Source: Candidatus Stramentimicrobium fermentans
GTDB lineage: Bacteria > Atribacterota > Phoenicimicrobiia > Phoenicimicrobiales > Stramentimicrobiaceae
DNA length: 64,000 nucleotides
Reading direction: 5' to 3'
NCBI GenBank assembly: GCA_012520575.1
Contig: JAAYOB010000007.1
Location: 1 to 64,000, forward strand
The position numbers and the translations under genes are program-made. The notes beneath the pieces are model-generated. The model was not told where the DNA came from. It saw only the letters and a list, made by a program, of their open reading frames with translations, and did not search any database. Of this stretch, positions 1 through 64,000 are shown in pieces. Each line of letters opens with the position of its first letter. Positions within the stretch are counted from its first letter, which is position 1.

Positions 1-96
1 AATTGCCGCAGTAAGAGTTGTTTTACCGTGGTCGACATGACCAATAGTCCCAATATTGACATGCGGTTTGGAACGGACAAACTTTTCTTTAGCCAT
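1..96 (-). CDS. tuf: Elongation factor Tu (N-terminal fragment, runs off the window)
   Basis: The first 32 codons are visible. The translation starts [20 protein letters not shown] and continues into the G1 P-loop motif GHVDHGKTT, which is diagnostic of EF-Tu, the GTPase that delivers aminoacyl-tRNA to the ribosome. An AAGGAGGA ribosome binding site lies about eight bases upstream of the ATG. The gene follows three tRNA genes at a distance of about 117 bases and is probably cotranscribed with them, as in the thrU-tyrU-glyT-thrT-tufB operon of Escherichia coli. The rest of the protein lies outside the window, so nothing can be said about its integrity. Confidence 0.96.
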
Positions 97-213
97 TTTG
101 TTTTTCCTCCTTAAAGGGTTTGCTAATTCTAATTATATCCTTAAATTACACAACTATAAGTATTTTACCTTATAAACAGAAAACGGACTTTAAGCATATA
201 CTTAAGCTAATTT

Positions 214-289
214 TGGAGCCCACGACCGGAGTTGAACCGGTGACCTCATCCTTACCAAGGATGCGCTCTGCCAACTGAGCTACGCGGGC
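214..289 (-). tRNA. tRNA-Thr (anticodon GGT)
   Basis: Read on the minus strand, this 76-nt sequence folds as a complete cloverleaf. The acceptor strands GCCCGCG and CGTGGGC pair with one G-U, the D arm is TAGCTCAGTTGGCAGAGC, the anticodon stem is CATCC/GGATG with loop TTGGTAA, and the T arm is ACCGG-TTCAACT-CCGGT. The discriminator is T and the CCA end is encoded. It is the last tRNA before tuf. Confidence 0.96.
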
Positions 290-296
290 TTTGAGG

Positions 297-380
297 TGGG
301 GAGGGAAGGATTCGAACCTTCGAAGGCGTTCAGCCAACGGATCTACAGTCCGCTCCATTTAACCACTTTGGTACCTCCCC
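297..380 (-). tRNA. tRNA-Tyr (anticodon GTA)
   Basis: This minus-strand class II tRNA of about 84 nt has the acceptor strands GGGGAGG/CCTCCCC, anticodon stem CGGA/TCCG with loop CTGTAGA giving anticodon GTA, a long variable arm typical of bacterial tRNA-Tyr, and T arm GAAGG-TTCGAAT-CCTTC. The discriminator is A. Unlike its two neighbours it does not encode a full CCA end; the genome reads CCT. Confidence 0.95.
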
Positions 381-399
381 AGTACAAGACACTGTCTCC

Positions 400-475
400 T
401 GGAGCCGATGATCCGATTCGAACGGATGACTTGCTGATTACAAATCAGCTGCTCTACCAACTGAGCTACACCGGC
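400..475 (-). tRNA. tRNA-Thr (anticodon TGT)
   Basis: This minus-strand 76-nt tRNA has acceptor strands GCCGGTG/CATCGGC, D arm TAGCTCAGTTGGTAGAGC, anticodon stem GCTGA/TCAGC with loop TTTGTAA giving TGT, and T arm ATCCG-TTCGAAT-CGGAT. CCA is encoded. It is the first gene of the Thr-Tyr-Thr-tuf transcript. Confidence 0.96.
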
Positions 476-485
476 AACATAAAAC

Positions 486-514
486 ATTATAATTATTTTT
501 CTAGTTTAAGTCAA
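486..514 (-). promoter_or_regulatory. Promoter of the tRNA-tuf operon
   Basis: On the minus strand a TTGACT -35 box (509-514) is followed by a 17-base spacer and a perfect TATAAT -10 box (486-491). The predicted start lies a few bases before the mature 5' end of tRNA-Thr(TGT). The -35 box overlaps the stop codon of the sigH gene. This is a pattern match with ideal spacing, not a mapped start site. Confidence 0.8.
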
Positions 515-1146
515 TCGAGTTTTCTAAGTAAATCTAATTTTTTCTTAATTCTCTGCATACCATTATCTACACTTTTAGTACTTTTATCAATTTCCAGTGC
601 GATCTCCTGGTATGTCTTCCCTTCTAAATATGTTTTTAGTATCTTTCTTTCTAAATTGGAAAGTATATCATTTAATCTTTTTTTTAATTCCTGTAAACTT
701 TCTCTATTGAGAAATATATTCATAGGATCAGTTAAGTTTAAATCATCAACAATATCCAGAAGTGTTCTATCGCTATTTTCAATACTATCTATCTGCTGAT
801 TTAAAGAAAGGTAGTAATTAAGAGGGATGTGCTTTTTTCGGGAAGCCGCCTTTATAGCTGTAATTATCTGCCTGTTTATGCAAATTTCCGCAAAAGCCCT
901 AAAAGAGGCTGATTTACTATTATCATAACTTCTCACTGCTTTATATAGTCCAATCATCCCCTCTTGTATGACATCATCAGTATCAGCTCCGATCAAAAAA
1001 TAAGCCCTTGCTTTTATTTTTACAACTCTTTTATACTTATTAATAAGATAATACTCGGCTATCTCATTTCCATTGTTTACTAAACTGATTAGTTCTCTAT
1101 CATTATAATTTTGGTAAGCTGTTATTGCTTTTTCTTTCAAATCCAC
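511..1146 (-). CDS. sigH: SigH-type RNA polymerase sigma-70 factor
   Basis: The 211-residue protein has sigma-70 region 2 near residues 25-100, with the core-binding stretch DTDDVIQEGMIGLYKAVRSYD, and a region 4 helix-turn-helix near 165-205 (TYQEIALEIDKSTKSVDNG). Length and sequence match the SigH/Spo0H family, which in Bacillus subtilis directs stationary-phase transcription. The start codon is GTG, with AGGAG about eleven bases upstream. Its position after cysS and before the translation-related tRNA-tuf genes mirrors the Bacillus cysS...sigH-secE-nusG-...-tuf order. It probably ends the yacL-cysS-sigH transcript. Whether this organism sporulates cannot be judged from the window; SigH-like factors also occur in non-sporulating bacteria. 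Confidence 0.85.
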   Translation of the reverse strand: MDLKEKAITAYQNYNDRELISLVNNGNEIAEYYLINKYKRVVKIKARAYFLIGADTDDVIQEGMIGLYKAVRSYDNSKSASFRAFAEICINRQIITAIKAASRKKHIPLNYYLSLNQQIDSIENSDRTLLDIVDDLNLTDPMNIFLNRESLQELKKRLNDILSNLERKILKTYLEGKTYQEIALEIDKSTKSVDNGMQRIKKKLDLLRKLD

Positions 1147-1224
1147 CTATCTGAAAACTCCTGATTAATTAGCAGTATAAGGGCATTAACAAGATATTTA
1201 TCTACGGATATATGACATGACTTA

Positions 1225-2652
1225 TCAGTGTTTCTTCCAACGTGCGCCTTCTGCAGTATCCTCAATTATTACACCTAGACTGTTCAATTTATCTCTGATT
1301 TGATCTGCAACCTGCCAATCTTTGTTCTTCCTGGCTCTCTCTCTTTTTTCAATTAATTGTTCAATATCTTCCTTAGAAATTTGTTCTTGTTCGTCTAGTT
1401 CTGACAAATATTTTAATCCTAGTATGGTTGTTCCAAAATCTTTATAAAACTGCAGAACCTTTTTTACTACTTCTTTATTCTTGTCGGGCACTTCATTTAA
1501 ATAAATGTTTGCCTCTCTAGCCAGCAGGTATAGTGTACTTAAAGCTTTAGGGGTGTTGAAATCATCATCCATTGCGGCATTAAATTCTTCTACCATCTCA
1601 TCTACAGTATCACTAAGTTTTTTGCTTTTTCGGTCTGTTGCGCTATTACCCAGATTTTTTTTAAGTATAAAGTTAAAATTATACACAGTGTTATTTAATG
1701 TTTCCATACTATTTTTAGATTGCTCCATCTGTTCCAGGGAATAATTTAACGGACTTCTATAGTGTGCCGACAGTAAAAAGTGCCTCATCACCGAGCCATC
1801 GTATTTCTGGGACAATTCTCTTATGGTTAAAATATTTCCTAATGATTTGGACATTTTCCTATTATCTATCTTCAGATAGCCATTGTGCATCCAATATTTA
1901 GCGAATATTTTTCCGCTGGCAGCTTCGCTTTGAGCTATTTCATTTTCATGGTGTGGAAAGATTAAGTCTTCGCCCCCAGCGTGTATATCAAAACTTTCGC
2001 CAAGAAATTTAGCTGACATTGCGGAACACTCAACATGCCAGCCAGGACGTCCTGCCCCCCAAGGACTATCCCATTTAGGCTCCCCTTCTTTTGCTTTTTT
2101 CCAGAGCACAAAATCATAGGGATTTTTTTTTCGTTCATCCAATTCAATCCTAGCCCCGATTTTTATCTCATCCAGATTTTGCTTAGAAAGCTTCCCATAT
2201 TCTTTAAAATTACTGATGTCATAAAAAACGTCCCCTTCCACAACATAGGTAAAGCCTTTCTCCTCTAATCTCTGAATGAGTCCTATGATATCAGCTATAT
2301 GTTCAGTTGCTCTGGGATAAAAATCGGCCCTTCCGATATTTAAATAATCAGCATCTTGGAAGTATTCTTTTATAAATCTATCTGCAACTTCTGAATACGT
2401 GCATCCCATTTCTTTTGCTTTATTAATAACCTTATCATCTATATCGGTAAAATTAGATACATACGTTACATCATAGTTTTTATATTTTAAATAGCGTCTG
2501 AGTACTTCAAAAACTAAAAAGGGTCTGGCATTGCCAATGTGAAAATAATTATAAACTGTCGGCCCACAAACATACATACCAACCTGTTTCCCACGAAGAG
2601 GGATAAATTCTTCTTTCTTTCCGGATAAAGTATTGTATAACTGTAAACTCAA
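1225..2652 (-). CDS. cysS: Cysteinyl-tRNA synthetase
   Basis: The 475-residue protein charges tRNA-Cys with cysteine. It is a class Ia synthetase with the HIGH-type motif FHIGN near residue 38, a KMSKSLGN loop near residue 265, and the zinc-binding residues expected of CysRS (Cys in YVCGPT, Cys in ECSAMS, His in FPHHENE). The length is normal for the family (about 465-480). It sits 38 bases after yacL and before sigH, an order shared with Bacillota, although gltX and cysE, which lie between yacL and cysS there, are missing here. Confidence 0.97.
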
Positions 2653-2690
2653 TATGGATACCTCGCCTTTCTTTAAGTTTATTTTAATTA

Positions 2691-3830
2691 TTATTTAGTA
2701 CTATAATTGGTAGAAGCTTTCTTCTTGCCATAGCTTTTTTCCAGATTCTTTTTAGTTAGCCTTCCTTTAATCCGGCCAAATATCATTCTTCCGGCTGGGG
2801 TTTGAAGAATACTGGTTACAGTAACTTTAACCTTTTCTCCTATACTGTTAATACCATCTTCTATCACAATCATAGTGCCATCATCTAAATAGGCTAATCC
2901 CTGTCCCAACTCTTTCCCTTCTTTAACTATCTGTGTAACCAGTTCCTCTCCTGGTAAAATTATCGATTTTAAGGAATTTGCCAAATCGTTGATATTTAAT
3001 ACTTTGACATTTTCTAACTGTGCTAATTTGTTCAGGTTATAATCATTTGTTAAAACTTTGGCATCTAACTCTTTTGCTAGTTTGATCAACTTGGCATCAA
3101 CTGTTTTTAGCTCTGGATAATCACGATTGATAATTTTAATCTTATTACTCTGTATTTTATTAATCTTATTCAAAATATCTAAACCACGCCGGCCTCTATT
3201 TCTCTTTAAAGGCTCAGAAGAATCGGCTATAGCCTGTAATTCGCTTAATATAAAGCGGGGAATAACTAATTTTCCTTCTAGAAAATCAGTCTGACAAATA
3301 TCGGCAATTCGACCGTCAATAATAACACTGGTATCCAGCAGTTTTAATTGATAATGGGCACTCTTATCTCTTTTCTTCAATTTTTCAATATTCTTTTTAT
3401 AAAAATTAACTGTTTCATTCCTTTTTTGTAAACCGATATTGATTCCCAATAAACCTAAAGTAATGTTAAGTATAATGGGTAAGTAATTACCTATATAGGG
3501 AATAAAAGATAAGGAATAGGCTAATAGATTAGCTATTATTAATCCAACAATAAGTCCTATAACACCGGAAAGTATTTTTTGGGCAGGGATTTTTAAGAAA
3601 TAGGTTATAATTTTTTTCCCAGCATGGCTTAATTTTTCATAACTAATAATAAATAATATAAATCCGAACAAACCGCCGATAATCAACGAAATAATGGGAA
3701 TTAGCCATTTATTTTGTATAAATATTTCTAAATTATTAAGAACATTAAAGCCAGGAATGAGCGTATAACCAAATATTCCACCTGCCAGCACAAAGCATAA
3801 GCATATCATCTTTTTGGCTAAACCTGACAA
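2691..3830 (-). CDS. yacL: PIN/TRAM domain membrane protein (YacL family)
   Basis: The 379-residue protein starts with about four hydrophobic segments (residues 5-130), followed by a PIN nuclease-like domain beginning at LLDTSVIIDGRIADI (near 168) and a C-terminal TRAM nucleic-acid-binding domain (near 305-360). This is the YacL architecture of Bacillota and Actinobacteria. PIN domains are usually ribonucleases with an acidic active site, and the Asp of LDTSVIIDGR is present, but YacL has no firmly established reaction. The gene follows radA, as in Bacillus, except that disA, which lies between them there, is absent. A good promoter lies about 130 bases upstream. Confidence 0.88.
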   Translation of the reverse strand: MSGLAKKMICLCFVLAGGIFGYTLIPGFNVLNNLEIFIQNKWLIPIISLIIGGLFGFILFIISYEKLSHAGKKIITYFLKIPAQKILSGVIGLIVGLIIANLLAYSLSFIPYIGNYLPIILNITLGLLGINIGLQKRNETVNFYKKNIEKLKKRDKSAHYQLKLLDTSVIIDGRIADICQTDFLEGKLVIPRFILSELQAIADSSEPLKRNRGRRGLDILNKINKIQSNKIKIINRDYPELKTVDAKLIKLAKELDAKVLTNDYNLNKLAQLENVKVLNINDLANSLKSIILPGEELVTQIVKEGKELGQGLAYLDDGTMIVIEDGINSIGEKVKVTVTSILQTPAGRMIFGRIKGRLTKKNLEKSYGKKKASTNYSTK

Positions 3831-3956
3831 ATCAACTACCTCCTCTATTCAGTTTTAGCTAACTTAAAAAGCAACAGATTATTTTTCTACCCCCTCCTCT
3901 CTAACTTAAAAGATTATTACTTTTGTTTAACGATGGATAAATAATATGTTAATTAA

Positions 3957-3985
3957 AGTATACCATTAGCCTAAAATGGTGTAAA
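3957..3985 (-). promoter_or_regulatory. Promoter for yacL-cysS-sigH
   Basis: On the minus strand TTTACA (3980-3985) and TATACT (3957-3962) are separated by exactly 17 bases, and the -10 box is preceded by TGG. It lies in the 186-base gap after radA, so yacL-cysS-sigH can be transcribed apart from the csoR-mcsA-mcsB-clpC-radA operon. The leader would be about 120 bases long. This is a motif-based prediction. Confidence 0.65.
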
Positions 3986-4016
3986 GCCACACATTTTCGG
4001 ATTTTCTGGTTATTAT

Positions 4017-5381
4017 CTATTTCTTAAGAAAATAAATTATATCTCCAATATTTTGAATCGGGTCTATTTTGAAATCATTAAAATCAGCTGTAATTTGCTT
4101 GGCATTTTCCAGTGGAATAATACCCCTTTTATAACCAATATAATGAGCTTCTTTAAGTCTCCTCTCACATAATCCTACAGCCCGTACTTCTCCAGTAAGA
4201 CCCAACTCTCCAAAAACAACAGTATCTAAAGGAATAACCAGGCTCTTCATACTGCTAACCATAGCTATAGCAATTCCCAGATCAATGGCTGGTTCATTTA
4301 TTTTAATTCCGCCCGCAGTATTAATATAAATATCCTTATTCTGCAATTGCAGCTGCAGCTTATTCTCTAATATGGCAATTATTAAAGAAACTCTATTGCA
4401 ATCTACCCCGGTTGCAACCCGTCGGGGATAGTTTAAAAAAGAGGAACTGGTTAAGGCCTCAATCTCTACCGCTAAGGGGCGGCTGCCTTCAAAAGTAACA
4501 GTAGTAGCCGTTCCGGGAATAGGGTGAGCTCGAGAAGATAACAGCATCTTGGAAGGGTTGGTCACCTCTTTTAAGCCAGCATGTTCCATTTGAAAAATAC
4601 CTAACTCATTAGTAGCTCCAAATCTATTTTTTATCCCTCTGAGCAACCGATAGGTTTGAAATCTTTCACCTTCTAAATATAATACCGTATCTACCATGTG
4701 CTCCAGTATTTTTGGCCCGGCAATTTCCCCACCTTTGGTAACATGTCCGATAATGATTAAAGCAATATTTTCTCTCTTAGCCATCTCCATCAATTGAGAA
4801 GTACAATTTCTTACCTGACTCACACTTCCGGGAACAGACGGAATACTGGTATCATGGATAATCTGTATAGAATCAATAATGGCAATTTGAGGGGCTATTT
4901 GTACTATCTGGGCAATAATCTTTTCCAGATTATTCTCTGAGAGCAAATAGACTTTATTGGAGTTGACCGCTAATCTGTTAGCTCTGAGGAAAATCTGGTT
5001 TAATGATTCTTCCGCAGTAACATATAACACTTTTCCGATTTCCTGTCCCAACTGCTGAGCTATCTGTAATGCTAAGGTTGATTTTCCAATACCAGGCTCA
5101 CCACCAATAAGAATAAGCGAACCTGGTACGACTCCTCCTCCTAAAACACGGTCAAATTCCGTAATACCGGTTTGGTAGCGTTGCCCGTCTGGTTTAAATT
5201 TTAATCTAGTGAGAGGTTGAGCCAAGTCTCCCTTTTCAATCCTTACAGGTATTTTATCCTTTTGGGAGATATCCAGGGGTAAAAGAGAATTCCAGACTCC
5301 ACAATTAGGACAGCGACCTAACCATTGGGAGGTTTCAAAATTACATTTTTCACAAAGATAGTATTTTTTATTATTTTTCAT
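4017..5381 (-). CDS. radA: DNA repair protein RadA
   Basis: The 454-residue protein has an N-terminal C4 zinc finger (CEKCNFETSQWLGRCPNCG, residues 9-27), a RecA-like ATPase with Walker A GEPGIGKST near 92, the RadA-specific KNRFG motif (GIKNRFGAT) near 250, and a C-terminal Lon-protease-like domain that lacks proteolytic function in this family. RadA drives branch migration in recombinational repair. The length is typical (about 450-460). It follows clpC by 45 bases and is probably part of the csoR-led operon. Confidence 0.97.
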   Translation of the reverse strand: MKNNKKYYLCEKCNFETSQWLGRCPNCGVWNSLLPLDISQKDKIPVRIEKGDLAQPLTRLKFKPDGQRYQTGITEFDRVLGGGVVPGSLILIGGEPGIGKSTLALQIAQQLGQEIGKVLYVTAEESLNQIFLRANRLAVNSNKVYLLSENNLEKIIAQIVQIAPQIAIIDSIQIIHDTSIPSVPGSVSQVRNCTSQLMEMAKRENIALIIIGHVTKGGEIAGPKILEHMVDTVLYLEGERFQTYRLLRGIKNRFGATNELGIFQMEHAGLKEVTNPSKMLLSSRAHPIPGTATTVTFEGSRPLAVEIEALTSSSFLNYPRRVATGVDCNRVSLIIAILENKLQLQLQNKDIYINTAGGIKINEPAIDLGIAIAMVSSMKSLVIPLDTVVFGELGLTGEVRAVGLCERRLKEAHYIGYKRGIIPLENAKQITADFNDFKIDPIQNIGDIIYFLKK

Positions 5382-5426
5382 GGTTTAAAAAAGTGCTTAA
5401 TCTTTTAAACTGCTACTCATTCCTTT

Positions 5427-7871
5427 TTACTTTTTACTGGTTACGGTCTTTTGAAAACAAATCTTTCCTTTCTTAGCACCTATGACAACCTCGCTCCCTT
5501 CTTTAAATTCACCAGAAAGTATCTTTTCCGATATGGGATTCTCCACCAATCTTTCAATGGTTCTTCTTAATGGCCTCGCTCCAAAATTGGGGTCAAAACC
5601 TTCTTCTACCAATACATCTTTAGCGCTTTTGCTCACACGGAAGGTTATTTTTTGTTCTGCTAATAATTCTCTGACTTCATTGAGCAGTAAATCGGCAATC
5701 TGTCTGATTTCGTCCTTAGTAAGACTCTTAAACACTATTACTTCATCAATTCTATTTAGGAATTCTGGCCTGAAGGTTTTATTCAATTCTCCCATAACAT
5801 TGTCTTTTATATCTTTGTAGGCCATTTGCTCTGGCTCCTGGGAACTTCTAAAGCCCAAGGAGGTACCTTTCTTAATTAAGGTGGCTCCAACATTAGAGGT
5901 CATAATAATAACAGTGTTTTTAAAATCAATTACCCTTCCTTGAGCGTCAGTCAGCCTGCCATCCTCAAATATCTGCAACAAGATATTAAAAACATCAGGA
6001 TGTGCTTTTTCAATTTCATCCAACAATACCACAGAATAAGGACGTCTTCTTACTTTTTCAGTTAATTGTCCACCCTCTTCATATCCCACATATCCCGGGG
6101 GCGCGCCAACTAATCGGGAAACAGCAAACTTTTCCATATACTCGGACATATCTAAACTGATCATGGCATTCTCATCGCCAAATAAAAATTCAGCCAAACT
6201 TCGAGCTAATTCAGTCTTGCCTACTCCAGTAGGACCTAAAAAGATAAACGATCCAATTGGCCTTTTGGGATCTTTCATACCGGCTCTAGCCCTTCGCACA
6301 GCCCTAGCTATAGCCTTAATAGCTTCATCCTGTCCTACAATTCGTTTATGTATTTCGTCTTCCATCCGAATAAGTTTTTGCGCTTCTTCCTCTTTTAGAG
6401 AATAGACCGGGACACCGCTCCAGCTGGAAACCACATCAGCAACATCTTCTATAGTAACTTCTATTTTGTTTTTAGTTTTTCCAGTTTCCCATTCTGCTTT
6501 AATTTCACTATATTTCTCTTCAAATTTTCTTTCTTTATCCCTCAATTTAGCTGCTTTTTCAAATTCTTGCATCCTAACCGCAGCTTCTTTTTCTTTTCTT
6601 ACCTGGGACAGCTGTGCTTCTACTTCCTTAACATCCGGTGGAAATACCGTATTTTTCAATTTGACTCTCGATGATGCCTCATCGATTACATCGATAGCCT
6701 TATCCGGCAAAAACCGACCGGAAACATATCGGGCAGCTAATTTTACCCCAGCAACCAAGGCTTCATCAGTGATAATTAGCTTATGATGGGCTTCATATCT
6801 ATCTCTCAGCCCTCTTAGGATTTGAATAGCCTCTTCAATGCTGGGTTCGGGAACCAAAATAGGCTGAAAACGTCTTTCCAGTGCCTTATCTTTTTCAATG
6901 TATTTTCTGTATTCATCAGTGGTAGTAGCTCCAATAGCCTGAATCTCCCCTCTGGCTAAGGCAGGCTTTAGTATATTAGAAGCGTCAATGGCCCCTTCAG
7001 CCGCCCCTGCCCCTACCAAGGTGTGCAGCTCATCAATAAAAAGAATTATGTCATTGGAATTCTGTACTTCTTTCACTATTCTTTTTAGACGTTTCTCAAA
7101 TTCGCCCCTATACTTAGTGCCCGCCACTATTAAAGCCAGGTCAAGAGAGATTATCCTCTTGTTTTTTAATATTTCCGGAACATCATTATTGGCTATTTTT
7201 TGAGCTAATCCTTCTACGATAGCAGTCTTTCCAACACCGGCTTCACCGATTAAGCAAGGATTATTTTTCTTTCTGCGGCTTAATATCTGTATCACTCTCT
7301 GAATCTCGTTATTTCGGCCTACCACAGGATCTAACTTTTCCTCTCTAGCTAGCTCGGTTAAATCTCTTCCAAACTCATCCAGAGCAGGAACCTTGGTCTC
7401 CTTCCTGACACCACCGCTTGTAGTTTCTGTGTAGTTACTCTCCATGAACATCTTCATAATCTGAGCATATATATTTTCCAGATCAATGCCTGACTCCTCT
7501 AAAATTCTAGTCGCCACCCCACTGCCTTCTTTAATTAGACCAAGCAGGATATGTTCGGTATCAATATAATTTTGTCCTAATCTACTAGCTTCCTGGGAGG
7601 ACAGCTCCAATACTTTCTTAGCCCTCGGGGTAAAGGTGATTTCGCTAACCTCCTGATACTTTCCTCTCCCCACTATTTTTTCAATATCTTCAATTACCCT
7701 ATCTGCTTCTATTCCTAAATCTCGCAGGACTCTCCCCGCAACTCCTTCGCTTTCTTTAACCAAACCTATTAAAATATGCTCAGTTCCAATATAATTGTGA
7801 TTGAGGTTGACCGCCTCTTCTTGCGCCATCATAATCACTTTTCTAACTTTTTCTGTATATCTCTTGAACAT
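5427..7871 (-). CDS. clpC: ClpC-type AAA+ unfoldase (ATP-dependent Clp protease ATP-binding subunit)
   Basis: The 814-residue protein has two N-terminal Clp repeats (about 1-145), AAA+ module 1 with Walker A GEAGVGKT, a middle domain containing a UVR-like segment ([19 protein letters not shown], near 425), AAA+ module 2 with GPTGVGKTE, and a C-terminal D2-small domain. The size and the middle UVR segment mark ClpC rather than ClpB or ClpA. ClpC unfolds substrates for ClpP and in Bacillus recognises proteins marked by arginine phosphorylation. It follows mcsB by 65 bases, so kinase and unfoldase are made together. clpP is not in this window. Confidence 0.97.
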
Positions 7872-7936
7872 TTTAAACCTTTCTCCGATTTTTTAAAATA
7901 TAGGTAAGTTCTAATTATCTGTAAATTTAAGTTCCC

Positions 7937-9016
7937 CTATGAGGGGAGCAGTTCTTGTATTAACTCAGCTCTAAATAAATCTCGCTTGTCTTTATTCATT
8001 TTTTGATTTTTTAATAGCTGTAGGTACCCTGGTTGAATAATTAACATCAGACGATTAATTGTATCATATCCAATTTTGGTTAACATACCCAGTTCTATAC
8101 CAAACCTAACCTTAGACAAAAGCTCGGTCGCCTCTTTAGTGGAAATAATTTTAGCATTGGACAGTATTCCGTAGGCACGTTTAATCTGGTCTTCAATTTT
8201 AGTCTTATGGTACAATATTAATTCTTCTCTTGATTTTTCTTCTTCTATAATTAATTTCTTAGTCTCTATCTCAAATTTATCTAATATCTCCTCTTCGGTT
8301 AAGCCCAGAGTAATCTGGTTGGAAACTTGAAAAAAATTTCCTTGAATATTGGTACCTTCTCCATAAAACCCTCTCACAGCATAGCCTTTCTTGACAATTC
8401 CTGACATTATTTCACCTAATTTATTACTAATTAATAATGCTGGCAAATGTAGCATGACTGAAGCCCTTAGACCAGTCCCCACATTGGTGGGACAACTAGT
8501 TAAAAAGCCCTCCTTTTCATCAAAAGCATATTCAATTTCTCTCACTATCTTTCGGTCATACCCCCTAATAATTTTCCAAGCTTTTTTCAATTGCAATCCA
8601 GACAATAAACATTGTATCCTGATGTGGTCTTCTTCGTTGACAAGGACACTAACCAGCTCATCCGGTCTATAAATAAAAGCACGATAGGGATGGGTTAGTC
8701 GAGCTAATGCTATACTAATTAAACGTTTTTCAATTAAAAATTGAATATCCCTACTATTTAAATCACTTAATTTTATAGACTGAAAACTAGAAAAGTGTTT
8801 ATTATTTTTTATTAAGCCCTCGCTTCGTATTAAAACCTGCCTTAATTGCTCATCATTAGCTTTAAAGGGAAAAGGGATACCCGATAAGTTCCTGGCTAAA
8901 CGAATCCTGGTACAGACTACAATATGATTGAGAGGGCCATCTCCTTTAGCCCATTGGGCAGTACTATCTCTTAACCTACGGATGAGTGTAGTCTTCTTAT
9001 CACTTACTATCGACAT
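7937..9016 (-). CDS. mcsB: Protein-arginine kinase McsB
   Basis: The 359-residue protein belongs to the ATP:guanido phosphotransferase family, in the bacterial McsB branch that phosphorylates arginine side chains of proteins and so marks them for ClpCP. The nucleotide-binding arginine motif CTRIRLARNL (near 35) and the signature CPTNVGTGLRASVM (near 175) are present. An RD pair near the C-terminus (KDKRDLFRAEL) could correspond to the phospho-arginine pocket known in McsB. The ATG overlaps the end of mcsA by 17 bases, implying translational coupling, as expected for an activator-kinase pair. Confidence 0.95.
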   Translation of the reverse strand: MSIVSDKKTTLIRRLRDSTAQWAKGDGPLNHIVVCTRIRLARNLSGIPFPFKANDEQLRQVLIRSEGLIKNNKHFSSFQSIKLSDLNSRDIQFLIEKRLISIALARLTHPYRAFIYRPDELVSVLVNEEDHIRIQCLLSGLQLKKAWKIIRGYDRKIVREIEYAFDEKEGFLTSCPTNVGTGLRASVMLHLPALLISNKLGEIMSGIVKKGYAVRGFYGEGTNIQGNFFQVSNQITLGLTEEEILDKFEIETKKLIIEEEKSREELILYHKTKIEDQIKRAYGILSNAKIISTKEATELLSKVRFGIELGMLTKIGYDTINRLMLIIQPGYLQLLKNQKMNKDKRDLFRAELIQELLPS

Positions 9017-9539
9017 TATTCACTCTCTTTTTTTCTTCAATAATCTTATCTCTTAACAAGGCTGCCCTTTCATACTCCTCTTTTATAATTGCCTGTTGTA
9101 ACTCATCCTCTATCTCTTTTATCTTCTTGAGCCTGCTATAACGCTCCTGATAGGCAGAAGGTACAATTCCAACATGGCGCGAATGGCCATGTAATTTAGT
9201 CAAAATTGGAGTCAATTCCTTCCTAAAGCATTCATAGCATTGACTGCAGCCCAATTTCCCAATTTTAATGAATTCTTGATAAGTGTGTCCGCAATTAGGG
9301 CAAGACTGGTTAGATGATAAGCTATCGATGCTATTTCCATCACTGTATTTGAAAGATGTATTCAATAATCCGTCCAATACATCTTTAATGCTACATTTAT
9401 TAAAGGAGAGATAGGAAATTGGGTTTCCTAAAACAGAGTTGGCACACTCGCTGCATATACTTAACTCTGTCTTATCATCTCCCACTATTTTGACGATCCT
9501 TACCGTTGCTCTATATTTTTTACATAATTGGCAAAGCAT
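9000..9539 (-). CDS. mcsA: McsA, zinc-finger activator of McsB
   Basis: The 179-residue protein has two four-cysteine zinc sites (CQLC...CSEC near residues 3-32, and CPNCG...CSQCYEC near 82-105) and a C-terminal UVR domain (near 140-172, ELQQAIIKEEYERAALLRDKI). This is the layout of McsA, which binds and activates the arginine kinase McsB. It overlaps mcsB and follows the CsoR-family gene by about 60 bases. In Bacillus the upstream gene would be ctsR; here it is not. Confidence 0.94.
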   Translation of the reverse strand: MLCQLCKKYRATVRIVKIVGDDKTELSICSECANSVLGNPISYLSFNKCSIKDVLDGLLNTSFKYSDGNSIDSLSSNQSCPNCGHTYQEFIKIGKLGCSQCYECFRKELTPILTKLHGHSRHVGIVPSAYQERYSRLKKIKEIEDELQQAIIKEEYERAALLRDKIIEEKKRVNNVDSK

Positions 9540-9601
9540 GATATACCTTAATTTAACAAAATATTTTTTAGCAAACGTACCAAATTAACCATAGGGGCAA
9601 C

Positions 9602-9874
9602 TTATTTGATAAATTTAATGATAAGTTCGATGATTTCATCTAAATTATTCTGATATAGAGAAGTATCCTCAGTAAAATTGAAAAAAGCATTTACTTTTTC
9701 TTCCAAAATTAGTTGATTAATCTTTTTTAGAGCTGAATGGACTGCCGCTACCTGCATTAAAATATCGGAACAAGAACGATTATTAAGGAGCATGTTTTGG
9801 ATTCCCCGTATTTGCCCTTCTATCTTTTTTAAGCGATGTAAAATCTTTACTTTATTTAGCTCATCTATATCCAT
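9602..9874 (-). CDS. CsoR/RcnR-family (DUF156) transcriptional regulator in the CtsR position
   Basis: The 90-residue all-helical protein begins DIDELNKVKILHRLKKIEGQIRGIQ, the hallmark of the CsoR/RcnR/FrmR/CstR family of DNA-binding repressors that sense copper, nickel, formaldehyde or persulfide. Cys35 (NRSCSDIL) is conserved. By eye alignment to Bacillus CsoR, the other two copper ligands (His and Cys of ERHTKHC) are replaced by Lys and Phe, so classical copper sensing is unlikely. It is the first gene before mcsA-mcsB-clpC, where Bacillota have the heat-shock repressor CtsR. A CsoR-type dyad covers the predicted transcription start just upstream, which suggests autoregulation of the whole operon. 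The signal it senses is unknown. Confidence 0.88.
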   Translation of the reverse strand: MDIDELNKVKILHRLKKIEGQIRGIQNMLLNNRSCSDILMQVAAVHSALKKINQLILEEKVNAFFNFTEDTSLYQNNLDEIIELIIKFIK

Positions 9875-9903
9875 TTATCTTCCTTATATTATATTAACCT
9901 AAT

Positions 9904-9920
9904 ATACCCCCCTAGGGTAT
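9904..9920 (-). promoter_or_regulatory. Candidate CsoR-type operator
   Basis: The sequence ATACCCCCCTAGGGTAT is an interrupted inverted repeat of ATACCC and GGGTAT around CCCTA. It resembles the G/C-tract dyads bound by CsoR-family repressors. It lies directly downstream of the -10 box, over the expected transcription start, and about 30 bases before the start codon of the CsoR-family gene. A bound repressor there would block the csoR-mcsA-mcsB-clpC operon. Confidence 0.72.
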
Positions 9921-9921
9921 T

Positions 9922-9949
9922 ATTATAACTCCAATTTCTATTCTGTCAA
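9922..9949 (-). promoter_or_regulatory. Consensus sigma-70 promoter of the csoR-mcsA-mcsB-clpC-radA operon
   Basis: On the minus strand a perfect TTGACA (9944-9949) and a perfect TATAAT (9922-9927) are separated by 16 bases. The start would fall inside the adjacent CsoR-type dyad. The strength of the boxes suggests a promoter that needs repression to be regulated. Confidence 0.85.
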
Positions 9950-10243
9950 TAGGCATAAAGCCCCTGGAGTAGCCAAATACATTAGAAACATTTTAGCTAA
10001 GGACTGTTATCAAGCTATGAAGGTCAGAGCTTGAACAGTCTGAATTGACTATAAAAGGTTTGATTATTTGAACTTCAATTAAAAGAGCGTGTATCATAAC
10101 ATTAAAGGATGCTATCAGAATTAGGGAAAGAGGATTTTGCTTTTTCTTATTTTTAGATAAGACAGCCCCAGAAAATAATATACTTCTTGTGTTTTTAACC
10201 TAAACTTAAGGGGGTATTTTGAAGAAAGGGGTCCTCTAGACAA
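9950..10243. other. Intergenic region with no recognised gene
   Basis: This stretch between the csoR promoter and the end of pgk has no ORF of useful length, tRNA or clear terminator. A half-site resembling the CsoR dyad (GGGGGTAT near 10210) is present but has no matching arm, so it is not called as an operator. Confidence 0.5.
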
Positions 10244-11449
10244 TTATTTTCTTAATACTTCAATCCCAGGAAGTTCCCTTCCCGCGACATATTCCAAAGA
10301 GGCTCCACCTCCTGTGGAAATATGTGAAAATTTTGAAGCAAGGCCAAGTTTGTTAACAGCGGATATTGAGTCTCCACCTCCAATTACAGAATAAACTTTT
10401 CCATGTATGCTGGCAATCTTTTTAGCAATCTCATTGGTTCCACGGGCAAATTTAGCCATCTCAAAAACACCTAAAGGACCATTCCAAAAAACAGTTTTGG
10501 CACTATCAATAATCTTCTTAAATTCGTCGATGGTCTTTTCTCCGATATCCATTCCTAACACGTGCTCCCCTATCTCTGCGATAGGTACAATACGGCTCTC
10601 GGAATTAATGCTAAAGTCACCTGATACGTGTACATCTGTGGGAATAATAATCTTTTTGCTACTTCCCTGAATCTTAGCCATTAACCTTTTCACAAAGTCA
10701 ATCTGATTATATTCCCAAATAGATTTCCCAATCTCAAATCCCTGAGCAGCAATAAAAGTGTAAGCCATCCCCCCACCTATTAATAATTTATCACTAATTT
10801 CTGTTAATCTTTCCAATATTTCTATCTTCCCGGAAATTTTAGCACCACCAATTATAGAAATAAAGGGTCGTTCCGGGTCTACTATCAGTCTATCCAATGC
10901 CTTGATTTCTTTAGCCATTAGAAAGCCAGCAAAAGAAGGCAGGTAAGTTGTAACTCCCACAGTAGAAGCGTGTGCCCTATGAGCAGCACCGAAAGCGTCA
11001 TTAACATAGATATCTGCCAGTGAAGCTAATTGTTGGGCAAAAATGGGATTATTACTCTCTTCCTCTTTATGAAAACGTAAATTTTCCAGTAAGACAATAT
11101 CCCCGGAAATCAATTTGTCAACTGCCATCTTAACATCATCGCCAATGCAGTCATTTAATTTAACTACCCTCCTCTGCATAATACTTTCTAAACTCCGGGC
11201 TACGGGGTCCAGTCTCATGCTTTCAACAACATTACCGTTGGGCCTTCCCAAGTGGCTTATTAGAATTATGATACAGTCACAAGCTAGTAAATACTCTACG
11301 GTATCTGATGCTGCCCTAATTCTAGTATCATCCTTAACCTGTAAACTCTCGCTTAGGGGAACATTAAAATCTACCCTAACTAACACCCGTTTCTTTTTCA
11401 GCATATCTTTCGGTATATTTTTTAGTATTGCTAAAGAAGGACTCTTCAT
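10244..11449 (-). CDS. pgk: Phosphoglycerate kinase
   Basis: The 401-residue enzyme interconverts 1,3-bisphosphoglycerate plus ADP and 3-phosphoglycerate plus ATP in glycolysis. The N-terminal substrate-binding signature RVLVRVDFNVP (near 20), the ENLRFHKEEE motif, and the C-terminal nucleotide loop GGGDSISAV with the STGGGASLE motif are all present. Length is normal. Unlike many bacteria it is not next to gap or tpiA here; the upstream neighbour is a DUF554 membrane protein. Confidence 0.97.
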   Translation of the reverse strand: MKSPSLAILKNIPKDMLKKKRVLVRVDFNVPLSESLQVKDDTRIRAASDTVEYLLACDCIIILISHLGRPNGNVVESMRLDPVARSLESIMQRRVVKLNDCIGDDVKMAVDKLISGDIVLLENLRFHKEEESNNPIFAQQLASLADIYVNDAFGAAHRAHASTVGVTTYLPSFAGFLMAKEIKALDRLIVDPERPFISIIGGAKISGKIEILERLTEISDKLLIGGGMAYTFIAAQGFEIGKSIWEYNQIDFVKRLMAKIQGSSKKIIIPTDVHVSGDFSINSESRIVPIAEIGEHVLGMDIGEKTIDEFKKIIDSAKTVFWNGPLGVFEMAKFARGTNEIAKKIASIHGKVYSVIGGGDSISAVNKLGLASKFSHISTGGGASLEYVAGRELPGIEVLRK

Positions 11450-11522
11450 AATACATCAAACTCCTCATGAACTGGTAAGTCTAAATTTGAACATAGGCAA
11501 AGATGATTGGTACTTTTAATTT

Positions 11523-12233
11523 TTAAGGAATAATTGAGACGGCAATGATATTTTTTTTAATAGTCATTAATACGATAATAATCAGTAAGGATGGCAATAG
11601 GTTCGCTATCTTGGTCTTCTTGATATCTAATATACCCAAAGATAATCCTATAATGAGTATTCCTCCCACGGCAGTCATTTCATTGATGATATCAGGTGTT
11701 ATCCAATCTCTTAACAAAAAAGCTGCTTGAGTGATTAATCCTTGATATAAAAAAACCGGAACGGCTGATAACAAGACACCTATTCCCAAAGAGGCAGCAA
11801 AAACTATAGAAGAAACCAGGTCTAAGACAGATTTGGCTATTAAAATATTGGGATTGCCAGTTAAACCTTCTTCAATTGCCCCCATAATAGCCATGGAGCC
11901 TACACAAAACAGCAGACTGGTGGTAACAAATCCTTCTGTAAATTTTTCTTTTCCTTCTTGATGTCTAAAGAATAATTTAATTTTCTCTCCTGTTTTTTCT
12001 AATCTAGCTTCAATGTCCATTAGTTCACCGATAATACTACCGGCAACCACCGCTAAAATAATTAATAATATTTCCTTGGCTTGAATGGCCATTTGTATAC
12101 CTAATGCCAAAGAAATAAGTCCGATACCCTGAAAAAGAATCATACTGATCTTTTTGGGAAAATGGCCTTTCAGGGTTAAACCTACCATGCAGCCAATAAT
12201 AATAGCTATAGTGTTAACAATGGTACCTAGCAT
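11523..12233 (-). CDS. DUF554 family membrane protein
   Basis: The 236-residue protein is made of about six or seven hydrophobic segments and begins MLGTIVNTIAIIIGCMVGLTLK, the typical start of DUF554 (YdfK/YqgA) proteins. A conserved GSMAIMGAIEEGLTGNP stretch lies near residues 111-127. The family is thought to be an inner-membrane transporter or channel, but its substrate is not established. It lies between pgk and a small membrane protein on the same strand. Confidence 0.85.
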   Translation of the reverse strand: MLGTIVNTIAIIIGCMVGLTLKGHFPKKISMILFQGIGLISLALGIQMAIQAKEILLIILAVVAGSIIGELMDIEARLEKTGEKIKLFFRHQEGKEKFTEGFVTTSLLFCVGSMAIMGAIEEGLTGNPNILIAKSVLDLVSSIVFAASLGIGVLLSAVPVFLYQGLITQAAFLLRDWITPDIINEMTAVGGILIIGLSLGILDIKKTKIANLLPSLLIIIVLMTIKKNIIAVSIIP

Positions 12234-12256
12234 GCTAACTCACCAATATTCCGCTA

Positions 12257-12658
12257 TCATATTATTTCATCATCCTGTACCAGCATTTTCTTGTTTGTTT
12301 TCCCCCCGGCATGGCTTGTCTTGATTATAGTCGACTCATGCCCTCCCATTAACTGATCAAGACCTAAGGCAATTATAATCACCGGCCAATATTTCCAAAT
12401 TAAGTCGGGCAGCTGCAAGAGTTCTAGATTTTTTAATAAAAATAGGGCTCCCATTGCCAGCAGTATAAGTCCAAAAAAGATGGACTTTTTTTGCAATATT
12501 TCCATCAACCCCCAAAGCAAAATAAATATAGGCCAAAAAAGCCAAATCCTTCCCCATATTGAGATACCTAGCAAATTTTCCAGGAGAAAAATAATGCCGA
12601 TTACCAGAATTATCAATCCAAACAACCACTGTCCTGGACTTTTTCCCATCTTATTCAT
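12257..12658 (-). CDS. Small LiaF/DUF5668-like membrane protein
   Basis: The track ORF is longer, but a GGAGG lies nine bases before the ATG of MNKMGKSPGQWLFG, so the start chosen here gives about 133 residues. This choice also removes an overlap with rsfS. The protein has about four hydrophobic segments, with repeated FWPIFILLWG and KYWPVIIIALG patterns typical of the LiaI/LiaF transmembrane (DUF5668) family. It has a short hydrophilic C-terminal tail. In Bacillota such proteins take part in envelope-stress sensing, but without the LiaF cytosolic part or a nearby two-component system no role can be given. Confidence 0.65.
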   Translation of the reverse strand: MNKMGKSPGQWLFGLIILVIGIIFLLENLLGISIWGRIWLFWPIFILLWGLMEILQKKSIFFGLILLAMGALFLLKNLELLQLPDLIWKYWPVIIIALGLDQLMGGHESTIIKTSHAGGKTNKKMLVQDDEII

Positions 12659-12744
12659 TACCATATACCTCCAAAATAAATAAAGCTCATAATGCCAACA
12701 GTGAGAAAATCGATTTATTATCTTATCTGTTAATATAGCTGCTC

Positions 12745-13092
12745 CTATATATTCACCTGTTTTGCATCTTGCCAAAGTTGTTCTAAGTGATAAAAACTGC
12801 GCTTTTCTTCAGAAAAGAGATGAATTATTATATCTCCGCAATCCAGTAGAGCCCAACCAGTGTATTCGCTACCCTCGCAACGTAGATTTCGGTTAATCTT
12901 GTTCTCTATTATGGCATCCTTAATTACAGCGATAAGAGATTTTAAATGAATAGAAGATTGGGAAGTAGTAATTATAAAATAATCTGCAATGATAGAAATT
13001 TTTTTGATATCGAGGATAATTGTATCTTTAGCCTTCTTTTCTTGCAAAGTTTTGGCAAAATATAGGGCAATTCCCTCGCTATTATCAATCAA
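12745..13092 (-). CDS. rsfS: Ribosome silencing factor RsfS
   Basis: RsfS binds ribosomal protein L14 and blocks joining of the subunits when nutrients are scarce. The core KAKDTIILDIKKISIIADYFIITTSQS and the later CEGSEYTGWALLDCGDIIIHLF are diagnostic. The track ORF begins at a distal ATG, but an AGGAG eight bases before a TTG codon (LIDNSEG) gives a 115-residue protein of normal family length, so the TTG start is preferred. Its neighbours, LCP protein, yqeK and nadD, form a widely conserved cluster with rsfS. Confidence 0.9.
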   Translation of the reverse strand: MIDNSEGIALYFAKTLQEKKAKDTIILDIKKISIIADYFIITTSQSSIHLKSLIAVIKDAIIENKINRNLRCEGSEYTGWALLDCGDIIIHLFSEEKRSFYHLEQLWQDAKQVNI

Positions 13093-13584
13093 ATACAATT
13101 CTCCTATAAAAATTTTATTTAATTTAGATAAAATATAATAATATAACAATAGGTTTCGAGAAATAAAAAGCTATCATTAAGGTAATTTAGCGCATTTAAT
13201 CTACTAATATATTATCACAAAGGTAAAACAAGTTCTATGAGACCGGTTTAAATATTATGAACTATTTGTTTTAGCTCTTAGGTAGATAGCTTCTACATTA
13301 TATACACTTATTGTTTTCTCGAAATTCACAAATATAACCTTTGTTACTCTGAAAAGCCGGGCGAAATATTTAAACCATTTTCAGCATTATCTGCAATCCA
13401 TTACCAGGCAGGGTATTCATTTAGAACAGTTTTGAAGCCAAAGATTTACATATTCCTAACATTGCTAATTGGGTTAAAAAGCATAACATCAAACATATTA
13501 ATTCCTCAGACCAATGTACACCACTACTGCAGGCCCACTTGTTTATTATAAAAATAATACTTGTTCGGCAGCAAAATTACAGAG
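13093..13584. other. Intergenic region with no intact gene
   Basis: The roughly 490-base gap between the LCP gene and rsfS has no ORF above about 40 codons, no tRNA and no clear terminator. On the plus strand near 13400-13560 short open stretches in two frames (for example NIANWVKKHNIKHI) look vaguely like a decayed coding sequence, but this cannot be assigned to a family. Confidence 0.45.
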
Positions 13585-14763
13585 TTAGTATGCTATATTT
13601 TTTCCGACTATTATAGTCATATCGATTCCATTATGCGGTTGCTCCTTGCGAACTATTTCCACATCTCCAATGGCTTGAGTGATATATTCTTCCAATTTGA
13701 CATTTTTAGCATAAACAATAAGAACAGTTTTCTGATAGTCAAAGTTATCTGCATTGTCAACATTAGCGACGTCAAAGCCTAACTTTTTCAATTGTTGGGC
13801 CACCTGATTTGCCATACCCGGAATTTGGCTTCCATTTAAAACTTCAACTTTAAGTCCCCTATATTTATTATTTAATAAATTCTGAATACGGCTTTTTACT
13901 TCTTGGACATCAGGTACCAAGTAACTTATGCCGTCTATGTATTGGGGTTCACCATGAATTGTTTCCACCCATATTTTGCTCCTATCAACATTCTTCATTA
14001 TTCTAGCTAATGTAACAATATCATTGGGGTGCATATTTGTATTGATATAATCTGTTAAATTATTAATGAGAGTCGGTATTTTAGCAAAGCTTTCCATATT
14101 CAGCACTTTATCAATAACGGCATTTATTAGTTTTTGCTGTCTTTGAATCCTCCCTAAATCACCAAGGGCATCAGAGCGGAACCTGACATATTCCAGAGCT
14201 TTTTCTCCATCAAGAATTTGTTGGCCTCGGTTCAGGTTAATTCTTAAAGAGCCTGCTCTATCAGTATAGTGCATCTCCTTTTCTACAAAAATATTCACCC
14301 CATCCAAAGCATCAATAATATATCTGAAACTTTCGAAATCAATCACTCCATAATAATGAATGGATAGGCCAGTAAATTCTTCTACCGTTTTCTCTAATAA
14401 ATCTATTCCACGATAGGCAAAGGCATGGTTTATCTTGTCAAGACCCTTATTAGGAATCAATACTCTCATATCTCTTGGTATAGAAAATAGTACGGCATCC
14501 TTAGTTTTAGGGTCTAAGCTTAAAATCAAAATGGTGTCAGCTCGTCCATTAGCCTCCACGCTGTCAGTACCAACTGCCAAGATGTTAAGTCTATCATAAC
14601 CCAAAATGCCAGATTGAAATGGAAATACATTTAAAAAATACATAAGAGTTAAACAAATGGTCAAGAAAAGACCAAAAAAGAAGATTTGAATAAACCTATT
14701 TCTTTTAGTTCTCGAGCGGATATGCCTTTCTGCCCTACTCATCAAATTAGTATCCTTTTTCAA
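13585..14763 (-). CDS. LytR-CpsA-Psr (LCP) family envelope protein
   Basis: The 392-residue protein has a basic N-terminal cytosolic tail, one transmembrane helix (about 25-45), an extracellular LCP domain (about 55-215, with GRADTILILSLD and SIPRDMRV motifs) and a C-terminal LytR_C domain (about 300-390). LCP enzymes transfer undecaprenyl-linked glycopolymers onto peptidoglycan or another acceptor. The Arg and Asp residues that hold the pyrophosphate lipid are present in these motifs. The start overlaps yqeK by 17 bases. The surface-glycan genes at 44-56 kb are natural partners. Confidence 0.92.
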   Translation of the reverse strand: MKKDTNLMSRAERHIRSRTKRNRFIQIFFFGLFLTICLTLMYFLNVFPFQSGILGYDRLNILAVGTDSVEANGRADTILILSLDPKTKDAVLFSIPRDMRVLIPNKGLDKINHAFAYRGIDLLEKTVEEFTGLSIHYYGVIDFESFRYIIDALDGVNIFVEKEMHYTDRAGSLRINLNRGQQILDGEKALEYVRFRSDALGDLGRIQRQQKLINAVIDKVLNMESFAKIPTLINNLTDYINTNMHPNDIVTLARIMKNVDRSKIWVETIHGEPQYIDGISYLVPDVQEVKSRIQNLLNNKYRGLKVEVLNGSQIPGMANQVAQQLKKLGFDVANVDNADNFDYQKTVLIVYAKNVKLEEYITQAIGDVEIVRKEQPHNGIDMTIIVGKNIAY

Positions 14764-15316
14764 TTATAATTTTATTTCTAGCTCCTATAGTATCGGGATG
14801 AACAACTAATCTTTTAGAAATTAAGTATTCTAATTCCTGATCAAGCAATTCTAACATAGCTAAATCTATATCTTTATACACCAATGGCCACAACTTTTTT
14901 ATTTTCGTTAAATTTCTATCCGGCTCAATCTTATCGGCTATATATACTATTTTCCCTATCAAACCAAGTTTAACAGAGGCTGTGCTATGATACTTTACGG
15001 CATCCACAATCTCTTGGTCCTCAATCTGAAAAACTTCTTTAGCCATCTCTGCGCCCACGTAAGCATGCCAAATTTTGGGAATATGTCTTTCTACCTCATT
15101 AAGTCTTATATTATACTTTTTTATCAAGCTCTTCATATGACTATCTGAATAATCTTTAGCACAATCATGAATTAATCCTGAGATCTTAACACTTTTAATG
15201 GGCAAATTATAATATTCAGCAATTTGTTCTGCTACCGAACTGACTCGGCAAGCATGTTCATACCTATTCTTTTCCATAATGTCTTTTAGCTTATCTTTAA
15301 TCTCTTCTAAATCCAT
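14747..15316 (-). CDS. yqeK: YqeK family HD-domain Ap4A hydrolase
   Basis: The 189-residue protein is an HD-domain metal hydrolase: the residues RYEHACRVSSVA (His near 21), ISGLIHDCAKD (HD near 49-50), and WHAYVGAEMA/KYHSTA histidines are in the expected order. YqeK proteins hydrolyse diadenosine tetraphosphate symmetrically to ADP. It follows nadD by about 50 bases and overlaps the LCP gene, an arrangement found in many Bacillota. Confidence 0.92.
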   Translation of the reverse strand: MDLEEIKDKLKDIMEKNRYEHACRVSSVAEQIAEYYNLPIKSVKISGLIHDCAKDYSDSHMKSLIKKYNIRLNEVERHIPKIWHAYVGAEMAKEVFQIEDQEIVDAVKYHSTASVKLGLIGKIVYIADKIEPDRNLTKIKKLWPLVYKDIDLAMLELLDQELEYLISKRLVVHPDTIGARNKIIIEKGY

Positions 15317-15367
15317 TCTAATGATACAATGCTCTAAACTATTTTTTATTAACTTCTTGTTCCTTAT

Positions 15368-16000
15368 TTAAACATACAATTTATTCTTATAGATATAATC
15401 TCTTACTTCCTCCAAAACGATATATTTGATATTTAAGTTATTCTTTACTCTATATCTGATATCAGTGGAAGAAATGGCTAATGCCGGGATTTCCATAATT
15501 TTCAAAACCTTTTTAAAATTATCATTTAATTTATCTAAATCATATCCCGGTCTGGTAGCCGCTACGAATTGGCACAGTTTTATTAACTCATCTTTTTTAT
15601 ACCAGGTATCTATCTCTAAAAAGGCATCTGCACCTGTAATAAAAAAAATATTGGTTTGCCAACCATATATTTTACGGAATTCCCTAACAGTATCTATAGT
15701 ATAAGAGGGGCCTGGCCGATTTATTTCTATTTTAGAAACTTCAAAATAGGGGTTATCTTCAGTGGCTAAATAAGTCATCTTCAATCTGTGTTTAATATCA
15801 GTTATCTGATCATTCCTCTTGTGAATTGGTTGTAGGCTGGGCACAAATATCACTTTATGTAAATTAAATTTTATTCTAGCCTCCTCAGCTGTAAAAAGAT
15901 GGCCTATATGAATTGGATCGAATACCCCACCCATTATTCCTAACCGTAAATCTTTCTCAAACTGTCCGTTCTTATCTTTTTCTGATTGGCTGCTATTCAT
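15368..16000 (-). CDS. nadD: Nicotinate-nucleotide adenylyltransferase
   Basis: The 210-residue enzyme makes nicotinic acid adenine dinucleotide from nicotinate mononucleotide and ATP, the penultimate step of NAD synthesis. The nucleotidyltransferase signature GGVFDPIHIGHL (near 24-35) and the C-terminal ISSTDIRYRV motif are clear. The first twenty residues are hydrophilic and could be trimmed to a later start, but no better ribosome binding site decides this. It heads the nadD-yqeK-LCP-rsfS cluster. Confidence 0.95.
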   Translation of the reverse strand: MNSSQSEKDKNGQFEKDLRLGIMGGVFDPIHIGHLFTAEEARIKFNLHKVIFVPSLQPIHKRNDQITDIKHRLKMTYLATEDNPYFEVSKIEINRPGPSYTIDTVREFRKIYGWQTNIFFITGADAFLEIDTWYKKDELIKLCQFVAATRPGYDLDKLNDNFKKVLKIMEIPALAISSTDIRYRVKNNLNIKYIVLEEVRDYIYKNKLYV

Positions 16001-16062
16001 TATTGTTCACTATCTTTTTCTTATTTATTATTAATCCATGGTAGCTCATACCTGTCTCAATG

Positions 16063-17010
16063 TTATTCAAAAAGTTCTTCTCCTACTACCTCTTTGTTAA
16101 CAATTCTAAATGTTTTTTGTTCTTTTTCGTATTTCCACAACTCAATTAATTCTTTAGAGTCTTCTTTAATAATTTCAATGGTATCAGGATACCCTAAATT
16201 AGTATATCCAGCGTTATTTAAAACCTGTTCAAAGGGCGCTGCTTTTACTTCTCGTAATTGTTCTATCAAGTCATCTTTTCTTTCATTCAGCCCCAGAGAT
16301 TGAAAAATTCTTATCAACTCTTGATAGGAATACCAATACTCAGATGGTCTTTGGAAGGCAGATGGGTTGTTTTTTTCTTCAGTTGCTATAACTTTCTCAA
16401 AACTGCTTATCGCTAAAGAAGTATACTGCCAGCTGACCTTTTTCGATAGGGCTTCATAGACCTCTGCCAGCCAATAATAAGCGGCTATATTATTACTATT
16501 TAAATCTGCCGCTTTTTTCAAATAGGGAATAGCCGACAACAAAGAATAGTTATCAACGCTTTTTTCATCTAAAAAAATATCTTTTTGAATTTCAATTAGA
16601 TTCAAACCTGCCAATAAAAAGTCACCAGACCTATCACTAGTTACTTTAGAAGTATTTCGAAAGCTATCGTTTAAATACTGGAAGGCGTAAGAATTTCTGG
16701 GGTTTATTCTTAATACGTTTATCCATTGAGTCACTGCTCGGTCATACTGTCCAGTCTGCCGAAAAGTTTTGCCTAACCAATAATGTGCATTCTCAAAATT
16801 AGGATTTAGCTCAATCGCCTTTTTATAATTTTCTTCAGCCTTGTTGTAATCACCCTGCGAAAAAAATTGATAGCCATCTTGATAGTAGGACTGAGCATCC
16901 TGGGCATTAAGTTGGCTAAAATAGCTAAAAAACAGAATAATTAAGATAACCGCAATTTTTAGAAATTTTTTCTCGATTTTTAAATTGCTAGTCTTCTTGT
17001 CGCTATGCAT
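16063..17010 (-). CDS. Exported TPR-repeat protein
   Basis: The 315-residue protein has an N-terminal signal or anchor segment (about 15-36, ending near AQDAQSYY) and then TPR repeats; the clearest pair covers about 40-110 (GDYNKAEENYKKAIELNPN). A region near 160-200 resembles further TPRs. TPR proteins are scaffolds for protein interaction, so a periplasmic scaffold is likely. No enzyme domain is seen. It lies between DUF1844 and nadD on the same strand; no specific function can be assigned. Confidence 0.75.
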   Translation of the reverse strand: MHSDKKTSNLKIEKKFLKIAVILIILFFSYFSQLNAQDAQSYYQDGYQFFSQGDYNKAEENYKKAIELNPNFENAHYWLGKTFRQTGQYDRAVTQWINVLRINPRNSYAFQYLNDSFRNTSKVTSDRSGDFLLAGLNLIEIQKDIFLDEKSVDNYSLLSAIPYLKKAADLNSNNIAAYYWLAEVYEALSKKVSWQYTSLAISSFEKVIATEEKNNPSAFQRPSEYWYSYQELIRIFQSLGLNERKDDLIEQLREVKAAPFEQVLNNAGYTNLGYPDTIEIIKEDSKELIELWKYEKEQKTFRIVNKEVVGEELFE

Positions 17011-17074
17011 TTTTGTACCTCCTTGATAGACAACTTTTGGAACTGATTATTGATAATCAATCTATCTGTTTAAT

Positions 17075-17428
17075 TCATTTACCCTGATCCGGTTGAGCAG
17101 ACTTTTGACTTTCTTCATATTTTTCCACATAATTCATACGCAAATTAGCCAGTAAGTTTTCTATCTGCTTCTTATCTTCAGATTCTAGCTCATCTTTAAT
17201 CTGGTTTAATAAGAATTCTACACTATCAATGGATATCTTGGCTCTTTTAAAATCTTGCTTAACCTCTCCTGTATCAGGATCAGATATTAAGCCCAGGTCC
17301 TCCCAAGCCTTGCTGTTTAATATACCTATAAACCAAACCAATAGCGTGGCCAATGGTAGCTGGTGTGGATATATTTTTTGTTCATTACTTTGCTCTTTCT
17401 CCGGAGATTCTTTTTCTTTGTTATCCAT
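17075..17428 (-). CDS. DUF1844 domain protein
   Basis: The 117-residue protein has a charged N-terminus, a single hydrophobic stretch (LPLATLLVWFIGILNSKAWEDLG, about 25-47) and a helical C-terminal part with the DUF1844 pattern AKISIDSVEFLLNQIKDELESEDKKQIENLL. The function of DUF1844 is unknown; it is found in Acidobacteria, Deltaproteobacteria and other diderm lineages. It lies between the isp genes and the TPR protein. Confidence 0.8.
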   Translation of the reverse strand: MDNKEKESPEKEQSNEQKIYPHQLPLATLLVWFIGILNSKAWEDLGLISDPDTGEVKQDFKRAKISIDSVEFLLNQIKDELESEDKKQIENLLANLRMNYVEKYEESQKSAQPDQGK

Positions 17429-17539
17429 GTAATGCCTTCCTTTCTCTAAATTATTCTGTGTACATATACTCAGGATGACACTTTAACATAATAATTTTAA
17501 TTGAGTAATCATTATTGTTATATTAATGTGTCTAAATCA

Positions 17540-18007
17540 CTATTCAAGTAAAGCAACGCAAAAAGCAACAATTCCCTCTCCTTTTCCTATGTAACCCATT
17601 CCTTCATTGGTAGTTGCTTTGATATTGATATTATTTTCATCGATTCTTAAAACACTAGCTATATTCCTTTTCATATCAGGATAATAGGGTATTAGTTTAG
17701 GATTTTCAAGTACAACTGTTATATCAATATTGTTAATTTTATATTGCTTTCTTTCTATTAGCTTAACGATATGGTCCAATAAAGTCAGACTGGAAATACC
17801 TTTCCATTCCAACTCGTTGTCCGGAAAAAACATCCCGATATCCCCTTGGCCGGAAGCTCCAAGTAATGAATCAATAACAGCATGTATAACCACATCGGCA
17901 TCTGAATGCCCCTCTAATCCTTTCTCATAATCTATTTTTACACCACCTAGGATTAGCGTTTTCCCCTTTTTTAGTGGATGGGCATCATAACCAAAGCCAA
18001 TTCTCAT
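17540..18007 (-). CDS. ispF: 2-C-methyl-D-erythritol 2,4-cyclodiphosphate synthase
   Basis: The 155-residue enzyme forms the cyclic diphosphate in the MEP isoprenoid pathway. The metal-binding residues are seen in GYDAHPL (Asp8, His10) and the loop LEGHSDADVVIHAVIDSLLGA. The C-terminal KATTNEGMGYIGKGEGI is the conserved NTP/CDP-binding end. It is the last gene of a contiguous ispD-ispE-ispF group, 44 bases after ispE. Confidence 0.97.
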   Translation of the reverse strand: MRIGFGYDAHPLKKGKTLILGGVKIDYEKGLEGHSDADVVIHAVIDSLLGASGQGDIGMFFPDNELEWKGISSLTLLDHIVKLIERKQYKINNIDITVVLENPKLIPYYPDMKRNIASVLRIDENNINIKATTNEGMGYIGKGEGIVAFCVALLE

Positions 18008-18051
18008 ATTTTTCCTCTTTACTAACTAAAATATTCTATATCTAAGCAACT

Positions 18052-18963
18052 TTAGTTATAGAATCGATCAAAAACAATTTTATGTGCCTGTGTGGTGCAG
18101 GTACGGTATACAAAAGGATATTCTTCTCTGATATTTTCATAAACTTTATCTCGGTATCCTTGTTTTTCAAATAGACCATAGACCGTCGGGCCGCTGCCTG
18201 ATAAAGCAACAGCCGAAGCACCTGAGTTTTTTAATCTATTTTTTATATTTTTGATAATGGGATATTCTTTAGAGAGGATGGCATCAAAGCTATTATAAAC
18301 AACCTGCTGAATTTCAGATGGCTTAATTGCTTCCTTCTTATTTAAAAAATGCGAAACACTGGGTGCCTGCTCTTTATTACTATCAGATAATTGGTCAAAA
18401 AGCTGATAAGCGTATTCGCTCTTAATTTTAATTCCCGGATTAATCAGTATTAGCGGAACTGGAGGGTAAACCGATGACAAGGGGACAATCAATTCTCCCC
18501 TGCCCTGAGCCAGTACAGTGCCTCTCGTTATAAAAAATGGTACATCCATTCCAAATTCAGCCGCCATATTTATAAGTTGGACTTTGCTTAATTTTAGATT
18601 AAATATTTTGTTGATACCTACCATAATTGCCGCTATGTTTGAAGAGCCTCCCCCTAAACCTGAGGCAATGGGTATATTTTTATTTAAAATTACTCTGATT
18701 CCTTTGCCAGTATTGGCTACTAACATAGCAACTGCTTGGTACATAACACTTTTTTTTCCAGTTGGGACTTCTGGGTTATTACACTCTATATAGATATCAG
18801 GTTTTTTGATTGGCTCCAGGGATATCTCGTCATAGAGGTCTACTGTTTGTAGTATAGTCTCAATATTATGATAACCATTGTTTAATTTTTGACCAATACT
18901 CAAATATAAATTTATTTTGGCATAACTCTTTAATTTTAAAGTATCTGACGTATTATTTTCCAA
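18052..18963 (-). CDS. ispE: 4-diphosphocytidyl-2-C-methyl-D-erythritol kinase
   Basis: The 303-residue GHMP kinase phosphorylates CDP-methylerythritol in the MEP pathway. The N-terminal SYAKINLYLSIG motif, the ATP loop PIASGLGGGSSNIAA (near 100-114) and the C-terminal ALSGSGPTVYGLF are all present. The start overlaps ispD by 11 bases, indicating translational coupling. Confidence 0.97.
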   Translation of the reverse strand: MENNTSDTLKLKSYAKINLYLSIGQKLNNGYHNIETILQTVDLYDEISLEPIKKPDIYIECNNPEVPTGKKSVMYQAVAMLVANTGKGIRVILNKNIPIASGLGGGSSNIAAIMVGINKIFNLKLSKVQLINMAAEFGMDVPFFITRGTVLAQGRGELIVPLSSVYPPVPLILINPGIKIKSEYAYQLFDQLSDSNKEQAPSVSHFLNKKEAIKPSEIQQVVYNSFDAILSKEYPIIKNIKNRLKNSGASAVALSGSGPTVYGLFEKQGYRDKVYENIREEYPFVYRTCTTQAHKIVFDRFYN

Positions 18964-19654
18964 AATTATACCTGTTTAACAGAATTTCAGTTAACAGTAG
19001 ATCGGTCTGGGAGGTGACTTTGATATTTTCTTCTGAACCACGCAGAATGCCAACTTTCCCTCCATAACACTCTAAGATAGTAGAATCATCAGTAGCCTTT
19101 ATCTTATCCCGCTTTGCTCTTTTATAGTATTCTTTTATTTTTCTCAGTCTAAAGACTTGTGGAGTCTGCACCATCCAGAATTTACTACGGTCAACCGTAC
19201 TTTCTACCAACATTTCTTCCAATATTACCCTCTTAATAGTATTCACAGCCGGGATAGCTAAAATTACTCCGTCATAATTATTAACCATCTCTATTGGCTT
19301 ATCAATCATCCATTTCTGAATTAGAGGACGCGCCCCATCGTGAATACAAACCACTCCGTCTTCCTCTTTGATAGCCATTAGTCCGCAATAGACCGATTCT
19401 TGTCTGGTTGGGCCACCGATAATCACGTTTTTTATTTTTCTATAATCATTCTTCTTTAGTATTTCTTGCTCAATTTTCCCAAGATCTTGCGCTCTAACCA
19501 CCAGTACAATTTCATCAATCTTATTGGATTCCTCAAATTTTGCTAAGGTATAGGAAAGGAGCGGTTTACCAGATATCGGTATCAACATCTTACTGTGGGA
19601 GTGGCGCAACCTCTCTCCGCTGCCTGCCGCTGCGATTATTGCAAAATTCTTCAT
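18953..19654 (-). CDS. ispD: 2-C-methyl-D-erythritol 4-phosphate cytidylyltransferase
   Basis: The 233-residue enzyme transfers CMP to methylerythritol phosphate. The CTP-binding signature AAAGSGERL with Lys (near 8-24), the VCIHDGARPLI motif (near 107) and ATDDSTILE are all present. It follows the S55-domain gene by eight bases. ispD, ispE and ispF are consecutive here; in Bacillus ispE lies apart. Confidence 0.96.
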   Translation of the reverse strand: MKNFAIIAAAGSGERLRHSHSKMLIPISGKPLLSYTLAKFEESNKIDEIVLVVRAQDLGKIEQEILKKNDYRKIKNVIIGGPTRQESVYCGLMAIKEEDGVVCIHDGARPLIQKWMIDKPIEMVNNYDGVILAIPAVNTIKRVILEEMLVESTVDRSKFWMVQTPQVFRLRKIKEYYKRAKRDKIKATDDSTILECYGGKVGILRGSEENIKVTSQTDLLLTEILLNRYNFGK

Positions 19655-19662
19655 TAATATTT

Positions 19663-21522
19663 TTACTCCGTTTCTGGTTTATCCCTACTTTTTATATTTA
19701 AAAATATTTCATGATAGCCCTCTACCACAAAATCGGTATCTAGGGTAGCCCTTAAATCTTTTTGGTTATGCCTTGTTTCATCTCTATCTATTTGTCCTAA
19801 TTTTTCACTTTCATTGAATAGAATTAATTCAACAATTATTTGATTATTTTTTTCCTTCTCTTCCAGGTATGCTTTAATTCCGGCCCAACCATCCAATAGA
19901 TAATCTTGCTCCCCTTGGGTAATAGTTTTCTCGGTTATTTGTTCTTTTGATAATCCTCCCTTAACAATCAGTACCGCATCCCCAACAGAGGCACTATCGG
20001 GTATCCTTATGCTTACCTGTTTTTGCTCTTCGGATAATCTATAAGGAGCGATTATGATTTGGGGTTCAATATTTTCTCCCAAGTAATATTCTTTAGTGTT
20101 TAGCTTTACTTCCTTAATAAGCGCACTCTGGTTCTGCTCTTTGATAGTAACATCGATTGAAATTTCATTTAAATCGATCTCTTCGTAAAAATTATAATAT
20201 AACAAATCCAATAAAGTACTCAAGTCATTGCTCACTTCGACAGCTATGTCATTTTCATTAAAATAAATATTATCATAGTTTAAAATCTCTTCATTATTTT
20301 TACATCTAAAGCCAAACTTGGTAATTGCGGTTCCCTGACCAATTCTGTCAAGAACATTATCTATAGATTGTATTAATAAAGCCGGTGCTATGCCCTGAAC
20401 CATTTCTTTTTGGGGAACCACCTTAGCTCCGCTTTGCTCTTTTATATTTCTATCTAAATCATGTACCATTATTTTGCAGGGAACAATGTTAGGAAATTTA
20501 TTAATTTTTGCTAAAACACCTGCACTCCTATCTTGAATCACTTCCCCTAATAAGAGATAGGGTGAGCCAATTTTAAAAGGCATTACGATGTTGGGAAAGC
20601 TATGATAAATATAAACAGCGCTAAAAAGATATGATACGGCTCCCTGATGCAAGAAGGGATGACCAAATGCTAGCACATAATTATCCTGACAGTAAGTGGC
20701 GGTTCCTATTCCCATAACACTAACATCTCCCAAAGATAATTGTACCCCAATAGCCGAACCAGGCTCAATCTTTTGTATACCGTTACTTATATCTAATTCT
20801 TTCTCCATATCTTGATATTCTGCCAAATTTTGCACTGAGGTGACGGCTACTCCATATTCATTAAAACTATTTTTAATATAAGCGCTAGCCCGCCTACTAA
20901 AACAAGATATTATGAGAGGTGATTTTATGTTATAGAAATCAATGCTGGGCTTATTACCAAAAACATGGCTATTATTCAGCTTGTAGGAGGAAGTCAAGTT
21001 TTGTAGCCCTTTTTTTAAGTTATCGTCGACAGAACAGGTGATAACCTTGCTCTCTATTAGAGAATTGTAATCTATACTCTGTTTTTCCTGGTCGATATAC
21101 TCAAAAAGGGTTAATATGATATGGATAGGAGTTACCAGGCATAGATTATGCTGACTCATCTCCCAGGAATGAGAAATAGCGCCAGCTAACTTTCCTTCAA
21201 AGTAGACCGGGCTCCCACTCATACCGGCAGATATACCACCATTATTATCTATTCTATCGCCACTTAATTTTACTAATATATAGGGATAGGTTATTCCTGA
21301 CCCATGAATAATATCGATGACCTCAACTTCAAACTCCTCTATCCTTATCCCGGAAAACACGGTCTTCCCTATCCCTTTCATACCAGGATGTATATCAGTG
21401 ATCATGATTAGATCTTTCTGATTGTGGGCCAGGACATTACTTGGGATAATACTGAAGATAATAATGGACAGTAGTAATTTATAAAAAAATGTTATAGTGG
21501 TACTTCTAACTAATTGATTCAT
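19663..21522 (-). CDS. SpoIVB-type (peptidase S55) domain exported protein
   Basis: The 619-residue protein has a signal or anchor peptide (about 13-33) and an N-terminal SpoIVB/S55 domain whose catalytic-serine region reads NNGGISAGMSGSPVYFEGKLAGAISHSW (near residues 94-121). Further S55-type features (VMGIGTATYCQDNYVLAFGHPFLH, near 272) lie in the middle. The final 200 residues are beta-rich and of unknown type. In Bacillus SpoIVB is a signalling protease in sporulation, but there it has a PDZ domain and is shorter. Long S55 proteins without PDZ occur in non-sporulating bacteria, and their role is unknown. It lies between mreB and ispD. Confidence 0.8.
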   Translation of the reverse strand: MNQLVRSTTITFFYKLLLSIIIFSIIPSNVLAHNQKDLIMITDIHPGMKGIGKTVFSGIRIEEFEVEVIDIIHGSGITYPYILVKLSGDRIDNNGGISAGMSGSPVYFEGKLAGAISHSWEMSQHNLCLVTPIHIILTLFEYIDQEKQSIDYNSLIESKVITCSVDDNLKKGLQNLTSSYKLNNSHVFGNKPSIDFYNIKSPLIISCFSRRASAYIKNSFNEYGVAVTSVQNLAEYQDMEKELDISNGIQKIEPGSAIGVQLSLGDVSVMGIGTATYCQDNYVLAFGHPFLHQGAVSYLFSAVYIYHSFPNIVMPFKIGSPYLLLGEVIQDRSAGVLAKINKFPNIVPCKIMVHDLDRNIKEQSGAKVVPQKEMVQGIAPALLIQSIDNVLDRIGQGTAITKFGFRCKNNEEILNYDNIYFNENDIAVEVSNDLSTLLDLLYYNFYEEIDLNEISIDVTIKEQNQSALIKEVKLNTKEYYLGENIEPQIIIAPYRLSEEQKQVSIRIPDSASVGDAVLIVKGGLSKEQITEKTITQGEQDYLLDGWAGIKAYLEEKEKNNQIIVELILFNESEKLGQIDRDETRHNQKDLRATLDTDFVVEGYHEIFLNIKSRDKPETE

Positions 21523-21585
21523 CTTTTCTAATTTAGAATATTACATTTTTGTAAAATTTATGTGACTTCAGCCTTAATTACAACT

Positions 21586-22605
21586 TTAACGAAAACCACT
21601 GCTGATTAGGCCCTGTTTTAGGACATGGATTTGATCTAATACCCTGCCCGCCCCTAAAGCAACACAGGAAATGGGATTTTCTGCAACATAGGCAGGTATT
21701 TTATTTACTTTGGTCAATAATATATCTAAATTACCCAACAGAGATCCACCGCCGGTAAGAACCATTCCTTTATCAGCAATATCAGCAGATAATTCTGGCG
21801 GGGTTCTCTCTAAAACCATTCTGATGGCATCCAATATTGCTTCTAAACTTTTAGAGACGGCTTCTAACAACTCTGCTGAACCAACTTCTATAGTTTTTGG
21901 TAATCCGGTAATCAGATCTCTCCCTCTGACTTCGGCAAATCTTTCCTTTTCCGGCTCCATTGCCGTACCAATTTCTACTTTTAAATTTTCAGCAGTTTTT
22001 TGTCCAATCATCAGGTTGTATTTGTTTTTAATATACTTTATTATATCTTCATCAAAATTATTGCCAGCTATCCTTAAAGACTCACTCTCTACAATTCCGC
22101 CTAAGGAAATTACCGCAATATCTGTTGTTCCTCCACCTATATCAACCACCATATTACCATAGGGCTCACTGATATCTAAGCCAGCACCAATTGCGGCAGC
22201 GATAGATTCTTCTACCAAATAGGCTTTTTTGGCACCAGATTGAATTGCTGCCTCTAAGGCAGCCCTTTTTTCTACTTCAGTACCTCCTGCTGGAACACAT
22301 ATCACTACCTGTGGCCGAAATAATCTTGAATTAGAAAAAACTTTTTTTATAAAATAGGTTAGCATTTTTTCAGTCACATCATAATCAGCTATTACCCCGG
22401 CTTTTAAGGGTTCCAAAGCAATAATATTACCCGGTGTTTTACCTAACATTTCCTTAGCCTCTTTGCCCACCGCAAACACCTTTCCAGTATCCCGATATAT
22501 TGATACCACAGAAGGCTCTTGCAATACGATTCCTTTGCCTTTTTGATAAATCAATACACTGACTGTCCCTAAATCAATTCCTAGACTCTTATCTATTCCC
22601 AGCAT
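21586..22605 (-). CDS. mreB: MreB/Mbl actin-like cell-shape protein
   Basis: The 339-residue protein is a bacterial actin that guides lateral wall synthesis. Phosphate-1 motif GIDLGTVSVLIYQKGKGIVLQEPSVV, phosphate-2 region MVVDIGGGTTDIAVISLGG (near 155) and adenosine motif GMVLTGGGSLLGNLD (near 285) are in order. Length is normal (about 335-345). It follows murA by about 120 bases, which resembles the murA...mbl neighbourhood of Bacillus, so an Mbl-type identity is equally possible. The mreD-mrdA-rodA group lies 20 kb away. Confidence 0.95.
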   Translation of the reverse strand: MLGIDKSLGIDLGTVSVLIYQKGKGIVLQEPSVVSIYRDTGKVFAVGKEAKEMLGKTPGNIIALEPLKAGVIADYDVTEKMLTYFIKKVFSNSRLFRPQVVICVPAGGTEVEKRAALEAAIQSGAKKAYLVEESIAAAIGAGLDISEPYGNMVVDIGGGTTDIAVISLGGIVESESLRIAGNNFDEDIIKYIKNKYNLMIGQKTAENLKVEIGTAMEPEKERFAEVRGRDLITGLPKTIEVGSAELLEAVSKSLEAILDAIRMVLERTPPELSADIADKGMVLTGGGSLLGNLDILLTKVNKIPAYVAENPISCVALGAGRVLDQIHVLKQGLISSGFR

Positions 22606-22726
22606 ATATTTATTTCCTCCTCACAATCTCCTTTGCCATTCTGATTCAGATTAATAACCAAATAAACCATTAATGTATACTGTTACCCTTGTTATATACT
22701 GACAATTAGGTTAATTATTTATGGCT

Positions 22727-24001
22727 CTATACCCTTCTGATATGGGCTCCTAACTCTCTTAACTTCTCCTCTATCTTAACATAACCTCTGTCAATATGAT
22801 ATACCCTGCTTATCTCCGTGGTTCCCTCTGCTATCAAGCCCGCCAATACTAAGGCCGCTCCACCCCTCAAATCAGAAGCCATAACAGGAGCTGCACTCAG
22901 TTTTTTTACACCCTTAATAATACTATTCCTTCCTTCAATTTTAATATCAGCCCCCATCCTTCTAAGATCACCGGCGTGAGCAAAGCGATTTTCAAAAACA
23001 TTTTCGGTAATAATACTGGTCCCATTTGCAATGGACATTAAGGACATAAATTGGGCTTGCAGGTCAGTAGGAAATCCAGGGAAGGGCATTGTTTTAATAT
23101 CAACAGACTTTATGATGTCTGAATTAGAAATAATTACTGTATCATCTTCTTTGTTGTCAACATTTATGCCTGCTTCTTCTAATTTTACAATGCAGGATTT
23201 TAAGTAGTAGGGATTAATGTGTTTGATTTCTACTACCCCTCCGGTAATGGCAGCTGCAATCATATAGGTACCTGCTTCGATCCTATCCGGTATAATACGA
23301 TAATGTACCCCCTTCAGTTCTTTTACACCCTTTATGGTTATAATATCGGTACCTAAGCCGCTTATTTGGGCACCCATTTTATTTAAAAATGTACCTAATT
23401 CAATTACTTCAGGGTCCTTGGCGGCATTTTCAATCATGGTAGTTCCCTCTGCTAAAGTGGCAGCCATCATGATATTCTCAGTGGCACCCAGGCTTGGAAA
23501 ATCAAAGTATATATCATTGCCAACCAAATTTTTAACCTCTGCCTTAATATATCCCTTTTCGGTAACAATATTGGCCCCCAGAGATTGAAAGCCCTTCAAG
23601 TGAAAATCAACCGGTCTAGCACCGATAGCACATCCTCCGGGAAGGGATATTTTGGCTTTTTTTAAACGGGCAATCAACGGCCCCATTACTAAAAATGATG
23701 CCCTCATGGTCTTAACTAATTCATAGGGTGCTTCATAATTATTGAAATCATCGGGATCTATGTACAGAGTATTACTATCCTTCCATTCCACCTGTATTCC
23801 CAGAGTTTTAATAACTTCAATCATACTATAGACATCTGTTAGTTGTGGTACATTTTCTAAAACGCATACCTCGCTGGTTAGAAGACATGCCGCCATTATA
23901 GAAAGGGCAGAATTTTTTGCACCATCAATAATCACTGTTCCTTGTAATGGTTTACCGCCAGTTATAAAAAATCTTTCCGGGTTTTGCAATTCTTTCACCA
24001 A
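22727..24001 (-). CDS. murA: UDP-N-acetylglucosamine 1-carboxyvinyltransferase
   Basis: The 424-residue enzyme adds enolpyruvate to UDP-GlcNAc in the first committed step of peptidoglycan synthesis. The catalytic Cys loop LPGGCAIGARPVDFHLKG (near 115-132), the N-terminal Lys-Asn of IDGAKNSALSIMAA and the C-terminal GDLRRMGADI and DLRGGAALVLAGL motifs are present. The active-site residue is Cys, so the fosfomycin-sensitive form is expected. It follows mtnA by 12 bases. Confidence 0.97.
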   Translation of the reverse strand: MVKELQNPERFFITGGKPLQGTVIIDGAKNSALSIMAACLLTSEVCVLENVPQLTDVYSMIEVIKTLGIQVEWKDSNTLYIDPDDFNNYEAPYELVKTMRASFLVMGPLIARLKKAKISLPGGCAIGARPVDFHLKGFQSLGANIVTEKGYIKAEVKNLVGNDIYFDFPSLGATENIMMAATLAEGTTMIENAAKDPEVIELGTFLNKMGAQISGLGTDIITIKGVKELKGVHYRIIPDRIEAGTYMIAAAITGGVVEIKHINPYYLKSCIVKLEEAGINVDNKEDDTVIISNSDIIKSVDIKTMPFPGFPTDLQAQFMSLMSIANGTSIITENVFENRFAHAGDLRRMGADIKIEGRNSIIKGVKKLSAAPVMASDLRGGAALVLAGLIAEGTTEISRVYHIDRGYVKIEEKLRELGAHIRRV

Positions 24002-24013
24002 TCCTTTTCTTTT

Positions 24014-25081
24014 TTACTTAGTCAAAAAAGATTTTAATGTTTTTTCATAAGGGGGTTCCAATATCCCATTTTCAGTAATAATTGCTGTTATATTATAGTT
24101 AGGGGTGATATCAAATGCCGGATTATGGACAGCAATATGGCAAGGTGCAATCCTTTTATCCATAATTGTGGTTACTTCCTCCGGGCTCCTTTCTTCAATG
24201 GGGATATCCTCTCCCTTTTTAAGGTTGAAATCGATAGTAGAGGTAGGGGCAGCTACATAGAAGGGAATATTGTGTACTTTTGCTAATACTGAAAGACTGT
24301 AAGTACCAATCTTATTTACCGTATCACCATTGGTCACTATTCGGTCAGCCCCCACAACTATTTTAGTAATCTTTTTCTGGTACATTAAAAATCCTGCCAC
24401 CGAATCGCAGATCAGTGTAAAGGGGATCTTATCGTATTTTAACTCCCAGGCTGTTAATCTGGCCCCCTGTAAAACTGGCCGTGTTTCGTCTACAAATACT
24501 TTAATATTCCTCTTTTTTTGAAATACAGAGCGAATAACACCTATGGCAGTACCATAGAAAACAGTGGCTAGTGACCCGGCATTGCAATGTGTTAAAATAA
24601 TGTCCCCATCTTCAAAAAGCCTTACTCCATTTTCTCCAATCGACAGATTAGTTTTTATATCCTGTTCAGCCAGAGAATTTGCTTTTGATAATATTCTTTC
24701 TTTTAATTCATCTACGGAACTCTTGGAACTGGTAATTACCTTCCAAATTTCATCTAAAGCCCAAAATAGATTTACAGCTGTTGGCCTGGAATGGGCTAAT
24801 TCATCTTTTACTACTGCTAATTTACTGCAAAACTCAGCTTTGCTTTTAACTTTAATATTATTAGCAGCTAGGGCCATTCCGTAAGCCGCCGCAACACCGA
24901 TAGCAGGAGCACCTCTGATAGCCATGCTTTTTATAGCATCTATTACCTCATAATGCGAAATACAGGTCAACATTTCTAATCTTTCCGGCAATTTCCTTTG
25001 ATCTACCATAACCACTTTATTATCTTCCCATTTGATAGTCCTTTTTACCGCATTCATTGTAATTTCCATCCCCATTTTCAT
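24014..25081 (-). CDS. mtnA: S-methyl-5-thioribose-1-phosphate isomerase
   Basis: The 355-residue protein belongs to the eIF2B-like isomerase family. It has the MtnA catalytic Cys in LTHCNAGSLA (near 168) and the Asp in VVGADRIVTNGDTVNKIGTY (near 248-267), plus the RGAPAIGVAAAYGMALA motif. It converts methylthioribose 1-phosphate to methylthioribulose 1-phosphate in methionine salvage. Several ATG codons cluster at the start and the exact one is uncertain. Downstream salvage genes (mtnB, mtnC, mtnD) are not in the window. A purine nucleoside phosphorylase with an MTA-type specificity residue lies two genes upstream. Confidence 0.93.
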   Translation of the reverse strand: MKMGMEITMNAVKRTIKWEDNKVVMVDQRKLPERLEMLTCISHYEVIDAIKSMAIRGAPAIGVAAAYGMALAANNIKVKSKAEFCSKLAVVKDELAHSRPTAVNLFWALDEIWKVITSSKSSVDELKERILSKANSLAEQDIKTNLSIGENGVRLFEDGDIILTHCNAGSLATVFYGTAIGVIRSVFQKKRNIKVFVDETRPVLQGARLTAWELKYDKIPFTLICDSVAGFLMYQKKITKIVVGADRIVTNGDTVNKIGTYSLSVLAKVHNIPFYVAAPTSTIDFNLKKGEDIPIEERSPEEVTTIMDKRIAPCHIAVHNPAFDITPNYNITAIITENGILEPPYEKTLKSFLTK

Positions 25082-25106
25082 TTCAATTAGGTAAGATTTT
25101 CTCTTA

Positions 25107-25565
25107 TTAAGTTAAGAGGCTAAGAATGCCCAAATCAGTCAGTGTAACAATAATCCCCGCTATTATAACACCGGCAGTCATCATGAAAATAGCATAACTA
25201 AATCGTATCCCGAACAGGAAGGCTGCTGCCGAACCTGCCCAAACCCCCGTACCGGGAAGGGGTATAGCAACAAAGAATAATAAGAATAAGGCACCATATT
25301 TTTCATATCTCTGTTGATATCTACTCGTTCTTTTAAATAGCCAGGAAAAAAATTGATCAAAGAAAGTCCATCTTCTGAGAAAATCTGAAAATGGCTTTAG
25401 ATACACTAATATTAACAAAGCAGGAACGATATTTCCCAATACGGCAAAAATAAAGGTGGGCAGTATCGGCAAATCAAAATGATTCAAACCAATCGGAATC
25501 GCTCCTCTTATCTCCATTATAGGAAGTGCTGCTAAAAACGCCACTTTAATCAGATTAAAGATCAA
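25107..25565 (-). CDS. COG2426 small multidrug-export-like membrane protein
   Basis: The 152-residue protein has about four transmembrane segments and the family start LPIMEIRGAIPIGL, followed by GNIVPALLILVYLKP and the second-half motif FVAIPLPGTGVWAGSAAAFLFG. This is the COG2426 family, annotated in databases as small multidrug export; its real substrate is not established. Its start overlaps the end of the nucleoside phosphorylase gene by 11 bases. Confidence 0.85.
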   Translation of the reverse strand: MIFNLIKVAFLAALPIMEIRGAIPIGLNHFDLPILPTFIFAVLGNIVPALLILVYLKPFSDFLRRWTFFDQFFSWLFKRTSRYQQRYEKYGALFLLFFVAIPLPGTGVWAGSAAAFLFGIRFSYAIFMMTAGVIIAGIIVTLTDLGILSLLT

Positions 25566-26382
25566 TGTTTTTAATTACCTTCTTTACCAGATGTGTCATT
25601 ATCGGCTCCGAACGTGTTGCCGCATCTAATATTTCTTGGAAATGCACCTTTTCTACTACTCCTTCGATTGCCAAATCGGTTATACAAGATATCCCCAATA
25701 CTCGCATCCCCATATGGTTTGCCACAATTACCTCAGGTACAGTGGACATACCTACTGCATCTGCCCCCATTTTTATAAGCATTCTATACTCAGCCGGTGT
25801 CTCCAACATGGGCCCGGTCAGACCGGCATAAACTCCCTTATGTAATTTTATACCATCTTCCAGGGCAATAGTTTCTGCTAAGGAAATTAGTTTTTGATTA
25901 TAGGCTTGAGACATATCGGGGAAACGGGGTCCCAATTTCTCTTCATTTGGACCAATCAAAGGGTTTACCCCCATTAAGTTAATGTGGTCAGAGATCAGCA
26001 TGAGGTCCCCTCTTTGAAAATTGCGATTCATTCCCCCGGCAGCATTTGAAATGATGATTGTCTTAGCTCCCAACCTTTTCATTACCCTTACGGGAAAGGC
26101 AATTTCTGCCATATTATAACCTTCATAAAAATGAAATCTTCCTTGCATAGCAATGACTGGCTTGCCCTCTAATTTTCCCATAACCAGATTGCCGCTATGC
26201 CCATGTACAGTGGATATAGGAAAATGCCTAATCTTCTCATAAGGTATTACCACACGGTTTTCAATTTCATCGGCAAGTGCCCCTAATCCGGTTCCAAGAA
26301 TAATAGCAATATCGGGTATTATATCAGAGTATTCTCTTATAGTTTTATTGCTTTCTGTAATCTTTTCTAGAATATTACTCAT
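25555..26382 (-). CDS. Purine nucleoside / methylthioadenosine phosphorylase (PNP-II family)
   Basis: The enzyme cleaves purine nucleosides with phosphate. The motifs ILGTGLGALAD, STVHGHSGN, GRFHFYEGY, ISNAAGGMN and GMSTVPEVIVA are typical of trimeric PNP. The start at MSNILEK (275 residues) is preferred because GGAGA lies eight bases upstream; the track start is ten codons earlier. The residue aligned with the specificity Asn of PNP (SCISN in Bacillus PupG) is Asp here (SCITD), as in methylthioadenosine phosphorylases, where Asp favours 6-amino purines. With mtnA nearby, activity on MTA or adenosine is inferred. No direct evidence separates this from ordinary PNP. Confidence 0.88.
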   Translation of the reverse strand: MSNILEKITESNKTIREYSDIIPDIAIILGTGLGALADEIENRVVIPYEKIRHFPISTVHGHSGNLVMGKLEGKPVIAMQGRFHFYEGYNMAEIAFPVRVMKRLGAKTIIISNAAGGMNRNFQRGDLMLISDHINLMGVNPLIGPNEEKLGPRFPDMSQAYNQKLISLAETIALEDGIKLHKGVYAGLTGPMLETPAEYRMLIKMGADAVGMSTVPEVIVANHMGMRVLGISCITDLAIEGVVEKVHFQEILDAATRSEPIMTHLVKKVIKNIDL

Positions 26383-26429
26383 GTGTAATTCTCTCCTATT
26401 AAATTTTCTCATAGAAATATTATTAAGCG

Positions 26430-27354
26430 TTATGTCCTGGGAAAGGCTTTAAAATATTCTTCTTTAATCCATTTTCTGCTAACGTGGGTATAGATTTGTG
26501 TAGTAGAAATATCTGAATGTCCTAACATCTCTTGCACTGTTCTTAAATCCGCCCCATTTTCAATTAAATGAGTAGCCAGGGTGTGCCTTAAAGTATGTGG
26601 TGTAACATTCTTCTTAATGCCTGATTCTCGTGCATATTTCTTTACCAAATAAAAGACACCCTGTCGTGTAATAGACCGACCACGGTTATTTAAAAATAGC
26701 CGGTCTGTCTCTTTTCCTCTTGTTAACTTTGGTCTAACTAATTTAAGATAATCAAGTAAAACCTTTTGTGCCCGGGCCGAAAAGGGAATCCACCTTTCTT
26801 TATTCCCTTTGCCAATGCATTTCAGCAATTTATGGTCCAGATTAAGGTCACTTCTTTTTAGATCTATTAATTCTGAAACTCTTATTCCGGTAGCATACAA
26901 GAGTTCAATTATGGCCTGGTCCCTTTTACCGGCTAGTCCCTTAAAATTTTTCTCCGCTAACAATTTATCTAATTCCCTTAAATTCAAGGCTTCCGGAAGT
27001 TTCTTAGTTACTCTGGGAAATTCAATGTATCTGACCAAATCATTTTGAACATATTTCTCGGTAAGCAAAAAACGGTAAAACATTTTTAAAGCAACTAAAT
27101 TACGGAAAATAGAGTTTGCTGCTAATTTAATTTGATTTAAATAATGATAATATTGGCCAATGATTTCTCGGTCAACTTCCTGAAAGGTTAGCTGTTTTTG
27201 TTCAACAACGAATTCATAGTATTTTAATAAGTCATAGCGATAGGAAACAACGGTATTAAGGGATAGGCCCCTTTCCAGGGTCAGGTGCTCTAAGAAAAAT
27301 TCTATTAATTCTTTTTGTTGTTCATTATCTTTGGTATCGATTGTAGCTTTCCAT
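26430..27354 (-). CDS. xerD: XerD-like tyrosine recombinase, 5' end disrupted by an apparent frameshift
   Basis: The catalytic domain is intact, with the R-H-R-H-Y set in TGIRVSEL, HTLRHTLATHL, LGHSDISTTQIYTHVS. The track ORF starts at an internal Met and lacks the N-terminal core-binding domain. I translated upstream and found that domain in the same frame (EFFLEHLTLERGLSLNTVVS), but without any ATG, GTG or TTG before the in-frame stop at 27357-27359. An ATG at 27352-27354 lies in another frame; removing one base from the AAA at 27330-27332 joins it to give MESYNRYQDNEQQKEL. XerD-type proteins resolve chromosome dimers. Either a one-base error or mutation, or a non-standard start such as ATC, must be involved. 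The identity as XerD rather than XerC is by resemblance. Confidence 0.8.
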
Positions 27355-27388
27355 ACCTAACAAATAATTTATTCTAATGGGATTTAAA

Positions 27389-28873
27389 TCAATGGATAAT
27401 TTCGGTATCCGGATGCACTATCTGTATCCAGACATTTCCAGGCTGTATTGCTAATCTATTACCATCTTTGTTATAAAAGAAGGTTTTCGATCTCTGCGTT
27501 TCTTTAAGCCAGGTTATTTCTTCCGACCTACCATTGTAAATAATTAACCCCGTCCCTTTACCAATTAAATCAACCGCCAATCTCCCTTCACTATCCAATA
27601 TCTTTTTATTGCTGTGTTGAATAATAATATTTTTGGCCTGTAATTGCTGACCTGTTTCTAAATCAGTGTGGGGTTTCCCATTTATGAAACGGACATATAG
27701 CTGTGTTCCAGAAACATATTCATAACTAACCGAATAGTTAGTATTATATTTAATAGCTATTTTCTGAATATCTTTACCAATTAATTCTTCTCTAGCATCA
27801 ATTTCAAATTGATAATCACCTTTATTGACCATTTCAATATAACCTAATCTCTTGGCCTCTTGTCTCAATTTTTCGGTTGAAGAGTAAAGGTTATGGGGCG
27901 GCTTGCGTTCGGACACTCTCCAAAAGGGCTGAAAATGAATTAATTCATTGATATCATCTATTCTCTCTTCTTTTATAAAAATAGCAGCATCTGGGCTTTC
28001 CCCGGCATGTACATAAACGGCATTGTGCTCCAGAGCTTTAGTAATAAAATAAGGTCTGGCACTACGAATAGGTCCAACTTTATTGGTATCCTGGGTAGCA
28101 AAAATAGCTAAGAAGCGTGTTATTCCTCCTTCTGCTAACACTTCATAGACAATATTGGCATTTCCTAGACCACTTTGTGGACGAGAAACGCTAGCATTAT
28201 CAATCATTATGGCCAGAGGCCTTTGATCAAAAGGAGACTCTTTCTCTGTTGTTTTAGGTAATGTGCTTAATTCTCCTGGAGTTACAATGGTCCCATAGGT
28301 TGACTCAATACGGTCTTGTCCTTCTAAACCTAACCTTGCCTGTATTTCAAATTCACCTTTTTCTAAGACCTCTCCCTCGATTTCTCTACGACTGGCAATA
28401 CTGGGGGTGAGGTCTCGATCAGCTATTTGTACATTAGGCACTATAGATATCTCCTCTTTAATTTGAGCCACCTCTTCCCTAGCCGGGATTTCAATTTCGG
28501 GCATTTTAACCTCAACTCTAGGATTACTTTCCACAACCATTTCATTTTTTTCCACTAATGGCTTGGTTTCAATTTCTTGTATTTTAGCCGGTTCCGGTAG
28601 AGTAGGCTCCACCCTGGGTCTGACGCTGACTTCAGCAATTGGCTCTTCCCTTGTTATCTCAGGCTTTACTGTAGTGGGGCTTTTGATAGAGGGCAGTTCT
28701 ACCATGGTAACCTCAATAATATCTTCAATTTCCGGTATATTTATAAACTCAAAAGAGAGCAGATTGTTAAAAGCCAGAATAAACATGATATTAAGAAATA
28801 TTGAGATTAGGAATGAACGCCCCAAAAAACTTTTGGGCTGCTTTCTTCTTCTTTTTGCTCTATATCCTGCCAT
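27389..28873 (-). CDS. TonB-like membrane anchor and linker fused to a DUF3048 domain
   Basis: The 494-residue protein begins with a basic stretch and one transmembrane helix (about 18-42), then IIEVTMVELPS, which resembles the segment after the TonB anchor (ISVTMV in E. coli). Residues 60-170 are a Pro/Glu/Val/Lys-rich linker. From about 214 the DUF3048 (YerB-like) domain follows (RPLAIMIDNASVSRPQSGLG, VGPIRSARPYF, HAGESPDAA), with the DUF3048 C-terminal domain from about 380. The helix carries SIFLN where TonB has SxxxH. It follows exbB and exbD on the same strand by 42 bases, exactly where tonB would lie. DUF3048 has no known reaction; in Bacillota it is a lipoprotein. The fusion replaces the usual TonB C-terminal domain. 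Function unknown. Confidence 0.85.
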   Translation of the reverse strand: MAGYRAKRRRKQPKSFLGRSFLISIFLNIMFILAFNNLLSFEFINIPEIEDIIEVTMVELPSIKSPTTVKPEITREEPIAEVSVRPRVEPTLPEPAKIQEIETKPLVEKNEMVVESNPRVEVKMPEIEIPAREEVAQIKEEISIVPNVQIADRDLTPSIASRREIEGEVLEKGEFEIQARLGLEGQDRIESTYGTIVTPGELSTLPKTTEKESPFDQRPLAIMIDNASVSRPQSGLGNANIVYEVLAEGGITRFLAIFATQDTNKVGPIRSARPYFITKALEHNAVYVHAGESPDAAIFIKEERIDDINELIHFQPFWRVSERKPPHNLYSSTEKLRQEAKRLGYIEMVNKGDYQFEIDAREELIGKDIQKIAIKYNTNYSVSYEYVSGTQLYVRFINGKPHTDLETGQQLQAKNIIIQHSNKKILDSEGRLAVDLIGKGTGLIIYNGRSEEITWLKETQRSKTFFYNKDGNRLAIQPGNVWIQIVHPDTEIIH

Positions 28874-28915
28874 TATTTTTATTAAACACCTTATGAATTA
28901 TAATATCTCTTTGAT

Positions 28916-29323
28916 TCATTTTTCCCTAGGCTTAGTTGCTATGGCAATCCTCTCTGCCCCGCCCTTCTTAATCAGGTCCATAACTCTTACTACTTTACCA
29001 TGGGAAATATTCTGATCTGCTTCTAAAACAACCAAGGAATTATGGTTGCTCTTTATCTCTTCCTGTACCTTTTCCGATAAAGAGTTCGGGTCTATCAAGC
29101 GGTTATTGATATAAATTACGTTGTTTTCAGTAATAGTTACTATGGTGTTCTTCTGTTCCTTGACCGCCGCAAAATCGCCGCTTGGCAAATCAACTTTGAC
29201 TCCGCTTTCTACATTGATAAAGGTAGTAGTTAGCATGAAAAAGATGAGTAATTGAAACACGACATCAATTAAAGGAGTTAAATCAAATTTCAGAGCCTTG
29301 GTATTGGGACGATAAAATCTCAT
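28916..29323 (-). CDS. exbD: ExbD/TolR-family biopolymer transport protein
   Basis: The 135-residue protein has a short cytosolic N-terminus, a single transmembrane helix (about 17-38) carrying the essential proton-path Asp in LTPLIDVVFQLLIFFML, and a periplasmic ExbD domain. ExbD with ExbB converts the proton-motive force into movement of a TonB-type partner. The gene overlaps exbB by 41 bases, more than usual. The next gene supplies a TonB-like anchor. Confidence 0.93.
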   Translation of the reverse strand: MRFYRPNTKALKFDLTPLIDVVFQLLIFFMLTTTFINVESGVKVDLPSGDFAAVKEQKNTIVTITENNVIYINNRLIDPNSLSEKVQEEIKSNHNSLVVLEADQNISHGKVVRVMDLIKKGGAERIAIATKPREK

Positions 29324-29954
29324 CTATTTCTATATCCTCCTCTTTAATTTCTCTCTTTACCGATAATAGATCCAAAATTTCTGTACTGGAGGCCTCCATC
29401 TCCCTTATCTGTCTTTCTACTCTATTACTAAGATAATTGTAAGCAACTATGGTGGGAATCGCCACAGAAAGACCAAATGCTGTAGTTAATAAGGCTTCAG
29501 AAATAGCCCCAGCCAGAGCTTCGGGGTTACCAACACCGACAATGGAAATAACCTGAAATCCCTTTATCATGCCAAATACAGTACCTAGCAATCCCAAAAG
29601 AGGGGCAATATTACCGATGGTTGCCAGTATTGGTAAATTTTTTTCTAAAACAATTATTTCTTGATTGGCGGTATCTTCGATTGCTTCTTTTATCTCATCG
29701 CGGGTACCGCCATACTTTAATAAAGCAGCTAAAATAATCTGAGATATAGGAGAATAATTTTTGCGACAGGCAGTAATCGCATAATTAATATTCCCTTTTC
29801 TGATTAAATCACAGATTCGATTACTGAATTTTCGAGTGGAAGTCTTGATGCTCCTTAAAAAAAACATCCGCTCAAAGAATATGGCAATCGCCAATAGGGA
29901 GCAGAAAAATATGGGATACATTAAAACTCCGCCCTTATAAAATAATTCAAACAT
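29283..29954 (-). CDS. exbB: ExbB/TolQ/MotA-family proton channel protein
   Basis: The 223-residue protein has three transmembrane helices (about 10-30, 105-130 and 150-175) and the family signature LGLLGTVFGMIKGFQVI (near 123), with LLTTAFGLSVAIPTIVAYNYL in the third helix. It forms the pentameric proton channel of ExbBD/TolQR motors. The absence of tolB, pal or tolA here argues against a Tol-Pal set; the partner gene suggests an ExbBD-type role. The upstream gene is a very large TPR protein. Confidence 0.92.
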   Translation of the reverse strand: MFELFYKGGVLMYPIFFCSLLAIAIFFERMFFLRSIKTSTRKFSNRICDLIRKGNINYAITACRKNYSPISQIILAALLKYGGTRDEIKEAIEDTANQEIIVLEKNLPILATIGNIAPLLGLLGTVFGMIKGFQVISIVGVGNPEALAGAISEALLTTAFGLSVAIPTIVAYNYLSNRVERQIREMEASSTEILDLLSVKREIKEEDIEIDEILSSQYQGSEI

Positions 29955-30075
29955 TAATTAGATGCCTCCTCCAAATCAATAAGATTTCTTATTTTTATTT
30001 TTCATACTAAACCTGGCGAATGTCGAAGGGATTCCAGGCTATTTTTATGATCTCCCTATCAGATTATTCCTTTAT

Positions 30076-33000
30076 TTATTCTAATCTTCTCCTGGCATTA
30101 TCAGCATAAATTGTTTCCGGGCATCTTTGAAGGAGCATTTCATATTTTTCCTTAGCCTGTAACTGATGCCCTGATTCTTCCTGACAAATTGCTGTTATGT
30201 ATAAAACATCACATATATAGGTGCCAGTAGGATAATATTCAAGGTATTTCTCCCCAGCCTGTACGGCTTTTTCGCATTCTTCTTTTTTATAGTAACTCAA
30301 ACAAAGGCCATAGAGAGAATTGGGCTTGTACTTGCTATTTGGAAAACGATCCAATAATTTTTCAAAATTTATGATGCTATCGAACCATTTTTCTTCTTCC
30401 AAGCCTATTTGAGCCATAATGTAGAAGCCTTCTTCATTAAACTGGCTTAGTGGATAAGCCTTCGTAAAATCTTGTAACTCTATCCTTGCTTCACCATATT
30501 CTTTTGCTAAAAAATGGGTCTTTGCTAATAGGTAGGTACCTTCCTCCGCAAATTGACTATCAGGATATTTCTGGACCAACTTGTCAAATGATTCTACTGC
30601 TTTTGAGTAATCAGGGAGGTTTAAATAGCTCCAACCGACACTATATAGCACATGCGCCGCTAAAGAATGTGTATCATAGTGTTTCAAAAATTCCTGATAA
30701 TATTCTATTGCACTACTGAATTTTTCCTGTTTATAGTAAGTTTCAGCCAACATATATAAAGCCCTTATAGAGATTTCATCACCAGTTAAATAATCAATCT
30801 GATGAAAATACTCTTCTGCCTGAGAATAATCAGTTAAACGGAAAAAACATAGCCCTTGCCAATAATATATTTCTTTCCTCATCTTATCGCTGGTAATCAT
30901 ACTTTCGATTCTTTTAAAAAGTTCAACGGCTTCCCGAAATTCGCCTCTTTCATATTTATCTTTAGCCAGGGCAAAATAGCCCTCTCTAGCCAGAGCATCA
31001 TCTGAATGCTGCTCCGTCAATTCCTGATAAAGAGAAAGTAGCCTTTCTTCATCATTCATCTTGTTAGCTGCCTCAATTTTTAACTCCAGTGCTTCTTTAC
31101 TATTAACATCTTCTAAGGCAATCAAAACATTTTGATATCGGCCTGCTTGATAATAACTTCGGGCAAGTTCTAATGTTGCTATGTCAATAATTTCTCCCCC
31201 CGGAAACTGATTGATTACCCGCTCGAAATATGGAATCGCTTTTTGTTCTTCTCCTTTTCTGGCATAAGCCAACCCTAAATCGAACCATATTCTCTCCAGC
31301 AGACTTTCCTCAATATTCTTCTCCGCCAGAGAACTGTCAATTTCGATAACTCTATCATAGTCTTTTTGTTCTAACAATGCTCTAGCTAGAAGATATTGTG
31401 CTTCGAGTTGTATTGGGCTTTCCTTCTTAGTTAATTCCTCTAAAATTACTCTTGCCTCTCGGTAATTGCCCTCTTTGAATAATATAAAGCTAAGATAGTA
31501 TCTGGTTTCATTAATCAATTCAAAATCAGTCTCGTTATTCAAGATATCGGCGAAATATGCTTTTGCCTGATCATAGAGACCTTCCTGAAAATAAGATTGT
31601 CCTAAGATAAAATCAATTTCGCATTTATCAAATACCAAAGGTTCAAACGATAGTAAATTTTCATAGAGGTTGATAGCTTGGGTATACTTTTTTTGCATGA
31701 AATAGACCCTACCTAATTTATAGAGAGTTTCCGGGTAAAGGCTGCTTTTTGGAAAATTCTTACTCAATAATTCCAAGGAAATTTCAGCCTGATTATAGTC
31801 TCCTAACATATAAGCACACCAGCCGCTGCCCAGCAAGGCATTTTCATAATATATGCTATCTTTATAATTATCAATTAGATATATATAATGCTGGTTTGCT
31901 TCGCCATAATGTCCTAATTTATAAGCCGCCTCAGCCATCAAAAATCTCGCCTCAAAAAAATCAGGATTGATAGCCAGGATTTCTCTCAGTTTTTCTAAAG
32001 CCCTTTCATAATCTTCTAAAGAATAATAATTATAAGCTAATTGGTAATATTCCCGCTCCCAATCGATATCGTAAGCCTGGATACCGCCAATTTTCTCTCT
32101 TTCTTCCAGATATTCTTCCATCTGATTTAAATGATAATAGGTACGCATTAAATAAATTCTCGTTTTCTCAAAATTAGAATTCTTCCGGGCAGATTCTTTA
32201 AACTTAAGTAACGCTTCTTCATATTCTCCGGCGATATAATATTGGTAACCTTCATTAAAAGCCCAGACTGTCTCCCTGCCAAATTCTTTTTCTTCCTGAG
32301 CTTTATCCAGGTATATTCTGGCATTATTATCAAAAGGGTCTAAGCGGACAGCATTTTCTAAGTAAATAATTGAGTTGTTTAAGTCTCCAATATGATAATA
32401 ACTTAATCCTAAAAAGTGGTGGGCTCCTTTAAAATCTTTGCTGAGATCAATTGCGAGCTTAAAAAATTCAATAGCTTCCGACCATTTCTTATTGCTATAG
32501 GCATTATATCCGGTAACATATAACTCGTAGGCCTCTTTACCATATAGTTCGGCTTGTTGATACTGGCTGAAAACCCACTCGATATCCTTGCCTGGATCCG
32601 CCTTCTTTATTTCTTCGCCTTGTTCCAGGGCTTTTGCTGTTTGACCTGATTCATAATAAAGCCTCATCAAAAATATCCTTGCCTTTATATTGTTCGGCTG
32701 ATAAAAAATTGCCTCGGTAAGATTGTTAATAGCAGAGGCTGTATCCCCTTTTTCATTATATGAATAGGCTATACGATAAAAAGCCTCCGATAATTTTTGA
32801 TAACTTATCTTAATATTAGTATTATTCTGTACTATTTCAGTAAACCTCTCCAGACTAGCTATTTCTCGAGCAGTCCATTTAGTTCTTTCATATATTTGTG
32901 CCAATAGATAATATGCTTCAGCGAAATGAGGATCCTCTGATACTGCCTTTTCTCCATAATCAATGGCTTTGGCCCAGAGCGGTTTACTGGGGAAATCCAC

Positions 33001-33678
33001 CCCCTGATATTCAGTAATTGCCTGATTCTTTAATTCTAAGGCTTGATAGTAGTTACTTAGAGCTTTCCAAGAAGAAGAAATATTATTTTTTAAGTTAATG
33101 GCTAAATTTTCGTCAATGTCAAAATTGGCTTCTTGTAGTATAGATTGAGCTATACGTTCTTTTAAATAGAAAATATCTTCAGGTATTAAAGTTATCTCTT
33201 GGAATTCAGATAATTTATTGAATTGTGATTGGTACATAATCAGGTTAAACTTGAGGATATCCCTCTGTTCTAATGAAAAATAACCGGTGAAAATCAGGTC
33301 TACCTGTAACAAATCATCTAAGGAATGAAACAAGGAGAGATCTTTCTTCATTGCCAATCCTTGGGCCAAATCGTGGCCTGGCAATTTTTCTATTTCTCCC
33401 AGAGGAATATAATTAATTCTTTCTGATTGAGAGAAGGCCTGGCTCAACATATCAGGGAGACCTCTCTCTAACCAATTCCATTCATCCCTTCCCGTTAGAT
33501 TCTCAAAATAATAGACTGCAAAACTGTGAGTTTCGATAGCAGGAGAAGAGAGGGTAAATATATTGCAAAATAAAGAGATGAAGAATACTAAATAGAAAAA
33601 ATAGCATAATAATGATTTATTTAATATATTATTGACAAAAGCTTTTTTTTTATTATTATTTGAATTTGATAAATTCAC
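30076..33678 (-). CDS. Large exported TPR protein with TolB-N/FlgO-like N-terminal domain
   Basis: The 1200-residue protein starts at GTG. A transmembrane or signal segment covers about 22-45. Residues about 50-165 (FAVYYFENLTGRDEWNWLERGLPDMLSQAF) resemble the TolB N-terminal/FlgO-type fold. From about 215 to the end there are some twenty-five or more TPR or TPR-like repeats, many of the BamD/YbgF type (for example YPDSQFAEEGTYLLAKTHF). It is the first gene of the TPR-exbB-exbD-TonB/DUF3048 group. An envelope scaffold that supplies cargo or reach to the motor is inferred; no enzyme domain is visible. The gene is intact with no frameshift. Confidence 0.82.
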   Translation of the reverse strand: MNLSNSNNNKKKAFVNNILNKSLLCYFFYLVFFISLFCNIFTLSSPAIETHSFAVYYFENLTGRDEWNWLERGLPDMLSQAFSQSERINYIPLGEIEKLPGHDLAQGLAMKKDLSLFHSLDDLLQVDLIFTGYFSLEQRDILKFNLIMYQSQFNKLSEFQEITLIPEDIFYLKERIAQSILQEANFDIDENLAINLKNNISSSWKALSNYYQALELKNQAITEYQGVDFPSKPLWAKAIDYGEKAVSEDPHFAEAYYLLAQIYERTKWTAREIASLERFTEIVQNNTNIKISYQKLSEAFYRIAYSYNEKGDTASAINNLTEAIFYQPNNIKARIFLMRLYYESGQTAKALEQGEEIKKADPGKDIEWVFSQYQQAELYGKEAYELYVTGYNAYSNKKWSEAIEFFKLAIDLSKDFKGAHHFLGLSYYHIGDLNNSIIYLENAVRLDPFDNNARIYLDKAQEEKEFGRETVWAFNEGYQYYIAGEYEEALLKFKESARKNSNFEKTRIYLMRTYYHLNQMEEYLEEREKIGGIQAYDIDWEREYYQLAYNYYSLEDYERALEKLREILAINPDFFEARFLMAEAAYKLGHYGEANQHYIYLIDNYKDSIYYENALLGSGWCAYMLGDYNQAEISLELLSKNFPKSSLYPETLYKLGRVYFMQKKYTQAINLYENLLSFEPLVFDKCEIDFILGQSYFQEGLYDQAKAYFADILNNETDFELINETRYYLSFILFKEGNYREARVILEELTKKESPIQLEAQYLLARALLEQKDYDRVIEIDSSLAEKNIEESLLERIWFDLGLAYARKGEEQKAIPYFERVINQFPGGEIIDIATLELARSYYQAGRYQNVLIALEDVNSKEALELKIEAANKMNDEERLLSLYQELTEQHSDDALAREGYFALAKDKYERGEFREAVELFKRIESMITSDKMRKEIYYWQGLCFFRLTDYSQAEEYFHQIDYLTGDEISIRALYMLAETYYKQEKFSSAIEYYQEFLKHYDTHSLAAHVLYSVGWSYLNLPDYSKAVESFDKLVQKYPDSQFAEEGTYLLAKTHFLAKEYGEARIELQDFTKAYPLSQFNEEGFYIMAQIGLEEEKWFDSIINFEKLLDRFPNSKYKPNSLYGLCLSYYKKEECEKAVQAGEKYLEYYPTGTYICDVLYITAICQEESGHQLQAKEKYEMLLQRCPETIYADNARRRLE

Positions 33679-33897
33679 CCTTGTTTTTACCTACCAAATC
33701 TTGGTCCTGAAATACATAGCTTATACTAAGCTATCATACGAATTGATAACTAATGGCTTTTCGCTAATTAATTAGGCTTTAGTTGTTGAGTCTTCGGTTA
33801 TCTTTTTATAATAATAAAGAACAAATAATTTTATAGGATTGAAATCAAAAAATATGGTTAATGACACCAGTTTATTTTACATAATATCATACAATAA

Positions 33898-35175
33898 CTA
33901 AGGGAAAAAGTAAAACTCTTTTTCGCCAATTCTCACGATATCCCCCTCTTGGGCACCCTTCTTTTTAAGCGCTTTTTCTACTCCCCATCCTTTTAATTTT
34001 TCCTGAAAATATGCCAATGCTTGAGGATTATTTAAATCGTATTGATATGCTAATTTATTCATTTCCCTACCCTCTATCACGAATTGGTTGTCCACTTTTT
34101 TTATGGTAAAAGTGTGACGGAAATCGTAATGTACCATTTTTTCTTGAGCAAGCGGTAACAGTGAATCCTCTTTATTTCCTATTAGTTTGATGGTCTCGAA
34201 TATTCGAGAAATCAATCCTGATATCCCCTCACCGGTAAGGGCTGAAATGAAAAATACGCTTTTGCCCTCCTTAGAAAAAGATTTCCTTATTTCTTCTACC
34301 TTTTCCTGTACCTCTGGTAAATCGTATTTGCTTATGACAATTATTTCTTCTTTGCTTGATAAGGAAGATGAAAACTGCACCAGCTCATTTCTTATGATAT
34401 GGTAATCTTTTATTATCTTCTTCGCCGAACTTCTGGAACCATCTATAAGGTGAACAATGGCTTTGGTTCTTTCGATATGTTTCAAAAATTTAATTCCCAA
34501 CCCAGCACCTTGAGCGGCTCCCTCTATAAGCCCAGGAATATCAGCAAGCACAAATTTATGTTCGCGGTCAACTGTTACTATCCCTAAATGGGGGTTAACT
34601 GTAGTAAATGGATAATCAGCAATCTTCGGCTTAGCTCTGGAAACTCTTGCCAAAAAGGTTGATTTACCTGCATTAGGGAAGCCTACCAAGGCAACATCTG
34701 CAATCAATTTTAAATCTAATTTAATAGTTCTCTGTTCCCCTTTTTCACCCTTCTGGGCAAATTTAGGCGATTGAAAAGTCGAACTTTTAAAGCGATAATT
34801 ACCCCTTCCTCCCAATCCGCCGCAAGCTACGCAAACCTTTTCTCTATCCCGAGACAAATCTGCCATAATATGACGGGCTCTATTGTCTTCTACTACAGTG
34901 CCTACCGGGACATATAAGTATAAATCAGAGCCATTCTTACCGTTTTTTTTACCGCTGCTGCCGTTTTCTCCATTTTGCGCTTTACGATGAGGGTTACGGT
35001 AATACTCATTTAAGGTCTTCAGCTGTAAGTCTGCTTTGATATAGACACTTCCACCTCTCCCCCCATCACCACCATCAGGTCCACCTTTGGGAATAAACCG
35101 TTCCCTCCTAAAACTAACGCAGCCATCTCCGCCCTTACCTGCCTTGACATGAATGATTATTTCATCAATAAACAT
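33898..35175 (-). CDS. obg: Obg family GTPase (CgtA)
   Basis: The track ORF starts 22 codons earlier, but the family start is MFIDEIIIHVKAGKGGDG, with AAGG seven bases before this ATG, so 425 residues is chosen. The glycine-rich Obg fold covers 1-160, the GTPase domain about 160-330 (Walker A GFPNAGKST, G3 DIPGL, G4 SKYD) and the C-terminal OCT domain about 345-425 (TFTIKKVDNQFVIEG). Obg binds the 50S subunit and links GTP level to ribosome assembly. It follows rpmA after a terminator and has its own promoter. Confidence 0.96.
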   Translation of the reverse strand: MFIDEIIIHVKAGKGGDGCVSFRRERFIPKGGPDGGDGGRGGSVYIKADLQLKTLNEYYRNPHRKAQNGENGSSGKKNGKNGSDLYLYVPVGTVVEDNRARHIMADLSRDREKVCVACGGLGGRGNYRFKSSTFQSPKFAQKGEKGEQRTIKLDLKLIADVALVGFPNAGKSTFLARVSRAKPKIADYPFTTVNPHLGIVTVDREHKFVLADIPGLIEGAAQGAGLGIKFLKHIERTKAIVHLIDGSRSSAKKIIKDYHIIRNELVQFSSSLSSKEEIIVISKYDLPEVQEKVEEIRKSFSKEGKSVFFISALTGEGISGLISRIFETIKLIGNKEDSLLPLAQEKMVHYDFRHTFTIKKVDNQFVIEGREMNKLAYQYDLNNPQALAYFQEKLKGWGVEKALKKKGAQEGDIVRIGEKEFYFFP

Positions 35176-35251
35176 AAATTTACCTTTTAGACTATTTTCT
35201 ATATTCCACTCAAAATACTCTTGAGTATACCGAACCAACAATCACCCGTAA

Positions 35252-35281
35252 ATTATAAATTAGTTCTAAATTATTTGGCAA
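35252..35281 (-). promoter_or_regulatory. Promoter of obg
   Basis: On the minus strand TTGCCA (35276-35281) and a perfect TATAAT (35252-35257) are separated by 18 bases. The start would lie about 70 bases before the preferred obg ATG. It comes after the terminator at 35399-35437, which makes separate transcription of obg plausible. Confidence 0.68.
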
Positions 35282-35398
35282 TTAATCTTTACCGGTTATC
35301 ACTTACTGATTATTTTCATAGCCGTCTTTAAATTCAAGAGGTTAAAACTTATACTATTTGTAATTATATGCTCTGTTAATTTTTGCTCATAGGTTAAT

Positions 35399-35437
35399 AA
35401 AAAAGGAGGTGGATGAACTAGCTATCATCTACCTCCT
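35399..35437 (-). terminator. Rho-independent terminator after rplU-rpmA
   Basis: Read on the minus strand, AGGAGGTAGATGA and TCATCCACCTCCT form a 13-bp stem with one G-U pair and an eight-base loop, followed at once by TTTTTT. It lies downstream of rpmA and before the obg promoter. Confidence 0.88.
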
Positions 35438-35551
35438 CGTAGATTATTGCCTTATAAACCTACCTTGATATTATTTAAATAACAAAACCATAAAATACTT
35501 AGCTTTTACAAATATCCCGAGTTAAGAAAAAACTTCAAGACTTTTTCTCGG

Positions 35552-35818
35552 CTAAGCTTCTACAGTATCAGTAATAATAGAAACTTGTTTCCTTTTTTTA
35601 ACTGTGGTACCAAAGCTAACATAGCCGTCAACTAGAGCGAATAAGGTATCATCCTTACCCCGACCCACATTTTTGCCAGGTAATATTCTGGTTCCTCTTT
35701 GTCTGACAATTATATTTCCACCAAGTACATATTGTCCGTCATATCTTTTTATTCCCAATCGTTTAGAAGCACTATCGCGACCGTTTTTTGCTGAGCCCTG
35801 CCCTTTTTTACGAGCCAT
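35552..35818 (-). CDS. rpmA: Ribosomal protein L27 (bL27)
   Basis: The 88-residue protein begins [22 protein letters not shown], the canonical L27 N-terminus that reaches the peptidyl-transferase centre. Bacillota L27 carries a short N-terminal extension that must be cleaved by the protease Prp, whose gene lies between rplU and rpmA. Neither the extension nor a prp gene is present here. The rplU-rpmA-obg order is otherwise standard. Confidence 0.97.
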
Positions 35819-35873
35819 TGAATCTCACCTCACTTATCCCATTCTTGTAAAATCTTATTTTATGGTTGTTTTA

Positions 35874-36185
35874 TTAAACATTTATTTTTTCAATTTTAAC
35901 TTCGGTGAATAATTGCCGATGTCCTGTTTTCTTTTCATACCTTTTTTTTGGTTTATATTTCAAAACTATAATCTTCTTACCCTTGCCCTGTTTCAATACT
36001 TTTCCCTCTACAAAACTATTCTCAAGCAAAGGCTGACCAAAGCTATATTTGCCATCTTTTTCTAACATTAACACCTGCTCAAATTTCACACTTTCTCCTT
36101 CCTGGGGTTCCAATTTTTCTACTCTTATAACATCACCTTCTTTGACTAAATACTGTTTTCCCCCAGTGGCAATTATGGCATACAT
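35874..36185 (-). CDS. rplU: Ribosomal protein L21 (bL21)
   Basis: The 103-residue protein has the L21 start MYAIIATGGKQYLVKEGDVI and the C-terminal family motif KIIVLKYKPKKRYEKKTGHRQ. It sits 55 bases before rpmA. A promoter and a leader hairpin lie upstream. Confidence 0.97.
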   Translation of the reverse strand: MYAIIATGGKQYLVKEGDVIRVEKLEPQEGESVKFEQVLMLEKDGKYSFGQPLLENSFVEGKVLKQGKGKKIIVLKYKPKKRYEKKTGHRQLFTEVKIEKINV

Positions 36186-36218
36186 ATTCCGTTAATTCCT
36201 CCTACTTAAATAAATCGC

Positions 36219-36252
36219 CTGAAAGGGCAGCTGAGCTTTGGGGCCTTTTCAG
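36219..36252 (-). promoter_or_regulatory. Leader hairpin upstream of rplU
   Basis: On the minus strand CTGAAAAGGC and GCCCTTTCAG form a stem with one mismatch, around a loop containing AGCTCAGCT. It lies in the 5' leader of rplU, about 35 bases before its start. L21 operons in Bacillota have a structured leader thought to bind L21; this hairpin could be an equivalent, but I cannot show a match. Confidence 0.4.
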
Positions 36253-36270
36253 TGCGTTCTTGGCTAATAA

Positions 36271-36299
36271 AATCTATCATATAAGGACTACCCTGTCAA
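36271..36299 (-). promoter_or_regulatory. Promoter of rplU-rpmA
   Basis: On the minus strand a perfect TTGACA (36294-36299) is followed after 17 bases by TAGATT (36271-36276). The start would be about 80 bases before the rplU ATG, which leaves room for the leader hairpin. Confidence 0.65.
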
Positions 36300-36372
36300 A
36301 TTATTTTTGCAAAACAATTTAAATAACCATAGACCTCAATAATCTCAGATTATTATTATTTATACTATTCTA

Positions 36373-37875
36373 TTACAGCACTTTTAAAATCTTTTTCAGG
36401 TCTTTCTTCTTCCCTACAGCAATGACTTTAATCTTTTCAATATGAAGATCTGTTAATGCTTTAAGATAGATACTTTTATTATAATCTCGCTCTAGTTGTT
36501 TTATTAATAGCAGCTTTCCCCCTGATAATTCTTCCTCGACTTTTGGATGAACACCTAATAAAATTGCTTCAGCTTTAGAATTTTTACCTAAATCTTCCAA
36601 CTTATGCAATACCATATTGCTAATTGTTTCGGGAGAAAGGATACGGCCACTACCTGAGCAATAGGGACACGCCGTCCGTAATAATGAGTCTAAATCCCTC
36701 TTGGAACGCTTTCTTGTCATTTCTACCAACCCTAATTCAGTGGTCTGCACAATATTTGATTTTGTTCTATCTTTTTTCAACTCCTCTGCTAATTTATTTA
36801 TCACTTTTTCCTGATCTTCCTTGTTGTCCATATCAATAAAGTCGATAATTATAATTCCGCCAATATCTCTTAATCTTAATTGCCTGGCAATCTCTTCTGC
36901 TGCCTGTAAATTTGTTTTTAAAATGGTATTACGCATTTTTTTCCCGCCAACATATTTCCCGGTATTCACATCAACAACAGTCAATGCTTCTGCTTCATCA
37001 AAAACAAGGTAGCCTCCACATTTTAACCAAATCTTTTTTTCTAGCGCTTTGCTGATTTCTTTTTCAATATTGTAAGCCTCAAATACCGGCTTTTCACCAT
37101 CATAATAAGAAACTTTAGGTTTTAATTCTACCAGAAAAAGTGTATCAAGATAATTAATAATTTTTTCATATTCTTGTTCAGAATTAACTACGAACTCATC
37201 AATCTCCTCAGTAAATAAATCTCTGATAACACGGTAGGTTAGACTCAGATCTTCATGCAGCAATAGGGGAGTTTTTGCCCTGCGGCTTCTCTTTTGGATT
37301 TTATCCCATAAGCGAATTAGAAAATCCATATCAGGTAATAAATCCTCTTCTTCTTTACCGATAGCCGCTGTTCTGATAATGTAACCATGGTCGTCACGTT
37401 TCATTTGTTGGACTATTTTTTTAAGCCTCTCCCTTTCTTCTTCATGCTCAATTCTTCTGGAAATAGCAATAGTATCATTGTTGGGCATCAAAACAAGATA
37501 ACGCCCGGGTAAGCTGATATTGGTAGTAACCTTTGCCCCTTTTGGCATAATTGCTTCTTTGGCTACCTGAACATCTATTTCCTGCCCCACCTTAATTAAT
37601 TTGTTTATATCGGTATCCTTACTAGCCTTTCGGCCAAAAGATTGCAGGACATCATCTAAATGCAAAAAGGCATTCCTATCTGTGCCAATATCTACAAAAG
37701 CTGCTTCTATTCCAGGTAATACATTCATCACCTTAGCTCTATAAATATTGCCAATAATCTTTCGGTCTTCCAGCCTCTCAATATAAATCTCTACTAATTT
37801 ATTATTCTCTAAGATAGCAATTCGCTCTTCACTTAAACCACTATCAATTATTACCTGTTTAGCTCTATACTCCAT
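36373..37875 (-). CDS. rng: Ribonuclease E/G family protein
   Basis: The 500-residue endoribonuclease takes part in rRNA processing and mRNA decay. It has an N-terminal S1 RNA-binding domain (about 38-120), the RNase H-like and DNase I-like catalytic part with the metal-binding Asp residues in VVDVNTGKYVGGK and IIIIDFIDMDN, and the zinc-link CPYCSGSGRI (near 405) that joins monomers. The length fits RNase G more than RNase E, since the long C-terminal scaffold is lacking. It follows the TIGR03936 gene and precedes rplU, a conserved order. Confidence 0.95.
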   Translation of the reverse strand: MEYRAKQVIIDSGLSEERIAILENNKLVEIYIERLEDRKIIGNIYRAKVMNVLPGIEAAFVDIGTDRNAFLHLDDVLQSFGRKASKDTDINKLIKVGQEIDVQVAKEAIMPKGAKVTTNISLPGRYLVLMPNNDTIAISRRIEHEEERERLKKIVQQMKRDDHGYIIRTAAIGKEEEDLLPDMDFLIRLWDKIQKRSRRAKTPLLLHEDLSLTYRVIRDLFTEEIDEFVVNSEQEYEKIINYLDTLFLVELKPKVSYYDGEKPVFEAYNIEKEISKALEKKIWLKCGGYLVFDEAEALTVVDVNTGKYVGGKKMRNTILKTNLQAAEEIARQLRLRDIGGIIIIDFIDMDNKEDQEKVINKLAEELKKDRTKSNIVQTTELGLVEMTRKRSKRDLDSLLRTACPYCSGSGRILSPETISNMVLHKLEDLGKNSKAEAILLGVHPKVEEELSGGKLLLIKQLERDYNKSIYLKALTDLHIEKIKVIAVGKKKDLKKILKVL

Positions 37876-37947
37876 AATACTGGAGCCACCTTCCTTTAAA
37901 AACTATTTTTAATCTAAGACACTGACCTGTAATTTATTTTTAAGTCA

Positions 37948-38649
37948 TTACAAAGTATTAAGAATAAACTTTTCTCTAATAACTTTCTCTATAGTAACAG
38001 AATCTCCATTACTTTCCATTATTTTGTTCATTATGAGATAGGGATTTATAGATCTGCCCTGCAGCAGGTTTATTATAAGGCGTACAATCAGCCTATCATC
38101 TCTTCGGGACAAAATATTTATTTTATGGAGAAAAGGCCGCAAATTTAATTCTGCCATCCTCTTTTTCGTATCTGTTGTTATTATAATCTCTTTTTCCCTT
38201 AATAACCTCATGATGGCTGCCTCCAACCTGCTCTGACAATTTTTTATGCTATTCACTCCGATAGGGATTTCAAAGGCGAAATAGACTAGATAAGAGGCGC
38301 ATTTTAGTAATTTATTTAAAGAAATTTTCTGTTGTAATAACCCCTCTGCCCTTACTATTCTTAAGCCTGACGGGGCGGCTTTGTTAATTCTATCTACCAA
38401 TAACTCTTCAGCCAAGGGTTCTGCCAAAGAGATTTCCATTATTTCTTGCCACCCTGCTATACCCAAGGGCAAAGCCGGACCAAAAGAAACTTTTAGCCTG
38501 GGATTGAATCCTTCTGTCAATTCAACCGGTATTTTTGCCCGTAATATAGTCCTTCGGAATATAGAGTTTAAATCCAGATGAGAGACAAATATTAAAGGTC
38601 CGTTCTTTCTATATATTAGGCGATAAAGATAAGGCATAAAAAAATTCAC
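37948..38649 (-). CDS. TIGR03936 (DUF2344) radical-SAM-associated protein
   Basis: The 233-residue protein has the family start YRLIYRKNGPLIFVSHLDLNSIFRRTILRAKIPVELTEGFNP and the GPALPLGIAGWQEIMEI motif. It is always found next to, or fused with, the TIGR03960 radical SAM protein, and its start overlaps that gene by four bases. Its function is not known; the shared location before rng-rplU-rpmA suggests a role related to translation or RNA modification. Confidence 0.9.
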   Translation of the reverse strand: MNFFMPYLYRLIYRKNGPLIFVSHLDLNSIFRRTILRAKIPVELTEGFNPRLKVSFGPALPLGIAGWQEIMEISLAEPLAEELLVDRINKAAPSGLRIVRAEGLLQQKISLNKLLKCASYLVYFAFEIPIGVNSIKNCQSRLEAAIMRLLREKEIIITTDTKKRMAELNLRPFLHKINILSRRDDRLIVRLIINLLQGRSINPYLIMNKIMESNGDSVTIEKVIREKFILNTL

Positions 38650-40535
38650 ATTTCTTTCTTATTCAAGCTATTTAGCTTGGGTTTCTTATTGTCCTGGAAC
38701 CCTATTTCTGAGCATATATTTTCTAACCCGCAACCGTTGCACTTTTCCTGCCGACAATCATCGGTACTAATTTCCTGCTGTGCCTTTCCCCACTCTAGCC
38801 ATAAATATTTTTTTTCTACTCCGCAATCGATTAAATCCCAGGGCATAGTCTCATCTACCTTCTTTTCTCTATGAGCATAAAAAGCCATGCTCAATCCATT
38901 CTCTTGAAAAGCCTCTTGCCAGAAATCAAAATTAAAATACTCCTGCCAAGAATCAAATTTACATCCCTTGAGGTATGCTGCTTCGATTACGTTGCCTAAC
39001 CTGCGGTCACCACTAGAAAAGACAGCTTCCAACAAAAGTAATCTGGTATCCGGAAACCGAAATGAGATATTGTTACTCCTTATCATTTTAGTTATGTAAT
39101 TAAATTTCTTTAGTAACTGGTCTTCCTTTTCCTGCGCCATCCATTGGAATGGTGTATGGGGCTTGGGTACTAGTCCATTGATGCTAATATTTAAGGAAAA
39201 TTTTTTTCCTACTTTTTCTCTACCCATAATTTCTACTCTTTTAATCATTTTTATTATTCCTTCAATATCGTCCCAGGTTTCAGAAGGAAAACCTATCATG
39301 AAATAGAGCTTAATCCTTCTCCAGCCCATTTCCAAAGCATTTTGCACAGTCTTGTATAAATCACTTTCACTAACATTTTTATTAATGATTCTGTTCATCC
39401 TTTCTGACCCCACTTCCGGGGCAAAAGTTAAACCGGTCTTTCTTACCCGTTGTGTTTGCCTTGCTAAATCTAAGGAAAAACTATCGATCCTTAAGGATGG
39501 TAAGGAAATACCGATTCCCTTTTTTCCATAGTGGTCTATTAATGCTTTGGTTAGCTCGCCAATATGACTATAATCGCTGGAGCTTAAAGAAGAGAGGGAA
39601 ATCTCTTCATATCCGGTCTGATTAATGCTTCTTTCTGCTAATTCTAATAGATGCTCAACTGAACGTTCACGCACAGGCCTATAGATAATACCGGCCTGGC
39701 AAAATCGACAACCACGAGTGCAGCCCCGGAATATTTCTAAGGTAATTCTATTATGTATAACATCTATATTAGGCACAATAGGAGCTATGGGAAATGGAGC
39801 TTTATCTAAATTTTTCACTATCCTTTTTTTTATTCTTAAAGGTGCCTGCTTTACCCTATTTTCAAATGATTTTATGGTACCATCTGGCTGGTAATAAACC
39901 TTATAAAAGCTGGGAACATAAATACCATCATTGATATCCAGCATTTTTTCTAAGAGTTCTCTTTTATTATTCTTTGCTCCTTTTTTGGACCATTCTTTAT
40001 GGATATCGATAATTTCATTGATGATCTCTTCCCCATCGCCAATCACAAATAAATCAATAAAATCTGCCAGAGGTTCGGGATTAAAGGCAGCAGGTCCCCC
40101 GGCAATTATTAAAGGATGTGTTGAATCTCGGTTAGAAGCACGCAAAGGTATTTTCCCTAAATTGAGAATGTTTAAAACATTTGTATAGCTCAATTCGTAC
40201 TGTAAACTAAAACCAACGATATCAAATTTAGACAGAGGTCTAAAGCTCTCTAAAGAAAACAGGGCGATTCCCTCTTTAACTAAATAACTTTCAAAATCCG
40301 CCGCCGGTGCATAGACTCTTTCGGCCCAGGAATCATCTCTTTTATTTACGATATCATAGAGAATTTTTAAACCCAGGTGGCTCATTCCTATTTCGTATAA
40401 ATCGGGAAAGACCAAAGCTACTTTAATCAAATGGCTTTTATTCTTCTTTACTATCTCATTATATTCTTCTCCTGTATATCGGCCTGGTTTCTCTATTTTC
40501 CCCAGCAACCTATACAACTCAGTCTTGTTAAACAT
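38646..40535 (-). CDS. TIGR03960 B12-binding-type radical SAM protein
   Basis: The 629-residue protein has an N-terminal B12-binding-like domain (about 35-190; KVALVFPDLYEIGMSHLG), and a radical SAM domain with the cluster motif CTRGCRFCQAG near 272-282. The C-terminus has a Cys-rich tail (CRQEKCNGCGLENIC) that could hold a second cluster. The substrate is unknown. It is paired with the TIGR03936 gene and forms the usual TIGR03960-TIGR03936-rng-rplU cluster. Confidence 0.93.
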   Translation of the reverse strand: MFNKTELYRLLGKIEKPGRYTGEEYNEIVKKNKSHLIKVALVFPDLYEIGMSHLGLKILYDIVNKRDDSWAERVYAPAADFESYLVKEGIALFSLESFRPLSKFDIVGFSLQYELSYTNVLNILNLGKIPLRASNRDSTHPLIIAGGPAAFNPEPLADFIDLFVIGDGEEIINEIIDIHKEWSKKGAKNNKRELLEKMLDINDGIYVPSFYKVYYQPDGTIKSFENRVKQAPLRIKKRIVKNLDKAPFPIAPIVPNIDVIHNRITLEIFRGCTRGCRFCQAGIIYRPVRERSVEHLLELAERSINQTGYEEISLSSLSSSDYSHIGELTKALIDHYGKKGIGISLPSLRIDSFSLDLARQTQRVRKTGLTFAPEVGSERMNRIINKNVSESDLYKTVQNALEMGWRRIKLYFMIGFPSETWDDIEGIIKMIKRVEIMGREKVGKKFSLNISINGLVPKPHTPFQWMAQEKEDQLLKKFNYITKMIRSNNISFRFPDTRLLLLEAVFSSGDRRLGNVIEAAYLKGCKFDSWQEYFNFDFWQEAFQENGLSMAFYAHREKKVDETMPWDLIDCGVEKKYLWLEWGKAQQEISTDDCRQEKCNGCGLENICSEIGFQDNKKPKLNSLNKKEM

Positions 40536-40588
40536 TTTATCTAGTTTTTCTCTTTTTATTTGTAATCACCTTGCTTGAATTTATTGAA

Positions 40589-41740
40589 TTAGTTAAAGAT
40601 GGATCTCAAATGAATGTTGAGCAATAAACCTATTCCGATGAAATTAGAAATCATAAATGTCCCACCATAACTAATAAAAGGCAAAGGCAAACCAGTCGCC
40701 GGCATCAAGCCCATAGACATACCAATATTAATAAGTATTTGTACAAACAGAAAAGAAGTAATGCCAGTAGCCAGGAAAGTCCCTAATAAGTCGGGAGCTT
40801 CTTGGGCAATTTTTATTCCTTTCCATAATAAAAGGGCAAAGAAAGATAATAACAATAAAGCCCCTACAAAGCCTAACTCCTCCCCTATAACAGCAAAAAC
40901 AAAATCGGTATGCTGGGATGGTAAAAACTTCAATTGGCTTTGTATGCCGCCGAATAATCCTTTTCCAAAAAGACCTCCGGAGCCGATTGCTACTTTTGAT
41001 TGAATGACATTGTAGCCGGCACCCAAGGGGTCCATCTCAGGGTTTAAGAAAAGTATCAACCTGCTTCTCTGATAATCTCTTAATAAAGACCAGAGTATTG
41101 GAAACAAGGATAATGTCAAGACAAATCCAATTGAGATATATTTCCACGGAATTCCTGCGATAAAGACCATTAGTAAGGTTATGGCAAAAAAAACTAGGGC
41201 AGTTCCTAAATCAGGTTGTTTATAACTTAAAAACATCAATATCCCGGTAAATAAAAATGGTAATGAAAAATATAAAAGGTCAGGCAATTTATTTTTTTGT
41301 TTATTTAAAAGGTCAGATAGGAATATTATTAAAGTAATTTTAGCAAATTCTGCGGGTTGAAATTCCTGCCCAGCCAATTGAATCCACCTTCTTGCTCCGC
41401 CAATCTCTTTTCCATAATATATGACATAGACCAACATTATCAAAGACAAAACATAACCTGGAATAGATAGTTTGGTTATTTCATGATAATCAATTATCGT
41501 TATTAACAAACAGACCAATAAGCCGGCTAAAATGGAAATAACTTGTTTTTTTACAAATTGTATGGTCCCATTAGCTACATTTTCCTGGTGTGTACTACTA
41601 TAAATCACCAACAATCCCAAAACGCAAAGACCTAAAACTAAAAATAGCAGGGCATAATCAATGTGCTTTATTAAGCGAATATACCTATTAAAAAATGATT
41701 TACCTATTATAGACCTGCTTGTATTTAAATCGTTTAACAT
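40589..41740 (-). CDS. rodA: RodA, SEDS-family peptidoglycan glycosyltransferase
   Basis: The start at MLNDLNTSRS (383 residues) is preferred because AAAGGA lies seven bases upstream; the track start is seven codons earlier. The protein has about ten transmembrane helices and SEDS motifs (QLAGQEFQPAEFAKITLIIFL, LRDYQRSRLILFLNP, and the C-terminal TGLPLPFISYGG). RodA polymerises glycan strands during elongation with PBP2, whose gene lies 39 bases upstream. Confidence 0.96.
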   Translation of the reverse strand: MLNDLNTSRSIIGKSFFNRYIRLIKHIDYALLFLVLGLCVLGLLVIYSSTHQENVANGTIQFVKKQVISILAGLLVCLLITIIDYHEITKLSIPGYVLSLIMLVYVIYYGKEIGGARRWIQLAGQEFQPAEFAKITLIIFLSDLLNKQKNKLPDLLYFSLPFLFTGILMFLSYKQPDLGTALVFFAITLLMVFIAGIPWKYISIGFVLTLSLFPILWSLLRDYQRSRLILFLNPEMDPLGAGYNVIQSKVAIGSGGLFGKGLFGGIQSQLKFLPSQHTDFVFAVIGEELGFVGALLLLSFFALLLWKGIKIAQEAPDLLGTFLATGITSFLFVQILINIGMSMGLMPATGLPLPFISYGGTFMISNFIGIGLLLNIHLRSIFN

Positions 41741-41779
41741 AAAAATTCCTTTATGGTACATGGTATAAGGTTAAAAACA

Positions 41780-43570
41780 TTAACCTTTTGCCAGTTGACC
41801 ATATTTTAGTTGAAGATATTTCCGTATAATATTACTAGCTACCGGTGCTGCAGCAACGCTACCATCTCCTCCATGCTCAATAAATACAGTTACGCAGATT
41901 TCGGGCTTGTCGACTGGGGCAAAGCCAACAAACCAGGCGTGATTTTCCCCCTGCGGATTTTGAGCAGTCCCAGTTTTACCGGCAATTTCAATTTCTGAAA
42001 TATTGGCGGAGCGACCAGTCCCGCTCTCCACTACCCTTTTCATTCCTTCCTTGATAATTTTAAAGGTATTTTGACTTACATCTGTTTTATGCGTTATTTC
42101 TGGTATAGATTGCTTTATTAATTCACCTGATTTAGCAACTATCTTTTCCACATAATGTGGCTTACAATAGAAACCTTCATTGGCAATTAAACAGAGTAAA
42201 TTATGAACCTGTAAGGGGGTAACCAGTAAAAACCCTTGCCCGATAGACATATTAACAGAGTCACCTGGATACCAGGACTGGTTAAAATTTTTTCTTTTCC
42301 AATCTTGCGAAGGCACCAATCCCACCTGCTCCCCTGGTAAATCAATTCCGGTTTTCTCACCAAAGCCTAAAAGTGTGGCATAATAACTCAATTTATCAAT
42401 ACCTAATTTACGGCCCATGGTATAAAAAAATACATTGCAGGAGTTAGCAATAGCATTAATTATGGCTAAATTGCCATGACCGTCTTCTTTCCAACATTTA
42501 AATGTTATGTTCCCCTCTTTATAATAACCCGGGCAAGAAATGGTGCTATTAGTATTAATTATCCCTTCCTCCAATGCAGCAATAGCAGTTACTAACTTAA
42601 AGACTGAACCTGGTGGGTAAACACTCTGTATATTACGATTACACAAAACGTTATCTTCATTTTCAGCTATAGTCTGCCATTGGCTCAAACTAATCTGCTG
42701 AGTAAACATATTTGGGTCATAATCTGGATAACTAACCATTGCCATAATTTTGCCGGTACTGGGTTCACTGACAATAATTGCACCCTTTTTCTCTGCCATC
42801 TGGCTCTCAATAAATTGCTGCAGCTGACTGTTTAAGGTCAAATAAATATCATTACCTGCAATCGGTTTTTGATACTTAATGGTGGCTATTTCTCGTCCTA
42901 AGGCATCTATTTCAACTTCTTTTTTCCCCTTTTCACCTCTCAAGTAGGAATCGTAAAAGCGTTCTATTCCTGATTTTCCGACCATATCACCGCCAGTCAA
43001 ATAATTGAACGAGGTATTCCTTAAATCTTCTTCGCTTACCTCATTAACATATCCCAGTAGATGGGCGGCAAAATTGCGGTAAAGATATTTTCTTTCCGGG
43101 TGAATTGTTAACAGAGCCCCTTTAAATTTGTATTTCTGTTCTTCAATAGCAACAATCGTATCTTTTTTCAAGTCTCTCTTTATAGTAAGGGCTTGGAAGG
43201 GGCTTTGCCTATGATTCTTAAGTTTGCTGAGAATGGTAGGAGAATCAAGGGCAATAACCGGGCTAAGTTTATCTGATAAAGTTTGATAATTACTTATTTC
43301 TGCTGGGATTATTGAAAAATTTACTGACGGTCTGTTAGTTACCAGAATATGACCTTGTTGATCATAAATCTCTCCTCTCGGTGCTTCTTCTACCAACAAC
43401 CGAATACAATTGCTGACAGCCCTTTGTTCAAATTCTTTTCCTTTAATTATCTGTAAAACCCAGAGATTCATGATAATAATAACAAAACAAATAGTAATCA
43501 ATATAAAAAAATCATTTAATCTTTTTTTAGTAATTTCTTTACTTGTTTTCTTACTTTTTTGGTTAAACAT
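41780..43570 (-). CDS. mrdA: Penicillin-binding protein 2 (elongation transpeptidase)
   Basis: The 596-residue class B PBP has one N-terminal transmembrane helix (about 20-45), a pedestal/dimerisation domain and a transpeptidase domain. The active-site motifs SVFK (catalytic Ser, near 325), SCN (near 379) and KTGTAQ (near 535) are all intact. It crosslinks peptidoglycan with RodA. It lies between mreD and rodA. Confidence 0.96.
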   Translation of the reverse strand: MFNQKSKKTSKEITKKRLNDFFILITICFVIIIMNLWVLQIIKGKEFEQRAVSNCIRLLVEEAPRGEIYDQQGHILVTNRPSVNFSIIPAEISNYQTLSDKLSPVIALDSPTILSKLKNHRQSPFQALTIKRDLKKDTIVAIEEQKYKFKGALLTIHPERKYLYRNFAAHLLGYVNEVSEEDLRNTSFNYLTGGDMVGKSGIERFYDSYLRGEKGKKEVEIDALGREIATIKYQKPIAGNDIYLTLNSQLQQFIESQMAEKKGAIIVSEPSTGKIMAMVSYPDYDPNMFTQQISLSQWQTIAENEDNVLCNRNIQSVYPPGSVFKLVTAIAALEEGIINTNSTISCPGYYKEGNITFKCWKEDGHGNLAIINAIANSCNVFFYTMGRKLGIDKLSYYATLLGFGEKTGIDLPGEQVGLVPSQDWKRKNFNQSWYPGDSVNMSIGQGFLLVTPLQVHNLLCLIANEGFYCKPHYVEKIVAKSGELIKQSIPEITHKTDVSQNTFKIIKEGMKRVVESGTGRSANISEIEIAGKTGTAQNPQGENHAWFVGFAPVDKPEICVTVFIEHGGDGSVAAAPVASNIIRKYLQLKYGQLAKG

Positions 43571-43582
43571 GAACCGTTAATT

Positions 43583-44071
43583 CTACCTTTGTATATAAAC
43601 CGAGAGTTTCCTAATACTGATAAAAATAAAGGGTGCTAAAATACTATTAATGAGAGCATGGTTTACTGAATATTTTCTAAAAATTTCTATAAAATCATAA
43701 TTGGCATGAAATATGCCTAACAGATAATAAACAAAAGTGTTATTTAAAATGGTAAGTACGAATGTTGCTATAGTTACTATCCATACCAAATGCTGCTGGA
43801 ATATTTTTTCTCGAATTATCCCCGATATGTAACCTATTACCGTCTTTACTAAAGCATTGGTACCCAATAGATTAACTGAAAAAACGTCTTTCAGCAATCC
43901 ACCTATGAAGCCTATAATGATTCCATCTTTAGAACCATACAAAAAAGATAAACAGATAATGGTAATCATTACTAAATCAGGCTTTACAGCATCAACATTT
44001 ACCATATTTACCAACAATAGCTCTATCAACTGGGCAAAAACTATTATTCCTATCTTCATCCATGTCTTCAT
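43583..44071 (-). CDS. mreD: Rod shape-determining protein MreD
   Basis: The 162-residue protein has five to six transmembrane segments and the MreD pattern of VKPDLVMITIICLSFLYGSKDGIIIGFIGGLLKDVFS. It is part of the elongation complex. In most bacteria mreD directly follows mreC, but no mreC is found upstream here: about 300 bases without a gene precede it. The mreB gene is also elsewhere. Confidence 0.88.
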   Translation of the reverse strand: MKTWMKIGIIVFAQLIELLLVNMVNVDAVKPDLVMITIICLSFLYGSKDGIIIGFIGGLLKDVFSVNLLGTNALVKTVIGYISGIIREKIFQQHLVWIVTIATFVLTILNNTFVYYLLGIFHANYDFIEIFRKYSVNHALINSILAPFIFISIRKLSVYIQR

Positions 44072-44376
44072 TTACGCACCCTTCTTGGAAAATTAATCAG
44101 CATTCTGTTTTCTGCTTTTGTACAGATATTGAAAGGCTTTTCATATAAATAGTTTGGAAAAGTCTATACTATGGTTCAATAGATATCTGCTGGGTAGTTA
44201 ATAATCTTAATATAACCTGGATATGGAAGGACTAAAAAACCTAAGCATTAATTATCATTTAGATGGATCTTATTTTCTTTTGGGCTACTTTACTCATCAA
44301 GTATATTCAGATGTTTTTATTAAATTTAAGGTTGATTTCATATTTATATATAAAAACTTTCTGTTAATACCCACAT
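44072..44376. other. Intergenic region upstream of mreD with no gene
   Basis: No minus-strand ORF of useful length is seen, and the plus-strand ORF at 44223-44432 has an ordinary A+T-rich composition without any family resemblance and overlaps the next gene. No promoter of convincing spacing was found, though the mreD-mrdA-rodA group presumably starts here. Confidence 0.5.
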
Positions 44377-46002
44377 TTAATATTCGGTACAGAACAATAA
44401 TTCGATTTTACCCAAAAAAACCAGCCAGATAAAAGAAGGCAGCTTAGCCATTCTTTTTATTCTTTTTGGCTCTTTGATTATACGGAAAATCCATTCCATA
44501 CCATGATTTTGCATCCATAGGGGGGCTCGTGATATTTTGCCGGAAATAACATCAAAGCTTCCTCCAATGCCTATACAGACCGGAACCCCTAATCTATCTT
44601 TATATTTGGATATCCAGATCTCCTGTTTAGGCACGCCCATTCCTACCAATAAAAAATCGGGCTTCTTCTCTATTATATCATTAATAACATAGTTAACCTT
44701 ATCCTCGTTATTATCAAAATAACCATGGTGGTATCCAGCTATATTAAGACCAGGATATTCCAGCTCTAAATTACGAGCGGCCTTTTTTACAATCTCTTCT
44801 TCTGCTCCTAATAAATATAAACTATATCTCTTCTGAACTGCTAGTTGGCATATCTGGTTAATCATATCAATCCCGGTAATACGCTCAGGCAGCGGCTCAA
44901 CCAAAAAAGCGGCTGCCCATAATATTCCCGCACCATCGGGAGTTACCAAGTCCGCTTTTTGGGTTATCTCTAAATATTGTTTGTCTTTTCTAGCCCTCAG
45001 AATTGCCAAGGTATCCGGAGTAATTATCAAATGTGCTCTTTTTTCTTTAACAAAACGCTCAATTTGGGCTAAGGCTTGTTGGCTGTCGATTTGATCGATG
45101 GGAACCCCAAATAATACTAATTTCCCTTTATGCCGGTCATTGTTAATGATAGCAGACCCATTTGAAATTCTTTGCCTCAGCCAGTAATAAGCAAGGCATC
45201 CTACTCCAATCATGGTAGTAAATAATAATAAATCTTCTTTAACCGACACTATTACGGCAATTATACTTAAATAAAGGCAGGTAAATACTATTATTCTATT
45301 GGCACCCTTACGAGAAAATCCCTGTTCAATCAACTGCTGCCTTAGTTTACTCTCATTTACCTTTTCAAAATAATCATTACTTAAATAATTGGCCAGTAAA
45401 GAATAAGATGTATCCACTATGGGAAATCCCAAAATCAATAGTGGAGTCAAAAGGGTCAGAGCAGCGGCACTTTTTAATACCCCCACAATGGCAATTACCG
45501 CTAGCATAAATCCAAAAAACATATAATAAGCAGAAAAATAATTATTCTTTTCTATTTTATTTCTTTTCTTTAAAATTATGATGCTTAGTGAAAAAATAGC
45601 CAGAAATACAGATAGCACTTCGGCAATCAGGAGACCCTGCCGCTGGAAAACGGAAACAAGGAAGAAAGTAAGAGCAGCTATAAAAACGGTAATAGGAGTC
45701 GTATCACCAAACTCATCAGTTTGTCCAATAGAATTAGTGATGGTGAGTAGCCAGATGGTGGTTACAGGTATAGAAAGATAGTTAAGATACCAATATCCGC
45801 CAGAATAGTTTCTCAAAAACTCTATTTTTATTCCGGTTGCTATAACTAAAAGGGCAATTACAGCTTGACAGAATAACTTTAACCAGGGAGCAATCTTTTT
45901 CTGCTGGTTATATCTGCCCAAAAATACCATTAACAGACCAGCAAATAAGATGCCTGATATTTTAATAAGAGAACCCATCCACTCAGTCAAAAATTCCTCC
46001 AT
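44377..46002 (-). CDS. Fusion: degenerate WecA/TagO-like membrane domain + WecG/TagA/CpsF glycosyltransferase
   Basis: The 541-residue protein has an N-terminal polytopic domain (about 1-285) that aligns by eye with the intact WecA-like neighbour at 47184-48128: TNSIGQTDEFGD versus TNSINLIDGLDG, GFPIVDTSYSLL versus ALPITDTLFAIW, and NESKLRQQLIEQGFS versus DRSHLHHRLLDRGIS. The catalytic DGLDG and the HLHH motif are lost, so this part is probably inactive. Residues about 292-541 are a GT26 (WecG/TagA) transferase with TPDTLAILRARK, DLVTPDGAGILWAA, and GVPKQEIWISK motifs, which adds a second sugar to a lipid-linked sugar. The dead domain may serve as membrane anchor or docking site. Confidence 0.85.
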   Translation of the reverse strand: MEEFLTEWMGSLIKISGILFAGLLMVFLGRYNQQKKIAPWLKLFCQAVIALLVIATGIKIEFLRNYSGGYWYLNYLSIPVTTIWLLTITNSIGQTDEFGDTTPITVFIAALTFFLVSVFQRQGLLIAEVLSVFLAIFSLSIIILKKRNKIEKNNYFSAYYMFFGFMLAVIAIVGVLKSAAALTLLTPLLILGFPIVDTSYSLLANYLSNDYFEKVNESKLRQQLIEQGFSRKGANRIIVFTCLYLSIIAVIVSVKEDLLLFTTMIGVGCLAYYWLRQRISNGSAIINNDRHKGKLVLFGVPIDQIDSQQALAQIERFVKEKRAHLIITPDTLAILRARKDKQYLEITQKADLVTPDGAGILWAAAFLVEPLPERITGIDMINQICQLAVQKRYSLYLLGAEEEIVKKAARNLELEYPGLNIAGYHHGYFDNNEDKVNYVINDIIEKKPDFLLVGMGVPKQEIWISKYKDRLGVPVCIGIGGSFDVISGKISRAPLWMQNHGMEWIFRIIKEPKRIKRMAKLPSFIWLVFLGKIELLFCTEY

Positions 46003-46150
46003 TAAGATTTAAAAAAGAAATAGAAAGATAATATCTCCCGGAAAATTACAAAAAACTAATTAAAAAACTTAATCCAATTATAATATAATTTAAGTTAAAA
46101 AGGTAGTCTTTGCTTATTAATTTTAGTAACAATTGAATATCTATCCCCGT

Positions 46151-47134
46151 TTAAACTATTCCCCTCTTCTTAAGCCACTGTGCGGTTTCCGCCAATCCAT
46201 CTGTCAGACCATACTGCGCTTTCCATTTCAGGACTTGTTCTGCTAAGTGACCATCAAGAACATTTTTTCTTAAATCTCCAGTTCGGGGAGGTCCAAAATT
46301 TGCCTTTTGCGCAAAACCCATTGCCTTCTGCAAGTGGGAATACAACTGGTTTACTGATATTCCTCTGCCTGTTCCTATATTGAAAACGTGAAATGCTTTA
46401 TCTGTTTTTCTTATCTTTTTTAATTCAGCTAATTCTACCATATTTTTTATACTGAGTAAACAAGCCCTAGCAACATCTTTCACATAGACATAATCTCTGA
46501 TACATTCGCCATCTCCATAGATAGTGGGAATCTCACCCTTCAACATTTTAGCCATGAAAATAGCAATAACTCCTGCTTCGCCCAAAAGGTCCTGTCTTGG
46601 TCCATACACATTACCATAGCGCAGGGAGATATAATTTAGTCGGTGAGTTTGATAAAAAAAATCTAGATAAAGCTCGGAAGCCATTTTAGAAATTCCATAA
46701 GGAGAAGTTGGAGAAAGAGGGGCATTTTCAGTTATTGGGAAAGATTTTTGTTCTCCGTAGATATTAGCGCTTGAGGCAAAAACAAAACCATCTATTCCGC
46801 ACTTTAGCGATACCTCCAATAGATTTAACATCCCCATAATATTCTCCTGTGCATCTAATTGGGGATGGGCAATCGAATAAGAAACACTGGTTTGTGCAGC
46901 TTGATGGCAGACATAATCAGGCCTTTCGTAATTAAAAACTTCGGCTAAATCAGGGTCACCAATATTCATTTTATAAAAATGAGCTTGGGGATTAATATCT
47001 TCCTTTTTCCCTGAAGATAGGTCGTCAATAATCACAACTTTATAACCCTGAACAATTAATAAATCAACTATGTGTGAGCCGATAAATCCTACACCACCAG
47101 TAACTAAGACTTTTTCCTTTTTACCTTTATCCAT
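46151..47134 (-). CDS. NAD-dependent epimerase/dehydratase (UDP-glucose 4-epimerase-like)
   Basis: The 327-residue extended short-chain dehydrogenase has the NAD-binding motif VTGGVGFIGSHI (near 10), the Ser in FASSANIYGEQ (near 120), and the catalytic YxxxK in SPYGISKMASELY (near 150). It resembles GalE-type UDP-hexose 4-epimerases; the exact sugar cannot be told. It lies between the WecA-like gene and the WecA-WecG fusion, so it probably supplies a nucleotide sugar for surface glycan synthesis. Confidence 0.85.
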   Translation of the reverse strand: MDKGKKEKVLVTGGVGFIGSHIVDLLIVQGYKVVIIDDLSSGKKEDINPQAHFYKMNIGDPDLAEVFNYERPDYVCHQAAQTSVSYSIAHPQLDAQENIMGMLNLLEVSLKCGIDGFVFASSANIYGEQKSFPITENAPLSPTSPYGISKMASELYLDFFYQTHRLNYISLRYGNVYGPRQDLLGEAGVIAIFMAKMLKGEIPTIYGDGECIRDYVYVKDVARACLLSIKNMVELAELKKIRKTDKAFHVFNIGTGRGISVNQLYSHLQKAMGFAQKANFGPPRTGDLRKNVLDGHLAEQVLKWKAQYGLTDGLAETAQWLKKRGIV

Positions 47135-47183
47135 GGTTACTTTCCCCTTTATCTATCTGAATATTTGTACTTTAAAAAATCAA

Positions 47184-48128
47184 TTAATTTTTTAGCAAAA
47201 AATAGGCTAGACTTAGGGCTAATGAGCTGCAAATGCAATTTAAGGCTAATAAGATTAGCACCACATTACGATGAGATATACCTCTATCTAGTAGCCGATG
47301 GTGCAGATGGCTCCGATCTGCTTGAAAAATTGGAGTATGACTTTTATATCTCCTCCATATCGCAAAAAGAGTATCTGTTATAGGTAATGCCAAGGTCAAA
47401 ACAGGAATCAGCAATAATATCGGCTTCTTTGAATAAACTACCAATAATATGGCACTTCCAGAGATCAGAAACCCGGAAAAGGTACTGCCGGAATCTCCCA
47501 AAAATATCTGCGCAGGATAGAAATTATAGCGGAAAAAGGCTATCATACTCCCTAAAAGTGCTGCATTTAACAGATTATAAGGCAAATAAATCTCATCAAC
47601 TAAAAATCCAATTATTAAAAAAGTAACCAATGAAATTATAGATATTCCCGCTGCCAAGCCATCCAGCCCATCAATAAGATTAATGGAATTAGTAATGCCT
47701 ACCATCCATAATATCAGTACCGGGTATAATAAAAAGCCAAAAATGGTGAATTGGGACAATTTTTGTATAATAAATTGATTGATAGTATCCTGGTGATAGA
47801 TAATAAATAGTAATGCCGGCGCCAACTGAATGATAAACTTGTTAAGTGGTTTTAAATCAACAATATCATCAACAATACCCAAAAGTAAGATAATAATACT
47901 GCCAGCTAAAAAGGCTTTTATTTGCTCTTGAAATGGTACAAAAAATAAGGCACTAAGCAGAAAACCAAAAAATATTACTATTCCTCCTAGATTAGGAATA
48001 GCGTTATCATGTACTTTACGATAGCCGGGTTTATCTACAAAATCTTGTTTCTTCGCCAATCGAGCAATAAAAGGAGTAATAATATAGGAAATAAAAAAAG
48101 CAGTAAACGCTGTCAGGGCAAAAACCAA
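47184..48128 (-). CDS. wecA: WecA/TagO-like undecaprenyl-phosphate sugar-1-phosphate transferase
   Basis: The 314-residue polytopic protein belongs to the GT4 family. The motifs NLGGIVIFFGF, TNSINLIDGLDGLAAG (catalytic Asp pair), FLGDSGSTFSGF, PITDTLFAIWRR and DRSHLHHRLL are intact. It transfers GlcNAc-1-phosphate or a similar sugar to undecaprenyl phosphate, starting lipid-linked glycan synthesis. Its product would be the substrate of the WecG-type domain downstream. WecB, which makes UDP-ManNAc, is encoded at 54.6-55.8 kb. Confidence 0.93.
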   Translation of the reverse strand: MVFALTAFTAFFISYIITPFIARLAKKQDFVDKPGYRKVHDNAIPNLGGIVIFFGFLLSALFFVPFQEQIKAFLAGSIIILLLGIVDDIVDLKPLNKFIIQLAPALLFIIYHQDTINQFIIQKLSQFTIFGFLLYPVLILWMVGITNSINLIDGLDGLAAGISIISLVTFLIIGFLVDEIYLPYNLLNAALLGSMIAFFRYNFYPAQIFLGDSGSTFSGFLISGSAILLVVYSKKPILLLIPVLTLALPITDTLFAIWRRYKSHTPIFQADRSHLHHRLLDRGISHRNVVLILLALNCICSSLALSLAYFLLKN

Positions 48129-48248
48129 GATAATCTATTTCTCCTTTTTATTTTTTATCTAAATATTACAACAATACAACAATTTGTGAGGTTTATAATC
48201 TGAGATTATACCATCAAATTAATTCAGATTCTTGTCTAAATGGTAAAT

Positions 48249-49379
48249 TTATCTCTTAAAAAATAGCCTTTCTGCATTGTCATGATAAATCATCCTTAGG
48301 GTTTCTGCATCGAGATTTAAACCATGGTAAACCCGGTTGGGATCTATATTTTTACGAGCTTCCTTGGTCATCATATTATATATGCTGACTGGTAGAATGT
48401 ACTCTTTTTTCTCTAATAAATCCATATAAGCTAAATGTACATCACCTATATAGGCCCTGTTTTTGGCTTGATAGGTGGTCACCACCAGATCTGTTCCATA
48501 AATAATTCTTTCCCTATAGGTTAATATAAAATCTTGAAAACTGCTATAGTTATTCGAAATTCTACCAAACCCAGCAACTAGAAAATCCGGGTGCCCAAAA
48601 CTAATATCCAGATATAGCTGCGGATACTCCTTCATAAAACGGTCTAAACGTGTCAGGTTATTGGTGGAAAGCATAAAATGAGGTGCCACAATGATTAACT
48701 CTGGGAATTCTTGTAAGATATGTTCAAATTCTGTTGAAAAGCGCCCACTATTAATATGGTATAGTATAGGAATATTTTCTTGTTCGCAATAAGCATATAT
48801 TTCCATCATTCCTGGGTCAACTAGCGATGTCTTAAAAAATGAATCATAAAAAGTACCATGCCCATTGTATAATTTGACACCATCAGCTCCATTCTCTATA
48901 GATTTTTTTAGCCCTTCTAGTTTGTTAGCATCTCTGGGATCCAAAGTCACCAGGGCTGCAAACTCATCGGGGTAATTCCGACTAAGCTCAACAATAAAAT
49001 CATTATTTTCCTCATAACCAGTAAAACCATATTGCGGTTTCATAAAAAAGGTAAAATAAGGGGTGCCTAGCAATACCATCTTTTTTATCTGACAATCTTT
49101 CATCGCTTGTCTTAATAACGGCAAGCAATCCATATTCTGCACATGCTCATGTCCATTAATAATATTAAAAATATCCCTCTTATCCTTGATTTCCTCTGCT
49201 ATACTTTCCACTTGTTTTGAGGGGAGATGATCAATCCATAGCGGCATTAGACCTCTCTGCCTCAAAGCTATGAATAGCAAAACAATAATGATAATGGTAC
49301 TGACCGTATAAAAAACTATATCAAACCATTTCTTTTTCCGTGAAGTTTTTCTCTTTTTTGTCCTTTCCGCTCTTACCAT
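48249..49379 (-). CDS. Membrane-anchored amidohydrolase-family protein
   Basis: The 376-residue protein has a very basic N-terminus (KKRKTSRKKK) and one transmembrane helix (about 22-42), followed by a TIM-barrel amidohydrolase (Amidohydro_2 type). Metal-ligand candidates are seen in INGHEHV (HxH), KLYNGH, LYHINSG, VAPHF and YGTDL. Family members hydrolyse or decarboxylate small substrates. The extra anchor suggests action on the outer face of the inner membrane. It is divergent from the plus-strand protease-barrel gene. The substrate is unknown. Confidence 0.78.
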   Translation of the reverse strand: MVRAERTKKRKTSRKKKWFDIVFYTVSTIIIIVLLFIALRQRGLMPLWIDHLPSKQVESIAEEIKDKRDIFNIINGHEHVQNMDCLPLLRQAMKDCQIKKMVLLGTPYFTFFMKPQYGFTGYEENNDFIVELSRNYPDEFAALVTLDPRDANKLEGLKKSIENGADGVKLYNGHGTFYDSFFKTSLVDPGMMEIYAYCEQENIPILYHINSGRFSTEFEHILQEFPELIIVAPHFMLSTNNLTRLDRFMKEYPQLYLDISFGHPDFLVAGFGRISNNYSSFQDFILTYRERIIYGTDLVVTTYQAKNRAYIGDVHLAYMDLLEKKEYILPVSIYNMMTKEARKNIDPNRVYHGLNLDAETLRMIYHDNAERLFFKR

Positions 49380-49489
49380 CTCTACGCTCTAACCCTCCTG
49401 CTCTTCCTAATATATATCCGTCTTACCTGAATAATAGTATAATAATCAAAATATTACTACTTTATTGTATATAAATTTTATAAATAAGC

Positions 49490-49495
49490 TATAAT
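49490..49495 (+). promoter_or_regulatory. Possible -10 box of the plus-strand protease-barrel gene
   Basis: A perfect TATAAT lies about 25 bases before the start codon in the 142-base divergent gap. The best -35 candidate (TTGTAT) is 19 bases away, which is too long, so only the -10 element is listed. Confidence 0.35.
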
Positions 49496-49521
49496 TATAG
49501 TATTCCAGATTTAGGGAAAAT

Positions 49522-52500
49522 ATGTTTAAACATAAAGAATTTTTTGGAAAGAGAATTTTTTTGTTCCTTATTTTTTCCATCTTTCTATCTCTATTCTATT
49601 TTTCTGTGCCAAACTTTCTTTTTGATAATCCTTCACAGCTAGTTGTTTATAGTAAAAACTATGATCCAACACTCAACTGGAATGTTATAGAGGGCAAACA
49701 TTACTCCATAATCTTCCCGACGGAGATACCAGATAAGGAAGGTTCTCCCTATAAACAGATTGCCCTTCATATCGCTGAAATAGCCGAAGAAATCTATTCT
49801 CAAATAACTCTACAGTTTGGAACGCCTTATAATCCAGATAAGAAATTTGCTATTATTTTAGAAGATTTCCATGATTCGACATATGGATTTGCCTCAACAG
49901 TTCCCCATTATCTTATTCGTATTAATTTGACTGCACCCGGTCCGGAAATTTTCGACACCAAATTTGAAAGCTGGCTAAGAATTTTAATCGCTCATGAATA
50001 TACGCACTTAGCACATTTTGATATGACCGATAAAATGACCACTTTCCTACGCTTTTTTTTAGGTCAAACTATCACCCCAAACGCCTTGCAGCCCCTTTGG
50101 TCTATTGAAGGATTAGCTATTTACAATGAGAGCAGATTAAACGCAGGTAGAGGCCGACTAAAAGATAGCAGATATGAGATGTATCTTAGAACCGATTTTT
50201 TGGAAAACAGATTAAAAAATCTTGAACAATTAGAAGGTGGACACCTGATCTCTTGGCCGGCAGGAAATGCTCCTTATATCTATGGACAATCACTAGTTCA
50301 CTTTATCGCCGAAGTATATGGTGAAGAAAAACTGATAGCCATAAGCAAGCAGTTTTCTTCTTTTCCTCTGCTAGGAATGGACTGGGCGTTAAAAAAAGTT
50401 TTAGGTATTGACCAAAATAAACTATATCAAAGATGGAAGTGTGAGAAAGAACAATATTTCGAACAACAGGTTAGACGTATTGTCAATTCTGATAAAATAA
50501 CCGAATCGCAACAAATTACCGACCACTGTTATTGGGTTGAATGTCCTTCCTGGCTAATTGATAACGATATTAAAGATTCCTCTCTTACTTATAGAGTCTT
50601 TAAGCCACATCTTTACTCCACCATACGTAAATATAACCGGAATTCCGGTAAAGAAAGCTTGTTGATAAAAAGAACAGGCGGACATGGCACCTCTTACTCC
50701 TTTTCACCTGATTTTCAATATCTTCTTTACGCTAAACAAATTCAATATAGTCACTACTATACCTATAATGATCTATTCTTATTTCACTTAAATACTGGTA
50801 AGCAATACCAGCTTACTGAGAGAATGAGAATTAAAGACCCCGCCTGGCACCCTGTGCCGGCTGTTGATAAGATTGTCGCGGTAATCAATCAAGCCGGCTC
50901 TAATAACCTGGTCTTATTCTCTATTCAAAATATTATGCCGCAAAATGAACCAGAACAAATGGATCTTATCAATACTGCCGACCTTACTTATTTAACTAAT
51001 TTTAAAGACGGCTCTCAGATTTACCAACCGGTCTGGTCACCCCAAGGTGACCGAATTGCCTTTTCGTTATGGCGCAAAGGCTATCAAGATATATATGTTA
51101 TTACCCTTGATGAAGATCATCTCAAAATACAATCTATAATACCTATCACTTATGACCGTTATACTGATATTAGTCCCAATTGGTCAGTTGACGGTCAATA
51201 TTTATTTTTTTCGTCAGATCGTAATAAGATATTCAATTTATATGCCTATTCCTTACCTGATAACCAGTTCTACCGCTTAACCAATGTCGCTACCGGTGCC
51301 TTTGAGCCGGCTGTTTCACCTAGCGGAAAAGAGATGGCTTTTGTGCAATACCACGCCTCAGGTTATGAATTACATGTAGCCAAAATGGACGATTTACTCT
51401 GGGAATTAATAGAAGAAACCGACATGGAGGAAACGGCTGATGTCCCCCATCTGCAAGACAATGTCATCTATTTTTTACCTTTAGAATCACTCGAAGATAA
51501 CGAGGTTAATCAATCCTTAGCACTGCCCCATGGTATTCCAAAGAATACTCATTATACTTTAAAGAGCTATTCTCCTTGGGATAGCATTATGCCCAATTAT
51601 TTGTTTCCCTATGCGGATATCGCAGGAGGTAACCTCTATCTGGGAGCCTCAACCCTGGCTCGGGATTATCTAGGATTTTACTCTATCCCGCTTACACTTG
51701 CCTACAATCTTTCTAATAATTCTTTATTTTATAATCTCCAATGTCTCTATACCGCATGTGAACCATCATTTTCCCTTACCTGGCAAGGTGAAACTTCTTA
51801 CTACACCAGACTCCAGCTATCCTTAGAATTCAGCGATAGCGGATATACCGGTAAAGGCGATTCCGATAGGTTATATTCTAGAAACATAACAATGGGGACT
51901 TTGAGTGAATGTTTATTTACTGTTCAAGGGGAACAGGATGAATTATCAGAAAAAACACCCGTTGTAACTAATTCCTTGTTCTTAAGATACACTTACAGTG
52001 ATACTGAAAAATACCAATGGTCTATTGGTCCAGAAATTGGTAATTTATTTTCTGTCAACTACCAATATGCTGTACCCTATACTGACCATGAAGCTGCTTT
52101 TCATAGAATTATCTTTGATAGCAGAAAATATCTACCGCTACCGGTATCCAATCAGGTTCTAGCTTTAAGATTGGTAGCAGGATACTCCTCTAGTGAAATT
52201 GATAAAAATGCTATATTCAGCCTTGGAGGAAACTCATCTGCCCAAAATCTTAGCTCTTTCAATAGCAAAGACTTTGCTTTGAGAGGGTATCCTTCCTCTT
52301 CTTTTGCCGGAAATCACCTCTTGCTTTGTTCGTTAGAGTATCGTTTTCCTCTAAAAAGAGTAGAACAAAAAATAGGCTACAAAGGTGCATCTCTGTTTTT
52401 AGAACAAGTTTTTGGAGCTTTATTTATAGAAGCAGGACATGCGTGGAATAAAAACTCCTTTCCGCGTTTGAAAGATTTTAACGCTTCCCTGGGTGCGGAA

Positions 52501-52620
52501 GTGGGGTTTATACTTAAAACCAGATATACAGAACCACTTACTTTGGCTTTCGGTATTGGAAAGGCCATCACCCAAACCCTCCCTACCCGCTTTTATGGAA
52601 GAATAGGCCTCTCTTTTTGA
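49522..52620 (+). CDS. Zinc metalloprotease + TolB-like propeller + Omp85-like outer-membrane barrel
   Basis: The 1032-residue protein is the only plus-strand gene. A signal peptide or anchor covers about 10-32. A gluzincin-type protease domain follows, with HEYTH at 158-162 and the third ligand Glu in WSIEGLAIY at about 193-201. Residues about 330-640 carry TolB/WD40-like propeller repeats (YQPVWSPQGDRIAFS, ISPNWSVDGQYLFFSSD, EPAVSPSGKEMAFV). The C-terminal 340 residues form a predicted beta-barrel of the Omp85/bacterial surface antigen type, with the RGYPSSSFAGN motif and a final Phe (YGRIGLSF). An outer-membrane protein with a periplasmic protease and propeller is inferred. AGGG lies six bases before the ATG. 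The substrate is unknown. Confidence 0.85.
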   Translation: MFKHKEFFGKRIFLFLIFSIFLSLFYFSVPNFLFDNPSQLVVYSKNYDPTLNWNVIEGKHYSIIFPTEIPDKEGSPYKQIALHIAEIAEEIYSQITLQFGTPYNPDKKFAIILEDFHDSTYGFASTVPHYLIRINLTAPGPEIFDTKFESWLRILIAHEYTHLAHFDMTDKMTTFLRFFLGQTITPNALQPLWSIEGLAIYNESRLNAGRGRLKDSRYEMYLRTDFLENRLKNLEQLEGGHLISWPAGNAPYIYGQSLVHFIAEVYGEEKLIAISKQFSSFPLLGMDWALKKVLGIDQNKLYQRWKCEKEQYFEQQVRRIVNSDKITESQQITDHCYWVECPSWLIDNDIKDSSLTYRVFKPHLYSTIRKYNRNSGKESLLIKRTGGHGTSYSFSPDFQYLLYAKQIQYSHYYTYNDLFLFHLNTGKQYQLTERMRIKDPAWHPVPAVDKIVAVINQAGSNNLVLFSIQNIMPQNEPEQMDLINTADLTYLTNFKDGSQIYQPVWSPQGDRIAFSLWRKGYQDIYVITLDEDHLKIQSIIPITYDRYTDISPNWSVDGQYLFFSSDRNKIFNLYAYSLPDNQFYRLTNVATGAFEPAVSPSGKEMAFVQYHASGYELHVAKMDDLLWELIEETDMEETADVPHLQDNVIYFLPLESLEDNEVNQSLALPHGIPKNTHYTLKSYSPWDSIMPNYLFPYADIAGGNLYLGASTLARDYLGFYSIPLTLAYNLSNNSLFYNLQCLYTACEPSFSLTWQGETSYYTRLQLSLEFSDSGYTGKGDSDRLYSRNITMGTLSECLFTVQGEQDELSEKTPVVTNSLFLRYTYSDTEKYQWSIGPEIGNLFSVNYQYAVPYTDHEAAFHRIIFDSRKYLPLPVSNQVLALRLVAGYSSSEIDKNAIFSLGGNSSAQNLSSFNSKDFALRGYPSSSFAGNHLLLCSLEYRFPLKRVEQKIGYKGASLFLEQVFGALFIEAGHAWNKNSFPRLKDFNASLGAEVGFILKTRYTEPLTLAFGIGKAITQTLPTRFYGRIGLSF

Positions 52621-52707
52621 TTAAATATTCCCCCACCTACCTTTACAGCTCTTTAATTTTCCTCAACTAGCACCTACAATATTCTTAACCCAATAGGTTG
52701 TTCCCCT

Positions 52708-53778
52708 TTAGATTAAACGTACTTTGCTATCATCAGCAAGGATAAACTCATACACCAAGGGAATATTTACCGAACGATAAATATGGACATTTTTGCCAAT
52801 CAAGCAGTTCTGCATGCGGTACCTTACCTGCTTAATATTGGTATTAGCCATAACAACACTGTATTCAATCTCACTATTTTCTATTTCAACCTTATCAGAT
52901 AATGAAGTAAAAGGCCCGATAAAAGAATTGACAATTCTGGCTCTTTCGCCAATAATCACCGGCCCCATTATCGTTGAGTTGATTATCTCCACTCCCTGTG
53001 CCAGTTTCACTCTGCCAAATATCTTTGATTTATGATCAATCTTAGCATCTCCTAAATCACGCTCAATGTCTTCTAATACCAATCGATTAGCTTCCAGAAT
53101 ATCCTCCGGTTTTCCGGTATCCTTCCACCAGCCTTCAATTATTTCAGCATCCACTTCATATTGATTCTCTAACAGCCATTGAATGGCATCTGTTATTTCT
53201 AATTCTCCCCTTGCCGAAGGTTTGATAGCATCTATGGCAGTATGAATGGTAGAATCAAAAAAATAAACACCAATTAAAGCAAGGTCAGTCATTGGTTTTA
53301 AAGGCTTTTCCTCTAATTTGACTATTCTATTTTCTTTAAGTTCAGCTACACCAAATTGTTCCGGATTTTCCACTCTGGTTAATAATACCAAGGCCTTGGG
53401 CTTATCTTTTTCAAACCTTTGCCGATAGGGATAAATGCTATTCTTTAATAAATTATCACCTAAGAACATTAAAAAACATTCCTCTTGTAAAAAATCACGG
53501 GCAACTTTTACGGCATGGGCCAGGCCAAGTGGTTTTGATTGTAGAATATAGCTTACCTTAACACCCCATCTCTCTCCATCCCCTATAGCTTTTTTTATAT
53601 CTTCGCCGTTGTCTTCACCAATTATCAAGCCAATCTCCGTGATACCACATTCCACAATCTTTTCAACGCCAAATTCCAAAGCAGGCTTATTAGCCAGAGG
53701 AATTAAATGCTTGGCGCTAGTGTGGGTTAATGGCCTTAAGCGAGTACCCTTGCCGGCACAAAGAATTATCGCTTTCAT
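52708..53778 (-). CDS. Sugar-1-phosphate nucleotidyltransferase, RmlA long form
   Basis: The 356-residue protein has the nucleotide-binding start MKAIILCAGKGTRLRPLTH and the motif LGDNLLKN, then a left-handed beta-helix C-terminal part with hexapeptide-like repeats (about 240-350). This matches the long form of glucose-1-phosphate thymidylyltransferase. The nucleotide and the sugar cannot be fixed from sequence alone. It probably makes dTDP-glucose or a similar precursor for the surface glycan. It is convergent with the plus-strand gene. Confidence 0.88.
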   Translation of the reverse strand: MKAIILCAGKGTRLRPLTHTSAKHLIPLANKPALEFGVEKIVECGITEIGLIIGEDNGEDIKKAIGDGERWGVKVSYILQSKPLGLAHAVKVARDFLQEECFLMFLGDNLLKNSIYPYRQRFEKDKPKALVLLTRVENPEQFGVAELKENRIVKLEEKPLKPMTDLALIGVYFFDSTIHTAIDAIKPSARGELEITDAIQWLLENQYEVDAEIIEGWWKDTGKPEDILEANRLVLEDIERDLGDAKIDHKSKIFGRVKLAQGVEIINSTIMGPVIIGERARIVNSFIGPFTSLSDKVEIENSEIEYSVVMANTNIKQVRYRMQNCLIGKNVHIYRSVNIPLVYEFILADDSKVRLI

Positions 53779-53834
53779 TGTCCATCTCCTTTTATTCTAA
53801 AATATTGCTTACTCACCTATAAATACTATTAAGA

Positions 53835-54590
53835 TTATTTACCGGGGTTAATTCCCTTTTCTTCCATATAAGCCTTTTCTCTCATCGAGTTCACATACTC
53901 TTTTCTCTGAAAAGAGTATGTGAAATTAGTATGAATATCGTAAGTACCTTCGATTAAGGCTGTTACATCCTCAACAAAAACCAGTTCTTCATCAGTGGGA
54001 ATTACCAGTACTTTTACCGGTGAATCGGAATGGGAGATATTAAATTCTTTATTGCGAGTTCTGGTTAATCTATTCTTTTCGGAATCGTACTCAATCCCCA
54101 ATATTTCCAAACCATATAATACCTTCGTCCGTATCGTGTCACCCATTTCCCCTACTCCAGCTGTAAAAATAAGAGCGTCTAATCTCCCTAGAACTGCAGC
54201 GTAGGCACCGATGTATTTTTTCAACCGGCAAAACTTCCATCTCTACAGCTAAGCTGGCTCTTTTTTCCCTTTCTTCAGCCGCTTTTTAATCACATTTCTT
54301 CTATCAATGTACTTTCCTGTGATACCTAATAGCCCACTCTTTTTATTCAATATGCTGTCAATCTCTTGAGGAGAATAATCTTCCTTTTGCATCATATAGA
54401 AGTCGAGAGCAGCAGCATGGTCTCCGGCCCTGGTGCCTATAATTGCTCCCCCTAAGGTGGTAAAACCCATACTGGTATCATAGGATAGTCCATTCTTTAC
54501 AGCATTTATACTTACTCCATTCCCTATATGACAACTAATCAGGTTACACCGGAAGGATCTTTGTTTAAAATTACTGCTACTCTTTTCGCT
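53835..54590 (-). pseudogene. ackA: Truncated, frameshifted acetate kinase remnant
   Basis: The pieces read, in order, AKRVAVILNKDPSGVT, then LISCHIGNG...DTSMGFTTLGGAIIGTRAGD...KKSGLLGITGKY, then [11 protein letters not shown], then [27 protein letters not shown] to the end. All are typical acetate kinase blocks, covering roughly residues 190-400. The N-terminal half is missing: the remnant begins directly after the wecB stop codon. Three frame changes are needed, near 54541, at the A6 run near 54261-54266 and near 54231-54234. Acetate kinase interconverts acetyl phosphate and acetate; this copy cannot make a working enzyme. The frame changes at homopolymers could be sequencing errors, but the lost 5' half cannot. 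Confidence 0.85.
53891..53923. repeat. Perfect 15-bp inverted repeat with 3-base loop
   Basis: TCACATACTCTTTTC is followed by TCT and then by its exact reverse complement GAAAAGAGTATGTGA. It lies within the last frame of the acetate kinase remnant. There is no T run on either strand directly after the stem, so it is not a simple terminator. Confidence 0.9.
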
Positions 54591-54596
54591 TAATTA

Positions 54597-55772
54597 TTAT
54601 CTTTTACTGTCAAACTCTTTAGGAAATTCTTCTAAATACTGATATTGATAAAGAATATATCGCACAATTCTTTGAGCAGCAAGCCCATCGCCATAGGGAG
54701 ATTTTTTTGCAACCATTGTTTGATAATAAACCGGATTTTTTAATAACTTATCCACTTCTTTGTTAATAGCCTCCTGATCTGTACCTACCAATCGGGCAGC
54801 CCCTATACTGACAACTTCCGGCCTTTCTGTTTCTTCCCTCAAAATTAAGACCGGCTTACCCAATGCCGGCGCCTCTTCCTGTATCCCGCCAGAATCGGTC
54901 AAAATAATAGTAGAGAAAGCCATTAAGTTGGCCATCTCCTTATAATTCAACGGCTCCAATAAAATAATATTGCTCTGGCTACTTAAATGTTTATGTACAA
55001 CTCTCCTGATAATAGGATTTTTATGGAGAGGGAAAAAAATAACGATGTTTTTATATCTTTGGGAAATACTTAATAAAGCTTGACAGACATTTTCCAGAGG
55101 TTTCCCCCAATTCTCACGTCTATGCATAGTCACTAACACAACCTTTTCATGGCTATCCCTGAATTGGTTAATTCTATTATCGGTAAATTGAAAATTACTT
55201 TCTAACATGAGCAAAAAAGCATCAATCACGGTATTGCCGGAAACAAAGATATTCTCTCTCTCAATACCTTCTTTTTCCAGTAGTTTTGCCGCTAAAGGAG
55301 TGGGAGGGAAATGATAATCAGCTAAAACAGTAGTTAATCTACGATTAATCTCTTCCGGAAAAGGATAGTATTTTTTAAAGGTTCGCAATCCTGCCTCAAT
55401 ATGTCCAACCCTAATTTTTTGATAAAAGGCTGCTAATGCCCCTGAAAAAGTAGTAGTAGTATCCCCTTGTACCAATACTAAATCAGGTAAGATCTTCTCA
55501 AAAACCTCTTCTAATTTAATTAAGGAAGAGGAATTTATATGGGATAAAGATTGCCCCTGTTCCATAATAGCGAGGTCAATATCCGGTTCAATCTGAAACA
55601 GGTTTATCATCTGGTCGAGCATTTCTCGGTGTTGAGCAGTTAAAATTACAAAAGGGGTTAGCCAATGGGGGTATTCTTTTGCCTCCCGAATAACGGGAAA
55701 CATCTTTATCGCTTCCGGTCTGGTTCCAAAAACAAAGGCAATCTTGATTTTCTTATCTTTTTTATTCTCCAT
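54597..55772 (-). CDS. wecB: UDP-N-acetylglucosamine 2-epimerase (non-hydrolysing)
   Basis: The 391-residue enzyme interconverts UDP-GlcNAc and UDP-ManNAc. The start FVFGTRPEAIKMFPVI, the HIEAGLRTF motif (near 125), TMHRRENWG (near 217) and the C-terminal LTDSGGIQEEAPALGKPVLILREETERPE are all present. It supplies ManNAc for lipid-linked glycan synthesis and in Bacillus (mnaA) it also follows upp. Here upp lies about 150 bases upstream. Confidence 0.96.
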   Translation of the reverse strand: MENKKDKKIKIAFVFGTRPEAIKMFPVIREAKEYPHWLTPFVILTAQHREMLDQMINLFQIEPDIDLAIMEQGQSLSHINSSSLIKLEEVFEKILPDLVLVQGDTTTTFSGALAAFYQKIRVGHIEAGLRTFKKYYPFPEEINRRLTTVLADYHFPPTPLAAKLLEKEGIERENIFVSGNTVIDAFLLMLESNFQFTDNRINQFRDSHEKVVLVTMHRRENWGKPLENVCQALLSISQRYKNIVIFFPLHKNPIIRRVVHKHLSSQSNIILLEPLNYKEMANLMAFSTIILTDSGGIQEEAPALGKPVLILREETERPEVVSIGAARLVGTDQEAINKEVDKLLKNPVYYQTMVAKKSPYGDGLAAQRIVRYILYQYQYLEEFPKEFDSKR

Positions 55773-55925
55773 AGTAAATTTCTTTTATTGCAACCTCTTT
55801 CTGATACTATTCTGGCTAACTCATAGTTATAATCATGGTAAAAATATATTAATACAATAAATTTAGTTTATTACACAGCCTGTTGTTTATAATGAACAAT
55901 ACCATATGCATTATAAGCTACTAAA

Positions 55926-56555
55926 TTATTTGGTTCCAAATAGACGGTCTCCGGCATCACCTAAACCTGGTACTATATAGGCATGTTCATTTAGTCTTTC
56001 ATCAACAGTTGTCGTATAAATCTTGACATCTTTATAATGTTCCCGGACAACCCTTATGCCCTCCGGAGCAGCTACTAAACACATGAACTTTATATCGGTT
56101 CTGGTAAACTTTCTAATATAATCTACAGTTGCTACCGCAGTGCCTCCGGTGGCTAGCATTGGGTCCACAATAATTACATCCCTTTTAGCGATATCCTCAG
56201 GTAATTTGACATAATAACATACCGGTTTGAGTGTTTTTGGATCCCTGTATATACCTATGTGTCCTACCTTTGCTGAGGGGATTAAACGCAATATACCGCC
56301 TACCATGCCTAATCCTGCTCTCAATACAGCAACAATTGCCATTTTTTTATTAGCTATGGCTTTACCGGTAGTTTTCACAATAGGTGTTTCAATTTTAATA
56401 TCTTTTAAAGGGATATCCCTGGTTACTTCGTAGGCCATCATTGTAGACAATTCATCTACAATTTCCCGAAAATTCTTTAAATCTGTCTTTTTATTTCTAA
56501 TCATAGTCAATTTATGTTGAATCAAAGGATGGTCTAAAATCATTACCTCTTTCAA
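55926..56555 (-). CDS. upp: Uracil phosphoribosyltransferase
   Basis: The 209-residue enzyme salvages uracil to UMP with PRPP. The motifs [18 protein letters not shown] at the N-terminus, [11 protein letters not shown] (near 78), the PRPP loop [13 protein letters not shown] (near 127) and the uracil-binding [14 protein letters not shown] at the C-terminus are complete. It lies between rpiB and wecB, as in Bacillus (where glyA and ywlG are between rpiB and upp). Confidence 0.97.
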
Positions 56556-56622
56556 AATTGTTCCTCCCTATCTGGTTCATCTCTTTGCCGGCTATTCTTT
56601 TATCATTACCTTATTTACTCTT

Positions 56623-57081
56623 CTAACAGGGTTCATAGATATCTACGACCTTTTGCAATCTAATAATATGACGACTTTCCTGACTAAACTTGGCCATTAA
56701 CCAAACTCTGACTATTTCCCTAGCTAAACCCTTGCCAATTACTCTTCCTCCCATAGTTAAAACATTGGCATCGTTGTGCTCTTTAGCCATCTGGGCAGAG
56801 AATGTATCATGACACAAAGAAGCTCTGATACCCTTAATTTTATTGGCAGCAATCGACATCCCTATACCGGTACCACAGATAAGGATACCACATTGATACT
56901 CACCATCAATTACTGCCTTTCCTACTCTCAAGGCATAATCAGGGTAATGTGTCGGCTTGGTGTCATAGGCTCCGAAATCCTTATATATCCAGCCTATTTC
57001 TTGTAAATAATTGATTACTTCATTCTTTAATTCAAAACCGCCATGATCACTACCGATGGCAATTTTTTTTGTCTTATTCAT
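56623..57081 (-). CDS. rpiB: Ribose-5-phosphate isomerase B
   Basis: The 152-residue protein begins IAIGSDHGGFELKNEV and has the GILICGTGIGMSIAANKI motif (catalytic Cys near 66) and NDANVLTMGGRVIG. It interconverts ribose 5-phosphate and ribulose 5-phosphate. It overlaps the ywlE-like gene by eight bases, the same pair as in Bacillus (ywlE-ywlF). Confidence 0.95.
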   Translation of the reverse strand: MNKTKKIAIGSDHGGFELKNEVINYLQEIGWIYKDFGAYDTKPTHYPDYALRVGKAVIDGEYQCGILICGTGIGMSIAANKIKGIRASLCHDTFSAQMAKEHNDANVLTMGGRVIGKGLAREIVRVWLMAKFSQESRHIIRLQKVVDIYEPC

Positions 57082-57574
57082 TATTGCCCACCTTTTTTAA
57101 ATAAAATAGCAATTTTTTAATATCTTTTTTTAATTTCTTATAGGTATCTTCGTAAAAAAGCAGTCCTCTGCCATAGGGATCTTCTATCTCTTTAACTTTA
57201 AGGTCCTCCATTTGTTGGCAAAAAGTCCTGAAAAGGTACATTCTATGTTTTGCCCAGGGAAAATGTTCCCTTAAATAATCCAATTGCTGTTGGGTCATGG
57301 TTAAAATAACAATTGCGCCTTTTAATAGTTGATTATTAACCGCTTTGGGTTGATGGGTAGTGATATCTATCCCCTGTTTTGCTAAACAAAAAACAGCCTC
57401 TCTGCTGGGCGAAGTGTTGTTAGAAGCAGCAATACCGGCAGAATCAGCCTGATAGTTTAATTCAGGGAATAAGTCTTCTTTAAACTTCTGGAACAAGGCC
57501 TGTGCCATTACACTGCGACAGGTATTGCCGGTACAGACAAAAAGAACCGTCTTATTTTTCAAATTTTTCCTCAC
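57074..57574 (-). CDS. ywlE: Protein-arginine-phosphatase-type low-molecular-weight phosphatase (YwlE-like)
   Basis: The 166-residue protein has the phosphatase loop VCTGNTCRSVMAQA (Cys near 14) and the catalytic Asp loop EIEDPYGRG (near 130). The Thr in the loop (CTGNTCRS) is the residue that gives Bacillus YwlE its preference for phospho-arginine; tyrosine phosphatases usually have a larger residue there. With McsA, McsB and ClpC in the same window, a role in removing arginine phosphorylation is inferred. It follows prmC by 10 bases. Confidence 0.88.
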   Translation of the reverse strand: MRKNLKNKTVLFVCTGNTCRSVMAQALFQKFKEDLFPELNYQADSAGIAASNNTSPSREAVFCLAKQGIDITTHQPKAVNNQLLKGAIVILTMTQQQLDYLREHFPWAKHRMYLFRTFCQQMEDLKVKEIEDPYGRGLLFYEDTYKKLKKDIKKLLFYLKKVGNNE

Positions 57575-57584
57575 CGATAAGTCT

Positions 57585-58517
57585 TTAACAGTTTTTAAAG
57601 GCTATAATGCCCCTATCCTGCTGATAGTAATCTTTGAAGGTAATAATGTTTTCTTGAAAATCAGTATTGTCGGTTAAAATCCGGAGAATATCATTTTTTT
57701 GCTGATGGCCAATCTCCAAAGCTAAAAATCCATTGGGCTTTAAGAATGCCGGAGATTCCAAGGTAATTTTTTCGTAATAATCAATCCCCTTTTCTCCTCC
57801 CAACAATGCTTTAGCTGGTTCGAAAAGGCGAATTTCATCAGGTAATTTACCCCACTCAGCTGTACTTATATACGGCGGATTTGAGATAATACCATCAAAA
57901 CGGATTATCTGCTTTAGCTTTTGCAAAGGTTCAAATAATCTCCCTTGAAAAAAATTAATATGGTGTTGGCAATTATATTTTTGGGCATTCTGACGGGCTA
58001 ATTCTATAGCAGTTTCAGAAATATCGACTGCAAAAAAATTAACAGGTATACCTCTTTCTTGAAAATAAGAACAAATGGTTATTGGGATTACTCCGGAGCC
58101 AACTCCTAAATCCAGGAAAAGAAGCCCATCCTTCTTCTGCATCATTTCTATTATTGCTATCACTCTCTCTACTAATATCTCCGTTTCTGCTCGTGGAATA
58201 AAAACCCCTTCTGAGATAGAAAACTCCAATCCCATAAAGTTTTGAAAACCGGTAATATATTGGATTGGCATACCATCTATTCGTTTTCTAATCCACTTAT
58301 GGTATTGTATTGTCCGGGATAGGGATACCGGTAAGCTCATATTTAAAAACAAATCACTTTTTTCTTTATTTAATAAATAGCTCAGTAGCAAAATAGACTC
58401 GAGCTCAGAATTGCTATTGCCATTCTTCCTTAATAGTGTTTTGCCAATGGTAAGCAGTTCACCAATATTAAATATATTATTTTTGTCCTTATTTTTAAGA
58501 ATTACAGACGCATCCAT
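57585..58517 (-). CDS. prmC: Peptide chain release factor N5-glutamine methyltransferase
   Basis: The 310-residue SAM-dependent enzyme methylates the Gln of the GGQ motif in release factors. It has an N-terminal helical domain, the SAM loop FLDLGVGSGVIPITI (near 150) and the substrate motif ISNPPYIS (near 211). It lies five bases after prfA, which encodes its substrate. Confidence 0.95.
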   Translation of the reverse strand: MDASVILKNKDKNNIFNIGELLTIGKTLLRKNGNSNSELESILLLSYLLNKEKSDLFLNMSLPVSLSRTIQYHKWIRKRIDGMPIQYITGFQNFMGLEFSISEGVFIPRAETEILVERVIAIIEMMQKKDGLLFLDLGVGSGVIPITICSYFQERGIPVNFFAVDISETAIELARQNAQKYNCQHHINFFQGRLFEPLQKLKQIIRFDGIISNPPYISTAEWGKLPDEIRLFEPAKALLGGEKGIDYYEKITLESPAFLKPNGFLALEIGHQQKNDILRILTDNTDFQENIITFKDYYQQDRGIIAFKNC

Positions 58518-58522
58518 TAAAA

Positions 58523-59557
58523 CTATTCCTTGAATTGTTCAACAATTTCAAACAAGTTGCCATCAAGTACTTCTTCTAAATTGTGGAAGCTAGTATTTAT
58601 ACGGTGGTCAGTAATCCGATTTTGGGGGTAATTGTAGGTTCTGATACGCTCACTCCGATCACCCGTCCCCACTTGATTTCTTCTTTCCTGTCCAATCTTC
58701 TCATTTTTTTCCTGCTGTAAAAGGTCTAATAGACGGGCTCTCAATATTTTTAAAGCTTTGTCTTTATTCTTATGTTGAGATTTCTCATCCTGGCAGGTCA
58801 CCACCATTCCGGTAGGAAGATGAGTAATCCTTACTGCAGAATCAGTAGTATTAACGCTCTGCCCTCCGGGACCGGTAGAACGATAGCGATCAATCTTTAA
58901 ATCACTGGGATTAATCTCCATATCAACTTCTTCCGCCTCTGGTAAAATAGCTACCGTTACGGTAGAAGTATGAATTCTACCTCCCGATTCGGTAACAGGG
59001 ATTCTTTGAACCCTATGCACTCCACTTTCCTGCTTTAAGAAACCAAAAACATCTTTTCCTGAAATACCAAAAATAATCTCTTTAAAACCACCAATTTCAG
59101 TAGGGTTGGAATCCATAACTTCTACTTTCCAGTGATTCCTCTCAGCAAAACGGGAATACATTCGGAATAAATCACTCACAAAGAGAGCTGCTTCATCACC
59201 TCCTGCCCCAGCCCTTATTTCCACAATTATATTTTTCTTGTTTCTGGGGTCTTCCGGATTCAGCAATTCTTCCAGGTAATCTTTTAGCTTATCCTCTTTT
59301 TGCCGGAGTGATTCTATCTCTTCATCAATCATTTCCAGTAGTTCCAAATCTTTCTCGTTTTTTCTTAACTCTTCATTTTCTAATCTCTCTTTTTCAATGC
59401 TCTTATACTCCAGATATAATTGCGCTGTTTTGGCAATTTCACTATGCCTTTTAGCTAATTTTTGAAATTGTTCATGGTTGGTAATTATTTTGGGTTGAGA
59501 TAATTTCTGGTTTAAGTCCTGGTATTCCAGGACGATATCTTCCAATATTTTAAACAT
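58523..59557 (-). CDS. prfA: Peptide chain release factor 1
   Basis: The 344-residue RF1 has the GGQ motif in [18 protein letters not shown] (near 223). The stop-codon recognition site reads PVT ([14 protein letters not shown]), where E. coli has PAT and Bacillus PET; the RF2 motif SPF is absent, so UAA/UAG specificity is expected. It is slightly shorter than most family members (about 355-360). It is coupled to prmC. Confidence 0.96.
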
Positions 59558-59629
59558 GCTTATACACTGCTTTCCAAAATCATTTTAAAATTTCCCAAAT
59601 ATTTCAGAAAAAAAATATGCCGTGTTGGT

Positions 59630-60316
59630 TTAATTAAAACTTGCCCCTGCTTTGCTCCAGGGTTTGCCACAGGTCATTTCCCCTTCCGGACAAGGCCCAA
59701 TCAGACAGGCCGGACCAGAATCTTGAAAAATATTCGGGGCAACTTCCTTTACCAGTTTAAGCATAGAAATTGCCAGCTCCCTTATTTCCCATTGGGCCCT
59801 ATTGCAACATCTCATTCTGAAAAAATGTATTAATTCGCGGGCATTGGCCGTAAAAATAATACTGGTAGTCATCGCTTGAGGCAAAATATACCGTGCATCC
59901 TCAGCAGTAATGCCTTGTAATAGCATCTCCTGATAAAAAGATAAGCTTTCTGTAAAAAGCTCCATAAACTTTACTGCTGCGTCCTTATTATTCTGAATAC
60001 TTTTTGGAATAATAAAGTTCTCTTTTTCTCCGGCTTTTACATATCTCTGACTCTTTTGGGAGTAAGAGGCTATGCGATGTCTTACCAGTTGATGTGAAGT
60101 TACTCGGGAAATATCCTCAATACCAAAAGTAAAGGAAACATGTTCTAAGACCGAATAATGACCTAGTTTAATTATTTTTTTAATCATTTTGTCCGGTCTT
60201 TGTTCAGTAACTGTTTCTTTAATCCGAGCAATGGTTTTCGCAGAATAACAGAGTCGAGCTGCCTGGGCCACCATCACTTCCGGGTTTGGAGTATAATTCA
60301 ACAACTGTACCTTCAT
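59630..60316 (-). CDS. thyX: FAD-dependent thymidylate synthase
   Basis: The 228-residue enzyme makes dTMP from dUMP with FAD. The ThyX motif RHR-x7-S is present as RHRIASYSQKS (near 79), and the active-site Ser (near SYSQKSQRY) follows. The C-terminus has a Cys-containing tail (CLIGPCPEGEMTCGKPW). No thyA is in the window. It lies seven bases after tdk, so de novo and salvage dTMP routes are encoded together. Confidence 0.96.
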   Translation of the reverse strand: MKVQLLNYTPNPEVMVAQAARLCYSAKTIARIKETVTEQRPDKMIKKIIKLGHYSVLEHVSFTFGIEDISRVTSHQLVRHRIASYSQKSQRYVKAGEKENFIIPKSIQNNKDAAVKFMELFTESLSFYQEMLLQGITAEDARYILPQAMTTSIIFTANARELIHFFRMRCCNRAQWEIRELAISMLKLVKEVAPNIFQDSGPACLIGPCPEGEMTCGKPWSKAGASFN

Positions 60317-60323
60317 GGTAATC

Positions 60324-60929
60324 TTATTCTCCTAACTTTCCATTATTATTTAGTTTATTGAGAACCTCATGATGCTGTCGGCAACGTGCTTCATAGCTCT
60401 CTTTGGCACCAATAAGGATTAGCGGGTCTTTATAGTCAGCCGGCTTGCCATTGACCAACCTTTGTGTCCGGGTAGCCGGTTTCCCGCAAACCATACAAAT
60501 TGCATGGAGCTTATCCACATATTCTGCAATAGCCAGTAATTCAGGCATGGCACCAAATGGCTCACCTCTAAAGTTGAGATCAAGCCCTGCTACTATCACT
60601 CTTTTGCCTCGATTGGCTAAAATCTGGCATACATCAACAATTTTTTCATCAAAAAATTGTGTTTCGTCAACAGCCACTACTTCCGTATCGGGTTGAGTCT
60701 TATTTAAAATCTCTTGAGCATTTTTAGTACAGATAGCTTCCACCTTATTACCATTATGAGAGTAGATATATTCAGCCTGGTAACGATAATCTAATAGCGG
60801 CTTAAAAATCTGCACCCGTTTTCGGGCAATTTGAACACGACGCACCCTTCTTATCAGCTCTTCGCTCTTACCACTGAACATGCTCCCACAGATTACCTCA
60901 ATGCTGCCTCCATAATAGGTTTCTTGCAT
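60324..60929 (-). CDS. tdk: Thymidine kinase (type II)
   Basis: The 201-residue enzyme phosphorylates thymidine. It has Walker [15 protein letters not shown] (near 14), the catalytic Glu in [10 protein letters not shown] (near 87), and the zinc-binding Cys set in [13 protein letters not shown] (near 144) and YEARCRQHH. It follows rpmE after a terminator and precedes thyX. Confidence 0.96.
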
Positions 60930-60983
60930 CTGTATTCCTCCATATCTTATAAATCTCTCATCTTTTCATAGCGTAAATCTATA

Positions 60984-61009
60984 ATAAAAAACAGAGCCTT
61001 TGCCCTGTT
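60984..61009 (-). terminator. Rho-independent terminator between rpmE and tdk
   Basis: On the minus strand AACAGGGC and GCTCTGTT form an eight-bp stem with one G-U pair and an AAAG loop, followed by a T-rich tract (TTTTATT). It could end rpmE transcripts or partly attenuate tdk-thyX-prfA. Confidence 0.7.
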
Positions 61010-61098
61010 CTTTTATATCTTTTCCATAATAACGGCACCTTAAAAATACTATTAATCAATACGGTATTAAAAACTGCTATTTATTCATCTTTCTCTTG

Positions 61099-61326
61099 CT
61101 AACTTTTCGTACTTTTTTCTGATTCCTCTTCTAAGTTGTATCTTTTCATAAACTTCTCCACTCTGCCGGCAGAGTCAAATATCTTCTGTTCACCGGTAAA
61201 AAAGGGATGGCAGGTAGAGCAGACTTCCACTTTGATTAACTCCTTAGTGGATTGTGTTTCAAAAGTATTCCCACAGGCACAGATTACGGTAGCTTTTCCG
61301 TATTTAGGATGAATTCCTTTTTTCAT
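61099..61326 (-). CDS. rpmE: Ribosomal protein L31 (bL31), zinc-binding form
   Basis: The 75-residue protein begins [26 protein letters not shown] and has the zinc Cys set CAC...CSTC with HPFFTGEQK, typical of the L31 form with zinc. It follows rho by about 200 bases and has its own promoter. rho-rpmE-tdk is a Bacillota-type order. Confidence 0.96.
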
Positions 61327-61444
61327 GATTATTTCACCTTTGATTTAAATATTAATAATAAACTTGAGATTTTTTTACGATAAATTTTACTCTAACTCTT
61401 GTTTTTATGAATAATAGAGTTTCTACAATCAAAATAACGATGAA

Positions 61445-61473
61445 ATTATAGCACAAGTGATTTTCGACGTCAA
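61445..61473 (-). promoter_or_regulatory. Promoter of rpmE
   Basis: On the minus strand TTGACG (61468-61473) and a perfect TATAAT (61445-61450) are 17 bases apart. The start would lie about 110 bases before the rpmE ATG. Confidence 0.78.
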
Positions 61474-61524
61474 AGATAGTTCTGTTTTTTAAAATAAAAT
61501 TTACTTAACTATATAAGAATAGTA

Positions 61525-62778
61525 TTATTCTTTTACGTTATCTAAAGTAGTCAGATAATCATGATTGTTTTTGGTCTTTTTTAGCCTATTTAACAGCAAG
61601 CTAATGGCATCAATAGAACTCTGATTGGATAGAGCGCGTCTCATTAGCCATACTTTGCTTAACTCATCTGGGTCTAATAATAATTCCTCTTTTCTAGTTC
61701 CAGAACGCTTAATATCTATTGCCGGGAATATACGGCTATCGGATATTTCACGGTCTAAGCGTAATTCCATATTACCGGTACCTTTAAACTCTTCAAAGAT
61801 TACATCATCCATTCGACTTCCCGTTTCCACCAGAGCGGTTGCTAAAATGGTCAGGCTGCCGCCTTCTTCAATATTCCTGGCTGCCCCAAAAAATCTTTTA
61901 GGATAATAGAGAGCCGTTGAATCTAGCCCCCCTGATAAGGTTTTACCACTGGTTGGAATATTCAGGTTATAGGCCCTGGCTAATCTGGTTATACTATCCA
62001 GTAAAATTACTATATCATGCTTTAATTCTACCAGTCTTTTAGCCCGTTCCAATACTACTTCGGCAACTTTAATATGATTGCTGATAGGCTGATCAAAAGT
62101 TGAGCTAATAACCTCAGCCTTTTCCACAGAACGTTTCATATTGGTGACCTCTTCAGGCCTCTCATCAATTAACAGAATCATAAGAATAGTCTCAGGATGA
62201 TTGGCAATAATTCCATTTGCTATCTTTTCCAAAAGAGTAGTTTTTCCAGCTTTAGGGGGAGATACTATCAATCCTCTCTGTCCTTTTCCTATCGGTGAAA
62301 ACAGGTCAATCACTCTGGTAGATAATTCATAAGGCTTTGTTTCTAACGTGAATCTTTCCAAGGGGAATAGTGGGGTCAAATTTTCAAAATCAATACGCTC
62401 TTTAGACAATTCAGGGTCTTCATAATTAACAGCTTCCACTTTAAGCAAGGCAAAATATCTTTCACCTTCTTTTGGATAACGGACCTGTCCGGATACTAAA
62501 TCTCCATTACTCAAGTTAAATCTCTTAATTTGTGATGGTGAAATGTAAACATCATTAGGACCGGGCAAGTAGCCCCCTGTTCTTAAAAAACCAAATCCTT
62601 CCTTCATGATGTCCAGAATACCTTCTGAAAACATGTAACCCTGTTTTTCAGTCTGTGCCCTTAAAATATTGAAAATCAAGTCAGTCTTTTTCATCCGTGC
62701 ACAATTATTGATATCATATTCATGGGCAATTTTACATAATTCACTTATTTTCATTTCTTTTAATTCATTTAATTCCAA
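61525..62778 (-). CDS. rho: Transcription termination factor Rho
   Basis: The 417-residue hexameric RNA helicase has an N-terminal helical part ([19 protein letters not shown]), a cold-shock-like RNA-binding domain ([20 protein letters not shown] near 55) and the ATPase core with Walker [10 protein letters not shown] (near 170), Walker [15 protein letters not shown] and the R-loop [24 protein letters not shown]. Length is normal for the family. An extended -10 promoter lies about 175 bases upstream. Confidence 0.97.
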
Positions 62779-62954
62779 AATAATACCCCCTCAAGGTCTA
62801 TTATCTTTAATATTTAAAATAGGAATTTGATTTATTTTCAAAAATAAATATTCTTAATTTTAATAATCGTTTTAAATAAATCGAATACATATTTTCATTA
62901 TGAGAAGTGGTGGAGAAAATTCCTGAAGAATAACCCTGTAGTCATAACTACTAA

Positions 62955-62960
62955 ATTATA
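62955..62960 (-). promoter_or_regulatory. Extended -10 promoter element of rho
   Basis: On the minus strand TGATATAAT gives a perfect -10 box with an extended TG. No good -35 box is seen (TTGTGT at 16 bases). The leader to the rho ATG would be about 170 bases, long enough for the autogenous control known for rho in other bacteria. Confidence 0.5.
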
Positions 62961-63018
62961 TCACTTCCTTTTTAAAACACAAGGGATAATAAAACATTTT
63001 TAAATGATTATTCCTTAC

Positions 63019-63810
63019 TCAAGATGGGGTGGTGGGCTCTTTTTGATTCATGACCTTACTTATCAACTCATAATCGCTAAGCTTGTCCAGGTCAATCATT
63101 ACTTCAGGGTCTTCAATTATAATGCCTTTCACCGGATAGCCAACTATCTCGGCTGCCTTTTTTTCAATTTCATTAATGGTTAATGATTTCATAAGGTATT
63201 TTACTAGAAATCTAGCACCTAAAATACTAATATATTTTTTAACATCTTTGCGATTCTGGTAAAGTTCATCTAATAGTTGTCTGTTCCTATCAAATACAGG
63301 TTTACCTACTATTACCATATTGCCGCCGCAATAAATTCCCTCTTTCAAATTAACATATGAACGGATGGTTTCAGGATATTTCTTCAAAATATTTTCTTTT
63401 AAGATAATTGGGTAATAAAAAAAGGCATTATGGGGTTCACATTTTTTAATAAAACGATCAACAATCTCTCCGGTAATTAAAGGAATGTCAGAGGTAAGTA
63501 TTAAAACTTTACTATCATGGGGGAAGTAATCAAGGCCAATCTGTACATTTCTCACCATAGATTCTGTAGAGTTAAGGATTTTTCTTACTTTTTCCCCTAA
63601 AAATGGTGCTAAATCATATTCCGGCCCGACTACTACTATATCCCTCACCAATGCTGCTGTCTGTAAGGCATTAACTATATACTCTATCATAGGAATCTCA
63701 TTAATCTGCAATAAAGCTTTGTTGGTAAACCTATTGTTCTCTTCAACTTTTCCAGTATCTTTTTTTCCGGCTAGAATTATAGCGTTTATTTGTTGTTTAC
63801 TCCTTGCCAT
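63019..63810 (-). CDS. MobA-like nucleotidyltransferase family protein
   Basis: The 263-residue protein has an NTP-transferase fold: INAIILAGKKD near the start, Lys in FTNKALLQINEIPMIEYIV, and the metal-site motif VLILTSDIPLITGEIV (near 100). The GTP/CTP-binding loop is less G-rich than in true MobA. The C-terminal part (about 170-263) ends in DPEVMIDLDKLSDYE, found in uncharacterised NTP-transferases. The substrate is unknown. It lies between pyrG and rho. Confidence 0.75.
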   Translation of the reverse strand: MARSKQQINAIILAGKKDTGKVEENNRFTNKALLQINEIPMIEYIVNALQTAALVRDIVVVGPEYDLAPFLGEKVRKILNSTESMVRNVQIGLDYFPHDSKVLILTSDIPLITGEIVDRFIKKCEPHNAFFYYPIILKENILKKYPETIRSYVNLKEGIYCGGNMVIVGKPVFDRNRQLLDELYQNRKDVKKYISILGARFLVKYLMKSLTINEIEKKAAEIVGYPVKGIIIEDPEVMIDLDKLSDYELISKVMNQKEPTTPS

Positions 63811-63837
63811 TAGTAAAAAGCTGATAATTTATCAAGA

Positions 63838-64000
63838 CTAGCACTTTCTCATAACTGCTTCCAGGAAACTTACAAACATCGGGTGAGGTCTATTTGGTCT
63901 GGATTTGAATTCTGGATGGTATTGCATTCCTATAAACCAAGGGTGGTTGTTTATTTCAAAAACTTCGATAATATTGTCTTCCAAATTAACTCCGCTAAAT
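63838..64000 (-). CDS. pyrG: CTP synthase (C-terminal fragment, runs off the window)
   Basis: This ORF is too cut to appear in the track. The minus-strand translation ends [35 protein letters not shown] and a TAG stop. The [10 protein letters not shown] block, which carries the His-Glu of the glutamine amidotransferase triad, is diagnostic of CTP synthase. In Bacillus pyrG is also a few genes from rho. Confidence 0.95.

Follow-up and report, generated by a model that had tools for sequence, protein, structure and literature searches.

A TonB-type anchor joined to a DUF3048 domain in a conserved ExbBD locus of Atribacterota: a predicted class of proton-driven force transducer

The stretch of DNA analysed here (64,000 nucleotides, referred to as the window) comes from an Atribacterota genome, G000, of 1.58 Mb and 98% completeness. 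The nearest named record to the window, Ca. Atribacteria JAKQEP010000137.1, has 78% identity and full synteny. Within the window, four open reading frames lie in one row, all on the minus strand, as do all the features of the locus described below. They encode a TPR protein (30076-33678; 1200 residues with a signal-like N-terminal segment), an ExbB/TolQ proton channel (29283-29954; Pfam MotA_ExbB, 6e-35), an ExbD/TolR protein (28916-29323; Pfam ExbD, 9e-31) and a DUF3048 protein of 494 residues (27389-28873), which is proposed to be a TonB-anchored force transducer. The exbD gene overlaps exbB by 41 bases and the DUF3048 gene lies 42 bases beyond exbD. All four genes were assigned by Pfam well above cut-off.

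An AlphaFold2 model of the DUF3048 protein showed one helix, then disorder, then a folded domain. The helix (18-39 in the model, which is numbered from residue 2) is the membrane helix at residues 19-40 (28754-28819). The disordered part is a linker of about 148 residues, rich in Glu, Pro, Val and Ile and with low pLDDT (28250-28693), and residues 209-494 are mostly a high-confidence fold. This last region is a DUF3048 (YerB) domain (27392-28249), in which Pfam recognised DUF3048 N at residues 211-345 (PF11258, 1e-46, 159 bits) and DUF3048_C at residues 372-483 (PF17479, 9e-31, 107 bits), the cut-offs being 25 bits; these were the only domains found and TonB_C (PF03544) was absent. The domain matched Bacillus subtilis YerB (2psb) by phmmer (5e-47) and by fold, with Z 35.1 and an rmsd of 2.2 Å over 275 residues. 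No structure besides 2psb stood out for DUF3048 in the PDB fold search, and a weak likeness to IF2 (Z 3.2) was set aside. The initial annotation had described a row of TPR, ExbB, ExbD and a fusion of a TonB-like anchor to a complete DUF3048 domain. The row and the fusion are borne out by the coordinates, Pfam and the AlphaFold2 model, and the completeness of the domain by both Pfam halves and the full fold match to 2psb.

The membrane helix of the DUF3048 protein contains S24-xxx-N28 (28790-28804), the counterpart of S16-xxx-H20 in TonB and S18-xxx-H22 in TolA. In an alignment of 42 members of the family the Ser is invariant and the Asn nearly so; His occupies the position of TonB H20 in one member only, L071 of family f7 (SLVIH), and the others have Asn. 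Cryo-EM of the Ton and Tol systems showed that TonB S16/H20 and TolA S18/H22 contact Ser34/Trp38 of ExbB or Ser28/Trp32 of TolQ (PMC12215075). When TM1 of the Atribacterota ExbB proteins was aligned by eye, the Ser was found to be kept and the Trp position to be hydrophobic, core and TonB-associated ExbBs being alike. The replacement of His20 by Asn in all members but one counts against reading the protein as part of a motor, and is a natural variant at a motor-contact position that is considered essential for both TonB and TolA. Asn at position 20 reportedly supports TonB function; the literature searched contained no text on such a variant of TonB.

Beyond the helix, residues 53-59 (28697-28717) have the sequence IEVTMVE, a proposed ExbD-docking strand that starts 29 residues past the helix Ser. 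It is like the D-box of E. coli TonB, 45-ISVTMVT-51, which lies 29 residues past S16 (PMC12215075) and forms a beta-strand gripped by the ExbD dimer (PMC12215075; PMC10907165). The versions in relatives (IMVTLVELP, VVVELMEIP, IVIQVLEIP and others) retain the alternation and the trailing Pro. A relaxed D-box pattern was matched by 35 of the 42 members, at a spacing of 28-31 residues from the helix Ser, and by 38 of 21000 shuffled sequences, with no second match within the real proteins; as the pattern was composed after viewing the family, its counts and the shuffle figure are descriptive and not a test. The remaining seven members carry LTLV[ST]L[VI]E[IL]P, a near-match. When a hydrophilic residue was required at the second position, the stricter pattern fitted just two members at the right place. 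The length of the linker stays within 146-153 residues in 38 of 41 members, although its sequence diverges. The TonB-like anchor first noted as a helix, IIEVTMVELP and a Pro/Glu/Lys/Val linker is upheld by the SxxxN/H motif, the D-box at TonB-like spacing and the disordered linker. The prediction from sequence that it is of TonB type and coupled to ExbBD is strongly supported by these features together with the synteny, the proton-path residues and the separate Ton system described below.

Conservation was counted in a sample of 50 Atribacterota genomes representing 22 genera. A long DUF3048 protein of about 500 residues is present in 44 of them and in every genus. The loci of 43 relatives were compared with that of the window. 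In all 39 loci with enough contig (38 relatives and the window) exbD is directly upstream of the DUF3048 gene, and in the other five relatives the contig stops within about 500 bases upstream of this gene. ExbB and TPR genes are found upstream of exbD wherever the contig reaches. The same arrangement is seen in the single-contig assemblies G005 and G025 and, since it recurs in 44 of the 50 genomes including these two, neither chance nor faulty assembly accounts for it. The six genomes that lack the long DUF3048 protein, most of them incomplete MAGs, gave no ExbD match either, which would follow from loss or absence of the whole locus together. One of the conditions that the initial annotation had set for reading exbBD and the DUF3048 gene as a chance neighbourhood was that no related genome had the two side by side; the search found them together across Atribacterota. 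That reading, for which no point in favour was found, is refuted by the phylum-wide synteny, and the motifs for binding ExbB and ExbD within the DUF3048 protein itself also stand against it, so that its probability is practically nil.

A scan of genome contigs gave one true relative (L032, Ca. Atribacteria). A Fictibacillus locus (L033) was rejected as a relative, the match covering 59 residues only and being unlike a DUF3048 protein, and the viral contigs searched contained no relatives. Two loci, L058 (2660-3807) and L074 (2897-3969), have exbB-exbD duplicated as identical DNA, of 1148 and 1073 bases respectively, flanking the TPR gene. In related genomes the contigs break off at exbD. In families f3-f6 (L037 10145-10912, L038, L048, L058, L062 and L074) a gene resembling that of lipoprotein diacylglyceryl transferase (Lgt) directly adjoins the stop codon of the DUF3048 gene or overlaps it. 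It sits before xerD and was seen in most of the f3-f6 genomes looked at.

The best PDB match of the window ExbB is TolQ. ExbB has the pore Thr/Glu residues and ExbD the proton-carrying Asp (in LIDVVF). A true TonB is also found in Atribacterota: the TonB_C domain occurs in ten of the 50 genomes, G000 included, in a TBDR-TonB-ExbB-ExbD locus that has its own ExbBD, is separate from the DUF3048 locus and encodes a TonB with SxxxH in its helix. In a phylogenetic tree the ExbBs of the TonB locus fall in a clade of their own, separate from the core ExbBs (support 100/100). Thus, in the sampled Atribacterota, the DUF3048 motor is general and the Ton system patchy. These results bear on the possibility that the locus serves uptake through an outer-membrane receptor, with DUF3048 in place of the TonB C-terminal domain. 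The TonB-like helix, D-box and linker would fit such a role, but TBDR plug domains are present in only 13 of the 50 genomes and lie at the TonB locus in those that have TonB_C, and the conserved neighbourhood of the DUF3048 locus contains no TBDR or other receptor gene. Energising a TBDR was therefore rejected as the main role, and uptake of this kind is very unlikely.

The DUF3048 domain at the tip of the protein was compared with free DUF3048 proteins, of which a small set was used. Among the residues conserved in fused and free domains alike are N226, Q233, E248, T252, R253, R270, S271, R273, R319 and N328, suggesting that the presumed functional site is kept. Free DUF3048 proteins occur in the monoderm Bacillota and Actinomycetota, several with lipobox-like N-termini. 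In Parageobacillus, YerB has been called a lipoprotein whose function is unknown (PMC13068155); DUF3048 was mentioned once in the literature searched, its function being given as unknown. Plasmid records contain DUF3048 only as free monoderm-type proteins, besides one partial, unannotated match of 43% identity on a Klebsiella variicola plasmid (L104, CP063894.1), an odd host that may reflect contamination. Many f1/f2 genomes also encode an additional short secreted DUF3048 paralogue at another site; in L077-L083 it lies beside cytidine deaminase and recO genes, often near hemolysin/CorC-type genes.

Because DUF3048 also occurs in monoderms, a wall ligand or wall-bound partner is preferred as the target of the tip, and would be likelier than an outer-membrane receptor. 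The conserved polar residues that the fused domain shares with free DUF3048 proteins, and the lipobox-like N-termini of monoderm members, likewise speak for a ligand that can do without an outer membrane. The shared residues N226, Q233, E248, R253, R270, R273, R319 and N328 fit ligand binding or catalysis, and could also belong to a membrane-anchored DUF3048 enzyme or sensor that ExbBD gates or positions in response to the proton gradient, no force being delivered. This is unlikely, as a disordered linker of near-constant length and a D-box are hallmarks of an arm that pulls.

The TPR protein was also modelled. Residues 48-212 (33043-33537) form a confident alpha/beta domain in a structure model (pLDDT 91), and its best Foldseek matches were N-domains of TolB (E 8e-5, probability 1.00; Z up to 11.1). 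This TolB-N-like fold precedes the TPRs and no propeller match was found in the protein. Through this fold the operon looks like a Tol system that lacks Pal and carries another tip. The fold is also present in FlgT, CadC, LpoB and PelC, which makes the likeness of the TPR protein to Tol unspecific. No OmpA/Pal domain was found above cut-off in G000 (98% complete), and the OmpA domain is patchy across Atribacterota.

The locus might thus be a substitute for Tol-Pal, in which the motor would draw the outer membrane inward at division, with the TolB-N/TPR protein and another outer-membrane partner in place of Pal. In keeping with this, TolQ is the closest solved structure to ExbB, the fold on the TPR protein recalls TolB and CpoB, a Pal domain was not detected in G000, and Omp85 is present in 48 of the 50 genomes, yet Tol-Pal has been reported only in Gracilicutes (PMC12204202). 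Against it, no conserved outer-membrane partner was found and monoderms also have DUF3048. The window does encode, at 49522-52620 on the plus strand, a 1032-residue protein that combines an N-terminus of HExxH type with TolB-like propeller repeats and an Omp85 barrel at the C-terminus, but this protein seems confined to families f1 and f2. Second Omp85 matches of the propeller type were found almost only in these two families, and share the contig of the motor locus in G000, G040, G042, G047 and G048. A Tol-Pal substitute is a real possibility, on the doubtful side; the locus is a candidate for what takes the place of Tol-Pal in this diderm lineage of terrabacteria, some members of which are in culture and have an unusual envelope. 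SLH proteins, which represent the OmpM type of tether (PMC10628300), occur in 37 of the 50 genomes, and contig C50 of G000 encodes a 567-residue SLH protein near Omp85/BamA (about 51073-55317), an OmpM-like tether candidate.

The preferred reading is that the locus probably encodes a dedicated proton-driven motor of Tol/Ton type, which delivers force to the periplasmic DUF3048 domain. If it works like Ton and Tol (PMC12215075), protons would cross the ExbB-ExbD channel and ExbD would move, presumably by turning. ExbD would grip the strand of the D-box, which lies just beyond the membrane helix, and the linker would be pulled or wound, so that force would reach the distal DUF3048 domain, which would drag on what it holds. 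The ligand may be peptidoglycan or a wall-bound partner, possibly together with the TolB-N/TPR protein, and the motor may serve a Tol-like upkeep of the envelope. The movement, the production of force and the grip of DUF3048 on a periplasmic or wall ligand are inferred, as is the action on the wall or outer membrane suggested in the initial annotation. Parts for each proposed step are present, and the analysis shows the gene order, domains, motifs, proton-path residues, near-constant linker length, synteny and a distinct ExbB clade. Besides the Asn, the points against a motor are that the TolB-N-like fold is not specific to Tol and that the sampling is of Atribacterota. A broader proposal, which we hold tentatively and at somewhat below an even chance, is that Atribacterota in general have a third class of proton-driven force transducer, with DUF3048 as a domain that both bears force and binds the wall, and that together with the TolB-N/TPR protein it makes up a Tol-like system in a terrabacterial phylum. 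If so, the YerB domain of monoderms would bind the same wall ligand as the Atribacterota tip. The widespread, uncharacterised DUF3048/YerB family gains its first mechanistic setting here.

Compared with known systems, the tip has the entire DUF3048 fold and conserved polar residues of B. subtilis YerB, whereas the motor anchor, D-box and linker are features of the Atribacterota fusion and are lacking in YerB. The Ton system (TonB-ExbB-ExbD) shares the ExbB/ExbD channel, the SxxxH-like motif, the D-box spacing and the disordered Pro/Glu-rich linker; it differs in that here the tip is DUF3048 and not TonB_C, Asn replaces His, the neighbourhood is without a TBDR and a TPR/TolB-N partner lies upstream. 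Tol-Pal (TolQRA-TolB-Pal-CpoB) is similar in that the ExbB is nearest to TolQ and that the operon has a TPR protein and a TolB-N-like fold, but here these two are combined in one protein without a propeller, there is no Pal, and DUF3048 stands for TolA domain III.

The initial annotation had assumed that only TonB or TolA follows ExbBD. This premise is out of date, since vWA-tipped transducers lie downstream of TPR-tolQ-tolR genes (PMC12204202). The paper that describes them (Williams-Jones et al. 2025, PMC12204202) places them in Proteobacteria, PVC, Bacteroidetes and Rhodothermaota and does not report them for Atribacterota, and its main text makes no mention of a YerB or DUF tip; no DUF3048-tipped transducer was found in the literature searched. 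The vWA loci (PMC12204202) have the same succession of TPR, tolQ-like and tolR-like genes, then a transducer made up of a helix, a motor box, a linker and an unrelated domain at the C-terminus. They differ in having a vWA fold and SHLS with His, where the Atribacterota protein has a DUF3048/YerB fold and SxxxN. As these transducers have been described (PMC12204202), motor arms that bear an unrelated tip are already known. We therefore file the DUF3048-tipped arm as a predicted new class of proton-driven force transducer, the general idea of which has a precedent in vWA, and the short list of tips of TonB-like force transducers (TonB, TolA and vWA) gains DUF3048.
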